Positions 1 through 64,000 of a DNA stretch of 64,000 nucleotides are shown here, one piece after another. This DNA is from Parapedobacter defluvii (lineage in GTDB: Bacteria > Bacteroidota > Bacteroidia > Sphingobacteriales > Sphingobacteriaceae), in NCBI RefSeq assembly GCF_014642075.1, contig NZ_BMIK01000002.1, forward strand, positions 124,001 through 188,000, read 5' to 3'. Below the pieces are notes generated by a model that saw only the letters and a list, made by a program, of their open reading frames with translations, was not told where the DNA came from and ran no database searches. The position numbers were made by a program, and so were the translations under genes. Positions within the stretch are counted from its first letter, which is position 1, and every line of letters begins with the position of its first letter.

Positions 1-360
1 ATTATTTTGGCAACCGATCTGTTGATTGGAGTAAGTATCGGGCTACTGATCTCCATGTACTATATTATCCAGCAGAATTTTAAAACCGAGTACAAAATCA
101 CAAAATCCACGTTCCAGGGGATTGAACATTTTTACATCAAGCTGAATACCGATGTGACCTTCCTTAATAAGGTGAAGCTTCGCAAAACATTGGATGAAGT
201 CCCCGAGTACAGTGTTCTGACCATAGACGGCAGTGAATCCGACTTTATTGACCACGATATCCTGGAGATCATCAGCGAGTTTGAGACAAAAGCCCGGTAC
301 AAACACATCGAATTGCACCTCAGGGAAATTGAACGGGTGGAAGTGGTTTCGGGCCATTAA
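1..360 (+). CDS. SulP-family anion transporter, C-terminal part (cut by window edge)
   Basis: The frame is open from base 1, so this is the 3' end of a longer gene. The visible 119 residues begin with the end of a membrane helix (about residues 3-22, LLIGVSIGLLISMYYI) followed by a soluble beta/alpha domain of about 90 residues. That domain has the look of the STAS domain that ends SulP transporters: the stretch VLTIDGSESDFIDHDILEII is the usual beta strand, loop and helix. SulP proteins move sulfate, bicarbonate or other anions across the inner membrane. The substrate cannot be told from this part. The next gene is convergent, so this gene ends its transcription unit here. Confidence is good for the family and low for the substrate. 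Confidence 0.75.
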   Translation: MILATDLLIGVSIGLLISMYYIIQQNFKTEYKITKSTFQGIEHFYIKLNTDVTFLNKVKLRKTLDEVPEYSVLTIDGSESDFIDHDILEIISEFETKARYKHIELHLREIERVEVVSGH

Positions 361-482
361 GGTAGCGATGCCATCGGCAAAACCGATGCGAAATTCAGAT
401 TTGGTTTGGACAACGATCAATAGAAAATCGTGTTTGTAATACCTATAGAGAATCCCGTGACCTAATGGATAAAACGGAGCAT

Positions 483-770
483 TCAGGACTCCAACAGCTT
501 AACTAAATCCATCCATTCTTCTTCCAGCATTGTTGACGGACGTTGTCTGCCGGCACGCCGGTACCAATAGTCGGCGTTCCATAAATCGCCCTCTTTGCGA
601 TGTAAATACGCATGTACATGGGCCGACTGTTTGTCCTCCAGGTCATTGATCAGGTCGTGCGCCTTTTCCCAATCGCCTTTTCCATCGTACCACAAGGCTT
701 CCAGTTGGCGGGTAAGGCCAAGGGGAGGCGTGTGGTGTTTCAGGGATTCTGTGAAAGTGTCGATGTCCAT
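483..770 (-). CDS. Small conserved-looking protein of unknown function, 95 aa
   Basis: This is an ATG-started reading frame of 95 residues, acidic and rich in Trp, Leu and Asp/Glu. It has no signal peptide, no membrane segment and no cysteine motif. The pattern (ALWYDGKGDWEKAHDLI, then HVHAYLHRKEGDLWNADYWY) reads as short helix pairs, like the helical-hairpin repeats of TPR/SEL1-type proteins; this is inference from spacing of aromatic residues only. It is convergent with the SulP gene. A short GGAG/CTCC hairpin spans its stop codon and is followed on the minus strand by GTTTTAT, possibly a weak terminator. I do not recognise a named family, so no function is assigned. Confidence 0.6.
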   Translation of the reverse strand: MDIDTFTESLKHHTPPLGLTRQLEALWYDGKGDWEKAHDLINDLEDKQSAHVHAYLHRKEGDLWNADYWYRRAGRQRPSTMLEEEWMDLVKLLES

Positions 771-1115
771 ATCAAGTTAGCCGGATACAAAGATAACGGT
801 TTCGGTGCGTTCACGCAACGTTGTAGATATGGAAGTTCTCCGAATTTGCTGGCCCCAAGGTTGCCCCCCGCTTCGGAGCTCCGTTTGAACAGAATCTGCA
901 CTTGGTTCGTGCTTCGACTGGACTTGGTTTGGAATCGCCAATAGGAGTCCAAACTAAGCGCAGTAGTTGTCTAATACGATCACCCAAGCAGACCCGAAGC
1001 GGTCTCCAGTAGCGTCCCAATCCATGCCCCCTACGGAATGCTGCCCGACTCCCGCTCGCAAATTGTGACAACCATTACTTTTTAATCCAATCGCTGTCAT
1101 TCAATTGACACTGCC
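771..1115. other. 345-bp spacer before the cco operon, no supported gene
   Basis: No frame here has convincing protein character or a usable start. Two overlapping minus-strand frames stay open for 70 and 86 codons, but they are Arg, Pro and Ser rich and have no recognisable domain. The stretch is GC-richer than the neighbouring spacers and ends at the cbb3 oxidase start. It must contain the promoter of the cco operon. I see no FNR-like TTGAT-N4-ATCAA dyad in the last 100 bases. Confidence 0.5.
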
Positions 1116-3284
1116 ATGACAGTAATTTTATCCCCGGAAAAACACTTATTGCAAATGCAGCTAACTAAATTTAATTACGACAACAAAATTGTGCGGGATT
1201 TCGGCATTGCCACCATCATTTGGGGCATTGTCGGTATGTCGGTAGGCTTACTGGTTGCCATACAGCTCGTATGGCCCTTCATGAATTTCGAACTGCAATA
1301 CACCACGTTTGGGAGAGTACGGCCGCTGCATACGAATGCGGTAATCTTCGCGTTTGTAGGAAACGCCATTTTCATGGGGGTGTATTATTCCTTGCAGCGC
1401 CTACTGAAGGCGCGTATGTTCAGTGATTTTTTAAGCCGGCTGCATTTTTGGGGTTGGCAACTGATCATCCTTGCAGCCGCAATCACCTTGCCGCTGGGAT
1501 TGACCACATCCCACGAGTATGCGGAACTGGAGTGGCCCATTGATGTTGGGATTACGATCATCTGGGTCGTCTTCGGCATCAACATGTTTGGCACCATCAT
1601 CAAGCGGCGTGAGCGCCATATGTATGTGGCCATCTGGTTTTATATTGCCACGTTTGTTACCGTGGCGGTGCTGCATATCGTCAATTCGGTCCAGTTGCCG
1701 ATCTCAATGTGGAAAAGCTATTACCTCTATGCGGGGGTGCAGGATGCGCTGGTGCAGTGGTGGTATGGCCACAATGCCGTGGCATTTTTCCTGACGACTC
1801 CCTATTTGGGACTGATGTATTATTTCCTCCCCAAAATGGCAAACCGTCCCATTTATTCGTATAAGTTAAGTATCCTGCATTTCTGGTCGCTGATTTTTAT
1901 TTACATATGGGCCGGACCGCACCACTTGCTCTATACATCGTTGCCGGGCTGGGTGCAGTCGCTTGGCGTGGCTTTTTCCGTAATGCTGATCGCTCCCAGC
2001 TGGGGCGGTATGATCAATGGGCTGCTTACACTGCGTGGGGCATGGGACAAAGTACGCAGCGAACCCACGCTCAAATTTATGGTGGTAGCGCTTACCGCCT
2101 ATGGGATGGCTACTTTCGAAGGACCCATGCTTTCCCTGAAGCAGGTGAATGCGATTGCGCACTTTACAGACTGGATTGTGGCACACGTCCACGTGGGCGC
2201 GTTGGGATGGAACGGGTTTATGACGTTCGGTATCCTCTATTGGTTGATACCGCGGATTTATAAGACCGAGTTGTTTTCGAAAAAACTGGCATCGGTGCAT
2301 TTCTGGATTGGCACACTGGGTATCCTGTTTTACGCCATACCCATGTACTGGGCTGCTGTTGTGCAGGGGTTGATGTGGAAGGAATTCACACCCGAAGGTG
2401 TCCTTAAATATCCCAACTTTTTGGCTACAACGCTGCAGATCATTCCCATGCACATGATGCGGGCCATCGGGGGAACACTCTACCTTTCCGGTGCGTTGTT
2501 AATGACCTACAACCTGGTGAAGACCATGAAGAAAGGCAAGCTGCTGGCAAATGAGCCTGCGGAGGCGCCCGAATTAACTCCCGTAGTGGTCAACGAACGT
2601 TCGAAACACCGTCGCTTGGAACGCAAACCGATTCTGTTTTTGGTGCTTGCGCTTATCACCATCCTAATTGGCGGAATGGTTCAGATGATGCCCACCTTTT
2701 TGATTTCGTCGAATGTTCCCACAATTTCGAGTGTAAAACCCTATACGGCGCTGGAGCTGCAGGGACGCGACCTATACATCCGGGAAGGCTGTGTAAATTG
2801 CCATACACAGACGGTGCGGCCGTTCCGCTCGGAAACCGTGCGCTATGGCGACTACAGCAAGGCGGGTGAATTCGTTTATGACCACCCCTTCCTTTGGGGA
2901 TCAAAACGTACCGGTCCCGACTTGCACCGTATCGGTAAGAAATATCCCAATAAATGGCATTTTGACCACATGCTCGACCCGACCATTACCTCTCCGGGAA
3001 GTATCATGCCGCCTTATCCCTGGCTTATCGAGCAAACATTGGACACCACTGCAACGAAAGCTAAGTTGAATGCGATGAGATTGCTGGGGGTACCCTATAC
3101 CGACGAAGATGTGGTCCAAGCGAATGATAAACTCCGGCAGCAGGCAGAAGAGATTGCCGCCGATTTAAGCCAACAGGGGGCCGATGTGCGAGCGGATCGT
3201 GAAATCGTTGCATTGATTGCCTACCTGCAGCGGCTGGGAACGGATATCAAGGCACAGGAGACACCCGTAGCAGTGAATGAATAA
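1116..3284 (+). CDS. ccoN: cbb3-type cytochrome c oxidase, fused subunits I and II (CcoN-CcoO)
   Basis: Catalytic core of a high-affinity terminal oxidase that reduces O2 to water and pumps protons in the inner membrane. Residues about 14-480 are the 12-helix CcoN part: the haem-b ligand His72 lies in PLHTNAVIF, WWYGHNAVAF carries the Cu(B) ligand region, AGPHHLLY gives the His pair, and HVHVGALGWNG the haem ligands. After a charged linker comes a CcoO part (about residues 505-722) with one membrane anchor and a c-type haem site, CVNCH at 559-563. At 722 residues this matches a two-subunit fusion as known in Bacteroidota. ATG 1155 (MQLTKFNYDNKIV) resembles the usual family N terminus better and may be the true start; neither start has a clear ribosome site. 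First gene of the cco operon. No ccoI or ccoS lies next to it. Confidence 0.95.
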   Translation: MTVILSPEKHLLQMQLTKFNYDNKIVRDFGIATIIWGIVGMSVGLLVAIQLVWPFMNFELQYTTFGRVRPLHTNAVIFAFVGNAIFMGVYYSLQRLLKARMFSDFLSRLHFWGWQLIILAAAITLPLGLTTSHEYAELEWPIDVGITIIWVVFGINMFGTIIKRRERHMYVAIWFYIATFVTVAVLHIVNSVQLPISMWKSYYLYAGVQDALVQWWYGHNAVAFFLTTPYLGLMYYFLPKMANRPIYSYKLSILHFWSLIFIYIWAGPHHLLYTSLPGWVQSLGVAFSVMLIAPSWGGMINGLLTLRGAWDKVRSEPTLKFMVVALTAYGMATFEGPMLSLKQVNAIAHFTDWIVAHVHVGALGWNGFMTFGILYWLIPRIYKTELFSKKLASVHFWIGTLGILFYAIPMYWAAVVQGLMWKEFTPEGVLKYPNFLATTLQIIPMHMMRAIGGTLYLSGALLMTYNLVKTMKKGKLLANEPAEAPELTPVVVNERSKHRRLERKPILFLVLALITILIGGMVQMMPTFLISSNVPTISSVKPYTALELQGRDLYIREGCVNCHTQTVRPFRSETVRYGDYSKAGEFVYDHPFLWGSKRTGPDLHRIGKKYPNKWHFDHMLDPTITSPGSIMPPYPWLIEQTLDTTATKAKLNAMRLLGVPYTDEDVVQANDKLRQQAEEIAADLSQQGADVRADREIVALIAYLQRLGTDIKAQETPVAVNE

Positions 3285-3302
3285 CATAAAAACAACTAAA
3301 CA

Positions 3303-3488
3303 ATGTTTAAGCAGATAACGGACTTAAGTGGCAATGAGTGGTATCTTATTGTGTCACTGTGGATTTTTTTGGTATTCTTTATCACGGTAGGAATTATGCT
3401 GCTTCGGATGCGTAAGGACTACGTGGACTATATGAAGGACATGCCCATGGATGACGAGACTCCAGAACAGGCAGAATTGGAAAACTAA
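3303..3488 (+). CDS. ccoQ: cbb3 oxidase small subunit CcoQ/FixQ-like
   Basis: 61-residue single-span membrane protein. Residues about 15-33 (YLIVSLWIFLVFFITVGIM) form the helix, followed by a basic patch and an acidic tail. Size, topology and position between ccoNO and ccoP fit CcoQ, which stabilises the assembled cbb3 complex in other bacteria. The sequence itself is too short to prove the family; the assignment rests mainly on context. It starts 18 bp after ccoNO and ends 12 bp before ccoP, so the genes are very probably co-transcribed. Confidence 0.8.
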   Translation: MFKQITDLSGNEWYLIVSLWIFLVFFITVGIMLLRMRKDYVDYMKDMPMDDETPEQAELEN

Positions 3489-3500
3489 ACGGAACAAACC

Positions 3501-4361
3501 ATGAATACCCTATTCATACAATTAAACACGGCCGATCATATATTGATCGTAGCCCTCATCGTCGTCATGGTGGTGGTGCTGGCAGCGGCACTCGTCATAT
3601 TACGCGCGATGCGTGCCATGCTTCGTATCACGATGCCGCAGGTGCTGGAAGAAGAAAAGGCGGCCAAGGTGGAAGCGCAGACGGCACGCAAAGCCGATCG
3701 CTGGGCCTGGTGGAACAAGCTGATGGGTCTACGCCCCATCGCGGAGGAAAAGGATCTGGTCATTGATCATGCCTACGATGGCATCAAGGAACTGGATAAT
3801 CCGGTTCCGATGTGGTTCAATAGCTTATTTTATGGCACCATGGCATTTGCGGTAATATACTTATGCGTTTACCATGTTTTTGGCTGGGGAATGGATCAGG
3901 ATCAGGAATACGTGCATGAAATGGCGAAAGCCGAGCAAGCACGGAATGAATGGCTGGCACAAGCTGCAAATAGCATCGATGAGCATTCGGTGGAGGTGGA
4001 CACCCGCCCCGAGACCATCGCATCAGGAGCGGCCATTTTTACGCAGAACTGCGCAGCGTGCCACGGAGCTGCCGGGGAAGGGGGGATTGGTCCGAATCTC
4101 GCCGATGAGTATTGGTTGCACGGCGGTGAAATCAAGGATGTCTTCAAGACCATCAAATACGGTGTATTGGACAAGGGCATGGTACCGTGGGAGCAAAGCC
4201 TGACACCTGCGCAAATAGCGGAAGTAAGCAACTATATTGTCACGCTCAGGGGAACTAACCCTCCGAATGCAAAAGAACCACAAGGTGAAAAAGTGGAATA
4301 TGCGCCGTTGCAGGCCGATGGCACGGGCGAAGTCGCAGCAGCGGACGGCAGTGCAATCTAA
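3501..4361 (+). CDS. ccoP: cbb3 oxidase subunit III CcoP, one-haem form
   Basis: Membrane-bound c-type cytochrome that passes electrons to the CcoNO core. There is an N-terminal helix (about residues 14-36), a cytoplasmic loop with the CcoP-typical segment HAYDGIKELDNPVPMWF, a second helix (about 108-128), and a periplasmic cytochrome c domain. The only haem site is CAACH at 184-188, with a probable axial Met in KGMVPW. Proteobacterial CcoP has two haems; the single site fits the shorter form known in Bacteroidota. The C-terminal 35 residues are low-complexity, rich in Ala, Asp and Gly. 16 bp separate it from ccoG. Confidence 0.93.
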   Translation: MNTLFIQLNTADHILIVALIVVMVVVLAAALVILRAMRAMLRITMPQVLEEEKAAKVEAQTARKADRWAWWNKLMGLRPIAEEKDLVIDHAYDGIKELDNPVPMWFNSLFYGTMAFAVIYLCVYHVFGWGMDQDQEYVHEMAKAEQARNEWLAQAANSIDEHSVEVDTRPETIASGAAIFTQNCAACHGAAGEGGIGPNLADEYWLHGGEIKDVFKTIKYGVLDKGMVPWEQSLTPAQIAEVSNYIVTLRGTNPPNAKEPQGEKVEYAPLQADGTGEVAAADGSAI

Positions 4362-4377
4362 AGGCTAAAGGATTTCG

Positions 4378-5742
4378 ATGGAAAAAGCAATCGCAAGTAA
4401 AAGGCCTAAACGCGAATGGATTTATGTCAAGAAACCAGCGGGTCAGCTTTACCGTTACCGGCAGTGGGTGGGCTATGCGTTGCTCCTTTTCCTCATCGCT
4501 GCACCCCTGGTACGTATCAACGGCGAACCGATGTTGCTCTTCAACATCGTAGACCGCAAGTTTGTAATCCTCGGAAGTGTATTTTGGCCGCAGGATTTGC
4601 ATATCTTCGTATTCGGGATGCTAATTGCCATGGTATGCGTGGTCTTGTTTACCGTGGTTTATGGACGTATCTGGTGCGGATGGACCTGTCCCCAGACTAT
4701 TTTTATGGAATTGGTGTTCCGGAGGATCGAATACTGGATTGAAGGTGATTGGCAGCAGCAGAAGCGATTGCAACAAGCCAAAAGAAATACGGAATGGTAT
4801 CTCAGAAAGGGCGGTAAACACCTGATTTTCTTTCTTATTTCGTTTGGGATATCGAATGTTTTTCTTGCGTACATCATCGGAGCAGAACAGTTATGGCAGA
4901 TTATGACCGATCCCATAGGACAGCACATAGGCGGGTTGATTTCGCTGGTTCTGTTCACATTGGTATTTTACGCGGTGTTTGCATTTGTGCGTGAAATTGT
5001 ATGTACGACGATCTGTCCGTATGGCCGTCTGCAGGGCGTGATGCTCGACGATAAGAGTATGACCGTAGCCTACGATTATAAACGAGGAGAACCCCGGGGC
5101 CACCGGAAAAAAGGTGGAGACCAGCAGTTGGGCGATTGCGTAGACTGTGGGCTATGCGTGCATGTATGTCCCACCGGAATCGATATCCGCGACGGGTTGC
5201 AGATGGAATGCGTCAATTGTACGGCGTGTATCGACGCCTGCGATGCGGTGATGGAAAAACTGAATAAGCCCAAACGGTTGATCGGTTTCTTTACCGTGGG
5301 ACAGATTGAGGGGGATGTGGAGGCTAAATCCGGAAATACACGGGCAATCGCATACAGTGTTGTGCTGATTGTATTGCTCGCAGTTTTTGGATGGCTTTTG
5401 TTCAGCCGGAGTCAGGTCGACGGTACCTTATTGCGGGCAAAAGGGAGCTCCTACCAGTTGCGTGAAGATGGAACGGTGAGCAATCTGTACAGCTTGGAAC
5501 TCATCAATAAAACACAGCAGGATATGCCGTTTGAACTGGTCTCGGAAAATGCAGGTTTCACGGTCCAATTGGTGAATCATATTGCTGAGTTAAAGCAAGG
5601 AGGTGTAGCGCAGCTCAGTTTCTTTTTGGTGAGTCGTCAAAGCGATATCAAATCGTATAAAACGAATGTAAAAGTGCAGGTAATGGTAGATGGTAACGTG
5701 GTCGAAACCATGAAAACCACATTTGTAGCACCGCCTTTATAA
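4378..5742 (+). CDS. ccoG: cbb3 oxidase maturation ferredoxin-like protein CcoG (FixG)
   Basis: Inner-membrane iron-sulfur protein needed for cbb3 assembly; in other bacteria CcoG reduces Cu(II) to Cu(I) during copper delivery. Residues about 30-220 hold several membrane helices with the motifs CGWTCPQTIF and CPYGRLQG. Then comes a 2[4Fe-4S] ferredoxin domain: CVDCGLCVHVCPTG and CVNCTACIDACDA. A further helix (about 320-340) leads to a C-terminal immunoglobulin-like periplasmic domain. At 454 residues it has the usual family length. Its stop codon is followed directly by a 19-unit heptad repeat array that separates it from ccoH. Confidence 0.95.
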   Translation: MEKAIASKRPKREWIYVKKPAGQLYRYRQWVGYALLLFLIAAPLVRINGEPMLLFNIVDRKFVILGSVFWPQDLHIFVFGMLIAMVCVVLFTVVYGRIWCGWTCPQTIFMELVFRRIEYWIEGDWQQQKRLQQAKRNTEWYLRKGGKHLIFFLISFGISNVFLAYIIGAEQLWQIMTDPIGQHIGGLISLVLFTLVFYAVFAFVREIVCTTICPYGRLQGVMLDDKSMTVAYDYKRGEPRGHRKKGGDQQLGDCVDCGLCVHVCPTGIDIRDGLQMECVNCTACIDACDAVMEKLNKPKRLIGFFTVGQIEGDVEAKSGNTRAIAYSVVLIVLLAVFGWLLFSRSQVDGTLLRAKGSSYQLREDGTVSNLYSLELINKTQQDMPFELVSENAGFTVQLVNHIAELKQGGVAQLSFFLVSRQSDIKSYKTNVKVQVMVDGNVVETMKTTFVAPPL

Positions 5743-5743
5743 A

Positions 5744-5876
5744 TTGACAGTTGACAGTTGATAATTGACAGTTGACAGTTGATAATTGACAGTTCATTAT
5801 CCATTATCCATTATCAACTATCCATTATCCATTATCCATTATCCATTATCCATTATCCATTATCCATTATCCATTA
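5744..5876. repeat. 19-unit heptamer tandem array between ccoG and ccoH
   Basis: These 133 bp divide exactly into 19 heptads without a slip. Units 1-7 are TTGACAG or TTGATAA; unit 8 is TTCATTA; units 9-19 are TCCATTA except unit 11 (TCAACTA). The reverse complement of TCCATTA is TAATGGA, one base from a rotation of TTGATAA (TAATTGA). The array therefore changes strand part-way and can fold back on itself; for example TTGATAAT at 5779-5786 pairs with ATTATCAA at 5810-5817. It begins one base after the ccoG stop and ends 5 bp before the ccoH start. No spacer units are present. Confidence 0.95.
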
Positions 5877-5881
5877 AAGAA

Positions 5882-6094
5882 ATGAACTGGGGAACAAAAA
5901 TAGTAATTACATTGGCACTTTTCATAGCGTTGATTGTGTCGTTCGGGGTTTATATGGTGAGCAAGGATACCGATTCGCTGGTTGCCGAGGATTATTACGA
6001 GCGTGGGTTAAACTATGACCGCTTGCGGGAAGCCGATTCCCTACAGATGCCGTTAGACACAACGTCTGCAGGTTTCAAACGACAAGGAAAATGA
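5882..6094 (+). CDS. ccoH: cbb3 oxidase assembly protein CcoH/FixH-like
   Basis: 70-residue protein with one N-terminal helix (about residues 5-26) and a periplasmic tail containing DSLVAEDYYERGLNYD. The YYxxGLxYD pattern is typical of FixH, a factor that associates with the cbb3 complex during assembly. ATG 5882 is chosen because the frame upstream is only translated heptad repeat (a repeating HYPLSII peptide reachable only from TTG 5786). The stop overlaps the next start as ATGA at 6091-6094, a sign of translational coupling. Confidence 0.85.
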   Translation: MNWGTKIVITLALFIALIVSFGVYMVSKDTDSLVAEDYYERGLNYDRLREADSLQMPLDTTSAGFKRQGK

Positions 6095-6783
6095 ACTATC
6101 TCGTCTTTGCGTTTTTTATGGGGCTGCTTGGCAGCCTTCATTGCATAGCGATGTGCGGTCCGCTGTTATTGGCTATGCCGGCCGATCGTCCATCGAAATG
6201 GACAACGCTGGGCAATACGTTGATCTATCAGCTTGGCCGGACGCTGATGTATGGACTGCTCGGATTGGTTGTCGGATTCATCGGCCATTCGATCAACGTA
6301 AGCGGATGGCAGCAAGGTATGAGCCTATCCATTGGGCTTCTGCTGATCGGGATAGGCGTGTTTTCAATATCCGGCAAACATGTTCATCGGGTCGCCCGTA
6401 TGCAGCAGTTCCTGATGCGCCCGGTAATCCGTTGGATCGGATACTGGTTTCACCGACCCGGAGGTCATTTTATTGTGGGGATACTGAACGGGCTGCTACC
6501 TTGTGGTATGGTATATATGGCCTTGGTCGCTGCACTGAATACCGAAACCATACAAGGCGGAGGAACATTCATGTTATTGTTTGGCGTGGGTACGTGGCCG
6601 GCTATGCTGTCTGCAGCTATCGTTGGTAATTTTCTCAAGCGGCATGTCCGGATCAACCTGGCCGCTTGGTTACCCATTATCTGCCTGGTAATGGGGGGGT
6701 GGTTCATGCTCCGCGGAGCCGGACTCGATATTCCTTTTCTTAGTCCGTTGATTCACCCGGAGGGCGCCATTACCTGCCAGTAG
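6091..6783 (+). CDS. TauE/SafE (DsbD-2 like) membrane protein of the cco operon
   Basis: 230-residue protein with six probable membrane helices. The N terminus carries GLLGSLHCIAMCGPLLLA, and a second half-repeat carries GILNGLLPCGMVYMAL. The HC..MCGP plus LLPCGM pair is the signature of the DsbD-2/UreH-like branch of the sulfite exporter TauE/SafE superfamily. Members often close cbb3 operons in Bacteroidota. The conserved Cys and His residues suggest metal (copper) or thiol handling for oxidase assembly; this is inference from context. It overlaps ccoH by 4 bp. It is convergent with the efflux operon, 32 bp away, with no obvious hairpin terminator between them. Confidence 0.8.
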   Translation: MNYLVFAFFMGLLGSLHCIAMCGPLLLAMPADRPSKWTTLGNTLIYQLGRTLMYGLLGLVVGFIGHSINVSGWQQGMSLSIGLLLIGIGVFSISGKHVHRVARMQQFLMRPVIRWIGYWFHRPGGHFIVGILNGLLPCGMVYMALVAALNTETIQGGGTFMLLFGVGTWPAMLSAAIVGNFLKRHVRINLAAWLPIICLVMGGWFMLRGAGLDIPFLSPLIHPEGAITCQ

Positions 6784-6815
6784 ACGATAGCGTACGCAGC
6801 ACGTGTTCTAACCGA

Positions 6816-8267
6816 CTACTTCCAGCCGCCACCCAACGCTCTATAAAGTGTTACTTTTGCGTTGAGCTGCTGTTGTTTGATACTGACCAGGTCCAATTCA
6901 CTGTTGAGCGCATTGCTTTGTGCCGTGATGACTTCCAAATAGGTAGCTTCTCCGCTCTTGAAAAGCAGGTTCGCATTTTTGACACCTAATTGCGCCGTGG
7001 CGACACGTTGCTCGGTAATCGCATATTGCTCATTGAGCTTCTCGATCATCACCAGCGCATTGGTCACTTCATGAACCGCTTCCATGACCGTTCGTTGGAA
7101 ACCGATTTCGGCCTTGTCCCGTTCCAATTTCGCAATTTCATGCTGAGTTTTCAGCTTTCTCCCCGCAAAAACGGGTTGAGTGACTCCGCTGATAAGGCCG
7201 CCGAACAGCGCTCCTGGAATGTTGAACCAGTTTTGCGGTAGCATTGCATTGAGGCCACCCGAGGCTTCGATGGTAAGTGTCGGATATCGGTAAGCCTGTG
7301 CAACGCCTACTTCCGCATTGGCAGCACGCAAAGCAAGTTCTGCCTCCCGCACATCGGGCCGGTTGGCCAACAGTTGTATGGGTACACCGGCATCGTACGA
7401 ATCCTGCATGCGCCAGTCCATCAGGGCAGACGAACGGTAAACGCTGTCTGGCATTTTCCCGGTTAATTCCATCAGCGTGTTTTCCTGGATGGCGATTTCC
7501 TGCTCCAACTGCGGAATAAGCGAGGCGGCAACCAGCATCTGCGATTGGGTTTGCTGGATGGCTAACGAACTCACCTCGCCTGCATCCCGTTGCAGCTTCA
7601 CAATCTGCAGTGTGCTGTCGTTCAGTTTAAGATTACGCTGTGCTACTTCCAGCTGGGCATCCAGCATAAGCAGATTATAGTATCCCTCCGCAATGGCCGA
7701 TACTAAACTGGTTTGTATCGCTTTCCGGGCCTCAAACGTTTGCAGGTATTCAGCCATGGCTCCTTCTTTCTGCCTGCGCAGCTTTCCCCAGACGTCCAGT
7801 TCCCAGCTTACGCTGACGGATGATAGGTACTGTGACTGGTACATATACAAGTTTTCGGGCGGAGGGGATTGCCCTCCGCGATCATACCAACCCGAAGAGG
7901 GGGAAGAATAGAAATCGCGCGACCGCCATTGGTGGTTGGTACCGCCTAGTTCGGCTTCGATCTCAGGTAAAAAGGCGGCACGGGATTGCCGCAACGATTG
8001 ATTGGCTATCTCGATGTTTTTCAGTGCGGTTTGCATATCGTAATTGTTGGTAATTGCACTGTCGATGAGCATCATCAGCATGCTATCTGTGAAAAAATCA
8101 TTCCAGGGAATGTCAGCAATCGTTGCAGAGTCTGCCGTTGAGTTGCCACCCCTGAATGTATCCGCAACGGGTAGCTCGGGGCGTACGTAATCTTTTCCTA
8201 CTTTGCAGGAGGATAGCAAAAAGCAGCAGGAAACAGCTAATCCGGTATATCGAAGGATGGGATTCAT
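6816..8267 (-). CDS. RND efflux outer-membrane channel, TolC/NodT family lipoprotein
   Basis: 483 residues. The N terminus is a lipoprotein signal with lipobox LLSSC (Cys about 21). Then come the two long repeats rich in coiled-coil helices that build the TolC periplasmic barrel, including the usual RPDVREAELALRAANAEVGVA segment with its Arg-Pro-Asp. It forms the outer-membrane exit duct for the pump encoded just upstream. Its start lies 2 bp after the RND stop. This is the last gene of a three-gene operon whose order is adaptor, pump, channel. The substrate is unknown. Confidence 0.93.
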   Translation of the reverse strand: MNPILRYTGLAVSCCFLLSSCKVGKDYVRPELPVADTFRGGNSTADSATIADIPWNDFFTDSMLMMLIDSAITNNYDMQTALKNIEIANQSLRQSRAAFLPEIEAELGGTNHQWRSRDFYSSPSSGWYDRGGQSPPPENLYMYQSQYLSSVSVSWELDVWGKLRRQKEGAMAEYLQTFEARKAIQTSLVSAIAEGYYNLLMLDAQLEVAQRNLKLNDSTLQIVKLQRDAGEVSSLAIQQTQSQMLVAASLIPQLEQEIAIQENTLMELTGKMPDSVYRSSALMDWRMQDSYDAGVPIQLLANRPDVREAELALRAANAEVGVAQAYRYPTLTIEASGGLNAMLPQNWFNIPGALFGGLISGVTQPVFAGRKLKTQHEIAKLERDKAEIGFQRTVMEAVHEVTNALVMIEKLNEQYAITEQRVATAQLGVKNANLLFKSGEATYLEVITAQSNALNSELDLVSIKQQQLNAKVTLYRALGGGWK

Positions 8268-8269
8268 GA

Positions 8270-11200
8270 TTAATCTTCTTCTGTTGTTGTCAATTTAGTT
8301 TTTACCTGTTCATCCAGGTATTTAAAAATAACGTACAATACCGGTATGATGAAAATACCGAGCGTAACGCCGATCAACATGCCTCCGGCTGCTCCGAAAC
8401 TGATCGAGTGGTTACCTTGTGCAGAAGGACCTACCGTCCACATGAGTGGAATTAGTCCTGCAATAAACGCAAGGGAGGTCATCAGAATCGGGCGGAGCCG
8501 CATGCGTGCGCCTTCTACGGCCGACTCATAAATACTCAGCCCCGCCTGGCGCTGCTGTACGGCAAATTCAACAATAAGGATGGCATTTTTGGCTAATAGC
8601 CCGATGAGCATGATAAGCCCTACCTGTACGTAGATGTTGTTTTCTAGACCAACCAGGTTGATGAGCGCATAGACGCCGATCAATCCGACGGGAACCGATA
8701 ACATCACGGCCAACGGTAAAATGTAGCTTTCATACTGGGCTGCTAACAGAAAATAAACGAAGATAATGCTCAATGCAAAGATCAGCAGGGTCTCGTTGCC
8801 CGATTGGCTTTCTTCCAGACTCATCCCCGTCCACTCGTAGCTGTAGTTGCCGGGCAGGTGGGCAGCGGCTGTTTCCTCCATCGCTTGCATCGCCTCGCCC
8901 GTGCTGTACCCTTCAGACGGAATGGCATTAATAGCGATGGCATTGTACAAGTTATAACGGTTTACGATTTCGGGACCCATCACTTTTTTGAGCTTCACGA
9001 TGGTATTCACCGGTACCATTTCGCCGCTGCCGTTACGCACGAAGATGGATTTGAAGGATTCAGGTTCGGCACGGTATTCAAAATCCGCTTGCATATAAAG
9101 GCGGTATTGCCTCCCGAAACGGTTAAAATCACTCACCATGACCCTGCCATAGTAACCCTGTATGGTCCGCATCATCTCATTAACACTCACACCCAGGGCT
9201 TTCGCTTTTACCGGGTCCACCTCCAACAGATACTGTGGGAAATTGGCGTTGAAGGTGGTATAGGCAGATGCGATTTCCGGACGTTTTTCCAGTTCGCGCA
9301 TAAAACTATCTGCCACCGATCCGAAATCCCACATCGAGCCGCCCATGCGGTCCTGCAATACAAATTCAAGACCGGAAAAGTCACCAAATCCCTGGATGGT
9401 GGGCCTCGGAAAGACGCTGAACGATGCGTCGGTAATCTGGGCCAGGTCTGCACGTATGGTGTCCATAATGGCGTTGATATTCCGGATTTCCCCACGTTCC
9501 TTCGCCGGTTTGAGATTGATGTAGCCAACCGCGAAGGCCGAACTTGCGCTGGCGTCAATGGCATTGTAGCCGGAGACGGTGGTCATGCCCTCGATAGCTG
9601 TTCTTTTTTTCAGGATACTGTCTGCTTTGGAAAGCGCAGCCGTCGTACGGGCCAGTGATGCCCCCGGGGGCATCGAAAGCGAGTAGGTAATGAAGCTGTC
9701 GTCTTCCGTAGGAATAAAACTGGAGGGGGTACGATTCATCAGCCATACGCCAATGCCTGTAACCAGCACAAGCCCGCCTATGGCTATCCATTTGCGGCCG
9801 ATTAAAAAGCGCAGTGAACCGATATATCTATTCGTAAGGGTTGCAAAACCGGTATTAAATGCACTGAAAAACCTGGATTTGAATCGGCTGAAGCCAGGTT
9901 TTTTTTCGGAATGGTCATCGGCAATGGTATCGGCCATGGTAGTGGGTGTTGGATGTGCATCCGATTTCCGAAGGAGCAATGCACAAAGTGCGGGGGTAAG
10001 TGTTAACGCATTCAGCGCGGAAATGAGGATGGCGGTAGCCAGGGTGTACGCAAATTGCTGGAAGAACACACCTGACGGACCTCCCATGAAACCGACGGGA
10101 AAAAATACAGCAGACATTACCAACGTGATGGACACAATGGCCCGCGTAATTTCGCCCATTGTAGAGATGGTGGCTTTTCGGGGTCCGAGTTTGGTCGCGT
10201 GCATCTTCTGATGGACAGCCTCGACTACCACGATGGCATCGTCGACCACGATCCCGATGGCAAGCACCAGTGCAAACATGGTCAATACATTGATGGAGAA
10301 CCCGAACAGCTGAAGGAAGAAAAATGTACCGACCAGGGAAACGGGGATCGCAATGGCTGGAATAAGTGTAGACCGGAAATCTTGCAGAAAAATGAATACA
10401 ATAATAAAAACCAAAATGAAGGCTTCAAAAATCGTATGCTGCACCTGATTGATCGATTCATCAATCTGATCACGCACGCTGTAGGATATCCGGTATTGGA
10501 TACCCTCGGGAAAGTCCTTGGAAAGCCTTTCCAATACGTCGCGTATCTGGATATCAATCTCACGGGCATTGGATCCGCTGGTCTGGAGGATATTCAGGGT
10601 AAGCCCCGGATAGCCGTTTACCTTATTGTCACTTCCGAGATTGGTGGCACCGAGTTCGACCCGTGCAATATCTTTCAGATAGAGGACCGAACCGTCTTTA
10701 TTGGTTTTGATGACAATCTGCTCGAACTCTTCCGGCAGTGTAAACCGTCCCTGGTGCCGTAAAATAGTTTCGAAAGCCTCGTCAGAGGTTTCCCCGAATT
10801 TTCCCGGGGCGATCTCAAAATTCTGATCCCGGATTGCTGTCCGCACATCCTGCGGTACCAGTCCATATACGGCCATTTTCTCCGGGTTCAACCAGGTACG
10901 GATGGAATAATCGCGTGCACCCACACGCCGTACTTCCCCTACGCCATCTACACGCGCCAATTCGCGCATGAGGTTGATCTGGGCATAGGCCTGCAAAAAT
11001 GTTTCGTCATACAGGGTGTCAGGACGGTTGCTGAATATATCAATGGTCATGATAATCCCGCTTTGGCGGGGTTCCACCGTGATACCCGATTCGATCACCT
11101 CAGCTGGGATACGGGCATTTGCTTTCGAAACCCGGGTCTGTACGTTTACAGAAGCCTGGTTGGGATCGGTTCCTGTCTTAAAAAATACAGTGATATTGCC

Positions 11201-11461
11201 TGATCCGGAGTTAGTTGCTGACGACCGGATATAGGTCATGTTGGGAACACCGTTGATAGCTTCTTCGATGGGTAACAGCACCGCTCCGGCTACGGTTTCC
11301 GCATTGGCGCCGGGATAGGACGTGGAAACGGTAACACTTGGGGGAGCAATTTCAGGAAATCGTGTAATGGGCAACTGCCACATGGATACCAAACCGAGGA
11401 TTACCAGTAGGGTGGAGATAACGGTAGCTAATACGGGTCTATTGATGAATGTTTTGAGCAT
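8270..11461 (-). CDS. RND multidrug efflux pump, HAE1 (AcrB/MexB-like) family
   Basis: Proton-driven inner-membrane transporter of 1063 residues, the normal length for the hydrophobe/amphiphile efflux-1 family. It starts MLKTFINRPVLATVISTLLV and has the two sets of membrane helices and large periplasmic loops expected. The proton-relay Asp pair is in AIGIVVDDAIVVVEAV (helix 4), and LLAKNAILIVEFA carries the family Lys of helix 10. GQGDFSGLEFVLQD-like porter segments are recognisable (here GFGDFSGLEFVLQD). It works with the adaptor upstream and channel downstream. No TetR, MarR or AraR-type regulator gene is adjacent, so control is not visible here. Confidence 0.95.
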   Translation of the reverse strand: MLKTFINRPVLATVISTLLVILGLVSMWQLPITRFPEIAPPSVTVSTSYPGANAETVAGAVLLPIEEAINGVPNMTYIRSSATNSGSGNITVFFKTGTDPNQASVNVQTRVSKANARIPAEVIESGITVEPRQSGIIMTIDIFSNRPDTLYDETFLQAYAQINLMRELARVDGVGEVRRVGARDYSIRTWLNPEKMAVYGLVPQDVRTAIRDQNFEIAPGKFGETSDEAFETILRHQGRFTLPEEFEQIVIKTNKDGSVLYLKDIARVELGATNLGSDNKVNGYPGLTLNILQTSGSNAREIDIQIRDVLERLSKDFPEGIQYRISYSVRDQIDESINQVQHTIFEAFILVFIIVFIFLQDFRSTLIPAIAIPVSLVGTFFFLQLFGFSINVLTMFALVLAIGIVVDDAIVVVEAVHQKMHATKLGPRKATISTMGEITRAIVSITLVMSAVFFPVGFMGGPSGVFFQQFAYTLATAILISALNALTLTPALCALLLRKSDAHPTPTTMADTIADDHSEKKPGFSRFKSRFFSAFNTGFATLTNRYIGSLRFLIGRKWIAIGGLVLVTGIGVWLMNRTPSSFIPTEDDSFITYSLSMPPGASLARTTAALSKADSILKKRTAIEGMTTVSGYNAIDASASSAFAVGYINLKPAKERGEIRNINAIMDTIRADLAQITDASFSVFPRPTIQGFGDFSGLEFVLQDRMGGSMWDFGSVADSFMRELEKRPEIASAYTTFNANFPQYLLEVDPVKAKALGVSVNEMMRTIQGYYGRVMVSDFNRFGRQYRLYMQADFEYRAEPESFKSIFVRNGSGEMVPVNTIVKLKKVMGPEIVNRYNLYNAIAINAIPSEGYSTGEAMQAMEETAAAHLPGNYSYEWTGMSLEESQSGNETLLIFALSIIFVYFLLAAQYESYILPLAVMLSVPVGLIGVYALINLVGLENNIYVQVGLIMLIGLLAKNAILIVEFAVQQRQAGLSIYESAVEGARMRLRPILMTSLAFIAGLIPLMWTVGPSAQGNHSISFGAAGGMLIGVTLGIFIIPVLYVIFKYLDEQVKTKLTTTEED

Positions 11462-11552
11462 TACATTTTTTTTATAACGTGAGCCAATGGCAAATACAAG
11501 CCACCACTAGCATCAAGCTTCAACAAACATTGGGATTATTAAATGCAAGAGA

Positions 11553-12728
11553 TTATTCTGCGGAAGCTGAAGGAACATTCAGCGGTTTGATTTCCATGCC
11601 GTCTTCGAGTTTGTCGAGTCCTGAAAGGACAATGCGATCGCCCGGGTTAACACCATTCTTCACGATATATTGCTTTCCGCTTTTCCCTATTACCTCGATT
11701 GCCCGCTGCTTTACCCGATTGGCGGAATCGAGTGTATACACGAAAATCTTATCCTGCAATTCGGTGGTAGCCACTTGGGGAACCGTGAGCACCCCACGTT
11801 GGTGTTCTTCCATTTTGAGCGTGCCTGTATTGCCGGAACGGAGTACGTAATCTGCATTGGGAAACGTTGCCCGTAGACTGATCGCACCGGTGGTTCGATT
11901 CACCTGACCATTGATGGCATCCACCACACCCTTTTCCGGATAGACCGTGCCATCGGCCATGACCAGTGAAACGTTGGGAATGAGTTGGGTCGTATCGGCA
12001 GGATCGGTTGAGGAGGAATCCCGTTTACCGTATTTTTTCCGGAAATAAAGGAAATCCGATTCACTCATGGCAAAATAGACGTATACCTCACTGATGTCTG
12101 AAAGTTCGGTCAACGGGTCGCTGCTGCTTACCAAGTTTCCAACACGTTTGGGAATCCGCCCGATAAAACCGCTCACGGGCGCTTTGATTGTGGTAAATCC
12201 GAGATTAATACGGGCGCTTGCCACAGCTGCAGAGGCCTGTGCGAGTGATGCTTTGGCCACATCGTAATCAGACATTGCCGTCCGGAGGCGGACATCCGAA
12301 ATCACATCGTTCTCTACCAAGGGTTTCAACCGATCCACTTCCAGCTTGGCATTCTCCAATTTTGCCTTTTCTACATTTTCATTGGCAATTGCGTTGTTTA
12401 ACTCTTCCTGATAGGGCTGCGGGTTGATCTTGAAAAGCCGTTGCCCTTCTTTCACAAATGCACCTTCATCTACATAAATCTCTTCCAAAATCCCCTCAAC
12501 CTGTGGACGTATTTCCACATTGACCTTACCTTCTATCGTTCCCAGATAGTCTTTTACGGTAGTTGCCGTGGCAGTATCTATGGGCTGCACGGGTAGAGCG
12601 ATCGCATTATTTTCGGTATCGCTGGTCTTGGAAGATCCTGTGGAACAGCTGAAAATTACAAATAAGGATAATGCTGATAAAGCAATGATTATGAGTGTTT
12701 TGATGTTTGTTTTGACGGAAATGTTCAT
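11553..12728 (-). CDS. RND efflux periplasmic adaptor, AcrA/MexA-like lipoprotein
   Basis: 391 residues. The signal peptide ends in VIFSC, a lipobox (Cys about 28), so the protein is probably lipid-anchored to the inner membrane. The order is then a biotinyl-lipoyl half (VRPQVEGILEEIYVDEGAFV), a coiled-coil hairpin (about residues 95-165), the second lipoyl half (TIKAPVSGFIGR), a beta-barrel and a membrane-proximal domain. It links the pump to the outer-membrane channel. It is the first gene of the operon, with 91 bp to the RND gene. The 142 bp upstream separate it from the divergent amidohydrolase gene; I found no strong TAnnTTTG box there. Confidence 0.93.
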   Translation of the reverse strand: MNISVKTNIKTLIIIALSALSLFVIFSCSTGSSKTSDTENNAIALPVQPIDTATATTVKDYLGTIEGKVNVEIRPQVEGILEEIYVDEGAFVKEGQRLFKINPQPYQEELNNAIANENVEKAKLENAKLEVDRLKPLVENDVISDVRLRTAMSDYDVAKASLAQASAAVASARINLGFTTIKAPVSGFIGRIPKRVGNLVSSSDPLTELSDISEVYVYFAMSESDFLYFRKKYGKRDSSSTDPADTTQLIPNVSLVMADGTVYPEKGVVDAINGQVNRTTGAISLRATFPNADYVLRSGNTGTLKMEEHQRGVLTVPQVATTELQDKIFVYTLDSANRVKQRAIEVIGKSGKQYIVKNGVNPGDRIVLSGLDKLEDGMEIKPLNVPSASAE

Positions 12729-12870
12729 GTTGTTTACTATTTATTGTTTTAGTACTTCTGTGTGATCTGTCTAATTACGTAGGGTTCGACGGTTTTCATG
12801 CCATCAATTGTTGAATAAGGGTCAGATAGTGTGCCAAACATTTCCTAACCTATCGTGTTATTGATTCCAA

Positions 12871-13674
12871 ATGGATTTGGTTTACTCATTACAAAGGGAA
12901 CAAGTTCCTATCATTGCAACCGCAGTCCATCAAGGACATCGGTTGGCTGTGCCTCTGCTGGATTACATGCATCTGCAGGAACACGAGCGTTTTCGTGAAG
13001 AAGATCCTTATACGGGCTACATGGTAGAAAATCTGCCGGTTAGCCGTGTTATTGTAGATACATCCCGCTTTCAGACGGATCTTAATCGCAGGCGGGAACA
13101 GGCGATCTACCGCAGGCCGGAAGATGCCTGGGGGCTGACGGTTTGGAAGCCGGTTTTACCTGAATTGATGGTCGATCGGTTGCTAGAAGGATACGATCGG
13201 TTTTATGTGGATATAGATCAATTGCTGCAATGGACCCTCGCCTTGTTCGGAAAATTTGTGGTGCTTGATATCCATAGCTATAACCACCGGCGCGTACATC
13301 CCAACGAAGCGGCGAGTGTGGGGGAAAATCCGGAGATCAACATCGGGACCGGCCACAACCACGAAAAGTGGAAATCCCTGGGGCATTGCCTAACCAGTTT
13401 TATGGGACATTGCCGGATTAAAGGCCGGTTTTTGGACGTCCGGGAAAACATCAAATTCAAAGGAGGTGGTTTTTCGGAGTGGATCAACCGGAATTACGGG
13501 GAGTATGGCTGTGTCTTTTCGCTTGAATTTAAGAAAACCTTTATGGACGAGTGGACCGGTTGGGTCGATATAGCCTACCTGAACCAAATTCGATCCATGC
13601 TGGCGGGGTGTATCCCGTTTCTGTTGCACATGCTTGATACACCGATTAAATCTTCTTTTTTGCATGGACATTGA
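12871..13674 (+). CDS. N-formylglutamate amidohydrolase-like protein
   Basis: 267-residue cytoplasmic protein of the HutG-type N-formylglutamate amidohydrolase family. Family features seen are an N-terminal TAVHQGHRL, the segment SRVIVDTSRFQTDLNR, and the core VLDIHSYNHRR, whose Asp/His cluster probably binds zinc. The classical enzyme deformylates N-formyl-L-glutamate in histidine breakdown, but no hut gene is nearby. Instead it overlaps a DUF1704 metallopeptidase gene by 11 bp, with an ATP-grasp ligase after that, so an amide-bond hydrolase acting on a ligase product is more likely. That last step is inference. Confidence 0.85.
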   Translation: MDLVYSLQREQVPIIATAVHQGHRLAVPLLDYMHLQEHERFREEDPYTGYMVENLPVSRVIVDTSRFQTDLNRRREQAIYRRPEDAWGLTVWKPVLPELMVDRLLEGYDRFYVDIDQLLQWTLALFGKFVVLDIHSYNHRRVHPNEAASVGENPEINIGTGHNHEKWKSLGHCLTSFMGHCRIKGRFLDVRENIKFKGGGFSEWINRNYGEYGCVFSLEFKKTFMDEWTGWVDIAYLNQIRSMLAGCIPFLLHMLDTPIKSSFLHGH

Positions 13675-15511
13675 GGGTAAGAAATACATCCAACGCATTC
13701 TTGACAAACTGAAAAAAGGCAGACCCTTGTTTACCAGATTGCCTTGCGGGGGTGAACTCCGCATGGATCGGCCGCTTCCATACCTTTTGGTCTACCGTGT
13801 TCCGCCGGACGGGGAGGATGCATTTACGTCGACACTTGGGAAAACAGAATCAGCTTATCTCGTTGCTCCGGATACAGCCGAGTGCCCCATAAATCCGATT
13901 ATCCATGCCATAGCCGGTGCAATGGCTGATAAATTCGGGGGATTTATGTTATTGGAAGTGTGGTTGTCAGACCGGGTAGACTCATCGGCTTTCAATATCC
14001 ATATCAGCCAAAAAAGTGCATTGCCTATTGCGGAGAAATTGCAGCTTGAGTTGCAGCGGATTCATCTTACCCAGATGATCGGTGACCACACGGTGCTGGA
14101 AAAGGACAAGCAGATGCCGTCGCCGCCTTACTACACCGCCTTATTCAGTGCGGAGGAGGCACGGAAGAATGAAATTATTCTGATCGGACTGGAAATCAGG
14201 CCGGTATACATTAACCAACAGACGGGCTCACCGTATCCGCTTTTTCTTAGGGAACTGCGGGAGTATTTCGGGAAGGCATTGCGCAAAAGTTTTTTCGAGT
14301 TTGTGCGGATGAAAACTTCGTATAGCGCCGCGCATTTCCAAATGCTGGGTACCACGGAGCTGCACGAATCCGTATGGGAAATCGATGAAAAGTTGGCTGA
14401 GTACAGCAATCAATTTGATTTCCTGCTGTTGGTAACTCCCATCAATGCACAGGAAGCTTGGCAGAGTTTCTCCGGGAACAAAAACCGGAAAAATCCGGTA
14501 TTTCACTACCGCCCTATGCCGATAGATCCAGAACTTATTAAAAGAAAGCTCTATAACCTGCCCATAGAGGATATTTCGGATCCGACCATTGCTTACCTTT
14601 TCCGTGATAAGCGCAAGGAGGTAGACCGGATGCTTAACATGTTGGGTGAGCGGGAAAAGCCTGACTTCCTATATAGCAGCCAGCAGATTTTCGGTAATGT
14701 GGAGGAAAGTTTACTGGAAATTGCCCGTGCTATCCTGGTAGCCTCCGAGCCACAGCAGGCCCCCAAAGAAAGTGAGATGCTGGATGCCCACACCTTTGCA
14801 GAGTTGGCAAAAACAGAATTAGAATACCTGAAACAACAATACGATATGGTGTCTACGGCCGTCCGTGTACGTGACGATGTGGAAGGGGTTATGGTTTCCC
14901 GCGGAACGCTGAACATCAGTAGCCGTTACCGCATATCACGGGAGCGTGCGTTCTCGCTGTTGCAACACGAGGTAGGTACCCATGTTGCTACTTATTATAA
15001 CGGTATGGCCCAGCCCTTCAAGCTTTTTTACGTGGGGGTACCGGGCTACGAACAATTGCAGGAAGGACTTGCTGTACTCAGTGAATACATGACGGGAGGG
15101 CTAACCAACCAACGGATGCGTATATTGGCAGCGCGGGTAGTGGCGGTCCACCACATGCTGGCCGGTAATCCATTTACAGATACGTTTGACCTTCTGGTAG
15201 ACAAATACAATTTTAAGCCCGAGACCGCTTTTTACATTACCATGCGGGTATATAGAGGCGGGGGGCTCACGAAAGATGCTGTATACCTGAAAGGGTTGCT
15301 GAACGTTATTGAATATGTAAAAGAGGGAAACGATATTTCACAATTGCTGATTGGAAAGATAAGACAGGATTATCTTCCCATCATTCAGGAACTGTTGCAT
15401 AGGCGACTGTTGAAGCCTTCACCGCTGCATCCCAAATACCTGGAAAAGCCCTACGTCGCGAAGATCGAAGAGATAAAAAAGGGAGGTAGCGTATTTAAAA
15501 TGATTGGGTAA
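13664..15511 (+). CDS. DUF1704 'QEGLA' family zinc metallopeptidase-like protein
   Basis: 615-residue protein of the family named 'flavohaemoglobin expression-modulating QEGLA motif protein'. Residues 435-440 read HEVGTH, and QEGLA follows at 466-470. This matches the HExGTH...E metal site known from the eukaryotic relatives MATCAP/KIAA0895L, which are tubulin tyrosine carboxypeptidases; the bacterial substrate is not established. There is no signal peptide, so it is cytoplasmic. ATG 13664 (MDIEGKKYIQRIL) is preferred to the in-frame TTG at 13634, which lies deep in the preceding gene. The 11-bp overlap with the amidohydrolase implies coupling. The 146 bp after the stop contain an 11-unit heptad array. 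Confidence 0.9.
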   Translation: MDIEGKKYIQRILDKLKKGRPLFTRLPCGGELRMDRPLPYLLVYRVPPDGEDAFTSTLGKTESAYLVAPDTAECPINPIIHAIAGAMADKFGGFMLLEVWLSDRVDSSAFNIHISQKSALPIAEKLQLELQRIHLTQMIGDHTVLEKDKQMPSPPYYTALFSAEEARKNEIILIGLEIRPVYINQQTGSPYPLFLRELREYFGKALRKSFFEFVRMKTSYSAAHFQMLGTTELHESVWEIDEKLAEYSNQFDFLLLVTPINAQEAWQSFSGNKNRKNPVFHYRPMPIDPELIKRKLYNLPIEDISDPTIAYLFRDKRKEVDRMLNMLGEREKPDFLYSSQQIFGNVEESLLEIARAILVASEPQQAPKESEMLDAHTFAELAKTELEYLKQQYDMVSTAVRVRDDVEGVMVSRGTLNISSRYRISRERAFSLLQHEVGTHVATYYNGMAQPFKLFYVGVPGYEQLQEGLAVLSEYMTGGLTNQRMRILAARVVAVHHMLAGNPFTDTFDLLVDKYNFKPETAFYITMRVYRGGGLTKDAVYLKGLLNVIEYVKEGNDISQLLIGKIRQDYLPIIQELLHRRLLKPSPLHPKYLEKPYVAKIEEIKKGGSVFKMIG

Positions 15512-15523
15512 TGGTGGGGATGG

Positions 15524-15600
15524 GTGACCGGTGATCAGTGACCGGTGATCAGTGACCGGTGATCAGTGACCGGTGATCAGTGACCGGTGGTCAGTGGTCG
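15524..15600. repeat. 11-unit heptamer tandem array (GTGACCG/GTGATCA)
   Basis: 77 bp that divide into exactly 11 heptads. GTGACCG alternates with GTGATCA for nine units, then GTGGTCA and GTGGTCG. It begins 12 bp after the DUF1704 stop codon and lies between two genes of the same operon. The units also occur in the 25666-25749 array. Each unit pair contains the small palindromes ACCGGT and TGATCA. Confidence 0.95.
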
Positions 15601-15657
15601 GAAGGATGCGGTAGTTGACAAACAAAAACGCAAAAACACAAACAAAAAATAACAAAG

Positions 15658-16656
15658 ATGACTATCACATTCATCGTTAATCAAGTACGGAAAGAACTGG
15701 CGGGTTACACGACCACAGCGTTGGCGCTGGAAGCCCACCGACGGGGGCATACAGTTTATTATGCAGGGGTTGGAGACCTGGTTTACCTGCCAGATGGGCG
15801 AGTAGGGGCACATAGCCGGAAAGTACCTGACCGTGAATTCAGATCGCTGCATACCTTTCTGGAGGCTGTGGTAACTGAAGAAAAGCGGCTGTTGAGTTCT
15901 AAAAATTGGGATGTTATGTGGTTGCGTAACGATCCGGCAGCAGATATGGAAAAAAGGCCATGGGCTCAGGATGCAGGGGTTCTGTTTGGCCAATTAGTCC
16001 AGCAGCAAGGGGTTTTGGTACTTAATAATCCAAATGGGTTGGTAAAAGCCTCCAATAAGATGTACTTGCAATATTTTCCCGAATCAGTACGGCCCCAGAC
16101 CCTCATCACGCGCGATATGGCAGACGTAGAAGCCTTTTATCGCGATCAACACCACCGCATTATTCTTAAACCGCTGAAAGGCTCGGGGGGGAAAAATGTA
16201 TTTCTCATCGACAAAAAGGAAGACAAAAACCGCAAGCAGATCGTCGAAGCAATTTGCAGAGACGGTTTTGCCATTGCACAGGAATACCTGCCCGCTGCAA
16301 AAAAGGGAGATATCCGTTTGTTTTTGATGGATGGGGAACTCCTGCAGCGGGACGGAAAGGTGGCGGCAATCAAGCGTGTGCAGCAGTCGGGCGAAATCCG
16401 GAGCAATATCCATCAGGGTGCCAAGGCAAAAAAGGCGGTCATGAATAAGGAGATGGAGCACATTGTGGAAGCGGTGGGACCGCTGCTCCGCGAGGATGGG
16501 ATATTTTTAGCGGGATTGGATATCGTAGGCGACAAACTGATGGAAATTAATGTGTTCAGCCCCGGAGGCTTAATCCATGCCTGTGAATTCCAGCGCACGG
16601 ATTTTATGGATGAGGTTATTTCAGCCGTCGAAAAGAAGGTAGCAAATCTCGCGTAA
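15658..16656 (+). CDS. GshB-like ATP-grasp ligase
   Basis: 332 residues resembling prokaryotic glutathione synthetase (GshB/RimK-like ATP-grasp). Visible parts are an N-terminal pre-ATP-grasp domain, a start of the grasp at NPNGLVKASNKMYLQYFPE, ATP-binding HHRIILKPLKGSGGKNVFLI, and the Mg-site segment VGDKLMEINVFSPGGLIHA near residues 290-308. ATP-grasp ligases join a carboxylate to an amine through an acyl phosphate. True glutathione synthetase would need a GshA partner, which is not present here, and its neighbours are hydrolases of amide or peptide bonds. A different amino-acid or peptide ligase activity is therefore plausible (inference). Confidence 0.85.
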   Translation: MTITFIVNQVRKELAGYTTTALALEAHRRGHTVYYAGVGDLVYLPDGRVGAHSRKVPDREFRSLHTFLEAVVTEEKRLLSSKNWDVMWLRNDPAADMEKRPWAQDAGVLFGQLVQQQGVLVLNNPNGLVKASNKMYLQYFPESVRPQTLITRDMADVEAFYRDQHHRIILKPLKGSGGKNVFLIDKKEDKNRKQIVEAICRDGFAIAQEYLPAAKKGDIRLFLMDGELLQRDGKVAAIKRVQQSGEIRSNIHQGAKAKKAVMNKEMEHIVEAVGPLLREDGIFLAGLDIVGDKLMEINVFSPGGLIHACEFQRTDFMDEVISAVEKKVANLA

Positions 16657-16700
16657 AATGAGTACGTTTGGTCATACATTCGTTGGGCGTGGCGGATATC

Positions 16701-18167
16701 ATGCAGATACTTCATCAGATAGGAGCGTTCATTTACCAGTGGTATTGGATACCGCTTTTATTGGTCTATGTCGCCATTATCGTCACCATCCTGATTGAAA
16801 ACCGCAATCCTACGAAAACAATTGCCTGGATTATGGTCATTGTTTTCGTACCGGTGGTGGGAATCGTTTTTTACTATTTTTTTGGTCAGAAATTTAAGAG
16901 AGTCAAGGTTTTTCGGATTCAAAACCGGGAGAAACATACCCGTTTATTAAGCGTGTGGAACAAGCTTAATCCCATTATGGATCACAACCTTGAAGTGTTA
17001 AGGCAATCCATCGGGCCGCTCAGCAGGGTTTTTACCTTCCTGAAAAACCAACGGATTGCACCGCCCTCGCTGCATAACCACGTTGAACTTTTGATAAATG
17101 GCGAACAGAAATTTCCCGAACTGCTCCGCGCAATCCGTGAGGCGGAGCATCATATCCATTTAGAATATTATATTTTCGATCCCGATGATATCGGTCTTGC
17201 GTTGATTTCGTTGTTGAAGGAAAAAGCATCCGCAGGTGTAACTGTCCGCATCATAGTCGATGCATTCGGGTCACCTAAACTCAGGCGCCGGCGGAAGCGG
17301 TTTGAAAAAGCCGGAATCCAGTTTATCCCGTTTATGCCGGTCACCTTTACGTCGTTGGCAAACGGTAATTATCGGAACCATCGTAAAATAGCCATTATTG
17401 ATGGACATACGGCATTTGTAGGGGGCATCAACATCAGTGATCGGTATGTAAACAGCGGTAAATATCCCCTGTATTGGCGGGATACGGCGGTAAAAATCCA
17501 GGGAGATGCGGTAAACGTCCTTCAGGTCCATTTTTGGATGAATTGGCACCTGGCGGAGGGATCTCCTTTTAACCTCCGCGATGGGTATTTCCACACGGTA
17601 CCTGTAATTCCAGCCGGGCATTCGGCAGTGAGTTTTGCTTTTAGCGATCCCGGCTCCAATGCGCCGTTCAACATGGAAGCTATGTTAATTGGCATTGCCG
17701 AGGCAGCACATACGGTGCGGATCTGTACGCCATATTTTATCCCCAGCGACGAGTTAAGTACTACACTTCAATTGGCTGCTGCTTCGGGAGTACAGGTTGA
17801 ATTGATGTTGCCCGCCCGGTCCGATTCTTTTCTCGTGCAGCATGCCTCGTTTTCTTTTTTGAAGCCCTTATTGGAACGTGGCGTGTCCGTGTATTTGTAT
17901 GAAAAGGGTTTCCTGCATGCGAAAACCATCTGCATCGATGGCCGGTTGGCTTATATCGGTACGGTCAACTTAGACATCCGTAGCTTTTATATCAATTTTG
18001 AAGTCAGCGCGGTCATCAGTGATCGTGATCTTTGCGCCCAATTGGACACCCAATTTGAGAAGGATAAGTCGGATAGTACCCTGATGACCCGTGCGATCTG
18101 GATGCGGCGTCCAAGATGGAAGCGCGGAATGGACTCCGTATGCAGGCTGCTGACGCCCCTGCTCTAA
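16701..18167 (+). CDS. Cardiolipin synthase, phospholipase D type
   Basis: 488-residue membrane enzyme that condenses two phosphatidylglycerols (or a related pair) into cardiolipin. Two N-terminal helices (about residues 8-28 and 38-58, with the typical NPTKTIAWI between) precede two PLD domains, each with an HKD-type motif: HRKIAIID at 227 and HAKTICID at 406. ATG 16701 is chosen; an earlier in-frame TTG at 16668 would add 11 residues without family character. It lies 44 bp after the ATP-grasp gene and may be its last operon partner, although a functional link is not obvious. Confidence 0.92.
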   Translation: MQILHQIGAFIYQWYWIPLLLVYVAIIVTILIENRNPTKTIAWIMVIVFVPVVGIVFYYFFGQKFKRVKVFRIQNREKHTRLLSVWNKLNPIMDHNLEVLRQSIGPLSRVFTFLKNQRIAPPSLHNHVELLINGEQKFPELLRAIREAEHHIHLEYYIFDPDDIGLALISLLKEKASAGVTVRIIVDAFGSPKLRRRRKRFEKAGIQFIPFMPVTFTSLANGNYRNHRKIAIIDGHTAFVGGINISDRYVNSGKYPLYWRDTAVKIQGDAVNVLQVHFWMNWHLAEGSPFNLRDGYFHTVPVIPAGHSAVSFAFSDPGSNAPFNMEAMLIGIAEAAHTVRICTPYFIPSDELSTTLQLAAASGVQVELMLPARSDSFLVQHASFSFLKPLLERGVSVYLYEKGFLHAKTICIDGRLAYIGTVNLDIRSFYINFEVSAVISDRDLCAQLDTQFEKDKSDSTLMTRAIWMRRPRWKRGMDSVCRLLTPLL

Positions 18168-18187
18168 ATGTTAAAATTGACCCGAAT

Positions 18188-18219
18188 TTTGGCATAAAGC
18201 ATCAAAAAGAATATCTTAG
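18188..18219 (+). promoter_or_regulatory. Predicted Bacteroidota-type promoter of the 18248 gene
   Basis: TTTG at 18188-18191 is followed after 20 bp by TATCTTAG at 18212-18219, seven of eight bases of the -7 consensus TAnnTTTG. This predicts a start of transcription near 18226 and a leader of about 22 nt. It would separate this gene from the upstream cardiolipin synthase unit. Confidence 0.5.
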
Positions 18220-18247
18220 CCACTTATTGTATATAAGATTGATTTGA

Positions 18248-20977
18248 ATGAACCGTATCGTTAAACTAGTCTGTTGTTCGATTTTTATCTGTTGCCAATC
18301 GATCCCTTCCTTAGCCCAGCAGGATAGCATTTCCGTCAATACTGTTGTCGAGAAAACACAGAAACTGCTAGAGGCTTATCCCATTGAAAAGGTGCACCTG
18401 CATTTTGATAAGCCCTACTATGCGGTAGGAGATACGCTATGGTTCAAAACCTACCTCACCAGTAACATGTACAATTATGACCTTAGCAAAGTGGTATATG
18501 TTGAAGTACTGAACGGTAAAGATTCGCTGATGCAAACAATGCGGATTCCACTGACCAATCATGTGGGTAAAGGCTACCTGGTATTCGATCAGGAATGGTA
18601 TACCCAAGGCAATTACCGGTTTCGGGCTTACACGAAATGGATGATGAATTTTGACCCGGCTTATTTTTTCAACAAGATTGTTCCGGTGGGCGATGTGCTG
18701 AATAATGCGCTTCATTACGACGTTACATTCAATGACCTGGGTAAAGGTAAAAATGCCCGCACACAAGCCGTCATTCAATTCAAAGACCGTGAAGGAAAGC
18801 CATTGGCCAACCGGAAGCTGAATTGGTCTGCACAGGTAGGCTGGAATCCCATTGACAATGGTAAAGGACAAACAGATGCCGTAGGTAATGTAGTCATCCA
18901 TATCAACGGGAAGGATAGGGAGCAGCTTAGAAAGGGAAACCTGTATGTATCTCTTGAATCGGGCAGCAGTGCACCACCGATGCTCGGTACGTTGTCACTC
19001 CGGTCAGCACTTTGGGATGCGGACGTTCAATTTTTTCCTGAGGGTGGCGATCTGATTGCAGGGCTGTCCAAAAAAGTAGCCTTCAAGGCGATTGGAAGCG
19101 ATGGCCGTGGGCTGGCTATCAAGGGGGCCATAGTAGACCAGAAAGGAGCGGAGGTAGCTGCGTTTTCGGATGCACATAAAGGGATGGGGGTTATCACTTT
19201 TATACCCGAGGCGGGGAATGCATATACTGCCAACGCTACCTTTGAAAATGGTGAAACCCAAAGTTTTCCGCTGCCTCCGGTAGTTGAGCAGGGAATCAGC
19301 GTAACGGTGGTGAAATCCGATACAGCACAGCTGCAATTGGCCATTTTGGCCAACGACCGTTTTTTTTCGGCAAATAAAGGCAAGGCATTTTACCTGATCG
19401 CACAAACCAATGGAATTCTTTGTTATGCTGCGCAGGCTGCTTTACGCAACGAAACGGTAGTAGTAAATCTGCCCAAAGATCGTTTCCCCACGGGCATCGC
19501 TCAACTGACTTTATTTACTTCGGAGGGGAAACCGGTGAGCGAACGCCTGGTCTTTGTCGAGAATATCAAACCCTTATCAATAGCGCTGAGTACCGATCAA
19601 CAGGAATATGCCGCCAAGCAGTTGGTTAAGTTAGGCATAAAAGTCGCCAACAACGACACAACGACGGTTGGCAGCTATTCAGTAGCGGTGGTAGACGAGT
19701 CCAAAGTTCCTTACGACGAAAACAAGGAAACAACTATATTGAGTAACCTGTTGCTTACGTCAGACCTGAAGGGCTACGTGGAGGAACCAAATTACTACTT
19801 TAATCAGCCAGATGACCAAAAAAGAGAAGCGCTTGATATCCTGTTGCTTACCCAGGGATATCGTCGGTTCTCATATCCGGATGTGCTGGCAGATCGGTAC
19901 CCCGACGTGCATTTTTTCCCTGAGCAGGGCATCGAAATATCCGGGATCCTGAGGTTGAACAATGGGAAGCCAGTGGTGAACGGCGGGCTATTGCTGTCGA
20001 TTCCCGACCGGAGTTTCCGTAAAGATACCTATACAGATGAAAACGGACACTTTGTATTTAAAGATCTGGTATTTACCGATTCGTCGCGTGTAACCATCAA
20101 TGCCCGCGGCAATGACAACTACCGCGATATGGTCATCAATGTAGATCCAACGCAATATCCGGGAATCGATACCACGGCCTACCGGGCAGACGATGTGCTG
20201 AATATCGACGCTACGCTTGCTCCTTATCTGACCAATAGCCGAAATGAATACCGGACATCCATATTGCTTGAAGAAGTGGAGGTGACAGCTTCCTCCCGGC
20301 CTAGTTTTTCACACAAAGACTATCCGGCAATTTCCGGATTGGGTATGGCCGATCACCAGATCAATGCCGACCGGTTAAAGGGATGTAATAACCTCATCAT
20401 GTGTTTGCAGACCGCACTTACAGGGATTACCTACGATAGCCAAAGCCAGCTCTTCTACATTACCCGCGATTACAATGCAGGGGGGCGTATTCCAGTGCAG
20501 TTTTTTGTGAATGGAATGGCAATGGATGTTCCTTCGCTAAACGGTATCATGCCTTCGGAAGTGGAAGGAATTGAAATTTTTCTACGCGATGAGTTGGGTA
20601 CGGTAAGCCGGATGTATCAAAATAATGGTGTTGTAGCGATTTATACCACTAAAAAGCAGGAAAAAGGACCGCGGATGTCGTTGAGTCAGATTGAGGCGCT
20701 GTTACCGAAAAGCAATATCATTGACCTGACGCCGTTGGGGTATTTGGAAGAGCGGAAGTTTTATACACCCAAATACGATACACCCGAACGCCGTGCGGTG
20801 AACGATATCCGGACCACTGTCTATTGGAACCCCGAGGTACAAACCACCGAAGAGGGTACCGCGCAACTGGATTTCTATAACGCCGACGGTGCGGGCAGTT
20901 ATCGGGTAGTTGTAGAAGGTGTGGATGCCACAGGAAATATCGGTCGGGCCGTGTATCGATATACGGTGAAGCAATGA
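18248..20977 (+). CDS. Macroglobulin-like (MG2) exported protein with TonB-receptor plug-like domain
   Basis: 909 residues with a signal peptide (cleavage near SLAQQ, residue about 24). Residues about 40-150 form an MG2 beta-sandwich (VHLHFDKPYYAVGDTLWFKTYL). More Ig-like domains follow, then a carboxypeptidase-regulatory-like repeat around 560-620 (SGILRLNNGKPVVNGGLLLS), and around 690-790 a segment like a TonB-receptor plug (INADRLKGCNNLIMCLQTALTGI). No transmembrane barrel follows. Such large periplasmic proteins are common in Bacteroidota and their function is unproven; surface assembly or binding is the usual guess. The dinB gene begins 16 bp after its stop. Confidence 0.8.
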   Translation: MNRIVKLVCCSIFICCQSIPSLAQQDSISVNTVVEKTQKLLEAYPIEKVHLHFDKPYYAVGDTLWFKTYLTSNMYNYDLSKVVYVEVLNGKDSLMQTMRIPLTNHVGKGYLVFDQEWYTQGNYRFRAYTKWMMNFDPAYFFNKIVPVGDVLNNALHYDVTFNDLGKGKNARTQAVIQFKDREGKPLANRKLNWSAQVGWNPIDNGKGQTDAVGNVVIHINGKDREQLRKGNLYVSLESGSSAPPMLGTLSLRSALWDADVQFFPEGGDLIAGLSKKVAFKAIGSDGRGLAIKGAIVDQKGAEVAAFSDAHKGMGVITFIPEAGNAYTANATFENGETQSFPLPPVVEQGISVTVVKSDTAQLQLAILANDRFFSANKGKAFYLIAQTNGILCYAAQAALRNETVVVNLPKDRFPTGIAQLTLFTSEGKPVSERLVFVENIKPLSIALSTDQQEYAAKQLVKLGIKVANNDTTTVGSYSVAVVDESKVPYDENKETTILSNLLLTSDLKGYVEEPNYYFNQPDDQKREALDILLLTQGYRRFSYPDVLADRYPDVHFFPEQGIEISGILRLNNGKPVVNGGLLLSIPDRSFRKDTYTDENGHFVFKDLVFTDSSRVTINARGNDNYRDMVINVDPTQYPGIDTTAYRADDVLNIDATLAPYLTNSRNEYRTSILLEEVEVTASSRPSFSHKDYPAISGLGMADHQINADRLKGCNNLIMCLQTALTGITYDSQSQLFYITRDYNAGGRIPVQFFVNGMAMDVPSLNGIMPSEVEGIEIFLRDELGTVSRMYQNNGVVAIYTTKKQEKGPRMSLSQIEALLPKSNIIDLTPLGYLEERKFYTPKYDTPERRAVNDIRTTVYWNPEVQTTEEGTAQLDFYNADGAGSYRVVVEGVDATGNIGRAVYRYTVKQ

Positions 20978-20993
20978 TTCAATAAGGAATGGG

Positions 20994-22058
20994 ATGCGGA
21001 AAATCATCCATATCGACATGGATGCATTTTATGCTTCGGTGGAGCAACGGGATTTTCCCGAGTATCGGGGTATTCCGTTGGTGGTGGGTGGTCCGCCCAA
21101 CAGCCGGGGCGTGGTGGCAACGGGTAGCTACGAGGCCCGTAAATATGGAATCCGTTCGGCCATGCCATGCAGCAAAGCCGCTAGGCTGTGCCCGGATGCG
21201 GTCTTTGTACCGCCCCGGTTTGATGCATACAAGGCAGTTTCTGCTAAAATCCGCGAAATATTCCGCCGCTATACCGATGTGATAGAGCCCCTATCGTTGG
21301 ATGAAGCGTATTTGGATGTAACAACGGATAAACAGTCCATCGGTTCCGCCCTGGAGATTGCACGGCGGATCAAGGAAGCCATTCGTTCCGAGCTTCACCT
21401 CACCGCATCGGCAGGTGTCTCGGTGAATAAGTTTGTAGCCAAAATTGCGTCGGATATGCAAAAGCCCGATGGGCTTACGTTTATCGGTCCGTCTCGCATC
21501 GAGCGGTTCATGGAAAGCCTCCCCGTGGAAAAATTTTTTGGTGTAGGAAAGGTGACGGCGGCTAAAATGAAGCAGCTGCAACTATTTACAGGCGCAGACC
21601 TCAAACGGCTGCCCGAGGCAGATTTGGTGCGTTTTTTCGGGAAAAGCGGACGTTTTTATTACCGTATTGTGCGGGGCATCGATGACCGTCCCGTGCAGCC
21701 TGACCGTGAGCTGAAGTCGATCGCAGTCGAAGATACGTTTAGCGAAGACCTGTATTTGCTGCCAACCATGGAAGCAGAGCTGGAAAAAATAGCGATCAAA
21801 TTGGCAGGGCGGATGCAAACCCGAAAATTGAAAGGACGGACTGTTACGCTGAAAGTGCGGTTTGCCGATTTTAAACTGATAACCCGAAGCCATTCCTTGC
21901 CTTATTATACCGATGCGATCGATGAAATTTTGTCTACTGCCCGTAATTCACTTCAATCGGTCATGACATCAGACCCAATGCCGGTACGCCTCCTGGGCAT
22001 ATCGGTTAGCAACTTTGACCGTGCCAATCCAGAAGCCAATCAGCTTTCCTTGTTTTGA
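20994..22058 (+). CDS. dinB: DNA polymerase IV (Y family)
   Basis: 354-residue translesion polymerase. Catalytic acids are in IDMDAFYASVE (near residues 7-17) and SLDEAYLD (near 101-108). YEARKYGIRSAMP is the usual fingers segment, helix-hairpin-helix motifs lie around 170-205 (FFGVGKVTAAKMKQL), and a little-finger domain follows. The protein ends NQLSLF, a clamp-binding QLSLF motif for contact with the beta clamp. This makes errors or bypasses lesions on damaged templates. Its last 19 bp overlap the convergent YihY gene. Confidence 0.95.
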   Translation: MRKIIHIDMDAFYASVEQRDFPEYRGIPLVVGGPPNSRGVVATGSYEARKYGIRSAMPCSKAARLCPDAVFVPPRFDAYKAVSAKIREIFRRYTDVIEPLSLDEAYLDVTTDKQSIGSALEIARRIKEAIRSELHLTASAGVSVNKFVAKIASDMQKPDGLTFIGPSRIERFMESLPVEKFFGVGKVTAAKMKQLQLFTGADLKRLPEADLVRFFGKSGRFYYRIVRGIDDRPVQPDRELKSIAVEDTFSEDLYLLPTMEAELEKIAIKLAGRMQTRKLKGRTVTLKVRFADFKLITRSHSLPYYTDAIDEILSTARNSLQSVMTSDPMPVRLLGISVSNFDRANPEANQLSLF

Positions 22059-23014
22059 TCGGTTGGCAATTCGAGCGGTTCATCTTCTACTTCTTCCTCC
22101 TTTAATACGACTTTCACTGCATAGGACGAAGGCCATACTCCTTTGCCATAACGGAGCGCATACACCTTCGTAAACTCCGCACCGAAATAGAGAATAGACG
22201 CCGAATAATATACCCAAAGCAGCAAAATGATAATGGCGCCTGCGGCCCCATAGGCAGATGCGGGGGCACTGTATTGCATATAAAGCGAAATCAGGTACCT
22301 CCCCAGCATAAAGAGGGCAGCGGTGAAGATGGCGCCACCGGCTACATCCCGAAAACGCATCCGTGCATCGGGTAAAAAACGGAAGATAAAAGCAAATAAG
22401 GATGTAATGACGATAAATGTGAGCCCTATGTTGATCCATTCGACAACATAGACGGATATTTCGGGGAAAAAACGTGTAATCTGCGAACTGAGTGCCACAA
22501 TCAGTCCGTTGGCGATCAACGAAACAATTAGCAGGAAGCCGAGGCCGAGTACCATGGAAAACGAGATGGCACGATTCAGAAGCATCTTCAACCATCCTTT
22601 TTTCGGCTTGGGCCGCACACCCCATATCCGGTTCAATGAGTCCTGTATTTCAGTGAAGATGGTCGTAGACCCCAATACCAGGGTACCGATGCCAACTGCG
22701 ATTCCAATCCCCGATTTATTGGACAAACTGATGTTCTGGATAATTTGTTGGATCTGTGCTGCGGTATCCGGCCCGAAAATAGCTGCAAATTCATGAAAAA
22801 CTTCGGATTGAGCATCCTGCTCGCCGGCGAGAATTTCACCGTAAAAAAAACCGACTAACCAAATGACAATGAGCAGCAGCGGAGCGATGGAGAAAATGGT
22901 GTAATAAGCCAGTGAGGCGCTCATTTTCATCGCATTATCTTTTGAAAATTCAGAAAATGTGTTATTCAGCAGCTGAAAGATTTCCCGATAGAAAGATTTT
23001 TTAAAAAGCTTCAT
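22040..23014 (-). CDS. YihY/BrkB-family inner-membrane protein
   Basis: 324 residues with six probable membrane helices. Family segments seen are MSASLAYYTIFSIAPLLLIV, GIGTLVLGSTTIFTEIQDSLNRIW, and the late LLLWVYYSASILYFGAEFTKVYA. These proteins were once called ribonuclease BN by mistake; their true role is unknown, with transport or envelope roles proposed. The 3' end overlaps dinB tail to tail by 19 bp, so no terminator can lie between the two genes. Confidence 0.9.
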   Translation of the reverse strand: MKLFKKSFYREIFQLLNNTFSEFSKDNAMKMSASLAYYTIFSIAPLLLIVIWLVGFFYGEILAGEQDAQSEVFHEFAAIFGPDTAAQIQQIIQNISLSNKSGIGIAVGIGTLVLGSTTIFTEIQDSLNRIWGVRPKPKKGWLKMLLNRAISFSMVLGLGFLLIVSLIANGLIVALSSQITRFFPEISVYVVEWINIGLTFIVITSLFAFIFRFLPDARMRFRDVAGGAIFTAALFMLGRYLISLYMQYSAPASAYGAAGAIIILLLWVYYSASILYFGAEFTKVYALRYGKGVWPSSYAVKVVLKEEEVEDEPLELPTDQNKES

Positions 23015-23061
23015 ACATACGTACTTGATGTATTCTATAAACCAGAAATTGACAGGGTTGT

Positions 23062-24822
23062 TTACGCTTGGTAGATATCTTCAATTTCTTTTTCGTAGCG
23101 CTGTAGAATAGCTTTGCGTTTTAAACTCAGCTTTGGCGTGAGTTCACCGGCATCGATTGTCCACTCTTTGGGCAGCAGTGCAAATTTTTTCACCTGTTCC
23201 CAATGTCCGAAATCCTGGTTCAGCCGGCTGATTTCGCGTTGGTATTTTTCGATGACTTCCGGTTTTTGAATCACTGTTTCCCGCGAATCAAAGGGGATGC
23301 CTTTGATCTTACACCAATTTTCCAGTACGTCAAAGGCAGGAACAATAAGCGCTCCCGGAAATTTTCGGTTTTCACCAACGACCATTACCTGGGCGATGAA
23401 GGTCGATTCCATATACTTGTTTTCGAGCGCTTGGGGTGCCACATATTTGCCTCCAGCCGTTTTGAACATTTCTTTCTTGCGATCGGTAATGCGCAGGAAA
23501 CCCTCTGCGTCCAGTTCACCGATATCGCCCGTATGAAAATATCCTTCATTGTCAATGGCTTCTGCCGTGGCTGCTTCATTTTTATAGTATCCGGAAGAAA
23601 TACTGGGGCCTTTGCACAGTATTTCGCCATCGGGTGCGATCTTTACGTCTACGTGTTTCAGTACCCTGCCCACGGAGCCGAATTTTACGCCTCCTTTTTC
23701 GAGGTTGTTTACGGCGATAACGGGAGAAGTTTCGGTGAGGCCGTATCCTTCCAACACCGGTATTCCGGCCGCCCAGAATACGCGGGACAAACGGGGCTGT
23801 AAGGCAGCGCCGCCGGAAATAATCAATTTAATGTTGCCACCGAGCGCTGCCTGCCATTTGGAAAACACGAGTTTCCGCGCAATGGCGAGACGTATGTTAA
23901 ACCACGCGCTGTTTTTTTGTGGCTCTTTGTTGCGGAGGCCAAGCGCGAGCGCCCAAAAGAAAATATGCCGTTTCACTCCGGTAAGTTCCTTGCCTTTGGA
24001 TACAATGCGGTCGTATACCTTTTCCAGTACCCGGGGTACGGTGGTGAAGCCATCGGGTTTCACGTCATTAATGTCGGCCACGATGGTATCCAGGCTTTCT
24101 GCATAATGGATTTCCACGCCTCTGGCGAAGTATAAATATACAACCATCCGCTCGAAGATATGGCAAAGGGGTAGGAAGCTCAATGCTTTCTTGAAGTAAT
24201 CGGGCAGTAGGTCATAGCAATCGTACACGTTGGTAACTACGTTTTTATGAGAAAGGTGGACACCTTTTGGTTTGCCGGTGGTTCCGGAAGTATAAATAAG
24301 TGTGAACAGATCATCCTCATGCACCGCTTCGCGATAAGGATCCAAATCCACATCCTGCTTGGTTCCCTCTTCAACTAATTGCTGCCATGAAGGTAATCCT
24401 TCGACCGCATCAAACGAGTAGACCGGAATGTCAAGATTTTTGGCTTGTAAGGCTGTCTTTATCTTGTCATGTAATTCGGTATTGCTCACAAAAATAAGCT
24501 TGACGTTTGCGTCGTCGATGATAAAGGAAAGATCCTGGCCCGAAAGAGTGGGATACAGGGGTACAACGGCGGCACCGAGCTGGTTGATGGCAAAATCGCA
24601 GAAATTCCATTCCGGACGGTTGGCAGACATCAATGCAATTTTGTCGCCTTTTTGTATGCCCTTTGCAACCAGTCCCTTGCTTAGGTTATTTACCAAAGAA
24701 ATAAATGTTTCGGTTGAATAGTTTGTCCATTTCCCGTGTGCTTTTCCTGCCACCATGACCGGTTTGGAATAATGCGCTTTGTAATTTGTCAGAATGTCAA
24801 AAATGCGGGTTGCCGGTGTCAT
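23062..24822 (-). CDS. Long-chain fatty acid CoA ligase (AMP-forming)
   Basis: 586 residues. The ANL-superfamily P-loop YTSGTTGKPKG lies around residues 175-185, followed by PLCHIFERM, GYGLTETSPVIAVNN, GYFHTGDIG and ITDRKKEMFKTAGGKYVAP, all typical of long-chain acyl-CoA synthetases. The enzyme activates fatty acids with ATP and CoA in the cytoplasm or at the inner membrane. ATG 24822 (MTPATRIFDIL) is chosen because the 17 residues upstream (from 24873) have no family character. It stands apart from YihY by 47 bp and may be co-transcribed with it. Confidence 0.92.
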   Translation of the reverse strand: MTPATRIFDILTNYKAHYSKPVMVAGKAHGKWTNYSTETFISLVNNLSKGLVAKGIQKGDKIALMSANRPEWNFCDFAINQLGAAVVPLYPTLSGQDLSFIIDDANVKLIFVSNTELHDKIKTALQAKNLDIPVYSFDAVEGLPSWQQLVEEGTKQDVDLDPYREAVHEDDLFTLIYTSGTTGKPKGVHLSHKNVVTNVYDCYDLLPDYFKKALSFLPLCHIFERMVVYLYFARGVEIHYAESLDTIVADINDVKPDGFTTVPRVLEKVYDRIVSKGKELTGVKRHIFFWALALGLRNKEPQKNSAWFNIRLAIARKLVFSKWQAALGGNIKLIISGGAALQPRLSRVFWAAGIPVLEGYGLTETSPVIAVNNLEKGGVKFGSVGRVLKHVDVKIAPDGEILCKGPSISSGYYKNEAATAEAIDNEGYFHTGDIGELDAEGFLRITDRKKEMFKTAGGKYVAPQALENKYMESTFIAQVMVVGENRKFPGALIVPAFDVLENWCKIKGIPFDSRETVIQKPEVIEKYQREISRLNQDFGHWEQVKKFALLPKEWTIDAGELTPKLSLKRKAILQRYEKEIEDIYQA

Positions 24823-25156
24823 ATATTTTATTGTTGGTCTATAATTTATTTTGCTGGCTACGTAGTAGCGCATTTAAAGTTAACAATAATTTAGAAAACC
24901 TCATAGTTTAAGTGATGTGCGACCAATTGCAGGTTACGAGGATGGAACACGGATTTCTTTTCTTGTTACCACGGATTCCACGGATTGGCACAAATTATTC
25001 GTGCCTTTCGTGTCATTGGTGGCTAATCACGTGGATTCTTGGGTGATAATGAAGCGCTTCTGCGAGATCTTTAAAAAAAAATAATATCTGTGGAAATCTG
25101 TTAAATCTGCGTCATCCTTGTTCATTCTTTGGCATTTGTTTTGCGCGGAAAGGGGC
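24823..25156. other. 334-bp divergent spacer with nonamer repeats
   Basis: No gene is supported. The spacer separates the divergent acyl-CoA ligase and barrel genes, so it must hold promoters for both. It contains a 9-bp-period array (listed separately at 24970-25023), an extra copy of the unit at 24947-24955 (ACACGGATT), and a related stretch around 25083-25115 in which an AATCTG core recurs at 9-10 bp intervals. Confidence 0.6.
24970..25023. repeat. Inverted nonamer array (CACGGATTn family)
   Basis: Six 9-bp units in register: CACGGATTC, CACGGATTG, GCACAAATT, ATTCGTGCC, TTTCGTGTC, ATTGGTGGC. The first half carries CACGnnTT-type units and the second half their reverse complement (CGTG/GGTG units), so the array can fold into an imperfect hairpin. 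The same unit type recurs at 31951-32022. Confidence 0.75.
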
Positions 25157-25663
25157 ATGGAAAGAAATCGTATCGCCGTCTTCATCGCCGTTTTTTTTAT
25201 GGGACTTATTGCCTGGCAGGAGGTTGCCGCTCAGGAAAGTCAGGAAAGCAGCACGTATACACGTGGTATTGGGGGGCGCTTTGGAGTAGCAAACGGCATT
25301 ACATACAAGCATTTCATCAATGAAAACCACGCCATCGACGGTATCCTGAATTTTCAGGGTAATCGGAGTTTTACAATTTTTAAGTTACTGGGCCTTTACG
25401 AAATTCATCAGCCGATCAATTTCGTGGATGCCGAAGGCTTACGTTGGTACTACGGCTTTGGAGGTGGCTTGGGTTCGTACCGTTATAAAGATACGGATGA
25501 AAGCGGGATGGCCTGGAGTTTTGACGGTGTAGTAGGCCTGGACTATAAAATTCCAACCGCACCGATTAATCTGTCGTTGGATTGGAAGCCTACGATGGAA
25601 CTTACACCCGAATCAGGCGTACGGTTTGATGGCATTGGATTGTCAATACGGTTTGTGTTTTAA
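25157..25663 (+). CDS. Small outer-membrane beta-barrel-like protein
   Basis: 168 residues with a signal peptide ending near EVAAQ (residue about 25) and then alternating hydrophobic strands and turns rich in Gly, Tyr and Asp, ending in the aromatic strand GIGLSIRFVF. A C-terminal Phe is typical of outer-membrane barrels folded by BamA. At this size it would be an eight-strand barrel. Function is unknown. ATG 25157 has a purine-rich AGGGG just upstream and is preferred over a TTG at 25118. The stop is followed within 3 bp by a heptad array. Confidence 0.75.
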   Translation: MERNRIAVFIAVFFMGLIAWQEVAAQESQESSTYTRGIGGRFGVANGITYKHFINENHAIDGILNFQGNRSFTIFKLLGLYEIHQPINFVDAEGLRWYYGFGGGLGSYRYKDTDESGMAWSFDGVVGLDYKIPTAPINLSLDWKPTMELTPESGVRFDGIGLSIRFVF

Positions 25664-25665
25664 TG

Positions 25666-25749
25666 GTAACCGGTGACCAGTGGTCGGTGATCGGTATCTG
25701 ACCACAGACCACCGTTCACTCATCACCGGTCACCCATCACCGACCACCA
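25666..25749. repeat. 12-unit inverted heptamer array between convergent genes
   Basis: 84 bp divide into 12 heptads. Units 1-5 are of the sense type (GTAACCG, GTGACCA, GTGGTCG, GTGATCG, GTATCTG). The remaining units are mostly their reverse complements (ACCACAG, ACCACCG, TTCACTC, ATCACCG, GTCACCC, ATCACCG, ACCACCA). The sense units are those of the 15524 array. The array fills the whole gap between two convergent genes and runs into the last codons and stop of the M61 gene. It could act as a hairpin 3' end for both transcripts. Confidence 0.9.
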
Positions 25750-27542
25750 ATCCAGATCTTCCCAAGGCGCTGCTGTTCCGGTGTCGCGTTAACCAATGGG
25801 ACGATGCCAAATGAACCCCGGGTGTCTTTGGTGAGGGTAATCGTAAGTTCCCGTATTTTTCCATCTCTTGCCACCAGCACCTGAAGTGCATCTCCGATAG
25901 CCGCCGTTTGCAACACACGGTTTAATTCCTTGCCGTTAGCATCCAGTCGCTCGCCATTGATGGCAATAATTTCATCCCGGACATTAATGCCTCCGTCCCA
26001 TGCACCGGTACCGCGGCTTACGCCGGTAACCAATACACGGCCGTCTGAGGCTGAAGTAGTGATACCTAAATCGGGCAATTCGCGTCCTTCGTTGTAGTCG
26101 ATCACTTCGTAGCCAACGGCCTTCAGGTAGCGGTTGTAGTCCAACGATCCCGGCGTATAGGCCGCATCAAAAATATCCGATACGGACGTTCCGGCAATTT
26201 GTTCGATCAATGTTTGAAGCTCTTGCTCACGGAACCCCCTTTTTTGCTGTACATAGAAGGTTTCATAGGCAGCTTTCAATACATCGTCGAGCCGCTTTTC
26301 ACCGTTAGTTGCCGCGAGGATCTTGAGGTCCAGCATCAGGGCGAGCAAGGCGCCTTTGTTGTAGTAGGAAATACTTGTATTGGCTGAGTTTTCATCCGGG
26401 CGGTAATATTTGATCCAGGCATCGAAGCTGGCAGATGCCGCCGACTGCACCTGGTTTCCTGCACGGTTTTCAATGGTGTTGATGTCGCTGCCCAACGCTT
26501 GCAGATAACTGTTCTCGCTGAGGAAACCGCAGCGTCTGAGCAAGAGGTTGTCAAAATACGCCGTGAATCCCTCCATGATCCATAAGGAGGTTGTATAATT
26601 TTCAACATCGTAGTCAAAGGGGCCGAGTTCAATGGGACGGAGCCGCTTAACGTGCCATAAATGGAAATATTCGTGCGCTACGAGCCCAAGAAAACCGACG
26701 TATGACCGCTCATTTTGGTAGCCGTTGCGGCTGGCGCCCAGCACGGTTGAATTGAGGTGTTCCAAACCGCCACCGCCCGACTGATAGTTGTGCACGATGA
26801 ATACATAACGTTTGTTGGGATTTACACCGAAGATACGCGTAGCTTCTTCCACAATGGAGGCACAGTCCTTCTTTAGCCGATCCGAGTCGTAATTGCCTCC
26901 ACCCACCATGGCGATTTCGTGGAGTACACCGGCCGCTTCAAATGTGAACACATCCTGATTCCCCACTTCAATCGGCGAATCAAACAGGATGTCGAAATCA
27001 GCGGCATGATACGTTCCCGGTTTTCCGTCGACAGGGGCAAGGCCAGTGGAGATTTTAGACCAGGAGACATATGGAAGGATGGTCACATCCACCGGAAGTT
27101 CGAGGAACCCGTCTACATATAGGAAAGTACCCGCGGGAGATAGAAAAGCATGACTGTCATCGATGAAATTAGTGCGTACCGACACTTCGAAGCCATATAC
27201 CCGGTATTGGACGGTTAGGGCACTTTTTTTTCCCGAGTTGATCCGCCATGTATTCTTATTGATTTTCTCTGTGGCAAGCGGCGCATGATCCCCGCTAAAT
27301 GCTACCAAGCCTTCCACATTTTTTGCGTATTCACGCACCAGGTATGAGCCGGGAGTCCAAACGGGCATCTTTACGTCGATGAAATCACGCTGGATATTTT
27401 CAATTTTCATGGTGATTTCGACATAATGGGCCTGAGGTTCTTTAAAAGAAACTTCAAAATGAATGCTGGGCTGGGATACAGCGAAAGCGGAAGACACTGC
27501 GGTTGTCATTAGAATAAATAAGAAGATACGGACTCTTTTCAT
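25737..27542 (-). CDS. M61-family metallopeptidase with PDZ domain (glycyl aminopeptidase-like)
   Basis: 601 residues with a signal peptide (cleavage near AFAVSQ, residue about 23), so periplasmic. An N-terminal M61 domain precedes the catalytic domain with zinc motif HEYFH at 290-294 (Glu291 catalytic), followed by LWHVKRLRP. A second conserved block is LWIMEGFTAYFDNLLLRR, with the Glu acting as third ligand. Around residues 480-590 a PDZ domain (VTGVSRGTGAWDGGINVRDEIIAINGERL) follows. Characterised relatives remove N-terminal Gly or Ala from peptides. The last residues GGR and the stop codon fall inside the heptad array, so the array has set the C terminus. It follows the SDR gene by 9 bp. 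Confidence 0.92.
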   Translation of the reverse strand: MKRVRIFLFILMTTAVSSAFAVSQPSIHFEVSFKEPQAHYVEITMKIENIQRDFIDVKMPVWTPGSYLVREYAKNVEGLVAFSGDHAPLATEKINKNTWRINSGKKSALTVQYRVYGFEVSVRTNFIDDSHAFLSPAGTFLYVDGFLELPVDVTILPYVSWSKISTGLAPVDGKPGTYHAADFDILFDSPIEVGNQDVFTFEAAGVLHEIAMVGGGNYDSDRLKKDCASIVEEATRIFGVNPNKRYVFIVHNYQSGGGGLEHLNSTVLGASRNGYQNERSYVGFLGLVAHEYFHLWHVKRLRPIELGPFDYDVENYTTSLWIMEGFTAYFDNLLLRRCGFLSENSYLQALGSDINTIENRAGNQVQSAASASFDAWIKYYRPDENSANTSISYYNKGALLALMLDLKILAATNGEKRLDDVLKAAYETFYVQQKRGFREQELQTLIEQIAGTSVSDIFDAAYTPGSLDYNRYLKAVGYEVIDYNEGRELPDLGITTSASDGRVLVTGVSRGTGAWDGGINVRDEIIAINGERLDANGKELNRVLQTAAIGDALQVLVARDGKIRELTITLTKDTRGSFGIVPLVNATPEQQRLGKIWIGGR

Positions 27543-27551
27543 GATTATATT

Positions 27552-28316
27552 TCAATTCTCCCTTACGGTTAACGTGGCGCTGGCCTGTGCCGTAGGCATG
27601 ATGACCAGGTCATTGATGTTAACATGTTTCGGCCGGGAGGCAGCGAACCATACAGCCTCGGCGATATCGTCGGCTACTAGGGGTTCAAGATTTTTGTAGA
27701 CGGCGGATGCACGGTCTCTGTCGCCCTTGAAGCGGACAATGGAAAACTCCGTCTCCACCATGCCGGGATGGATGGCCGTTACCTTGATGTGCTTGTCCAG
27801 CAGATCAATACGCATGCCCTTGGTCAGTGCATCCACCGCATGTTTGGTGGCGCAATACACATTGCCATTGGGATACACTTCCTTAGCAGCAATGGAGCCG
27901 ATGTTGATGATGTGTCCCTCGCCACGTGCCGCCATAATCGGTGCTACGGCACGCGTCACATAAAGAAGTCCCTTGATGTTGGTGTCGATCATTCGGTCCC
28001 AGTCGCCAATGTCACCTTCGTGAATGGGATCCAGTCCTTGGCTTAAGCCCGCATTGTTGACTAGTATATCTACCTGCTGCCATTCACCCGGTAGGTTACT
28101 AAAAGTAGAAAATACCTCATCAGCATTGCGTACATCGAGTGCAAGGAGATGGGTTTTGATGCCATGTGCACGGGTTAGCCGGTCCGAAATTTCTGATAAG
28201 CGGTCAATACGGCGTGCCGCAAGCAATAGATCATACCCCTCACGGGCAAATACGGAAGCACAGGCTTCTCCGATGCCTGCACTGGCTCCTGTAACGAAAG
28301 CTTTTTTCTTAGACAT
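27552..28316 (-). CDS. Short-chain dehydrogenase/reductase, YdfG-like
   Basis: 254-residue classical SDR. The cofactor motif TGASAGIG is at residues 9-16, then NNAG, the Ser of NIGSIAAKEV and the catalytic YCATK. LLAARRIDRL after beta strand 2 favours NADP(H). The general shape resembles YdfG-type L-allo-threonine/3-hydroxy-acid dehydrogenases, but the substrate is not readable. ATG 28316 gives the family start MSKKKAFVTG. An in-frame ATG 21 bp earlier comes from the heptad array 28313-28347, which contains the true start codon too. It is the first gene of a pair with M61. Confidence 0.9.
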   Translation of the reverse strand: MSKKKAFVTGASAGIGEACASVFAREGYDLLLAARRIDRLSEISDRLTRAHGIKTHLLALDVRNADEVFSTFSNLPGEWQQVDILVNNAGLSQGLDPIHEGDIGDWDRMIDTNIKGLLYVTRAVAPIMAARGEGHIINIGSIAAKEVYPNGNVYCATKHAVDALTKGMRIDLLDKHIKVTAIHPGMVETEFSIVRFKGDRDRASAVYKNLEPLVADDIAEAVWFAASRPKHVNINDLVIMPTAQASATLTVREN

Positions 28317-28347
28317 GAGATTTGAGATTTGAGACATGAGACATTAG
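28313..28347. repeat. Five-unit heptamer array holding the SDR start codon
   Basis: 35 bp split into ACATGAG, ATTTGAG, ATTTGAG, ACATGAG, ACATTAG. On the minus strand the units CTCATGT each offer an ATG. Two of these (28316 and 28337) are 21 bp, exactly three units, apart and so in the same frame. The array covers the expected leader and ribosome-binding region of the SDR gene. Confidence 0.85.
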
Positions 28348-28397
28348 CTAAGGGACACTGGATATTAAATTTAGTCACTCATTTTCAAACGACAAGA

Positions 28398-29168
28398 TTA
28401 TTCGAAAAACAGACTGATCTGTAAATTCCGCAACATCAGTCTATCGATCGGACGATTATACATGTTGGGTTCCCGACTATCCAATAAATTGCCAATACTT
28501 TGCACCCACCGGATTTCGGGAGACATCTTGAAGAAATCAAAATAGAGGTCAAAGCCAATACCGGCTTCATATGAAAAGTAACCGGGCTTGGTTTTTAAAT
28601 GTTTTTCCGTTCCTGTTTTTTTTGAGTCGTCAATGGCTTTGCTGGATAGTACGTTAACGGAGTATTTGCCTCCGCCGATCAGATAGCCCCGGTAATTACC
28701 TTTGCGGTCTGACTTGAATTTGAAAAGGAGTGGAAGGTCAATGTAGGAAGCACGGACTTGAACTTCTAATTCACGCTTGTGTGGATTGATATAGTAGGGA
28801 GTATATTCATAATTAACCATTTTATTAGAAAAAACTAAAGAGGGAGCAAATCTGATATTGGTGTTTTCAGTTAGTTTAATATCTGCTAACAGACCCAATC
28901 CCACACCACTGGAAAACGGAGAATATACACCATATAGGGAGTCTGCGGAAAATGAACTATTGGGATAATCGGAATATGGAGCCTGCCAATCGGGTTTCAG
29001 CGTGATTTTATAGTCGGCATTGATATAGTGGAAACTAAAGCCGAAATGCAGGGGTTCATCGTCTACGCCACCTCCCCACCGCTGGAACCTTTGCTGGGCG
29101 GGGGAGGGAAGAGCCATCAGCAGCAGGGCCGTAATGCTCAATGCCAATATCAGGCGCACCGTGTTCAT
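28398..29168 (-). CDS. porT: PorT-family outer-membrane protein
   Basis: 256 residues with a signal peptide (cleavage near SPAQQ, residue about 25) and a barrel-like sequence of alternating strands, ending LQISLFFE. Its length, the segment IRFAPSLVFSNKMVNYEY, and the location directly after ubiE fit PorT, a component or assembly factor of the type IX (Por) secretion system of Bacteroidota. ATG 29168 overlaps the ubiE stop as ATGA, which fixes the start and indicates coupling. The barrel-family sequence alone is weak; position supports the name. No other Por/Gld gene lies in the window. Confidence 0.8.
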   Translation of the reverse strand: MNTVRLILALSITALLLMALPSPAQQRFQRWGGGVDDEPLHFGFSFHYINADYKITLKPDWQAPYSDYPNSSFSADSLYGVYSPFSSGVGLGLLADIKLTENTNIRFAPSLVFSNKMVNYEYTPYYINPHKRELEVQVRASYIDLPLLFKFKSDRKGNYRGYLIGGGKYSVNVLSSKAIDDSKKTGTEKHLKTKPGYFSYEAGIGFDLYFDFFKMSPEIRWVQSIGNLLDSREPNMYNRPIDRLMLRNLQISLFFE

Positions 29169-29902
29169 TTGGTGCCGATGTAGAGGGTGCAAATGCCAAA
29201 TGTTTGCGGACGGCATTCCGTCTGGCTGAATCCGACACGGTGGAGAATATCGGTAAACCGTTGCCCATCCGGGAACTGAGCAACAGACTCGGGCAGGTAG
29301 CTGTAGGCACGATGGTCCTTTGAAAACACTTTGCCAATGCGGGGCGTGATGTGATTGAAGTAAAAGTGGTATAGCTGCTTTACGGGAAACCTTTTCGGTT
29401 TCGAAAATTCGAGGATAACCGCTTTGCCACCGGGTTTCAGTACCCGGCAGATATCAGCGAGGCCCTTTTCGAGGTTTTCGAAATTGCGGACACCAAAAGC
29501 GACCGTTACGGCATCAAATGTATCGGCTGCAAAAGGAAGATTTTCCGAATCGCCCAATACGACTTCAAACCGGTCTCCCAGGTTCTTTTTTGTTATTTTT
29601 TCTTTTGCAACATCCAGCATGCCCTGTGAAATGTCAACGCCAATGATCTTCCGGGGATTCAGCATACGGAGGGCTTCCAATGCAAAATCACCAGTGCCTG
29701 TGGCAACATCCAACAAATACTGCGGCTGGGAGGCTTTTAATGTGCGGATTGCCTTTTTCCGCCAGATAATATCAATCCCCAATGACAGGAAATGGTTTAG
29801 GAAATCATAGGTGCCTGATATGTTGTCAAACATATCGGCCACCTGCTGCTTCTTGTCTGCGTCGTTGTCGTTATAGGGCTTTACTGTTTCCGATGTCGCC
29901 AT
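29165..29902 (-). CDS. ubiE: Demethylmenaquinone methyltransferase (UbiE/MenG)
   Basis: 245-residue SAM-dependent C-methyltransferase for the last step of menaquinone synthesis. Family motifs are FDNISGTYDFLNHFLSLGID near the N terminus, the SAM-binding LLDVATGTGDFALEA, VTVAFGVRNFENLEKGL, and LKPGGKAVILEFSKP. ATG 29902 (MATSETVKPYND) is chosen over a GTG at 29938. The choice is supported by a near-perfect promoter whose -7 box ends 6 bp before this ATG, which would cut off the longer form. It overlaps porT by 4 bp. Confidence 0.95.
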   Translation of the reverse strand: MATSETVKPYNDNDADKKQQVADMFDNISGTYDFLNHFLSLGIDIIWRKKAIRTLKASQPQYLLDVATGTGDFALEALRMLNPRKIIGVDISQGMLDVAKEKITKKNLGDRFEVVLGDSENLPFAADTFDAVTVAFGVRNFENLEKGLADICRVLKPGGKAVILEFSKPKRFPVKQLYHFYFNHITPRIGKVFSKDHRAYSYLPESVAQFPDGQRFTDILHRVGFSQTECRPQTFGICTLYIGTK

Positions 29903-29908
29903 GGAAGG

Positions 29909-29940
29909 CAAAGATAAGATTTCCGATTTTAGTTTCACAA
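29909..29940 (-). promoter_or_regulatory. Predicted promoter of ubiE-porT, leaderless type
   Basis: On the minus strand TTGT (29940-29937), a 20-bp spacer and TATCTTTG (29916-29909), a perfect TAnnTTTG. The box ends 6 bp before the A of the ubiE ATG, so the predicted transcript begins at or next to the start codon. Confidence 0.6.
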
Positions 29941-30264
29941 CCTGAGTACCCTTGTTAAGTAATTGTTAACGATTTTTGCGCTATGGATTGATAATCAATT
30001 GATATCAAATTGATCGGGTCCGAATATCTTTTTTGGCCGGGTGTTTTTGATTCTTATTTCATATATTAACAGTTTGTAAAGTTGTTAACACTTGCTTAAG
30101 GTGTTGTGTCTCAGCATCCATTTTATTTTTTTAACATTTTTTGCACAGTTGATGTTAATAACGTATCTTGCTAATTATGCTTGTGTCAGGCGGAAAGGAT
30201 TTGTGAAAAATGTGTTGTGAAAAGGCTGTTCAGAACTTGTCTGCGTGTGGCTGTCAAAAATCCC

Positions 30265-30272
30265 TACATTTG
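30265..30272 (+). promoter_or_regulatory. Candidate -7 box for dnaB
   Basis: TACATTTG matches TAnnTTTG exactly. No clear TTTG lies 19-21 bp upstream, so only the -7 element is supported. It would give a leader of about 80 nt before the dnaB ATG. Confidence 0.4.
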
Positions 30273-30358
30273 CTCTGCTGGTTTTCGGAGCAGCAACTGG
30301 TGATAAGCCACGGTTTCAATTCTACCTTCATTAGTAACGAATAATATGGTAATGGTAT

Positions 30359-31936
30359 ATGAGTAACGAGAATGAATATGCTTCCAGCCAAACTGTTAAT
30401 TCTTCGCGGGGTACGTTTGCGGATCGGCGTACTCGGTTGAATAATTTGGTAAGCGGATTGGGAAAGTTGCCGCCACAAGCCGTGGATCTGGAGGAAGCGG
30501 TGTTGGGTGCGCTGATGCTGGAGAAAAATGCATTGAGTGAGGTTATTGACATTCTCAAGCCCGAAACCTTCTACGTGGAGGCTCATCAGAAAATTTTTGA
30601 GGCAATTTACAATCTCTTTCAGAAAACTTCCCCCATTGATTTGCTTACCGTGACCGCCGAATTGCGCAAGATGGGGACACTGGAGCTGGTAGGTGGAGCA
30701 TATTACATTACGCAGTTAACCGACCGGGTGGTATCGGCTGCCAATATTGAATATCATGCCCGTATCGTTTCTCAGAAATACATTCAGCGCGAACTTATCA
30801 AGGTGTCTACAGAAATCATCAACAATGCATACGAGGATACAACGGATATCTTCGATCTGATGGACCACGCCGAAAAGAGCCTGTTTGATATTGCGCAAAA
30901 CAACCTGAGACGGGATACCCGGAAAATGGATGATATCATGCGGGAGGCTGTGGAGGCATTGGAAACCCTGCGTGACCGTACCGATGGCCTTACCGGTGTA
31001 CCTTCCGGATTTACCGAACTGGACCGGATGACATCGGGCTGGCAACCTTCTGACCTGGTTATTATCGCAGCCCGCCCGGCGATGGGTAAAACGGCTTTCG
31101 TACTGAGCTGTGCACGCAATGCCGCGGTCGACCACGGTAAACCGGTAGCCGTATTTTCCCTTGAAATGTCGTCCGTGCAGTTGGTGAACCGTTTGATTGC
31201 CGGGGAAACGGAAATCGAGCAGGAAAAACTGCGGAAAGGCAACCTGGCAGACCACGAATGGACACAGCTCCATTCCCGCATCGGAAGGCTAACCCAGGCG
31301 CCGTTGCTGATCGACGATACACCTGCACTCAATATCTTTGAGTTTCGTGCCAAATGCCGCAGGCTTAAGGCCCAATACGATATCCAGATGGTCATTGTGG
31401 ATTACCTACAGTTGATGCATGGCAAGAATGATGGCAAGGGAGGAAACCGCGAACAGGAAATCGGTAGCATTTCCCGTTCCTTAAAGTCGGTTGCAAAAGA
31501 GCTGAACATTCCGGTTCTCGCACTTTCGCAGCTGAGCCGGGCCGTGGAAAGCCGTCCGGGAGGAAGTAAACGCCCGATGCTATCCGATCTGCGTGAATCC
31601 GGCTCCATTGAGCAAGACGCCGACATGGTACTGTTTTTATACCGGCCGGAATATTATGGGCTTACCGAAGACGAAGCCGGGCGTCCTACGGCCGGCGTTG
31701 GAGAAGTCATTATTGCCAAGCACCGGAACGGTGAAACCGGTACAGTACAACTTCGCTTTGTAGGTAAATATGTGAAATTTGCAGACCTGGAAGATGATTT
31801 TTCGTTTGGTAGCGGTGGGCTGCCCGAATCGGGGTCATTTGGATCGGGCATGTCGCCATCTGCCTCGTTCGATTCACCCGGCAGCATCGTCCGGCAGTCG
31901 CGGATGAACGACATGAATGACGATTCGCCGTTTTGA
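30359..31936 (+). CDS. dnaB: Replicative DNA helicase DnaB
   Basis: 525-residue hexameric helicase that unwinds DNA ahead of the fork. The N-terminal domain begins at LPPQAVDLEEAVLGALMLEK (about residues 38-57). A linker leads to a RecA-like C-terminal domain with Walker A ARPAMGKTAFVLS (about 235-247), Walker B MVIVDYLQLM, and LSQLSRAVESRPGGSKRPMLSDLRESGSIEQDAD. No intein interrupts it. A Gly/Ser-rich tail (GSGGLPESGSFGSGMSPS) ends in acidic residues. ATG 30359 is used. It is a single gene; the next gene starts 195 bp later with its own promoter. Confidence 0.97.
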   Translation: MSNENEYASSQTVNSSRGTFADRRTRLNNLVSGLGKLPPQAVDLEEAVLGALMLEKNALSEVIDILKPETFYVEAHQKIFEAIYNLFQKTSPIDLLTVTAELRKMGTLELVGGAYYITQLTDRVVSAANIEYHARIVSQKYIQRELIKVSTEIINNAYEDTTDIFDLMDHAEKSLFDIAQNNLRRDTRKMDDIMREAVEALETLRDRTDGLTGVPSGFTELDRMTSGWQPSDLVIIAARPAMGKTAFVLSCARNAAVDHGKPVAVFSLEMSSVQLVNRLIAGETEIEQEKLRKGNLADHEWTQLHSRIGRLTQAPLLIDDTPALNIFEFRAKCRRLKAQYDIQMVIVDYLQLMHGKNDGKGGNREQEIGSISRSLKSVAKELNIPVLALSQLSRAVESRPGGSKRPMLSDLRESGSIEQDADMVLFLYRPEYYGLTEDEAGRPTAGVGEVIIAKHRNGETGTVQLRFVGKYVKFADLEDDFSFGSGGLPESGSFGSGMSPSASFDSPGSIVRQSRMNDMNDDSPF

Positions 31937-31950
31937 CGCGGCTCACATTA

Positions 31951-32022
31951 GCCACGGATAATAAGAAAAACACGAGTAATTTGATTTGTGTCAATTTCGT
32001 GAAATCCGTGGCAATAAGAAAA
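31951..32022. repeat. Inverted nonamer-phased repeat (CACGGAT family)
   Basis: Perfect 9-bp arms GCCACGGAT (31951-31959) and ATCCGTGGC (32004-32012), with inner arms CACGA (31971-31975) and TCGTG (31997-32001). CACGGATAA and CACGAGTAA sit 18 bp apart and their reverse-complement type units (CGTGAAATC, CGTGGCAAT) 9 bp apart, so the layout is 9-bp phased. Each outer arm is followed by AATAAGAAAAA or a near copy. Lies between dnaB and pcrA. Confidence 0.7.
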
Positions 32023-32063
32023 ATCTATCCCATTATCCCAATCGGCAATTTGTAGTGCCCTCG

Positions 32064-32095
32064 TTTTCGTATCTCGCACCGAATTCGTACCTTTA
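32064..32095 (+). promoter_or_regulatory. Candidate promoter of the pcrA-DUF4290-murA unit
   Basis: TTTT (32064-32067), a 20-bp spacer, then TACCTTTA (32088-32095), seven of eight bases of TAnnTTTG. It predicts transcription from about 32102, a leader of about 30 nt that includes GAGGAAT before the TTG start. Confidence 0.4.
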
Positions 32096-32131
32096 CGCCT
32101 CAATCAGAAACGACAGAAGAGGAATAGGATT

Positions 32132-34402
32132 TTGGATTATTTAGCAGGTTTAAACCCGTCGCAACGGGCCGCAGTGGAACAAACCGAGGGGCCGGTCATG
32201 ATTGTGGCCGGAGCCGGTTCCGGCAAGACGCGCGTAATTACGTATCGGGTGGCCCACTTGGTGCGGCGGGGAGTAGACCCATTCAATATTTTGGTGCTCA
32301 CTTTTACCAACAAGGCTGCCAAGGAAATGCGGGAACGCATTATGAGGGTGGTGGGCGATGAGGCTAAAAATATTTGGATGGGTACCTTTCACTCTGTATT
32401 TGCGAAAATACTGCGTGTGGAAGCGGAGCACATCGGATACCCACGTAATTTCACCATCTATGATACCGACGACAGCAAAAGTCTTATCCGGAGCATCCTC
32501 AAAGAGATGCAACTGGACGACAAGCTGTACAACGCAAGTTTTGTCTATAACCGCATATCATCCGCCAAGAATAACCTAATTTCGGCACAGGAGTACAGCC
32601 GCAACGAACAGATTCAGGCCGAGGATTTTTCCAATGGGCGGGGACAGTTGGGGCAGATTTACCTTACGTATACCCAACGGTGTTATAAAGCAGGTGCGAT
32701 GGACTTTGACGATCTGCTGTTCAAAACCAATGTACTGTTCCGCGAATATCCCGATGTATTGCATAAATACCAGCACAAATTCAAATACTTGATGGTAGAT
32801 GAGTATCAGGATACCAATTTTTCCCAGTACCTCATCGTCCGTAAGCTGGCTGCGATCAATGAAAATATCTGCGTGGTGGGCGACGATGCACAGAGTATCT
32901 ATGCGTTCCGCGGCGCCAATATCCAGAACATTCTCAACTTTGAAAAAGATTACCCGGATCTGAAGGTCTTTAAACTGGAGCAGAACTACCGTTCTACACA
33001 GAATATCGTGAATGCGGCCAACAGCATCATCGCCAACAATAAAAACCAGCTCAAGAAAAATGTGTTTTCGGAGAATGAAACCGGCGAAAAGATTAAAGTA
33101 TGCCGGGCATTCAGCGATAATGAAGAAGGTAAGATTGTAGCGGAAGCCATTGCCCAGGAACGGGCGCTTAACGGTGGAAAGTACCGGGATTTTGCCATTC
33201 TATACCGTACCAATGCACAGTCGAGGGCGATGGAAGAAGCCCTTCGGAAAATCAACATCCCCTATAAGATTTACGGCGGAACCTCGTTTTACCAACGGAA
33301 GGAAATCAAGGACCTGATCGCGTATTTCAGGCTGACATTCAATCCCAATGACGAAGAGGCCATTAAGCGGGTGATTAACTACCCGCGAAGGGGGATCGGG
33401 GATACTACTGTAGACCGTATTCTGATTGCTGCCGATCAACATCAGGTGACACTTTGGGATGTCATCAGTCAGGCATCCACCTATCTGGATGGAAGAAGCG
33501 CCGGGCCGGTAGGTATATTTGCTACCATGATACAGGGTTTTCAGGTAGTAGCTAAAGGCCATTCGGCATTTGATGCCGCCATGCACATCGCGCAGCATTC
33601 AGGTATCTTAAAGAACCTGTATGAAGACAAATCGGTGGAAGGACTGAGCCGCTATGAAAATATTCAGGAATTGCTCAACGGGATCAAGGAATTCAGCGAA
33701 CGGGAAGACATTGAAGAGAAGGGACTGGATGTATTTATGCAGGATGTGGCGTTGCTGACCAACGATGACAACGACAAAGATCCCAATGCCGATACCGTGT
33801 CGCTTATGACCATCCATTCTTCGAAAGGACTGGAATTTCCACACGTGTTCATCGTAGGACTGGAAGAAAATTTGTTTCCCTCACAGCTGTCACTCAATTC
33901 GCGCAGTGAATTGGAAGAAGAGCGGCGGCTGTTTTATGTAGCGGTGACACGCGCCGAGAAGAAACTGACACTCAGCTACGCGACATCGCGGTACCGTTGG
34001 GGGACATTGAATAATTGCGAGCCCAGCCGGTTCCTGGATGAGTTGAACCCTGCTTACCTTGAATTGGATTTCAAGCCGCGGACTGTACCTGAAAGTACGG
34101 CTTCCTTTGCAGACGAACGCCAAGCTTGGGGGCAGCGTGATGTCTTTACCAAACCAAAACCCAAAGTACCCCCGAAGACCACAGCGATTCTGCCTAAGGC
34201 ACATACACCTACCCCTGGATTTACGCCTTCGGATACCAGCAACCTGCAGGTAGGTATGGAAGTGGAGCACGAACGGTTCGGATTTGGAAAAGTGATCAAC
34301 CTGGAAGGAAGTAAAAATGAGATAAAAGCAACTATTTTCTTCCGGGAATTGGGACAGAAGCAATTGTTGCTTAAATTTGCCAAATTGAGGATCGTGGGGT
34401 GA
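32132..34402 (+). CDS. pcrA: UvrD/PcrA-type superfamily 1 DNA helicase, TTG start
   Basis: 756-residue 3'-5' helicase for repair and for clearing the replication path. It shows YLAGLNPSQRAAVEQTEGP with motif Ia AGAGSGKTRVITYRVAHLV (Walker A), LTFTNKAAKEMRERI, YLMVDEYQDTNFSQY (Walker B), GDDAQSIYAFRGANI, LEQNYRSTQNIV, TIHSSKGLEFPHVFI and VAVTRAEKKLTLS. A C-terminal Tudor-like PcrA tail (LQVGMEVEHERFGFGKVINLEG) closes the protein. The start is TTG 32132, preceded by GAGGAAT at good distance; the next ATG would remove motif Ia. It is followed by DUF4290 after 24 bp. Confidence 0.96.
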   Translation: MDYLAGLNPSQRAAVEQTEGPVMIVAGAGSGKTRVITYRVAHLVRRGVDPFNILVLTFTNKAAKEMRERIMRVVGDEAKNIWMGTFHSVFAKILRVEAEHIGYPRNFTIYDTDDSKSLIRSILKEMQLDDKLYNASFVYNRISSAKNNLISAQEYSRNEQIQAEDFSNGRGQLGQIYLTYTQRCYKAGAMDFDDLLFKTNVLFREYPDVLHKYQHKFKYLMVDEYQDTNFSQYLIVRKLAAINENICVVGDDAQSIYAFRGANIQNILNFEKDYPDLKVFKLEQNYRSTQNIVNAANSIIANNKNQLKKNVFSENETGEKIKVCRAFSDNEEGKIVAEAIAQERALNGGKYRDFAILYRTNAQSRAMEEALRKINIPYKIYGGTSFYQRKEIKDLIAYFRLTFNPNDEEAIKRVINYPRRGIGDTTVDRILIAADQHQVTLWDVISQASTYLDGRSAGPVGIFATMIQGFQVVAKGHSAFDAAMHIAQHSGILKNLYEDKSVEGLSRYENIQELLNGIKEFSEREDIEEKGLDVFMQDVALLTNDDNDKDPNADTVSLMTIHSSKGLEFPHVFIVGLEENLFPSQLSLNSRSELEEERRLFYVAVTRAEKKLTLSYATSRYRWGTLNNCEPSRFLDELNPAYLELDFKPRTVPESTASFADERQAWGQRDVFTKPKPKVPPKTTAILPKAHTPTPGFTPSDTSNLQVGMEVEHERFGFGKVINLEGSKNEIKATIFFRELGQKQLLLKFAKLRIVG

Positions 34403-34426
34403 GCATAAATGCACAGATAAAAAGTT

Positions 34427-35083
34427 ATGGAAATGAATTTTGATTATAATAGCACGCGGCCGAAATTGATTTTGGCGGAATATGGCCGGAATGTACAGAA
34501 TATGGTTGATTACATCTGTGCATTGCCGACCAAAGAAGAGCGGAACCGCCACGCTCAGGTCGTTATTGATATGATGGGATTCCTCAATCCGCATCTTCGC
34601 GATGTGGCCGATTTCAAACACAAGCTATGGGATCACCTGCATATTATTTCGGACTTTAAGATCGACGTCGATTCACCTTATCCGACCCCCGATCGGAATG
34701 CCATTCACCCGAAACCCGAGCTGCTTGAATACCCGCAGCACCGGATCCGGTATAAGCATTATGGCCATACCATCGAAAAGATGATTGAACGTGCCCGGAA
34801 AATTGCGGATCCAGAAAAGAAAAAGAACATGACTCAGGCCATCGCCAATTTTATGAAAATGGCGTATGTGACTTGGAATAAAGATACCGTGGAAGATGAT
34901 TCGATTATTGCGGATCTTCGCGAATTGTCTAACGGCGAACTGCAGCTTGGGCCCGATGTGAGCTTAACCAAACTTGATTTCAAAACTCCGCCTCCGGGTA
35001 GCCGGACCAAAGGAGGGACCACCCAACAGAACAATAACAACGGGAAAAACAAAAAACCTCAAAAGAAAAAGAAGAAGCATTGA
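34427..35083 (+). CDS. DUF4290 family protein
   Basis: 218 residues, cytoplasmic. The family pattern NFDYNSTRPKLILAEYGRNVQNMVDY and MMGFLNPHLRDVADFKHKLWDHL is recognised; the domain is found in Bacteroidota next to murA and has no known function. The C-terminal 35 residues are a low-complexity basic tail (Asn, Gln, Lys), perhaps nucleic-acid binding. Its stop overlaps the murA TTG start, as TTGA at 35080-35083, so the two proteins are translationally coupled. This pairing suggests a cell-wall or division role, which is inference only. Confidence 0.85.
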   Translation: MEMNFDYNSTRPKLILAEYGRNVQNMVDYICALPTKEERNRHAQVVIDMMGFLNPHLRDVADFKHKLWDHLHIISDFKIDVDSPYPTPDRNAIHPKPELLEYPQHRIRYKHYGHTIEKMIERARKIADPEKKKNMTQAIANFMKMAYVTWNKDTVEDDSIIADLRELSNGELQLGPDVSLTKLDFKTPPPGSRTKGGTTQQNNNNGKNKKPQKKKKKH

Positions 35084-36405
35084 ATGCATTCGAAATATAT
35101 GGGGGTAACCCATTAAAGGGTGAAATCATCCCTCAGGGTGCAAAAAACGAAGCCCTGCAGATTCTGTCAGCCGTTTTGCTGACCGAAGAGGCCGTAACGG
35201 TGAGCAACGTTCCCGATATCAAAGATGTCAATAAGCTGATTGAGCTGCTCGGTGACCTCGGAGTCGAAGTGCACCGTCAGAGTCAGGATACCTACGTGTT
35301 TAGGGCGAAGGATATCAACCTGGAATATTTCAAATCGGACACATTTAGAAGCAAAGGAGGTGGTTTACGGGGGTCTATTATGATTGTGGGGCCGCTGTTG
35401 GCACGGTTTGGTAAAGCCGCTATTCCTAAGCCCGGTGGCGATAAAATCGGACGCCGGAGACTGGATACTCATTTTTTGGGGTTTGAAAAATTAGGCGCCC
35501 GCTTCCATTACGACGCAAATGCCCATTTCTTCAACGTAGATGCAACGGACCTGACCGGCACGTACATCCTGATGGATGAAGCATCGGTAACGGGCACGGC
35601 CAATATAGTGATGGCGGCCGTATTGGCAAAAGGAACTACCACGATTTACAATGCGGCATGTGAGCCTTACCTACAGCAACTGTGCAAAATGCTGAACCGG
35701 ATGGGAGCAAAGATCACCGGCATTGGTTCCAACTTGCTGACCATCGAAGGGGTGGACCACTTGGGAGGGACCGAACACCGCATGCTGCCGGATATGATCG
35801 AAATCGGTTCGTTTATCGGACTGGCAGCTATGACTGAGTCGGAGATTACAATCAAAGATGTTCATTTTGATGAATTAGGCATCATTCCCTCGGTTTTTTC
35901 CAAATTGGGAATCCGGTTCGAGCGGAAGGGTGATGACATTTATATCCCTCATCAGACCAGTTACGAGATCGATACCTTTATCGACGGCTCCATTCTCACC
36001 GTGGCGGACGCCCCCTGGCCGGGCTTTACGCCGGATCTGCTCAGTATTGTGCTGGTTGTGGCTACACAGGCCAAGGGCAATGTGCTGATTCATCAAAAGA
36101 TGTTTGAAAGCCGGTTGTTTTTTGTTGACAAACTAATAGATATGGGCGCACAGATCATTCTGTGCGATCCGCACAGAGCTACCGTGATTGGTCTGAATAA
36201 GGCGTTTAAACTGCGGGGCATCGAAATGACTTCCCCCGATATCAGGGCTGGTGTTTCCCTACTGATTGCGGCCCTCTCGGCACAGGGAAAGTCCGTTATC
36301 CATAACATCGAACAGATTGAACGTGGCTATCAGGACATCGAAAGGCGGTTACAGGCATTGGGGGCTAACATCCGGCGCATTGACTCAAATCTACCGTTGC
36401 ATTAA
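35080..36405 (+). CDS. murA: UDP-N-acetylglucosamine 1-carboxyvinyltransferase MurA, Cys-to-Asp form
   Basis: 441-residue EPSP-synthase-like enzyme that transfers enolpyruvate from PEP to UDP-GlcNAc, the first committed step of peptidoglycan synthesis. Seen: GAKNEALQILSA with the active Lys22-Asn23, RGSIMIVGPLLARFG, and the catalytic-loop region KPGGDKIGRRRLDTH. Here Asp121 (codon 35440-35442) takes the place of the Cys that acts as general acid and is alkylated by fosfomycin in E. coli. The TTG start at 35080 overlaps the DUF4290 stop; no ATG in frame lies near. It is followed by a gap of 117 bp before the YceI gene. Confidence 0.95.
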   Translation: MNAFEIYGGNPLKGEIIPQGAKNEALQILSAVLLTEEAVTVSNVPDIKDVNKLIELLGDLGVEVHRQSQDTYVFRAKDINLEYFKSDTFRSKGGGLRGSIMIVGPLLARFGKAAIPKPGGDKIGRRRLDTHFLGFEKLGARFHYDANAHFFNVDATDLTGTYILMDEASVTGTANIVMAAVLAKGTTTIYNAACEPYLQQLCKMLNRMGAKITGIGSNLLTIEGVDHLGGTEHRMLPDMIEIGSFIGLAAMTESEITIKDVHFDELGIIPSVFSKLGIRFERKGDDIYIPHQTSYEIDTFIDGSILTVADAPWPGFTPDLLSIVLVVATQAKGNVLIHQKMFESRLFFVDKLIDMGAQIILCDPHRATVIGLNKAFKLRGIEMTSPDIRAGVSLLIAALSAQGKSVIHNIEQIERGYQDIERRLQALGANIRRIDSNLPLH

Positions 36406-36469
36406 AACAATTATGTAAGTTAATTGTTATTTAATCCACATTAATTATAGGAAATAACAATCGCTTTTA

Positions 36470-36477
36470 TATATTTG
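36470..36477 (+). promoter_or_regulatory. Candidate -7 box for the YceI lipoprotein gene
   Basis: TATATTTG matches TAnnTTTG exactly in an AT-rich 117-bp spacer after murA. No TTTG is found at the usual upstream distance, so support is partial. It predicts a leader of about 40 nt. Confidence 0.4.
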
Positions 36478-36522
36478 CATCGAATAATTGTTTAACCATC
36501 TATTACTTAATCATTCAAACCC

Positions 36523-37155
36523 ATGGAAAAATTGTTTTTATCGGTAGCAGCAGGTGCACTATTGTTAACCTCCTGTGTAAGCAATCCAGAAGGAAAAAAA
36601 GCGGAAACGACCGACAGCGTGGAAACAACCGAAACGGTTGGGACAGGCAATACGCTAACGGTAGATACCAGTGCCTCCGAGTTGGCATGGACCGGGCGCA
36701 AAGTCAGTGGTCAGCATCACGGTACCGTCAAAATTAAATCAGGTTCGTTGACGGTAGATGGTGGGCAATTGACGGGCGGTAACTTTGTGGCCGACCTGAC
36801 GACCATCACGAATCACGATCTCGAAGGTGAGTACAAAGGAAAATTGGAAGGCCACCTGAAGTCGCCCGACTTTTTTGACGTCGAAAACCATCCGGAAGCT
36901 ACTTTCGAAATCACCAATGTAGCCCCCGGTTCGGAAGCAGGTGTGGTCAAGGTTTCGGGCAATCTGACCATCCGCGGGATCAGCAAGAACATTACGTTTG
37001 ATGCCCATGTGGAAGAGGCAACAGATTCTTCTGTCAAAGCAACAGCGGATTTCAACATCGCTCGTGAAGACTGGGGAGTAAATTATGCGGGCCAGGCAGA
37101 CGATTTGATCAGTAAAGAGATCAATTTGAAAGTGACGTTGGTGGCGAAAGCCTAA
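36523..37155 (+). CDS. YceI-family lipoprotein
   Basis: 210 residues. The N terminus is a lipoprotein signal with LLTSC (Cys about 18) and a Thr/Glu-rich linker. From about residue 45 on comes the YceI lipocalin-like domain: SELAWTGRKVSGQHHGTVKIKSG, LTTITNHDL, HLKSPDFFDVENHPEATFEI, GNLTIRGISKNITFDA. YceI domains form a beta-barrel that binds long isoprenoid or fatty amides. Attached to the periplasmic side of a membrane, it may carry or sense polyprenyl lipids; that role is not proved. It has its own probable promoter and ends at a strong shared terminator. Confidence 0.92.
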   Translation: MEKLFLSVAAGALLLTSCVSNPEGKKAETTDSVETTETVGTGNTLTVDTSASELAWTGRKVSGQHHGTVKIKSGSLTVDGGQLTGGNFVADLTTITNHDLEGEYKGKLEGHLKSPDFFDVENHPEATFEITNVAPGSEAGVVKVSGNLTIRGISKNITFDAHVEEATDSSVKATADFNIAREDWGVNYAGQADDLISKEINLKVTLVAKA

Positions 37156-37171
37156 AAAGTTACAATGAAAG

Positions 37172-37202
37172 AACCCCTCAAGGCATTCAGCTTTGGGGGG
37201 TT
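37172..37202. terminator. Strong hairpin terminator between convergent genes
   Basis: Arms AACCCCTCAAGGC (37172-37184) and GCTTTGGGGGGTT (37190-37202) pair over all 13 positions with two G-T pairs, around a 5-nt loop ATTCA, and T residues continue to 37205. On the minus strand an A-rich stretch precedes it and TTCTTTCATT follows, so it probably serves both the YceI gene and the convergent CBS gene. Confidence 0.85.
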
Positions 37203-37203
37203 T

Positions 37204-38568
37204 TTAGTATCCTGAAATCGTGTTAATGATGTCGTATTGTGTGATGATGTTGATCTTGCCGTATTCGTCTTCGACCAACACAGCCTGATTATCTTTGTGG
37301 ATCAGTGATGATATTTTGTCGATCGATGTCCGCAGATCAACGAATGGAAAGGGCGGGGTACAGATCTCTTCTACCCCGGCTGATTTTAAGGAAGGATTTT
37401 CCAGCAGCGCATGTAAGATGTCGGCTTCTGTGACTTTTCCAATGACCATTCCCTGCTGAGTTACCGGTATCTGCGAGATGTTGAGTGTTTTCATCAGATT
37501 GAATGTCTCGATGACCGACTGTTCAACATCGGCTGTCACAATCGGCACATCACCCCGCTTCTTAAGGATAGCCTGTGCGGTCAGCTTTTCATCTTTGAGG
37601 AAGCCACGTTCACGGAGCCAGTCTTCGTTGTACATTTTACCCATATAACGAGACCCGTGATCGTGCAGAATAATGACAACCACTGAATTTTCGTCGAGCC
37701 GTTCACGTAGTTGGAGTAGTCCGGCTACCGCCGCCCCAGCAGAGTTACCGGCAAAAATTCCTTCCCTTCGCGCGATTTCCCGGGTCATCAGTGCTGCGTC
37801 TTTGTCCGTTACTTTCTCGAACAGGTCGATCACATCGAAGTCCACATTTTTCGGCAGGAAATCTTCTCCGATGCCTTCCGTGCTGTACGGATAGATCTCC
37901 TCCTTGTCGAATATTCCGGTTTCCTTGTATTTCTTGAAGACCGATCCGTATGAATCAATTCCCCAAACTTGTATATTGGGATTCTTTTCTTTGAGATACC
38001 GGCCTGCACCACTGATCGTTCCACCCGTGCCCACACCGGCAACCAGATGGGTAATCCGGCCTTCGGTCTGTTCCCATATCTCGGGGCCCGTCTGCTCGTA
38101 GTGGGCTTGCGTGTTGGACAGGTTATCGTATTGGTTGGCCTTCCACGAATTGGGAATTTCCCGTTCTAAGCGGCTGGATACCGAATAGTAGGAGCGGGGA
38201 TCTTCCGGGTCGACATTGGTGGGGCAGACAATAACCTGCGCACCGAACGCACGCAGCGCGTCGATTTTTTCCTTGGACTGCTTGTCGGTTGTTGTAAAGA
38301 TACATTTGTATCCTTTAATAACGGCTGCGATGGCTAACCCCATGCCGGTATTGCCGGATGTACCCTCAATGATGGTCCCACCGGGTTTGAGTAATCCGGC
38401 CTTTTCCGCATCTTCGATCATCTTTACCGCCATACGGTCTTTGATGGAATTGCCCGGGTTTGTGGTTTCTACTTTCACCAGTATCGTGCCTTTGACACCT
38501 TTAGTGATGTCGTTCAGCCTAACGAGTGGGGTATTGCCGATGGTTTCCAGAATGTTATTGTACCACAT
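37204..38568 (-). CDS. Cystathionine beta-synthase with C-terminal CBS-domain pair
   Basis: 454-residue PLP enzyme of the CBS/cysteine synthase family. The PLP Lys lies in NPGNSIKDRMAVKMI (about residue 42), with TSGNTGMGLA for the substrate loop and GVGTGGTISGAGRYL for phosphate binding. From about residue 335 two CBS modules follow (VPIVTADVEQSVIETFNLMK..., then FPFVDLRTSIDKISSLIHK...), which in other enzymes bind S-adenosylmethionine or adenosyl compounds as allosteric sensors. It could make cystathionine from serine and homocysteine or act as a cysteine synthase. ATG 38568 is used; a GTG precedes it by 3 bp. It follows amn by 10 bp. Confidence 0.9.
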   Translation of the reverse strand: MWYNNILETIGNTPLVRLNDITKGVKGTILVKVETTNPGNSIKDRMAVKMIEDAEKAGLLKPGGTIIEGTSGNTGMGLAIAAVIKGYKCIFTTTDKQSKEKIDALRAFGAQVIVCPTNVDPEDPRSYYSVSSRLEREIPNSWKANQYDNLSNTQAHYEQTGPEIWEQTEGRITHLVAGVGTGGTISGAGRYLKEKNPNIQVWGIDSYGSVFKKYKETGIFDKEEIYPYSTEGIGEDFLPKNVDFDVIDLFEKVTDKDAALMTREIARREGIFAGNSAGAAVAGLLQLRERLDENSVVVIILHDHGSRYMGKMYNEDWLRERGFLKDEKLTAQAILKKRGDVPIVTADVEQSVIETFNLMKTLNISQIPVTQQGMVIGKVTEADILHALLENPSLKSAGVEEICTPPFPFVDLRTSIDKISSLIHKDNQAVLVEDEYGKINIITQYDIINTISGY

Positions 38569-38578
38569 CACAAAACGA

Positions 38579-39400
38579 TTAAAATTTCAGGTGTTTTACC
38601 GTCAATCCGTTATTGATGAGCTGCCGCAGGGATTCGATTCCAATGGTAAGGTGTGTTTCAACGAATTCGGCGGTTACGCTGGAATCACTTTCTACCGTTT
38701 TCACACCCTCCGGAATCATGGGTTGGTCCGAAACCAGCAGCAGCGCCCCCGTGGGGATTTTATTGGCAAATCCCACAGAAAATATCGTAGCAGTTTCCAT
38801 GTCTACCAACATGGCCCGTATGCGCTTGAGATACCGTTTAAAGACTTTATCGTGTTCCCATACCCGTCGATTCGTCGTATAGACGGTTCCCGTCCAATAA
38901 TCAAGTGAATGATCCCGTATGGTTGTAGAGATGGCCTTCTGCAACGCAAATGCAGGAAGGGCGGGAACTTCCGGTGGGAAGTAATCGTTGGAGGTTCCCT
39001 CGCCCCGGATTGCAGCAATCGGCAACACGAGATCGCCAATCTTATTTTTTTTCTTAAGCCCCCCGGCTTTGCCTAAAAACAACACCGCCTTCGGGGCAAT
39101 CGCCGATAGCAGATCCATAATTGTTGCCGCCATCGGGCTACCCATTCCAAAGTTGATGATGGTGATGCCTCCAGCCGTCACACTTTGCATGGGCTTGTCC
39201 AAACCCATAATGGGGGCGTTGTCATGCATCTCTGAAAACAACCTTACATAGTTGGAGAAGTTGGTCAACAAAATATATTCTCCGAATTCGCCCAAGGGAC
39301 GGCTCGTGTACCGGGGCAACCAACTGTTCACGATATCTTCCTTGGATTTTAAGCCCGGTTTGATGGGGCTTTGCACCGGTTTTACTTTTTTTGTTGCCAT
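38579..39400 (-). CDS. amn: AMP nucleosidase-like phosphorylase-family protein
   Basis: 273 residues of the purine nucleoside phosphorylase/UDP-phosphorylase fold. Segments seen are GGITIINFGMGSPMAATIMDLLSA, AVLFLGKAGGLKKKNKIGDLVLP, and MLVDMETATIFSVGFANKIPTGALLLVSDQPM. The last is the Glu-containing ribose site block. The first 30 residues are basic and probably disordered. It matches the short AMP nucleosidase type common in Bacteroidota, which hydrolyses AMP to adenine and ribose 5-phosphate; related nucleosidases cannot be excluded. It lies 14 bp after clpX. Confidence 0.85.
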   Translation of the reverse strand: MATKKVKPVQSPIKPGLKSKEDIVNSWLPRYTSRPLGEFGEYILLTNFSNYVRLFSEMHDNAPIMGLDKPMQSVTAGGITIINFGMGSPMAATIMDLLSAIAPKAVLFLGKAGGLKKKNKIGDLVLPIAAIRGEGTSNDYFPPEVPALPAFALQKAISTTIRDHSLDYWTGTVYTTNRRVWEHDKVFKRYLKRIRAMLVDMETATIFSVGFANKIPTGALLLVSDQPMIPEGVKTVESDSSVTAEFVETHLTIGIESLRQLINNGLTVKHLKF

Positions 39401-39414
39401 GGCGAGGCCCCTTG

Positions 39415-40662
39415 TTACGCCGCTTTCAGTTTTTTCAGATCAGATTTCTCAAACTTGTGTTTGGCGTATTCCAGTGATATGTATAACTCCTTCTGGTCAT
39501 TTTTGTTTTTGGTAGAAGGAATTTCAAACATGGCATCCAGCATGATTGCTTCGCAGATGGAGCGAAGTCCACGTGCGCCCAACTTGAATTCTTCTGCTTT
39601 ATCGACGATGAATTCAAAGACATCCTCGTCAAATTTGAGTGTCACACCCTCGTAATCAAACAACTTCCTGTACTGTTTGATGAGCGCATTTCTGGGCTCC
39701 GTGAGTATGTTAAGCAGCGTTTTTTTATCGAGTGGGTTGAGATACGTCAAAACCGGTAGCCTGCCGATCAGTTCGGGGATCAAACCGTAGTTTTTTAAAT
39801 CCTGCGGCGTAATATATTTATAAAGGTTATTTACGTCGATGTCTGCATCTTCCTTGTTGACCTTATACCCAATGGTTTGCGTACGCAACCGATTGGCTAT
39901 CTTCTTCTGTATGCCGTCAAACGCCCCCCCACACATAAACAGGATGTTATTTGTATTCACGGCAATCATCTTTTGGTCCGGGTGTTTGCGACCGCCCTGC
40001 GGTGGCACGTTAACGATGGTACCCTCCAGGATTTTGAGCAGCGCCTGCTGCACACCTTCACCGGATACATCCCGTGTAATAGACGGATTATCGCTTTTAC
40101 GCGCTATTTTGTCTATTTCGTCGATGTAAATAATTCCACGTTCTGCGGCCGCAACATCGTAATCGGCGGCTTGAAGCAGGCGGGTCAGAATACTTTCCAC
40201 ATCTTCACCTACGTAACCTGCTTCCGTCAGCACCGTGGCATCGCATATACAAAATGGCACATTCAGGATTTTGGCAATGGTCTTGGCGAGCAATGTTTTT
40301 CCGGTACCCGTTTCGCCGACCATGATGATGTTGGATTTCTCGATTTCGATTTCATCTTTGTCCACCTTTTGGTTGAGCCGTTTGTAATGGTTGTATACCG
40401 ATACGGCCATCACCTTTTTCGCATCATCCTGCCCGATAACGTATTGGTCAAGATGTTCTTTGATCTCGATGGGCCGTATTAATTTCAATGTCGTTTGCAG
40501 CGCCTTGCTTTTTCGCAGGTTCATCTCTTCGGCCAGAATTTCGCCGGCCTGGGTAATACAGCGGTCACATATGTGTGCACCGTCGCCTGCGATAAGCATC
40601 AATGCATCTTGTTTTCGTATACCGCAGAACGAACAGGTCACTTCTTTCATATTTTTTGCCAT
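39415..40662 (-). CDS. clpX: ClpX, ATP-dependent unfoldase of the Clp protease
   Basis: 415 residues. An N-terminal C4 zinc finger ([19 protein letters not shown]...CDRC) selects substrates. The AAA+ module has Walker [16 protein letters not shown], Walker [14 protein letters not shown], the pore loop [14 protein letters not shown], and sensor segments. ClpX feeds unfolded proteins to ClpP and begins 1 bp after the clpP stop. Length and motifs are complete. It is the second gene of a clpP-clpX-amn-cbs unit. Confidence 0.97.
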
Positions 40663-40663
40663 T

Positions 40664-41359
40664 TTATTTTTCCTTTTTGGAATTCAACACTTCGTCCACC
40701 ATACCGTGTTCTTTGGCTTCCGAAGAGGTCATCCAGTAGTCGCGATCCGACGATTTTTCCACCCAGTCATAGGGTTTGCCGGAATGATGTGAGATGATTT
40801 CGTATAATTCCTTTTTAAGTTTCAGCATTTCACGGAGGTTGATTTCCATGTCGGAAGCCACTCCCTGTGCGCCTCCCGATGGCTGGTGTATCATCACGCG
40901 CGAGTGGGTCAATGCCGCACGTTTTCCTTTTGCGCCCGCGCAAAGTAATACCGCTCCCATAGACGCGGCCATACCGGTGCAGATCGTAGCCACGTCAGGC
41001 GTAATGTACTGCATGGTATCGTAGATTCCTAAGCCTGCATATACACTTCCACCCGGCGAATTGATGTAAATCTGAATGTCGCGGTGGGCATCTGCAGACT
41101 GTAGGAAGAGCAGTTGTGCCTGTATGATATTGGCTACCTGATCCGTAACGGCATCTCCAAGGAAGATAATGCGATCCATCATGAGACGTGAAAATACGTC
41201 CATTTGTGCCACGTTCAGTTGCCGCTCTTCGATGATATAGGGTGTAAGTGAAGTGGGCATCTTGTGTTCCACGCGGGAGATGAAGTTATCTATGTGTTGG
41301 CTGCCGATCCGGTGGTGCTTGATTGCATATTTCCTGAATTCCTTTTTATCGATACTCAT
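40664..41359 (-). CDS. clpP: ClpP, proteolytic subunit of the Clp protease
   Basis: 231-residue serine peptidase. The active-site Ser is in TICTGMAASMGAVLLCAG, the His in VMIHQPSGGAQG, and the Asp in DRDYWMTSSEAKEHG. IYINSPGGSVYAGLGIYDTM is the typical strand-helix that shapes the barrel. It forms a double heptamer with ClpX as partner. The N-terminal 25 residues are a typical short propeptide or extension. No trigger-factor gene lies upstream, unlike many genomes. Confidence 0.97.
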   Translation of the reverse strand: MSIDKKEFRKYAIKHHRIGSQHIDNFISRVEHKMPTSLTPYIIEERQLNVAQMDVFSRLMMDRIIFLGDAVTDQVANIIQAQLLFLQSADAHRDIQIYINSPGGSVYAGLGIYDTMQYITPDVATICTGMAASMGAVLLCAGAKGKRAALTHSRVMIHQPSGGAQGVASDMEINLREMLKLKKELYEIISHHSGKPYDWVEKSSDRDYWMTSSEAKEHGMVDEVLNSKKEK

Positions 41360-41515
41360 ATTTTTCTGATTAATTGTGCTAATATATATGATTTTGTTTA
41401 AATTTTAATTTGTAGCGCAGTATTTAATCGTTGCGACAAACATCAGGCCATTGGCATCTGAGACATTTTGACTGCCAAAATGCCCTATGATTTGCTGCCA
41501 GCATGTCGGTTTTTC

Positions 41516-41983
41516 TTAGGTAAAATACGGGGCGCCGAAGTCGGGGAGATCGGTGAGAAATTCAAAAGAACTATGCTCGAAATCAATGCGGCAATAGTAG
41601 TGCTGCAGGCCATTACTTACCAATAAAAAAGGAATACGGTGTACCGTATTGTATCGGGCGATCTGTTCAAATGCTGCCTGTGTGATTTTTACGGACGGAG
41701 CCTTAAATTCCGCCAGCAGAATCTTATTGCCTCCCGTGTCAAAGACAACCAGGTCGCTCCTCCGCGGCATCTCGTTAACCTTGAGCCCACCTTCCAGCTT
41801 AATGAGCGACTTCGGATAGCGTTTCGTGCGGATAAGGTGTTGTACCCAATGCTGACGCACCCATTCCTCAGGCGTAAGCACCAGTTGCTTTTTGCGTAAT
41901 TCGTCAAATATATACAACTTCGTGCCATCCCGTTGGATCTTCGCGGCATACGCCGGTAAATTGAGCGGTATTGGAGTGAACAT
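41516..41983 (-). CDS. HSDR_N-type PD-(D/E)xK nuclease-like protein
   Basis: 155 residues resembling the N-terminal domain of type I restriction R subunits, but standing alone. The core reads RSDLVVFDTGGNKILLAEFKAP, a D...ExK nuclease signature (Asp of SDLVV, then Glu and Lys of AEFK), followed by a helix with AFEQIARYN. Proteins like this occur widely in Bacteroidota next to holA. No HsdM or HsdS gene is present, so a restriction role is unlikely; a repair or replication-linked nuclease is possible. It is divergent from holA with 66 bp between the starts, and has a probable leaderless promoter. Confidence 0.85.
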   Translation of the reverse strand: MFTPIPLNLPAYAAKIQRDGTKLYIFDELRKKQLVLTPEEWVRQHWVQHLIRTKRYPKSLIKLEGGLKVNEMPRRSDLVVFDTGGNKILLAEFKAPSVKITQAAFEQIARYNTVHRIPFLLVSNGLQHYYCRIDFEHSSFEFLTDLPDFGAPYFT

Positions 41984-41987
41984 CCTG

Positions 41988-42019
41988 CAAACTTAGGTAA
42001 GTTACTTATAAAACCTAAA
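41988..42019 (-). promoter_or_regulatory. Predicted leaderless promoter of the HSDR_N gene
   Basis: On the minus strand TTTA (42019-42016), a 20-bp spacer and TAAGTTTG (41995-41988), a perfect TAnnTTTG. The box ends 4 bp before the ATG at 41983, so transcription should begin at about the start codon. Confidence 0.5.
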
Positions 42020-42049
42020 ATAATGTTTAATTTGGCGGCGGAAAGAAAG

Positions 42050-43057
42050 ATGGATGCCAATAAAATCATTGCCGATATAAAAAACAGGAAGTTATTGCCT
42101 GTTTACCTGTTGCACGGGGAGGAACCCTATTACATTGATCTGATCAGTGATTACATCGAGGAACACGTACTGGAAGAAGCCCATAAGGGGTTTGACCAAA
42201 CAATCTTATACGGCAAGGATACCGATTTTGTAACCCTGGTGAATGCCGCTAAGCGGTATCCGATGTTAGGTGAGTATCAGGTTATTATTGTCAAAGAAGC
42301 CCAGAATCTTAAGTGGAAAGGGGATGATGACCTGCTGTTGGCTTACCTGGAAAACCCGATGCGAAGTACCGTGCTGGTGCTTGCTCATAAGCATGCGAAA
42401 TTCGATAAGCGGAAAAAGATTTATAAAATAGCAGAAAAAGCCGGCGTGGTGCTCGAATCGGCCAAACTATACGACGACAAAATAGCTCCTTGGATCAACT
42501 CATTTGCCAAAGAACGGGGCTGGGAAATTCATCCACAGGCGGCTGCGATGATGGCTGAATACTTAGGGAATGACCTTTCCAAAGTGGTCAATGAGCTGGA
42601 GAAGCTGATGCTCAATGTACCGAAAGACCGCCAGATTTCTGCACAGGACATTGAACGGAATATCGGTATCAGCAAGGACTTTAATGTGTTTGAATTAAAT
42701 ACCGCCCTCGCAAAACGGGAAGCAACCAAGGCTTTTCAGATCGTATCGTATTTTGCAGCCAATCCGCGCAGTAATCCCATACAGGTGATATTGGGTGCCA
42801 TGGCGGGGTATTTTACAAAAATATTGAAATACCATTACCTTCCTGATAAATCGCCGCAGGCGGTAGCGCGGGAACTCGGTGTCCATCCTTTTTTTACCCG
42901 GGAATACGATTTGGCGGCACGCAGTTATAACCGTCGCAAAACGTTTGACATTATCGCATATCTGCGCGAATACGACCTCAAGTCGAAGGGTTTGAACGCG
43001 GCAAATATCGAGCAGGGAGATTTGCTTAAGGAATTGGTTTACAAAATTCTCTATTAA
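42050..43057 (+). CDS. holA: DNA polymerase III delta subunit
   Basis: 335 residues from ATG 42050 (MDANKIIADIKNRKLLPVYLLHGEEPYYIDLISDYI). That stretch is the family's N-terminal signature of the clamp-loader wrench. The rest is helical, with DANKI-type AAA+-like domains I-II and the collar domain III ending in GDLLKELVYKIL. It opens the sliding clamp for loading onto DNA. An in-frame ATG at 42023 would add nine residues without family character. The next start follows the stop by one base position (TAAATG). Confidence 0.9.
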   Translation: MDANKIIADIKNRKLLPVYLLHGEEPYYIDLISDYIEEHVLEEAHKGFDQTILYGKDTDFVTLVNAAKRYPMLGEYQVIIVKEAQNLKWKGDDDLLLAYLENPMRSTVLVLAHKHAKFDKRKKIYKIAEKAGVVLESAKLYDDKIAPWINSFAKERGWEIHPQAAAMMAEYLGNDLSKVVNELEKLMLNVPKDRQISAQDIERNIGISKDFNVFELNTALAKREATKAFQIVSYFAANPRSNPIQVILGAMAGYFTKILKYHYLPDKSPQAVARELGVHPFFTREYDLAARSYNRRKTFDIIAYLREYDLKSKGLNAANIEQGDLLKELVYKILY

Positions 43058-43618
43058 ATGATACATAGTCGTTTATTGACCGTAGCTTTTTTACTTCTTT
43101 TTTGTTGTTTCCAGGGGCAGGCCCAGCGGCGTGATACCTATACACTGCTGCAGGCGGGGGGTATATTCGGTATGGCCACGACAGGCGACCAGTCAGCGAT
43201 GCATGGTTACCAATTCCAGTTTGCATTCGGCCGGAACTTTTATGACCGGATGTATCTCGGCCTGGGAATTGGCAATGATGTATACCGTGGCCGGACCACT
43301 TTGGCCGACGGAAAGCGCTCTACACGCCGGGTGAATACCCTGCCCATATTCGTGGATTTCCGCGCGCCGTTCGCCCGGATATCGCCACTCGGTACCTTCG
43401 GCGCGATGGTCGATGCGGGGTATGCTCCAAGTATCGGAGCCGATTATTTCAAAGGATTTCTCGGAAAAGCGGGTATTACTTACTCGCAGTTATTGGTAGA
43501 AGGGTCAGACTTGCAATTCAGCGCCGGTTACGGCTTTCAGCAGTTTGATTCCCGCTATTCAGGCTACAAATTCAGTCAGCATAACATTTTTATCACAGTC
43601 GGGTTATTTGTGCATTGA
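43058..43618 (+). CDS. Outer-membrane beta-barrel protein of unknown function
   Basis: 186 residues with a signal peptide (cleavage near GQAQR, residue about 23) and alternating strand pattern with aromatic girdles: YQFQFAFGRNFYDRMYLGLGIGNDVY, then VNTLPIFVDFRAPFA, ending NIFITVGLFVH. It looks like an eight- or ten-strand barrel. ATG 43058 follows the holA stop directly, so it is co-transcribed. Its stop lies 2 bp from that of the convergent GH28 gene, leaving no room for a terminator. Confidence 0.75.
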   Translation: MIHSRLLTVAFLLLFCCFQGQAQRRDTYTLLQAGGIFGMATTGDQSAMHGYQFQFAFGRNFYDRMYLGLGIGNDVYRGRTTLADGKRSTRRVNTLPIFVDFRAPFARISPLGTFGAMVDAGYAPSIGADYFKGFLGKAGITYSQLLVEGSDLQFSAGYGFQQFDSRYSGYKFSQHNIFITVGLFVH

Positions 43619-43620
43619 TC

Positions 43621-45039
43621 TTACAAAACGACATTTGTTGAACGTTTCACCCGTACCCGGCGGGCCTTTGGAGTTTCAATGACCACATTCCTGAACGACC
43701 AGTTTTCTGCGTACCGGATGGTACCTGCTTCGGCCGCTGAGATGTGGACGTTTTCGAAGGAAAACCGCTGCAGGGGACTCTCACGCAATCCCTCTGCATA
43801 GATTGCTCGTTTTACGTTCCTTGCAGTTACGTTACGGATCTGCACATCACGGAAAGTAGGAATACCGCGTTCCTTCGGAATGACAGGTTTGAGTATTTTC
43901 AACCAGTAGTCTGGCACCTTATGGATGTCGTAACCCCTTGGAAGCGAGGCGTAGCTATAAGCGGGGTACCAGTTGGCGGTGACATCGATCGCGATCTCGA
44001 CATCCTCCAGGGTGATGTCTTCCAAAAGCAGGTTCTCCACCACGCCGCCGCGGGTGATGGCAGATTTAAACCGGATGCCGCTCCGTGTACCCTGGGCGTG
44101 GAGATTCCGTGCCACAATGTGCCTTATTCCACCCGAGGTTTCACTGCCAAAGGTGATGAGGCCGGCTCCGTTACGGGAGATACAATCTTGTATCAGTACG
44201 TATTCCGTGGGGCGATTCACGCGGAGACCATCCCAGTCCCTACCCGATTTAAAGCAAAAATTATCGTCGTTGCAGTCGATATCCGAATTTTGGATTAAGA
44301 TCCATGAAGAGGAATCAATGTCGATGCCATCGGTGCTGGGTCCATGACCGCCGATGTTGTTCCGCACGGTAATGCCCTCAATGGTCACGTACGAAGAGTA
44401 AAGGATGTGCACGGTCCAAAAGCCGGCCCGCTGGAAGGTGATATCTTCAATCAATACATCCTGGCAGTTCTCAACAAGCAAGGTGCGGGGCCGCTTGGCA
44501 TCGTAATCTGCAATCCAACGGAGCTTCTTTCGATCGTACGTATTGCGCAAGGCCCAATAGGCATCCCAAAACGGCTTCCCCTGGCCATCTATGATGCCCC
44601 GGCCCGTTACCGCTGCGTTCCGTTGATTCAGGATGTTGACAAGTGCGGAAGGCCATTGCATTTCCACACCGGCCACACGTGTTGGAATTTCGGGGTAGTC
44701 GGCAAGATCCTGACTTCCCAGCAATTCGACCCCTTCGCCCACATGTAGTTCCACATTGCTTTTCAGATAAAGTGATCCGGTGAGGTATTTGCCATTGTCG
44801 AATACCACTTTTCCTCCACCCTGTGCGGCACAACTGTCGATAGCTGCCTGGATCGCAACCGTATTCATCGTAGCTCCATCGGCAATTGCCCCGTAGTCGG
44901 CTACGTTAAACAAGGTATCCGGGATAGTTAGCTTACGAACCCCCACGTGAGCCGTCCATTCGGGATCTTTTGCTAGCGCATCTCCTACCGCAGGTATCAG
45001 CAGCAAAATATATGGCAGGATCCGGGAAAAAAATCTCAT
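43621..45039 (-). CDS. GH28 polygalacturonase-family protein, variant active site
   Basis: 472 residues with a signal peptide (cleavage near DALAK, residue about 23). The right-handed parallel beta-helix fold of glycoside hydrolase family 28 is clear: FNVADYGAIADGATMNTVAIQAAID, LVNILNQRNAAVTGRGIIDGQG, and the active-site blocks STDGIDIDSS, CNDDNFCFKSG and SGIRFKS. These keep the Asp residues and the Arg..Lys pair. The conserved His of GHG is absent: the block reads RNGAGLITFGSE, Ala at codon 44164-44166. Usual substrates are polygalacturonan or rhamnogalacturonan. The Bacteroidota context and the uronate genes 14 kb on fit pectin use. It has 49 bp to the ABC-F gene and may share its transcript. 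Confidence 0.88.
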   Translation of the reverse strand: MRFFSRILPYILLLIPAVGDALAKDPEWTAHVGVRKLTIPDTLFNVADYGAIADGATMNTVAIQAAIDSCAAQGGGKVVFDNGKYLTGSLYLKSNVELHVGEGVELLGSQDLADYPEIPTRVAGVEMQWPSALVNILNQRNAAVTGRGIIDGQGKPFWDAYWALRNTYDRKKLRWIADYDAKRPRTLLVENCQDVLIEDITFQRAGFWTVHILYSSYVTIEGITVRNNIGGHGPSTDGIDIDSSSWILIQNSDIDCNDDNFCFKSGRDWDGLRVNRPTEYVLIQDCISRNGAGLITFGSETSGGIRHIVARNLHAQGTRSGIRFKSAITRGGVVENLLLEDITLEDVEIAIDVTANWYPAYSYASLPRGYDIHKVPDYWLKILKPVIPKERGIPTFRDVQIRNVTARNVKRAIYAEGLRESPLQRFSFENVHISAAEAGTIRYAENWSFRNVVIETPKARRVRVKRSTNVVL

Positions 45040-45088
45040 TAGTGAAGGAGTTGTTTCTTTGCTTTATCCGGCTGCTCGGTAGCCTGTT

Positions 45089-46748
<1,660 letters not shown>

Positions 46749-46760
46749 TACGAAGTACCT

Positions 46761-47768
46761 TTATCGGTGTATTAATTCGGTCTCTAATACGATGTTCTGA
46801 AAGTCATACACCGGATACCGGCTTTCGATCAGTTGGATGAGCATCTCCATAGCCACCTGACCCATTTTAAAGGCAGGCTGACGGATACAGGTAAAATCGG
46901 CCTGAAGCAAATCAAGCACGTCGGAATTGGAAAAACCCGCTACGGCAGGATGTTCATCCCGGGGAGCAAGTTTGTTGTATGCAGAGAGACATCCCATGCT
47001 TAACCGGTCGCTGGCCACAAAAACTGCATCCGGTTTTTCTGGTAGGTTGAGAAAGTACTGGATGGCTTCCTCTACTTCCCGCTGTATGCGGCCGCCGTGA
47101 TGGCAATAGCGGATGAGTGACTCATCCAAAGGAATGCCGTGTTGCTTTAAGGCGTCTTCGTATCCTTTCAGCCGTTCGGCGGTGATGGAGAGGTGGGGGG
47201 CGTTGGCGAGGTGGGCGATTTTTTTAAATCCGCGGTCGATCAGGGATTCGGTAGCCACCATTGCTCCCTTTTGGTTATTTGCGGTTACGGTATGGGTTTC
47301 GAACGCGTCGATAACACGATCAAAAAAGACAATGGGAAGCCCCTGCGCATGTAAATTTATAATATGCGAAAAATCCTTGGTTTCCGCCGACATGGAAATA
47401 AGCAGGCCATCTACGGCGCGGTTAGCAAGGTGTTGGATATTCACTACTTCACGCTCGTATGCGTCGTGGCTTTGGGAGATAATGACGTGATATCCTTTTC
47501 CATATGCTACCGATTCAATGCCATCAATCGCGTGTGAAAAAAAACTGTTGGCCACCTCGCATACCACCACGCCGATCGAATAGCTTCTTCCCTGGCGTAA
47601 GCTGGACGCCATGGGGTTGCGTCTGTAGTTGTGCTTTTCGGCATATTCAATCACCCGTTTCTTGGTTTCCTCGTTGATCTCGTAACTGTCGCTCAGTGCC
47701 CGCGAAACGGTAGACGGCGAAAGTTCCAGTGCCTGGGCAATGTCTTTTATAGTGATGGGTTTGAACAC
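46761..47768 (-). CDS. LacI/GalR-family transcription regulator
   Basis: 335 residues. Residues about 5-30 are the DNA-binding helix-turn-helix TIKDIAQALELSPSTVSRALS with the hinge RNPMASSLRQGRS. Then comes the periplasmic-binding-like sugar sensor (SYSIGVVVCEVANSFF, GLPIVFFDRVID, PDAVFVASDRLSMGCL). The start is GTG at 47768. It is divergent from the GH106-like gene. Its predicted promoter is TATCTTTG at 47796-47789, and an operator-like site covers the -33 element, so it probably represses itself and the glycan locus until a sugar ligand is bound. Confidence 0.93.
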   Translation of the reverse strand: MFKPITIKDIAQALELSPSTVSRALSDSYEINEETKKRVIEYAEKHNYRRNPMASSLRQGRSYSIGVVVCEVANSFFSHAIDGIESVAYGKGYHVIISQSHDAYEREVVNIQHLANRAVDGLLISMSAETKDFSHIINLHAQGLPIVFFDRVIDAFETHTVTANNQKGAMVATESLIDRGFKKIAHLANAPHLSITAERLKGYEDALKQHGIPLDESLIRYCHHGGRIQREVEEAIQYFLNLPEKPDAVFVASDRLSMGCLSAYNKLAPRDEHPAVAGFSNSDVLDLLQADFTCIRQPAFKMGQVAMEMLIQLIESRYPVYDFQNIVLETELIHR

Positions 47769-47788
47769 GGTATTTTTTTTGGAGTCAT

Positions 47789-47820
47789 CAAAGATAAGGA
47801 TTAACTCGATTGTCGGAAAC
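47789..47820 (-). promoter_or_regulatory. Predicted lacI promoter
   Basis: On the minus strand GTTT (47820-47817), a 20-bp spacer and TATCTTTG (47796-47789), a perfect TAnnTTTG. The -33 bases lie inside the operator candidate 47815-47826. Predicted leader about 15 nt. Confidence 0.55.
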
Positions 47821-47826
47821 GATTGC
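47815..47826 (-). promoter_or_regulatory. LacI operator candidate at the lacI / GH106-like divergence
   Basis: Minus strand GCAATCGTTTCC. It matches the site before susC (GCAATCGTTACC) at 11 of 12 bases and those before uxaB (GCAAACGTTGCC) at 10 of 12. The central CG between AT-containing half-sites is typical of LacI-family operators. It overlaps the -33 box of lacI. A second, weaker half (GCAACCG at 47837-47843) lies 10 bp beyond. Confidence 0.6.
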
Positions 47827-47920
47827 GTAATTTATTGCAACCGATGTGTTTGAAATATGCTGAATTATTTCTCTTTTTGTCGCAAACAATTATAGGCTGG
47901 TTGATCTCAGTCACGAGCGC

Positions 47921-50695
47921 ATGAGCACGAGAACGGTTGTTTTGAAGGACATCAGGAACATCTTTATCGGTATTGTTTTATCGTGTTTGCTACTGAATTC
48001 CGTACCCGGAACCGCCCAGCAACTTAACCCCTGGCCCAAGCCCATACAGGAAAACAAACCGTGGGCGCGGTGGTGGTGGATGGGCAATGCCGTGGATACG
48101 GTGAATCTCTCAGCTGCCATGCAGAAATACCACGAAGCAGGATTCGGCGGACTCGAAATAGCACCGATTTACGGGGCAAAAGGTTTTGAAGACCGATATC
48201 TGCGATTTCTTTCGCCAGCTTGGGTGAATACGCTTCGATTTGTCCTGCACAAGGGGGACCGACTGGATATGGGAGTCGACCTTACGACCGGAACCGGGTG
48301 GCCATTTGGTGGGCCACAGGTTTCCACGGAAGATGCTGCAACCAAGCTGGTTTATCGTATCTATAGGCTTGGCAAAGGTCAACGGCTTACCGAGGCGATC
48401 CGCCCCGCGGATCAACGAGACAAAAAAGCGGTACTGTCGGAGGTGGTGGCGTTTGATGGGGAGGGTAACGCTAAAATCCTAACGGAAAAGGTAGACACTC
48501 AGGGGATGCTGGATTGGGATGCCCCGCAGGGCGATTGGACGCTGTATGCGGTTTTTGTCGGCAAAACCGGCCAGCAAGTGAAACGCGCTGCTCCCGGAGG
48601 GGAGGGCTATACGTTGGATCATTTTTCCACAGCTGCGGTAGACCATTACCTGAATCGCTTTGACACGGCATTTGCCGAACAGGAGATAGGTGTACGGGCA
48701 TTTTATAACGATAGCTATGAAGTGTATGGCGCCGACTGGACACCGGGATTTTTCAGCGAATTCGAACAGCGGCGGGGGTATGACCTGCGTTTGCATCTTC
48801 CGGAATTATTTGCAGATACGGGCGACGTCCGGGTTGCGCGCGTGAAAGCCGATTATCGGGAAACCGTGGGGGATCTGCTACGCGAAAATTTTACGGAGCG
48901 ATGGACTGCATGGGCACATGGCCGGCATGCTAAAACCAAAAACCAGGCACATGGATCGCCGTCGAACCTGCTTGACCTGTATGCAACCGTAGACATCCCC
49001 GAGATGGAAACCTTTGGTTCCAGCGACTTTCCGATTCCGGGTTTTAAACCAGGAATTAAGCCAAAAAGCGGTGATAAACCAGACCCGGTGTTGATGAAAT
49101 TCCCCAGCTCGGCCGCACACCTGAAAGGGAAACCATTGGTGTCCTCAGAAACGTTTACGTGGTTGGGTGAACATTTTCGCTCGTCGCTATCCCAATTCAA
49201 ACCGGAAGTGGAACAATGTTTTCTCGCGGGGATTAATCATGTTTTTTATCACGGCATCACGTATTCTCCGCAGGACGTTCCCTGGCCGGGTTGGTTGTTC
49301 TATGCGTCGGTCAACATGGTACCTACCAACAGCTGGTGGCCGCATGTACGTGGACTTAATACGTACATCACCCGTGTGCAATCCATCCTTCAATCCGGTG
49401 TGATGGATAATGAAGTGTTGCTCTATTGGCCGGCATACGATATTTGGGACGACCCAAAAGGAGGGATGAAATCACTTACCTACCATAACGTGGAAGACTG
49501 GTTGCACCCTGCTACTTTTTATCGGATAGCTAGGGCATTGATGGATGAAGGATACGGCGTTGACTTCGTATCGGATCGGCTGCTGGCCGATTTGCAAGCC
49601 GATCGGGGACATCTGCAATCGCCGGGTGGAAACCGTTACCGGGTATTGCTTGTTCCCGCTGCACGCCGGATGCCACTGGAAACATTGGCGAAAATCAAGG
49701 AGTTCGCCGAAAAGGGGATACAGGTGGTATTCGAACAGCTGCCGGAGGACGTCCCCGGTTTTGGAAATTATGAGCAGCGGAACCGATTGTTTAAACAACT
49801 TATCGATAGCCTGTCATCTGCAACGAACATACATGTTACGCCAGATGTAGTTTCCGGACTGGGGAAGATGAAATTTATGGGTGAACCACTGGTACACGAG
49901 GGGCTTCGTTTTGTCCGGTTGAAATCCGGAGGGAAAACCATTTATTATGTCGTTAACCACGGAAAGGAAGACCTGGATAAATGGATTGCATTTAACACGC
50001 AGAGCCGCCATGTGTTATTGATGGACCCACAGCAAGGGGATTTCGGTTGGTGTAATGCGAAGATACAAGGTAACCAAAGCCAGGTTCATTTACAGATCCG
50101 CACGGGCGAGAGTTTATTTGTTCAGTTTGGAGATCAAAGTTCCCTTGACGGACTGCCGCGATGGAATTACCGGGAAGCCTTAGATAGCATAATCGAACTA
50201 AGCAATGCATGGAAATTATCATTTAGGGAGGGCGGCCCCCAATTGCCCGTCGACACGCAGCTTAAGCAACCAATCTACTGGACCGCGCTTCCCGGCGAGG
50301 CCTATTCGTCATTCAGTGGTATTGGTGTATATGAAACCAGTTTCACGCTGGATGCGATAGATCGTGCAGGCCGATACGATTTGGTGTTGGATGATCTCGC
50401 CGAAAGCGCACGGATTTGGGTCAACGATGAAGACGCCGGCTGGATAGGATCGGTTCCCTATCAGTTGGATATTTCAAAATACCTGAAGCAGGGTAAGAAT
50501 ACCCTCCGTATCGAAGTGGCCAACTTGATGGCCAATCGGATTCGATTCATGGAGAAAAATCACATCAAGTGGAACGATTACCACGAAATCAACGTGGTCA
50601 ACATCGATTATAAAACATTCGATGCGTCAGGGTGGGATATACAGCCATCGGGTTTGCAGGGTAATGTGGTTATCCGGAAATACCGGTTGCGATAG
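47921..50695 (+). CDS. GH106-like glycoside hydrolase (alpha-L-rhamnosidase type)
   Basis: 924 residues with a signal peptide (cleavage near GTAQQ, residue about 33). The N-terminal KPWARWWWMGNAVD and the block YHEAGFGGLEIAPIYGAKG start a (beta/alpha)8 domain as in the GH106 family and its relatives. FYNDSYEVYGADWTPGFFSEFEQRRGYDL carries acidic residues likely in the active site. The last about 150 residues form a GH2-type sugar-binding beta-sandwich (GRYDLVLDDLAESARIWVNDEDAG). It should act in the periplasm on rhamnose-capped oligosaccharides. It is shorter than many GH106 members. It leads the locus downstream of the LacI operator; CE15 follows after 20 bp. Confidence 0.82.
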   Translation: MSTRTVVLKDIRNIFIGIVLSCLLLNSVPGTAQQLNPWPKPIQENKPWARWWWMGNAVDTVNLSAAMQKYHEAGFGGLEIAPIYGAKGFEDRYLRFLSPAWVNTLRFVLHKGDRLDMGVDLTTGTGWPFGGPQVSTEDAATKLVYRIYRLGKGQRLTEAIRPADQRDKKAVLSEVVAFDGEGNAKILTEKVDTQGMLDWDAPQGDWTLYAVFVGKTGQQVKRAAPGGEGYTLDHFSTAAVDHYLNRFDTAFAEQEIGVRAFYNDSYEVYGADWTPGFFSEFEQRRGYDLRLHLPELFADTGDVRVARVKADYRETVGDLLRENFTERWTAWAHGRHAKTKNQAHGSPSNLLDLYATVDIPEMETFGSSDFPIPGFKPGIKPKSGDKPDPVLMKFPSSAAHLKGKPLVSSETFTWLGEHFRSSLSQFKPEVEQCFLAGINHVFYHGITYSPQDVPWPGWLFYASVNMVPTNSWWPHVRGLNTYITRVQSILQSGVMDNEVLLYWPAYDIWDDPKGGMKSLTYHNVEDWLHPATFYRIARALMDEGYGVDFVSDRLLADLQADRGHLQSPGGNRYRVLLVPAARRMPLETLAKIKEFAEKGIQVVFEQLPEDVPGFGNYEQRNRLFKQLIDSLSSATNIHVTPDVVSGLGKMKFMGEPLVHEGLRFVRLKSGGKTIYYVVNHGKEDLDKWIAFNTQSRHVLLMDPQQGDFGWCNAKIQGNQSQVHLQIRTGESLFVQFGDQSSLDGLPRWNYREALDSIIELSNAWKLSFREGGPQLPVDTQLKQPIYWTALPGEAYSSFSGIGVYETSFTLDAIDRAGRYDLVLDDLAESARIWVNDEDAGWIGSVPYQLDISKYLKQGKNTLRIEVANLMANRIRFMEKNHIKWNDYHEINVVNIDYKTFDASGWDIQPSGLQGNVVIRKYRLR

Positions 50696-50715
50696 CGTGA
50701 ACTTATAAAAAAAGG

Positions 50716-52032
50716 ATGAGAATAAGCACCCAGGCAAAACAGATACTCCTATTTACCTTTTTAGGGGTGATGAGCAGAGGTTACTGCCAGCCAGATCCAA
50801 ATCAGCGGGTAGCGGGACTACCCGTAAACTATGACGAAGCGAAGGTCGGAACATATACATTACCCGATCCGTTGACATTGGAAAATGGACAAAAAGTAAC
50901 CCGTAAGGAAGCATGGATTAATCAGCGCAGACCGGAAATTCACCGGTTGTTCGAAACGACACAGTTCGGAAAGACGCCCCCCAAACCTGAAGATCTGTCA
51001 TTCGTCGTATTTGACAAAGGAACCGCCGTATTCGGAGGTAAAGCCATCCGGAAACAAGTGACAATCTATTTTACGAATGACACGGCCAATCACAAAGTAG
51101 ATGTCCTGTTCTATTTGCCGACAAATACGCAGCAAAAAGTGCCCTTGCTGCTCAATGTTTCATTTAATACCAATAATAGGACAGTCAGCGATACGGGTGT
51201 CAAAGTGGGGTTTGTTTGGCCGCGGGAAGGCAAGGGAGATAAGCGGGTACCCGCTACGGGGAACGATAGCGGGCCACAAAGGTACGGGATACCCATTGAA
51301 GACCTGGTAGCCAATGGTATCGGTTTTGCCACCTTATATTATGGCGATATAGAGCCCGATCTAAAGAAGGGGATCGAACTGGGCGGGATACGGAAACATT
51401 ATCTGACCCCCGGCCAGACGGTGCCCGAAGCAGATGAATGGGGGGCTATCGCGGCTTGGTCCTGGGGATTGAGCCGCGTCATGGACTACCTGGAGACCGA
51501 TGACCAGATCGATGCTGCGCGTGTGGCAATCACCGGTTCGTCACGCCTGGGAAAAACCGTCTTGTGGACAGGAGCCAATGACCAGCGTTTTAAAATGGTG
51601 CTGGCCAGTTGTTCGGGGGAAGGTGGTGCGGCGTTGAGTAGACGTGATTACGGTGAAAATATCAAACATATGACGGATACTTCACGGTATTACTATCAGT
51701 TTGCCCCTAATAGACATTCCTATTCCGATGATTTCGACAGCTGTCCCATTGATGCCCACGAACTGATTGCACTGATGGCACCCCGTTATCTCTTATTGCA
51801 AACCGGAGATACCGATTATTGGTCGGATCCGAAAGGGGAATTCCTTGCGGCACAGGCGGCACAGCCCGTATACGATTTGTTCGGTATCGAAAATGCTTTT
51901 CCCCGGATGCCGAAAGCGGGGGATACTTCGCTTGCCTACCAACCTCTAGGGTACTACATGCATGATGGCGGGCACGGTATGATCCCGTCAGACTGGTATG
52001 TATTTATTGAATTCATGAAAAAATTCCTATAG
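50716..52032 (+). CDS. CE15 family glucuronoyl esterase-like enzyme
   Basis: 438 residues with a signal peptide (cleavage near GYCQP, residue about 24). An alpha/beta-hydrolase of carbohydrate esterase family 15: nucleophile Ser276 in GSSRLGK (the CE15 Gly-x-Ser-Arg-x-Gly-Lys motif), the acidic segment SGEGGAALSRRDYGEN, and catalytic His in HDGGHG near residue 420. VPLLLNVSFNTNN forms the oxyanion region. CE15 enzymes split esters of (4-O-methyl-)glucuronic acid, cutting uronate esters in hemicellulose-lignin or methyl esters in other glycans. It stands between the GH106-like gene and susC. Confidence 0.88.
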   Translation: MRISTQAKQILLFTFLGVMSRGYCQPDPNQRVAGLPVNYDEAKVGTYTLPDPLTLENGQKVTRKEAWINQRRPEIHRLFETTQFGKTPPKPEDLSFVVFDKGTAVFGGKAIRKQVTIYFTNDTANHKVDVLFYLPTNTQQKVPLLLNVSFNTNNRTVSDTGVKVGFVWPREGKGDKRVPATGNDSGPQRYGIPIEDLVANGIGFATLYYGDIEPDLKKGIELGGIRKHYLTPGQTVPEADEWGAIAAWSWGLSRVMDYLETDDQIDAARVAITGSSRLGKTVLWTGANDQRFKMVLASCSGEGGAALSRRDYGENIKHMTDTSRYYYQFAPNRHSYSDDFDSCPIDAHELIALMAPRYLLLQTGDTDYWSDPKGEFLAAQAAQPVYDLFGIENAFPRMPKAGDTSLAYQPLGYYMHDGGHGMIPSDWYVFIEFMKKFL

Positions 52033-52113
52033 AAATCGATACCAAAAATTTACTTGCCCTAGCTTTCCTTTTGGTGTGATAAATTACCCCCGATTGTGGT
52101 ATGTTGCTGTTTT

Positions 52114-52125
52114 GCAATCGTTACC
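52114..52125 (+). promoter_or_regulatory. LacI operator candidate before susC
   Basis: GCAATCGTTACC, 11 of 12 bases equal to the lacI site. GCAATCG (52114-52120) also forms a perfect inverted repeat with CGATTGC (52131-52137) across 10 bp, one helical turn. It lies 125 bp before the susC ATG in a 218-bp spacer. Confidence 0.6.
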
Positions 52126-52250
52126 GGGATCGATTGCGTAGATATTTTGCGGTTATATTGGTCTTTCAATTGATTATTGTCTTTATAATTGTTTGCATAT
52201 AAGCTAATATATGCGCTCAGCATAAGGCATCCAATTTAAAATCTATAATT

Positions 52251-55200
52251 ATGAGGAAAGTACTAGTTATTAGTGTTTTGTTTTTGTTCGTGGTTTTCCA
52301 TGCGGCAGGCCAAGCCATTATTACGGGCAAAGTAACAGATTCCTTTGGTGATTCGCTTTCAGGTGCTACAGTGACCGTAAAAGGTACTTCAATTTCAACG
52401 GTGACCGATGATGAAGGGAGGTACTCACTTTCAAATGTTCCCGGGAATTCGGTACTGGTGTTTTCATTTATTGGAATGAAGACGCAGGAAATTCCGGTTG
52501 AAAACAGGTCAGTCGTCAGTGTCGAATTGATTGGGCAGGCTACGGAGATGCAGGAAGTAGTAGCGGTAGGTTATGGAGTTCAGAAAAAGATCAACGTGAT
52601 TGGTTCTGTTTCAACCCTATCTTCTGAGGAAATCACGGCCGCTCCGGCTCCCAATGTTTCCAGTGCATTAAGTGGTCGCGTGCCCGGTTTGTTCGTCACA
52701 CAGTCAAGCGGGCGCCCCGGCGCTGATAATGCCACATTAAGTATCAGAGGGACCTCAACAATTGGTTATCGCGAAGATACCGGTATTGATAATACGGCCG
52801 TCCTCGTTGTTGTTGACGGTGTTCCCGGAAGAGATCTCAATTCCATAGAGCCCGGAGATATCGAAAGTCTCTCCGTATTAAAGGATGCGTCAGCAGCGAT
52901 TTACGGATCTCGTGCCGCAAACGGAGTCATACTGGTAACTACAAAATCCGGAAGAGAAAGTCCACCAAGATTCGACTTTGATTTTTACTCGGGATGGTCC
53001 TCGGCATCGGTTCTTCCAAAAATGACGGATGCTGCTACGTATGCAACCATGATACGGGAAGTACAATCCTACCGGGGTATTTCCGAAGAAAATATGGCCT
53101 ATTCGGCCGAAGATGTTGAAAAATTCAAATCGGGCAACTATCCATGGACGCATCCGAATACCGATTGGTTCAGCGCTGTGATCAAAGATTACTCCAAAAG
53201 CGATCATTATACGTTCAGGGTGTCCGGAGGCTCCAAAGATGTGAAATATTATGGCGGGTTCGGTGCACAGAAGGACGACGGAATTTATAAATCCGGGTCT
53301 TCGTCTCATAATAGGTATAATGTGAGGCTTAATTTACAAGCGGCTTTAAATGAATACATCACACTCAACCTGAATGTATCGGGATCTCAATCCAACATCA
53401 TGGATCCGTACAATACGGAGTTTACCAGTATCATTCGGAACCTTCCCGTATCCACAGCAATCTGGCCAACCGGCGAACCGGGTCCGGATATTGAAAAGGC
53501 TCAGCAACCCGTAACGGATACCGATGCAAGCAAAACAGGTTATACCGACAATAAACGCTATACCAGTGAGAATATGCTGACCGCTACCGTAAAAATTCCC
53601 TGGGTAGATGGACTATCGGTAATCGGCAATTATTCCTACGATATGATCTTCGGCGTACAGAAATATGTAAGGGATCTGGCAACGTTGTATTTTCTGGATA
53701 AAGATGCCTATTTAGCTGCCGGAAATGACGGCAGTCAGAATGGCCAGGCTTTCCTGACTCCTCAGGTAAGAGCAGAAATAGCCGATCCTCGGGTAGAAGA
53801 TACATATACCGATGCAAGAAGAATAACGAATAGCTTAAAGATAAACTATGATAAATCGTTTGACAAACACTCCATAAGCACATTTGCTGCTATTGAGAGC
53901 ATGGACTACCTGAATAAGGGAATAACGGCATACCGCAGGGGGTTCCAAACGGTAGCCCTTCCTTACCTGAATTTCGGCTCGACTGAGGAAATGAGCAACA
54001 GCTCGTCTGCCGGTATCGATGCGCGCCTAAATTATTTCGGTAGACTTGCTTATAACTATGATAGTAAATATCTGTTTGAATTTACCTTTCGGAGAGATGG
54101 TTCCCTTAGGTTTTCCAAAGATGTCGGCCGTTGGGGCAATTTCCCGAGTGTTCTGTTAGGGTGGACTGCCTCAAGCGAGGATTTCTGGCAAAATAACATC
54201 CAAGCAATTAATTACTTTAAATTAAAGGCTTCATGGGGACAGTTAGGAAATGATGCAGTGCTTCCTTTCCAGTACCTGACAATGTACGCAATAGGTGACG
54301 GACAGACCTTCGGGCCATCAAGAGGTTATCAATCAAGTTTGTATCAGGTAGGAGAGCCCAATCCAAATATAACCTGGGAAGTAGCTAATGTCTTCAATGT
54401 GGGATTTGAATCGTTCCTACTGGATAGTAAACTCAGATTTGACATTGATGCATTCTATCAAAAACGCACAGACATCCTTGTGGCCCGGAATGCTTCCGTA
54501 CCGGATTTTACGGGGTTGTCCTTGCCAGATGAGAATTTTGGAATCGTATCGAGTAGAGGCTTTGATGCAACACTTGGTTTTCGCAGTAAATCGACCAAGT
54601 TCGATTATTCGGTAACCGGTATATTTTCATTTGCACGTAATAAGATTGTGGAATACGATGAGCCAGCCGTTTCCTATGACTGGCAACGACTAACAGGACA
54701 CCCCACTACTGCTTTTTTACAATATAAGGCAATTGGTATCTATCGGGATGCAGAGCAAGTTAACTCCACACCGCATGTACCGGGAGCGAGAGCAGGGGAT
54801 GTGATCTTGGCGGATCATAATGGCGATGGTGAAATTACCGAAGCAGATCGGATCGTCTACGATCTGAATGGGGATCCGGAAATAACCTTTGGCGTTAACC
54901 TTTCCGTACGGTATGGAAACATACAACTGCAGGCGTTGGTGCAGGGGGTTGGAAACAACTGGCGAAGGATTGCTGAAACAGAAGGTGATTTTATATACAT
55001 GGGTACCTTCGGCAATTATTTTCAATATTATGCCGATGATAGGTGGACGGAGTCTAACACCGATGCAACCATGCACAGGGCATTTGAAAGGGTGGAGGAA
55101 TACTGGAGAAAGGATGCTTATTTGTCCAGCTTTGACTATTACAATATGGCTTTCGCCCGTCTCAAAAGCGTAGAGCTTTCCTACACGTTCTCTGAAAACT

Positions 55201-55364
55201 TATTGAAATCTGTACGACTTAAAGGAGCAAGCGTATACCTTACGGGCAAGAATCTGTTTTTCCTGTATAATAAAAATGCGGTCGGAACAGATCCGGAAGT
55301 AGCTTCTGTCTCTACTTATCCTACAACCAGGGTGTTAGCATTGGGTGCAAGGGTGTCTTTTTAA
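52251..55364 (+). CDS. susC: SusC/RagA-family TonB-dependent outer-membrane transporter
   Basis: 1037 residues with signal peptide (cleavage near AAGQA, residue about 22). Residues about 24-105 are the CarboxypepD-regulatory-like beta-sandwich typical of SusC ([23 protein letters not shown]). [15 protein letters not shown] marks the start of the plug (about 110-230, [25 protein letters not shown]). A 22-strand barrel follows, ending in [11 protein letters not shown] with the usual C-terminal Phe. It imports oligosaccharides across the outer membrane using TonB energy and pairs with the SusD lipoprotein that begins 18 bp after it. The operator upstream suggests induction by the sugar that releases LacI. 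Confidence 0.96.
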   Translation: [1037 protein letters not shown]

Positions 55365-55382
55365 CTGATAAACAGCAAAGTC

Positions 55383-57290
55383 ATGAAACAATATTTGATA
55401 GTTGCCTTCTTATTTTTTATTACGGCATGTAGTAAAAACATTTTAGACAAAACCCCATTGGATCAATATTCTGATGAAATAGTATGGTCTAGTCCGGAGC
55501 TTGCTAGTTCTTACCTGAACTACTGCTACGATGGGCTTGGTCATGGTTTTCAGAGTGTTAAAGCAAGTAACTTTACAGATGAGGCCATATTTGGCAGAGG
55601 TGCCAGTACAACGACGCTCCTGAACGGTACGATGTCTCCGGATGCCTCGCTTAGTGATCATTTTATGGAGCCTTATAGGTGGTCACAATTCGAGCAGATC
55701 CAGCGTATAAATCAATTTCTTGAGAAAATTGATGGGATTGCGGATACCTATCCTTCCGCACAGCAGGCAGATGTCAAAGCGAAAACAGATGTGTTAAAAG
55801 GGGAAGCGTTATTCTTGCGGGCATTTAACTATTGTAACCTGGCCCGCACCTACGGGGGTCTGCCTTTATTGGATAAAGCAGCTAAGTTAAATGATGATTT
55901 CTCGGCGATTACGAGGGCTACTTTTGAAGAAACCGTTAATTTTATCGTTGCAGACTGTGACGCTGCTGCCGCGTTGTTACCGCTCAAATCGGAACAGGAA
56001 TTGGGAAGGGCCTGTAAAGAAGCTGCGCTAGCGGTTAAAGCAAGGATATTGTTATTTGCGGCGAGTGATCTCATAGCCGGGGATGTATCCAGTATCAATA
56101 TCAGTGCGGATAATGCACTTGTCCGTTACGTAAATCCCGACCGAACAGCTTTGTGGACCGCGGCAAAAAATGCCGCGAAGGATTTAATGGAACTTCCCGG
56201 TTCTTCCTTGGCCTTGGCTGATTTCGGAGCATCGAGTGGCGATAAGGCAACCGTTGCCGAGAACTACCGGGCGTTGACCGGCAATAGCACCACTCCGGCC
56301 GATGGCGAATTCATCTTTGCCAAAATGTTTGACCAGGCACTTGGCACCCGGCATCGTACGAACCAGGTAGACGGACCAAACGGGTATGATGGGCTTTATG
56401 GAAGAAATGCACCGCTGCAACGGATGGTCGATGAGTATGAAATGGAGGATGGCACAAATTTCTTTGATCATTATTATATCGAAGAGGTGGCCGAAGGGTC
56501 AAATACCGGCAGGTACATAAAAAATAAGTCGGAAGTCACCGGTTTTGATAGCCAAAATCCCTATCACAATCGGGAAGCGAGGTTTTACGCAAATGTGTTA
56601 TATGACAGTGCCATCTATAACATCGAACCCAGGCCGTCGAGTCTGAAACTTCGGGATCCGTTGGGAATTTACGATCGGCGTACACGTGTGACGATCAAAG
56701 CAGACGGATCAGAAACAGTAGTATATGGGCTGGATACACGTAACGGTCCAATTGTGGCAGGTAATGGTAATTACGTTGGGTATCTGACCATGAAATGGGT
56801 GCAACAAGGGGTTACCGGTAGCACAGATTATAATTTCAATATTTGGCCCTATCTGCGCTATACGGAAGTAGTACTCGGGTATGCTGAGGCTTGCTGGGAG
56901 TTGGGTGAATATGAAGAAACCAGAAAGTGGGTGGATTTTTTCAGAAACCGCGTACTCCTCCCCAACACAACGGCAACGGATGCAGGGCTAAGAGACGCGC
57001 TAAGACATGAAAGGAAAATCGAATTGTATGGGGAAGAGTCAAGGTGGTTTGACATACGAAGATGGGTGATTATGGATAAAACGATGACACTGCCGCAATA
57101 TGGTGTAGAAATTACGGAGGTAACGGATAATAGAAAATCCCCCGCGACGGTTACAACCACGTGGAAATATAATCAGGCGATGCCAAACAATATTATGATA
57201 AACGCCACGTACTGGCTGCCAATCCCAACAACTGAACGCCAAAAGGCTCCTCAATTGTTGCAGAATCCCAATTATCGCCAGGATATTTAA
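55383..57290 (+). CDS. susD: SusD/RagB-family glycan-binding lipoprotein
   Basis: 635 residues, with lipobox FITACS (Cys about 16) placing it on the outer face of the outer membrane. The SusD fold is read from the N-terminal KNILDKTPLDQYSDEIVWSS, TPR-like helices, the segment LFLRAFNYCNLARTYGGLPLL, and the C-terminal RHERKIELYGEESRWFDIRRW. It captures the glycan and acts as a lid on SusC. At 635 residues it is larger than typical 500-550, the excess being in the middle (about 290-440). It follows susC directly. Confidence 0.95.
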   Translation: MKQYLIVAFLFFITACSKNILDKTPLDQYSDEIVWSSPELASSYLNYCYDGLGHGFQSVKASNFTDEAIFGRGASTTTLLNGTMSPDASLSDHFMEPYRWSQFEQIQRINQFLEKIDGIADTYPSAQQADVKAKTDVLKGEALFLRAFNYCNLARTYGGLPLLDKAAKLNDDFSAITRATFEETVNFIVADCDAAAALLPLKSEQELGRACKEAALAVKARILLFAASDLIAGDVSSINISADNALVRYVNPDRTALWTAAKNAAKDLMELPGSSLALADFGASSGDKATVAENYRALTGNSTTPADGEFIFAKMFDQALGTRHRTNQVDGPNGYDGLYGRNAPLQRMVDEYEMEDGTNFFDHYYIEEVAEGSNTGRYIKNKSEVTGFDSQNPYHNREARFYANVLYDSAIYNIEPRPSSLKLRDPLGIYDRRTRVTIKADGSETVVYGLDTRNGPIVAGNGNYVGYLTMKWVQQGVTGSTDYNFNIWPYLRYTEVVLGYAEACWELGEYEETRKWVDFFRNRVLLPNTTATDAGLRDALRHERKIELYGEESRWFDIRRWVIMDKTMTLPQYGVEITEVTDNRKSPATVTTTWKYNQAMPNNIMINATYWLPIPTTERQKAPQLLQNPNYRQDI

Positions 57291-57335
57291 TGCAGATGCA
57301 ATGAGACACAATTGTCATTTAAAATTAGCTAACTA

Positions 57336-58595
57336 TTGAACACAGATCGTCGCCAATTTCTGACTACGGCCTTAGCGGGCGGAATCGGGGCAGCTCTGCC
57401 TTTCCATGTGTGCGCAGGAACAGGGGACGCTCCGTCTTTGGCGCCTATTTATGAAAAATTGGATAACGCTATGAAACGGCCCGTGCTTAAAACGGAGTTG
57501 TTTCGGGATCCCGTTATTATCGAGTCAATTGATTTGTTAAAATATAAGCGCAACTACCTGTGTCGTGTGAGATCAAGGGGAGGCGCCGAAGGGATTGCGT
57601 TTGTAAACAGCCAGATGGATCGTCTGTATCCGTTTTTTCTGAAGGATATCAAGCCCTATTTTATCGGCAAAGATGCACGGAACCTGGAAGCATTGCTGGA
57701 AGGAGTTTATGTACACGAAAGTAACTATAAACTTCAAAGCGTCGCCCTGTGGGTGCCTGTATCTACGATTGAATTTGCCATTTTGGATCTATTGGGCCGG
57801 ATTGCCAACAAATCAATGGGACAGCTGGTCGGGGAAATCCATCATCCGGAGATCCACCTGTACCAAGCGAACAGCGAACGGGGCATTACACCGGAAGAAA
57901 CGATCGATCAATTGCATGAGCAACTGGAAAAGTCACAGGCCCGTGCCATCAAATTCAAGATAGGCGGCCGGATGAATGCTCCGGAAGTACCGAAAGGCCG
58001 AACCGAACGATTGATTCCCTTGGTGCGTGAAACGTTCGGCGACAACATGGTCATCTGCGCAGACGCCAATGGGTCGTATGATGTAGCCGAAGCGATCCGG
58101 GTGGGAAAAATCATGGAAGAATACCGGTACGAATTTTATGAAGAGCCGGTTCCTTTTGACTGGTACGAAGAAACCAAACAGGTCTCAGATGCCCTGCAGA
58201 TTCCGATCGCTGGCGGCGAACAGGAGCCGAGCATGCGCAATTTCCGTTGGTTGCTGGGCAACGATGCATTGCAGGTAGTTCAGGCCGATATGTGTTATTT
58301 CGGCGGACTAATCCGCTCCATGCGTGTTGCACGGATGGCCAAAGTCCTGGGTAAGGTACATACTCCCCATGTATCAAATATCGGTTATGTGTATACCTTG
58401 CATTTCGTTTCTGCTATCCCCAATGCGGGACCCTATCATGAACTGAAAACTCCTTTTAATGACGACATGGAGTTCGAATGCAAAACGTCGACATTGCTTC
58501 CTGAAAAAGGACGGGTGAAAGTCCCCACGGGCCCCGGTTTGGGAATCGACTTTGATCCGGCATTCGTTGCAAAGCACCGGATTATTGATGTATAG
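57336..58595 (+). CDS. Exported enolase-superfamily (mandelate racemase-type) sugar acid dehydratase-like enzyme
   Basis: 419 residues from a TTG start (57336); no ATG is available. The N terminus TDRRQFLTTALAGGIGAALP is a Tat-type signal (RRxFL then a hydrophobic stretch), so the mature enzyme is probably folded and exported. Catalytic parts: KFKIG (KxK base) near residue 206, metal ligands in ICADANGSYD, YEEPVPFDW and GGEQEPSMRNF, and an Asp/His dyad from QADMCYFGG and VHTPHVSN. This matches the mandelate racemase subgroup that includes acid-sugar dehydratases. A sugar acid freed from the glycan is a likely substrate; the exact one is not readable. Confidence 0.82.
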   Translation: MNTDRRQFLTTALAGGIGAALPFHVCAGTGDAPSLAPIYEKLDNAMKRPVLKTELFRDPVIIESIDLLKYKRNYLCRVRSRGGAEGIAFVNSQMDRLYPFFLKDIKPYFIGKDARNLEALLEGVYVHESNYKLQSVALWVPVSTIEFAILDLLGRIANKSMGQLVGEIHHPEIHLYQANSERGITPEETIDQLHEQLEKSQARAIKFKIGGRMNAPEVPKGRTERLIPLVRETFGDNMVICADANGSYDVAEAIRVGKIMEEYRYEFYEEPVPFDWYEETKQVSDALQIPIAGGEQEPSMRNFRWLLGNDALQVVQADMCYFGGLIRSMRVARMAKVLGKVHTPHVSNIGYVYTLHFVSAIPNAGPYHELKTPFNDDMEFECKTSTLLPEKGRVKVPTGPGLGIDFDPAFVAKHRIIDV

Positions 58596-58699
58596 TATGT
58601 AAAAGTTTAGTTTAAATGAAGTGAGATACGTTTTTTATTCTTATTATTATAGTATTAATCGCCATTATAAATAGTATTATTCACAATTATAAAAATCAA

Positions 58700-60049
58700 A
58701 TGAAGATGAAATCAACAACTTCGCGTCGAGAATTTATCAAACAGGCTTCGGTGGGAGCCGGTGTCGTCGGCCTGTCCGCTATGGGATTCAGCGCAAAAAG
58801 CTATGCACGGATTATCGGAGCCAATGACCGGGTACGGGTAGGCATCGTTGGGTTTTCAAACCGGTTTAGGGGTTCACTGTTCCCTGCCTTTATGAGCCAT
58901 GCCAAGGCCCAGAATTTTGAATTTGTAGCGGTTTCGGACTTGTGGAATCGCCGTCGCGACGAAGCATATGCCTATGTGAAGGAGAAAGCAGGTGTGGAAA
59001 TCGCTAAATACCGGAATAACGATGAACTTTTTCCACGGACGGACGTGGATGCGGTGATCATCAGCACGGCGGATTTCCAGCACGCGCTGATTGCGGCAGA
59101 TGCAGTACGGCATGGGAAAGACGTATACGTAGAAAAGCCGTTGGCCGAATCGCTTGAAGACGCTAAGGTGGTACGGAAGGCCGTGGAGGAAACCGGCAAA
59201 ATCTTGCAGGTGGGTTCACAGCGTCGCAGCGCACCCAACTACATCGCTGCCAATGAATACATTCGTTCCGGCAAATTCGGAGATATTAAAATGGTAGAAA
59301 TGACCTGGAACGTGAATCAACCCGGTCGCTGGCGCCTACCGCAACTGACGAAAGAGATCCGCGAACAGGATACAGATTGGGATCGGTTTCTCATGAATCG
59401 GCCAAAGGTTGCTTGGAATCCACGGTATTACCTTGAATACCGGCTGTTCTGGCCCTATTCATCGGGGATTTTTGGTCAATGGATGGCTCACCAAATCGAT
59501 ACGGTGCATTGGTTTACAGACCTGCCACATCCCCGCAGTGTGGTGGCGAATGGCGGTATTTATATGTGGAACGATGGCCGTACGAATCCCGATACGTTGA
59601 CTGCCGTGATGGATTACGGCCCGGCGGATGACATGTCAAAGGGATTTCAGGTGTTATATTCGTCGCGATTCACCAACTCCGCGGGCGACGTAAAGGAATT
59701 GTATTTTTCAAATTCTGGATCACTGAACCTGGATACGAACGAAGTGACCCCGGAGGGTGGTTTGACCCAGCGCGCTGCCAGTGAAATGGGGATGAAGGAA
59801 AACCTCCTCGAACCGTTTACGCTGTCCAATGCAGCGAAAATCGAGACATCCGCCGATACAGGAAGAGATCCGATGACCTCGTTGCATATGCTTAACTGGA
59901 TGGAATGTGTGCGGAACCGGAAGAAACCCAATGCAGACGTTGTCGCCGGCTATAACCATTCCGTGGCCAATATCATGGGACATACCGCCTACGTGACCGG
60001 CAAACGGGTGACATTTGATGACGAAAAGCAAGAAGTGGTGGTTTCTTAA
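58700..60049 (+). CDS. Exported Gfo/Idh/MocA-family oxidoreductase
   Basis: 449 residues. The start TSRREFIKQASVGAGVVGLS is a clear Tat signal. Then a Rossmann NAD(P) fold (RVRVGIVGFSNRFRGS), DAVIISTADFQHALIAADAVRHGKDVYVEKPLAES with the family EKP motif (active Lys in YVEKP), and a C-terminal alpha/beta domain. Tat-exported members carry their cofactor into the periplasm and can act as glycosidases or dehydrogenases that use bound NAD as in GH109. The substrate is open. It follows the enolase gene by a 104-bp AT-rich spacer and precedes the PmoA lipoprotein by 25 bp. Confidence 0.88.
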   Translation: MKMKSTTSRREFIKQASVGAGVVGLSAMGFSAKSYARIIGANDRVRVGIVGFSNRFRGSLFPAFMSHAKAQNFEFVAVSDLWNRRRDEAYAYVKEKAGVEIAKYRNNDELFPRTDVDAVIISTADFQHALIAADAVRHGKDVYVEKPLAESLEDAKVVRKAVEETGKILQVGSQRRSAPNYIAANEYIRSGKFGDIKMVEMTWNVNQPGRWRLPQLTKEIREQDTDWDRFLMNRPKVAWNPRYYLEYRLFWPYSSGIFGQWMAHQIDTVHWFTDLPHPRSVVANGGIYMWNDGRTNPDTLTAVMDYGPADDMSKGFQVLYSSRFTNSAGDVKELYFSNSGSLNLDTNEVTPEGGLTQRAASEMGMKENLLEPFTLSNAAKIETSADTGRDPMTSLHMLNWMECVRNRKKPNADVVAGYNHSVANIMGHTAYVTGKRVTFDDEKQEVVVS

Positions 60050-60074
60050 CCGGAGACACATTAAAAGTAGATTG

Positions 60075-61163
60075 ATGAAAACAGCAAAAATTTTGATAGG
60101 TACCGTTGTGCTGTCCACAGCTTTGGCTAGCTGCGGACAGTCACAGTCGGGACAATCGCAGTCCCGGCAGGCACAGACGGAACAAACCGATCGGTTTTCC
60201 TTCGTAGAGAACCCCGGAAGCCAGTGCATTGATGTATTACTGGATGGGCAGCCTTATACCTCCTATTGTTATACGGATAGCTTAAAAAAGCCGGTTTTGT
60301 TTCCGTTGCGTACCAAGGGCGGGCATTTTGTAACGAGGGGATGGCCGGTGCAACCCCGGGCAAATGAGCGTACGGATCATCCGCACCACATTGGACTGTG
60401 GTTTAATTACGGCGATGTAAATGGACTTGATTTTTGGAACAATTCACCGGCCATCCCGGCCGAAAAACGTTCGGGCTACGGGAGTATCCACCACGCAGCA
60501 GTTAACAAGACAGAAAGCAATGGAAATACCGGTGTGCTCGATGTTACCAAGTATTGGCTGGGACCGCAGGGAGATAGCCTCCTGAAAGAAGATACCCGGT
60601 ATGTCTTTCAGGTGGATGAGGAAGGCAGTACGTCCATTGAACTTGATATCAAATTGACGGCGCTGAAAGATGTGTCGCTCAAAGACAACAAAGAGGGGGT
60701 ACTGGGTATACGCTTAGCCCGTGAACTTGAACATCCCTCTGATCAGCCCGCTAAGTTTACGGATGCCAACGGGATTGTCACCGAAGTGGCCCAAAGCAAC
60801 AACGATGGGGTTACTGGACATTACATAAGCAGCGAGGGTATTGAAGGTGACGATGTGTGGGGAACCCGCGGAAAATGGGTAACCCTGAACGGAACCATCG
60901 AAGGGGAGGGCGTATCGCTCGTCATTTTGGATCACGAAGGAAATCCCGGATATCCTACCTATTGGCATGCCCGTGGTTACGGGTTGTTTGCTGCCAATCC
61001 ACTGGGACAGAAAGAACTCAGCGGTGGAAAGGATGTGCTGAATTTCAAATTGGATAAGGACGCATCTACCCGGTTCAGGTATAAGGTCCTAATCCATGCC
61101 GGAAGTAAATTGGATACCGCTACCATCAACGACCGGTTTGCGGAATTCAACGGTCAACAGTAA
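60075..61163 (+). CDS. PmoA-like (DUF6807) lipoprotein
   Basis: 362 residues from ATG 60075; a longer frame from 60015 overlaps the previous gene and lacks a signal. The lipobox is LASCG (Cys about 17), followed by a short low-complexity QS-rich repeat (residues about 18-35). The main domain has NERTDHPHHIGLWFNYGDVNG with a His cluster (HPHH) and YWHARGYGLFAANPLGQKEL, typical of the PmoA family (named from atrocities of a fungal methyltransferase neighbour; function unknown). These are frequent in Bacteroidota carbohydrate loci next to Gfo/Idh/MocA genes. It ends 18 bp before a long palindrome. Confidence 0.8.
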   Translation: MKTAKILIGTVVLSTALASCGQSQSGQSQSRQAQTEQTDRFSFVENPGSQCIDVLLDGQPYTSYCYTDSLKKPVLFPLRTKGGHFVTRGWPVQPRANERTDHPHHIGLWFNYGDVNGLDFWNNSPAIPAEKRSGYGSIHHAAVNKTESNGNTGVLDVTKYWLGPQGDSLLKEDTRYVFQVDEEGSTSIELDIKLTALKDVSLKDNKEGVLGIRLARELEHPSDQPAKFTDANGIVTEVAQSNNDGVTGHYISSEGIEGDDVWGTRGKWVTLNGTIEGEGVSLVILDHEGNPGYPTYWHARGYGLFAANPLGQKELSGGKDVLNFKLDKDASTRFRYKVLIHAGSKLDTATINDRFAEFNGQQ

Positions 61164-61181
61164 GCCGACTTTCTTATCCGG

Positions 61182-61215
61182 ATTGCGCAAACGTTGCCGG
61201 CAACGTTTGCGCAAT
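61182..61215. promoter_or_regulatory. Perfect 34-bp palindrome, double LacI operator candidate before uxaB
   Basis: The left arm ATTGCGCAAACGTTGCC (61182-61198) is the exact reverse complement of the right arm (61199-61215), with no loop. It holds GCAAACGTTGCC (61187-61198) and its mirror GGCAACGTTTGC (61199-61210), two copies of GCAAnCGTTnCC. The following bases ATTATAG are not a T-run, so a terminator is less likely. It lies 149 bp before the uxaB ATG. Confidence 0.65.
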
Positions 61216-61363
61216 TATAGTGGTCCAGTTGTTTCATTCGTTAACCGCCAAGCTGTAACATTGCAGTGGCAGGAACTGGGAATGCATTTATCTGTGTGGG
61301 TTGTTGCGTATCACATAGGTTTTAGTTAGGTTTCATCAGATATGAAAAATAAACGGTTTTCGA

Positions 61364-62737
61364 ATGAAGTTATTGAACAGACGGTTATTTAATGAAGATT
61401 CTTATCCGGAAAGGGTACTCCAGTTCGGTACCGGAGTGTTGCTCCGCGGTTTGCCGGACTATTTTATTGAGAAAGCCAATCGGGCGGGCCTATTTGGCGG
61501 AAGCATCGTAGTGGTAAAGTCGACCGATACAGGCGGTGTGGATAAATTTGAACAGCAGGACAATCTTTACACGATCCATATTAAAGGGATAGAAAAAGGA
61601 AGTGAGGTGCAGGATGTGTTACGGATATCGGCAATCAGCCGTGTTATTTCTGCAGTCAGTAACTGGGCCGCGGTTTTGGAAAGTGCCAGAAATCCCCAGC
61701 TAGAAATTGTTATTTCCAACACCACAGAAGTAGGAATCACACTCGATGAACGGGAAGATCTGTTTGCTTCGCCACCGGTTTCTTTTCCGGGTAAGTTGAC
61801 GGCAGTCCTTTTCGAACGATTCCGGACATTCAACGGTGCGGAAGACAGGGGATTGGTCATCCTTCCTACGGAGCTGATTGACAAAAACGGTGCGGTGTTG
61901 CAGGACATTGTGCTTACGTTGGCCGAGCGCCAACAGTTGGGTGCAGATTTTATCAAGTGGATAAAAAACTGTAACCATTTTTGCAATACGTTAGTTGACC
62001 GGATTGTGCCGGGCAGTTTGGGGCCTGCCGAGCAGAAACAGGCCGAAGGGCAATTGGGCTATAGAGATGAACTGGCCATAATGGCCGAGCCATTTTGCCT
62101 TTGGGCCATCGAATCGTCCGATCCGTATGTTTCGGAAGTACTCTCATTTGCACAGGTAGATAAAGGGGTTGTCATAGCTGCCGATATACAAAAATTCAAA
62201 GAACTGAAACTACGCCTACTCAATGGAAGTCATACCTTTGCTTGCGGGTTGGCAATACTAGCAGGCTTTGATACCGTAAAAGAAGCTATGGCCGATCCGG
62301 TATTTTCGAAATATGTAAGGCAATTGATGCATCGTGAAATCATTCCCACTTTGGTGGGGATAGGGATCGGTAGGGGTGAGGCATCTGAATTTGCTGACCG
62401 CGTGATTGATCGGTTCAGTAACCCGTTCCTCCAGCACCACTGGCAGAGTATCAGTACAAATTACACATCAAAAATGCGGATGCGGAACCTGCCCACGATT
62501 GTGCGTCATAGGCAACAATCCGCAATGGCGCCTACCTACATGGCCTTGGGATTCGCGGGATATCTGTATTTTATGAAAGCCACGGAAGGAGGTGAGCTGT
62601 TCAACGAGTGGAAAGATGACCTGCAGGAATGCAGTGATTTTTGGGAAACCACGAAACAATACCTCAACCGGTTGCAGGCAGAAGAGATTGTATTGGGTGT
62701 AATAGATCAATTGAATAAAAAGGAGGAAATAAGGTAA
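61364..62737 (+). CDS. uxaB: Tagaturonate reductase (altronate oxidoreductase)
   Basis: 457-residue NAD-dependent enzyme of the mannitol dehydrogenase/uronate reductase family. N-terminal VLQFGTGVLLRGLPDYFIEKAN holds the nucleotide-binding Gly motif and IVVVKSTDTGG follows, as in UxaB. The active site is marked by KLRLLNGSHTFACGLAILAG (Lys, Asn and His) in the C-terminal helical domain. It reduces D-tagaturonate to D-altronate in galacturonate breakdown. It is slightly shorter than the E. coli enzyme (about 483). It is preceded by the palindrome operator and followed by uxaA after one base, so the two are an operon. Confidence 0.93.
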   Translation: MKLLNRRLFNEDSYPERVLQFGTGVLLRGLPDYFIEKANRAGLFGGSIVVVKSTDTGGVDKFEQQDNLYTIHIKGIEKGSEVQDVLRISAISRVISAVSNWAAVLESARNPQLEIVISNTTEVGITLDEREDLFASPPVSFPGKLTAVLFERFRTFNGAEDRGLVILPTELIDKNGAVLQDIVLTLAERQQLGADFIKWIKNCNHFCNTLVDRIVPGSLGPAEQKQAEGQLGYRDELAIMAEPFCLWAIESSDPYVSEVLSFAQVDKGVVIAADIQKFKELKLRLLNGSHTFACGLAILAGFDTVKEAMADPVFSKYVRQLMHREIIPTLVGIGIGRGEASEFADRVIDRFSNPFLQHHWQSISTNYTSKMRMRNLPTIVRHRQQSAMAPTYMALGFAGYLYFMKATEGGELFNEWKDDLQECSDFWETTKQYLNRLQAEEIVLGVIDQLNKKEEIR

Positions 62738-62738
62738 G

Positions 62739-64000
62739 ATGGAAGCGATGGATGTCCGTGTATTGCAGATTCACCCCAACGATAATGTGTTGGTTGCGTT
62801 GCAGGACCTGAAAGTGGGTGAAAGCGTCACCTTTGGTGGCAGAACCTATGTGTTGGTGGAAGATGTCGCTGCAAAGCATAAATTTTTTACGGATGACCTT
62901 CCAGCAGGCAGTGCGGTCATGATGTATGGCGTATTGGTGGGGCGTACATTGCACGATGTACGTGCAGGACAGTGGATGAATACGGCCAACGTAGCACATG
63001 CCGCAGAACCCTACGCTTACCGCCCATATCGATACCGTTGGGAGGCACCCGATGTTTCCAGGTTTAAAAACCGATCATTCATGGGGTATCACCGCAACGA
63101 CGGGCGGGTAGGTACCGCCAATTATTGGTTGTTTATACCTACGGTGTTCTGTGAAAACCGCAACCTGGATGTGATACGGGAGGCCATGCATCGTGAACTT
63201 GGGTATGCTGTTACCGATAAATACCGCGCCAAAACGCATATGCTCCGCGAACTGTACGAGCGGGGACAGAATGTGGCTTCGGCCGATTTAACGGTGAAGG
63301 AATCTGTTGTGCCTGTAGACCGCTTATTTAAGCAGGTGGATGGTATTAAGTTTCTTAACCATCAGGGAGGGTGCGGTGGAATCCGGCAGGATGCCGCCAT
63401 ACTGGGCAAATTGCTAGCTGCCTATGCCGACCACCCGAATGTAGCGGGGGTTACGGTACTCAGCCTCGGATGCCAGAATCTGCAGGTGCGTGATTTCTTG
63501 GATGATCTGTATGCATTGAATCCGAAATTTGATAAACCCCTGTTAATCTTTGAGCAGCAGCGGTCCCAAAGTGAAGAGCAACTGATTACCGATGCCATCC
63601 GTCAAACCTTTGTTGGCCTTATCGAGGCAGATAAGTGTGTGCGTAGTCCCGCACCCCTGAGTAAACTGACCCTGGGCGTCAAGTGTGGAGGAAGCGACGG
63701 ATTCAGTGGCATATCGGCCAACCCGGCGGTTGGACATTGCGCCGATCTACTGGTAGCCCTCGGAGGAACGGTACTGTTGGCTGAATTTCCGGAGTTGTGC
63801 GGTGCCGAGCAGAACCTGATCGATCGTACGATCGATGCGCAAGCGGCTCACAAATTTATCCGATTGATGAAAGGATACAGCGAGGCTGCGGAACGGGTTG
63901 GCTCCGGTTTCCATATGAATCCTTCTCCCGGAAACATACGTGATGGATTGATCACAGACGCTATTAAAAGCAATGGGGCGGCCAAAAAAGGAGGAACCTC
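62739..64000 (+). CDS. uxaA: Altronate dehydratase, N-terminal part (cut by window edge)
   Basis: The frame runs open for 420 codons to the window end, out of an expected about 500-550. Residues about 5-90 are the SAF domain (VLQIHPNDNVLVALQDLKVGESV). The main domain contains FMGYHRNDGRVGTANYWLFI, LNHQGGCGGIRQDA, LSLGCQNLQ and LGVKCGGSDGFSGISANPAVG, whose Cys residues and Asp suggest the metal site of altronate/galactarate dehydratases. It converts D-altronate to 2-keto-3-deoxy-gluconate. ATG 62739 is one base after the uxaB stop, with AAGGAGGAAA a little upstream within uxaB as ribosome site. Confidence 0.92.
   Translation, partial: MEAMDVRVLQIHPNDNVLVALQDLKVGESVTFGGRTYVLVEDVAAKHKFFTDDLPAGSAVMMYGVLVGRTLHDVRAGQWMNTANVAHAAEPYAYRPYRYRWEAPDVSRFKNRSFMGYHRNDGRVGTANYWLFIPTVFCENRNLDVIREAMHRELGYAVTDKYRAKTHMLRELYERGQNVASADLTVKESVVPVDRLFKQVDGIKFLNHQGGCGGIRQDAAILGKLLAAYADHPNVAGVTVLSLGCQNLQVRDFLDDLYALNPKFDKPLLIFEQQRSQSEEQLITDAIRQTFVGLIEADKCVRSPAPLSKLTLGVKCGGSDGFSGISANPAVGHCADLLVALGGTVLLAEFPELCGAEQNLIDRTIDAQAAHKFIRLMKGYSEAAERVGSGFHMNPSPGNIRDGLITDAIKSNGAAKKGGT

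Follow-up and report, generated by a model that had tools for sequence, protein, structure and literature searches.

Three adjacent genes of Parapedobacter defluvii, encoding an amidohydrolase-like protein (FG), a MATCAP-type metallopeptidase (QE) and an ATP-grasp ligase (GS), form a real and widespread trio, and we propose, with even confidence, that they synthesise and degrade a small metabolite of amide or peptide type other than glutathione. In the window (the whole 64,000-nucleotide stretch of DNA analysed) all three are neighbours on the + strand, as the original prediction described from the list of open reading frames. FG (12871–13674, 267 residues) overlaps QE by the claimed 11 bp (13664–13674); the listed QE reading frame begins at a TTG at 13634, with an ATG at 13664 from which the protein has 615 residues (13664–15511). 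A gap of 146 bp separates QE from GS (15658–16656, 332 residues) and contains a feature missed earlier, a tandem repeat of the 14-bp unit GTGACCGGTGATCA in 5.2 copies (15524–15596, no strand assigned), which probably has no part in the enzyme system.

Linkage of the three genes was assessed in the best 80, by score, of 573 related loci. GS is present in all 80 and an FG-like gene in 70, with GS on the same strand as QE and within 300 bp of it in 76. When 296 Bacteroidota and 349 Pseudomonadota genomes were sampled, 32 strong PRK12458-type GS copies came to light, and 31 of these have a DUF1704 gene no more than 2.5 kb away, the exception sitting at a contig end. The original prediction had staked itself on the trio reaching beyond close relatives, and both the 80-locus survey and the genome samples find it conserved far beyond them; because many phyla share this gene set, a chance origin is excluded. 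FG and QE are fused in L006, L100, L104, L133 and L135, and in Sinorhizobium meliloti 1021 the trio is found on pSymB (L097). The fusion in Vibrio (L100), where the FG part has lost EEDP, HxGH and DxHSYN, has no GS annotated within 19 kb, and trio-type QE without GS nearby is also found in L152, L153 and L154. Correlations between the FG, QE and GS distance matrices (0.51 to 0.87 in sets of 66 and 25 loci, with none of 999 permutations as high) were set aside, since the comparison has no control gene and may reflect shared species history.

Some loci lacking FG carry an AstE_AspA-type gene beside QE/GS (L085, L087/L089, L016 and L154), which suggests from sequence that an AstE/AspA deacylase replaces FG in about three lineages, L085 being identical to L014 of the same species and L087 nearly identical to L089. 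No AstE gene was found in five other FG-less loci (L075, L078, L082, L088 and L090). Sigma-54 activators recur across phyla beside the AstE-type gene.

FG belongs to the FGase family by both profile (PF05013, 63 bits against a cut-off of 28.9) and fold, the latter taken from a predicted model (pLDDT 94.9) whose top PDB match is the N-formylglutamate amidohydrolase 2q7s (TM 0.74). The HxGH, EEDP, SRFxxDLNR and DxHSYN motifs are retained, and DLNR is also present in the AstE/AspA-type protein of L089. FG falls far below the HutG deformylase equivalog TIGR02017 (23.9 against 278.75 bits). The best-known members of the FGase and AstE/AspA families act on small N-acyl amino acids.

QE scores 300.7 bits on the PF08014 MATCAP profile (gathering score 27), DUF1704 being, we take it, the earlier name of this one family, and passes the curated cut-off of TIGR02421 QEGLA (342.2 against 338.65 bits). 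The original claim that its DUF1704 domain is related to eukaryotic MATCAP is borne out by profile comparison with a KIAA0895-like chain (E 4.6e-16) and by superposition of the C-terminal domain (residues 254–615, 14423–15508) of the predicted model (pLDDT 90.9) on the MATCAP structure 7z6s (VIA-align Z 24.9, 291 residues, rmsd 3.0). A P-x-N...F...P-x-F-x-Y stretch near the start of the domain is common to both. The two motifs first noticed are also where they were reported: the zinc-binding HExxxH (HEVGTH, residues 435–440, 14966–14983) and QEGLA (residues 466–470, 15059–15073), the latter aligning with EEGLA of MATCAP. H435, E436, H440, Q466, E467, G468 and A470 do not vary across an alignment of 60 sequences that includes the window's own, and HExxxH and the glutamate of the EGLA motif occur in all 102 QE reading frames of loci L001–L099. 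Resemblances of the C-terminal domain to DUF885-type, M32 and Pz peptidase folds (Z 10–17), and of the N-terminal domain to amidase or M14 folds (Z 10–11), were read as general. The N-terminal domain itself (residues 1–235, 13664–14368), unnoticed in the original prediction, is a degenerate FGase-like domain, related to FG by hhalign (probability 90.2, E 1.8e-7) and, in the predicted model, to 2q7s by VIA-align (Z 13.9 over residues 27–218); motif counts reveal that it has lost the FGase active-site motifs. E467 is presumed to be the third metal ligand of QE, by analogy with the excerpted account in PMC10499314.

GS matches the prokaryotic glutathione synthetase profiles PF02955 (164.5 bits) and PF02951 (54.7 bits), and finds GshB at 3e-42 and RimK-type ligases at 4e-6. 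Its nearest model is NF009110 (PRK12458), whose curated cut-off of 408 bits it misses at 390.1, as do G002 (396.5) and G308 (399.7), with the remaining trio GS of both genome samples scoring 420–488 bits. Deposited annotation names GS glutathione synthase or synthetase, and it retains the residues aligned to K125, K160, D208, R210, R225, R233, N235, D273, E281 and N283 of E. coli GshB, residues that we take to be catalytic; two others, N199 and R241, are replaced by glutamate and lysine. The name and the conserved residues would fit true glutathione metabolism, with GS as glutathione synthetase and QE and FG turning glutathione over, as would the PF04107 match in 12 of 29 genomes tested. Against this, GS lies under both glutathione synthase cut-offs (203.5 against 299.05 bits for TIGR01380, 223.7 against 272 for NF003573), and a separate canonical-scoring GshB occurs in at least six of 13 proteobacterial genomes carrying GS of the trio type. 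Furthermore, neither PF04107 nor PF04262, the recognised glutamate-cysteine ligases, has a match in the host genome, where an unknown enzyme might exist; PF04262 is absent from all 16 and PF04107 from 10 of the 16 QE-bearing Bacteroidota genomes. Canonical glutathione synthesis by the trio is unlikely because the host lacks a recognised glutamate-cysteine ligase, and glutathione turnover by the whole trio seems to us very improbable. Comparison of GS with 16 canonical GshB sequences reveals differences at sites conserved within each group (e.g. EINVFSPG against EINVTSPT), the group-specific F300 and G303 of GS being threonine in canonical GshB.

In the scheme we favour, that of a small amide other than glutathione, GS would activate a carboxylate with ATP and join it to the amine of an amino acid, like GshB, and QE would act as a MATCAP-type zinc carboxypeptidase to take off the C-terminal residue. 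Hydrolysis of an N-acylated acidic amino acid, or of a related compound, at its amide bond would fall to FG or to the AstE/AspA enzyme that stands in for it, and the non-catalytic FGase-like domain of QE perhaps binds substrate or pairs with FG. Tandem GS copies belong to separate supported clades, which accords with this scheme, since ligations of differing specificity would be expected to show it. The substrate, direction of reaction, complex formation and osmotic role attributed to the trio here and below are those that we infer. The amino-acid addition and removal cycle originally envisaged is supported in part: one ligase with two hydrolases does suggest the making and breaking of an amide, while the counterpart of tubulin tyrosination is less supported, given the GshB-type ligase, and glutathione itself is unlikely in a host with neither PF04107 nor PF04262.

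A cycle on protein tails, analogous to that of TTL and MATCAP on tubulin, in which GS would add a C-terminal amino acid, QE remove it and FG edit an acylated tag, draws on the kinship of QE with MATCAP, which fits trio-type profiles (E 7.9e-18 and 4.6e-16) more closely than it does the profile of stand-alone proteobacterial proteins (9.9e-5). The excerpted text of PMC10499314 describes protein tails as the substrates of MATCAP/TMCP, which also take off glutamates. However, GS is of the GshB kind, and tubulin tyrosine ligase is not among its matches at E≤1 in one sequence search, in which absence is no proof. The small-molecule families of FG and AstE, as judged by their known members, also tell against a protein target, and no candidate was seen among the neighbouring genes examined (the 45 largest clusters of reading frames of at least 70 residues, and 25 of 161 neighbour families). 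The GshB-type ligase and the small-molecule families of FG and AstE/AspA favour a small amide over a protein tail; protein tagging is the less supported of the two, and we regard it as distinctly unlikely. Neither need the three enzymes form a cycle: in linear biosynthesis of a peptide, GS would extend an N-acyl-protected intermediate, FG or AstE deprotect it and QE trim its C-terminal residue in series. Such a pathway is consistent with the deacylase-type folds and families of FG and AstE and with the several GS copies per cluster in L061, L063, L066 and L074, which split into separate clades. It is at odds with the same set of neighbours, in which no recurrent acyltransferase (the closest being a formyl transferase with two members and a methyltransferase domain with three) was seen, nor any common precursor peptide among reading frames of at least 70 residues, and we consider it unlikely.

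The small-amide metabolism we propose may perhaps have a part in ion or osmotic balance. Among the neighbours in 30 non-Bacteroidota loci, mostly from metagenome bins, MscS is counted five times and CorA four times, where copy number predicts 0.23 and 0.06. This excess was put to the test only after it had been noticed, and MscS and CorA genes are also found next to one another. In loci of the Bacteroidota, the group of the window, CorA, SLC12-like, MscS and Kef genes were not found by single-seed BLAST, and SLC13/TrkA_C-type genes occur in five Pontibacter loci. The excerpted text of PMC10308900 reports that at low salinity Photobacterium damselae raises genes annotated GshB 38.4-fold and QEGLA 27.5-fold; this is one transcriptome from a different species, with many further genes changing, and the trio genes there are recognised by their annotation.

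Other readings of the locus were set aside. FG, QE and GS have no PADLOC match at E≤0.001 that would mark a defence system; two scans of viral contigs gave no relative, PHROGs returned one weak RimK-type match, for GS, and OQ572403.1, the sole 'phage' record to contain a DUF1704 gene, is apparently host chromosome. No Rfam match reached gathering score in 12600–18300, and sigma-70-like sites are no commoner than in shuffles. A rhizobial EcfG-type promoter was dropped, GGAAC-N-GTT lying at -34 in L102 and at -333 in both L097 and L099, while the inspected stretch of L098, L101 and L103, the other three of six loci, lacks it. We claim no priority for the trio, since the work of Iyer and others in 2009 on amidoligases, which reportedly treats ATP-grasp gene neighbourhoods, may mention it. 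No description of it came up in searches of listed open-licence PMC papers or in the excerpted texts of PMC10499314, PMC10308900, PMC4431377, PMC8939145, PMC5936775, PMC3557214 and PMC8315932.

If the small-amide proposal is right, an unrecognised metabolism of small amides or peptides, spread over many bacterial phyla, would be defined by three genes whose present labels are glutathione synthase, N-formylglutamate amidohydrolase and 'flavohemoglobin expression-modulating QEGLA motif protein', and MATCAP would gain a concrete bacterial setting for its origin. It is a tentative and rather improbable suggestion that eukaryotic MATCAP descended from the hydrolase of a widespread bacterial cycle of amino-acid ligation and removal tied to ion or osmotic control; were it true, animal MATCAP would have been co-opted from an ancient peptide cycle of bacteria.

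Each component of the trio resembles a known system and departs from it. FG shares profile and fold with the N-formylglutamate amidohydrolases (PF05013; 2q7s), whereas its score far under the HutG cut-off and its different operon partners set it apart from the HutG deformylase. The succinylglutamate desuccinylase/aspartoacylase family (AstE/AspA, PF24827), found next to QE and GS where FG is absent, is distinct from that of FG, has no member in the window and lies on the opposite strand in L085. GS has the domain order and aligned catalytic residues of GshB (PF02955; PDB 1gsa), but forms a separate clade with group-specific residues, in a host without recognised γ-glutamylcysteine supply. QE shares fold, HExxxH and EGLA motifs with the MATCAP/TMCP tubulin carboxypeptidases (KIAA0895L and KIAA0895; PF08014), and differs in being bacterial, in its degenerate FGase-like N-terminal domain or fusion to FG, and in its adjoining ligase gene. 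Like the tubulin tyrosination cycle of TTL with MATCAP or vasohibin, the trio pairs an ATP-grasp ligase with a MATCAP-type carboxypeptidase, but its ligase is of the GshB type and a second hydrolase is present.

The forward strand of the window carries three adjacent genes: FG (12871-13674), encoding a zinc amidohydrolase with an FGase (PF05013) match; QE (13664-15511), encoding a metallopeptidase that matches the tubulin carboxypeptidase family MATCAP (PF08014, formerly DUF1704); and GS (15658-16656), encoding a GshB-type ATP-grasp ligase with prokaryotic glutathione synthetase domain matches. FG and QE overlap by 11 bp, while QE and GS are separated by 146 bp containing a 14-bp tandem repeat, and the next gene after the trio is a cardiolipin synthase. 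The three-gene set noticed in the original prediction stands, on more evidence than was first offered for it. Against NCBIfam models, QE is only just above the TIGR02421 'QEGLA' cut-off, FG is remote from the HutG deformylase model, and GS scores slightly below the cut-off of its nearest model, PRK12458 (NF009110), and far below the glutathione synthase equivalog cut-offs. Tandem-repeat arrays with 7- or 14-bp units occur at 5742-5876, 15524-15596 (both intergenic) and 25710-25742, with units TTGACAG, CATTATC, GTGACCGGTGATCA and CACCGGTCACCCAT; a 21-base test pattern of the last array has two genome matches outside its own array, each with two mismatches.

The gene-neighbourhood survey proposed as a check on the original prediction bore out the association. 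Scanning genome_contigs with a DUF1704-domain alignment gave at least 589 pattern matches and at least 573 confirmed relatives, of which we kept the best 80, a sample biased towards the window's own type, with many Sphingobacterium and Pontibacter loci and, by record titles, many metagenome bins (L and G numbers denote fetched loci and sampled genomes, respectively). Among these best 80 of at least 573 relatives, GS is present in all 80, on the same strand and within 300 bp of QE in 76 (exceptions L062, L070, L072 and L096), and FG is present in 70, on the same strand and within 300 bp in 66; the nearest locus is that of P. indicus, at 92% identity. GS is split into two ORFs in L053, L078 and L084, and is cut by the contig end in L059. 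Two of the ten loci without FG (L064, L076) start at a contig end, three (L085, L087, L089) carry an AstE-type (succinylglutamate desuccinylase/aspartoacylase) gene, and neither FG nor an AstE-type gene was found in L075, L078, L082, L088 and L090. Record titles place the 80 loci in Bacteroidota, Planctomycetota, Gammaproteobacteria, Acidobacteria, Calditrichaeota, Campylobacterales, Gemmatimonadota, Poribacteria, Verrucomicrobia and further groups; 17 of the 34 not assigned to Bacteroidota have QE overlapping GS by exactly 4 bp, and the trio is also found on rhizobial plasmids, including S. meliloti pSymB. L063, L066 and L076 each carry a cluster in which QE is present twice and GS as three ORFs. 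A gene for BshC (bacillithiol synthesis), recognised by a Pfam match in L090 and by homology to the L090 protein in L078, adjoins QE-GS in these two flavobacteria without FG.

Nearly every strong GS copy lies close to QE in two genome samples, which share members with the 80 loci (L014 and L085 are identical, as are L011 and L048). Among 296 Bacteroidota genomes, including the window's own, QE occurs in 16 and strong PRK12458-type GS in 15 (17 copies, at least 389 bits; next score 215); all 17 copies lie within 2.5 kb of QE, and all 15 genomes are among the 16 with QE. FG adjoins QE in 13 of the 16, once as a fusion, and an AstE-type gene takes its place in L014 and L016; for the divergent QE of L002 (seen as L155), neither FG nor GS was found within 17 kb. 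The second sample, 349 Pseudomonadota genomes, was centred on G308, itself picked because it carries the trio; here QE occurs in 39 and strong GS in 13 (15 copies, at least 399 bits; next 241). Fourteen copies lie within 1 kb of QE. The fifteenth is in G417, where QE gave no match and the GS gene starts 48 bases away from the end of its contig. Many other proteobacterial QE proteins are different from the trio type: in 27 of 30 fetched loci, a set selected for top MATCAP scores and therefore not representative, neither FG nor trio-type GS was found within about 4 kb, and 25 of these 27 score low with our trio-type profile. Trio-type QE without GS nearby occurs in L152, L153, L154 and Vibrio L100. 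A second DUF1704 group in Pseudomonadota (L106-L129 and L131) is without FG or trio-type GS, and several members have upstream a TetR-like gene and one for a small lipoprotein-like product. One UNVERIFIED record, 'Pseudomonas phage Y1' (L105; OQ572403.1, 57548-70441), has a stand-alone DUF1704 gene amid chromosomal-looking genes resembling the neighbours of L107, and is probably host DNA.

FG and QE are related beyond their adjacency. QE residues 1 to ~235 (the N-domain) gave no significant Pfam match, and a profile built from them hits both FG (hhalign probability 90.2, E 1.8e-7) and the FG portion of fused proteins. In the predicted QE structure (mean pLDDT 90.9), residues 27-218 align to FGase 2q7s (Z 13.9) and residues 254-615 to MATCAP (Z 24.9). 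Comparing 75 full FG ORFs with 96 QE N-domains, many of them close relatives, EEDP occurs in 75 vs 1, D[LV]NR in 67 vs 0, D[LMI]H[STA]Y in 68 vs 0 and HxGH in 68 vs 2. FG ORFs missing a motif carry near variants (e.g. DINR, DVHSYN, HDGN); matches in N-domains are confined to L008, where EEDP could be vestigial, and to L087 and L089, which are nearly identical. FG and QE form a single protein in L006, Vibrio L100, Photobacterium L104, L133 and L135, the L104 fusion retaining the FG motifs and the L100 fusion being without EEDP, HxGH and DxHSYN. Such fusions suggest a joint function for FG and QE, and an origin of the QE N-domain as a copy of FG that retained its fold but not its catalytic activity.

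Neighbouring genes provide a lead towards an ion or osmotic link. Pfam was run on the nearest ORFs of at least 200 aa (at most six per locus) at 30 of the 34 loci not assigned to Bacteroidota (L059, L064, L065 and L076 excluded), covering 129 of 136 proteins from 29 loci, L074 having none. In this tally, which rests on 25 of 161 families and in which several entries are the same proteins, sigma-54 activator domains (6 members), MscS (5), HTH_8 (5), CorA (4) and AAA_5 (4) lead, followed by AA_permease, OmpA, TrkA_C, the MscS C-terminal domain and Methyltransf_12 (3 each). MscS (L056, L061, L063, L070, L079) was observed 5 times in the flanks vs 0.23 expected from copy number in the same 30 genomes (Poisson tail 5e-6), and CorA (L057, L060, L061, L067) 4 times vs 0.06 (5e-7), figures that are descriptive, since the choice of families followed their observation and L061 contributes to both counts. 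According to PMC10308900, two P. damselae genes with neighbouring locus numbers, annotated as GshB and QEGLA, rise 38.4- and 27.5-fold at low salinity, other genes also being up (e.g. RimK, 52-fold). As GS adjoins an FG-QE fusion in Photobacterium sp. DA100, we infer that the P. damselae pair may belong to a trio-type set. Sigma-54 activator genes lie near the trio in several phyla (L055, L061, L063, L068, L070, L072), and YihY/BrkB-like genes in Sphingobacteriaceae (L017-L019, L022, L024, L027, L028, L044, L047, L048, L077), rhizobia (L101, L103) and, weakly, L067.

GS keeps ten residues that align with catalytic residues of E. coli GshB, with R241 and N199 changed. Neither PF04107 nor PF04262 matched in the host genome; PF04262 is absent from all 16 QE-bearing Bacteroidota genomes and PF04107 from 10 of them, and in 29 genomes tested overall they occur in one and 12, respectively. 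At least 6 of 13 proteobacterial genomes with trio-type GS additionally encode a GshB whose score falls within the canonical range. These findings, together with the separate clade and group-specific residues of GS described below, make it unlikely that GS is the glutathione synthetase of the cell. PMC3557214 describes a second glutathione synthase gene in all sinorhizobia, which may be the pSymB GS. Co-clustered GS copies (L061, L063, L066, L074) fall in different supported clades common to several organisms, as would suit ligations of differing specificity. Of the original proposal, that the trio may add and remove an amino acid on a protein or small peptide, or make and break a glutathione-like amide, an amide made and broken by a ligase and two hydrolases remains reasonable; the kinds of ligase and deacylase make a small non-glutathione amide a more likely target than a protein tail. 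On this reading, substrate, reaction direction and physiological role are all putative.

Compared with known enzymes, the human KIAA0895-like chain matches the short and fused trio-type profile best (E 7.9e-18), then the mixed (4.6e-16) and long (6.5e-11) trio-type profiles and the stand-alone proteobacterial profile (9.9e-5), a ranking of MATCAP relatedness that is rough because the underlying alignments are not equally deep or diverse. A midpoint-rooted tree was built from 73 rows, 27 loci having been thinned first and 5 of the 16 canonical GshB being included; it carries a long-branch warning. In it, the 68 trio GS separate from canonical GshB with support 100/100. Ten alignment positions conserved within each group differ between trio GS and the 16 canonical GshB; among them are F300 and G303 of trio GS, where the canonical enzymes have T.
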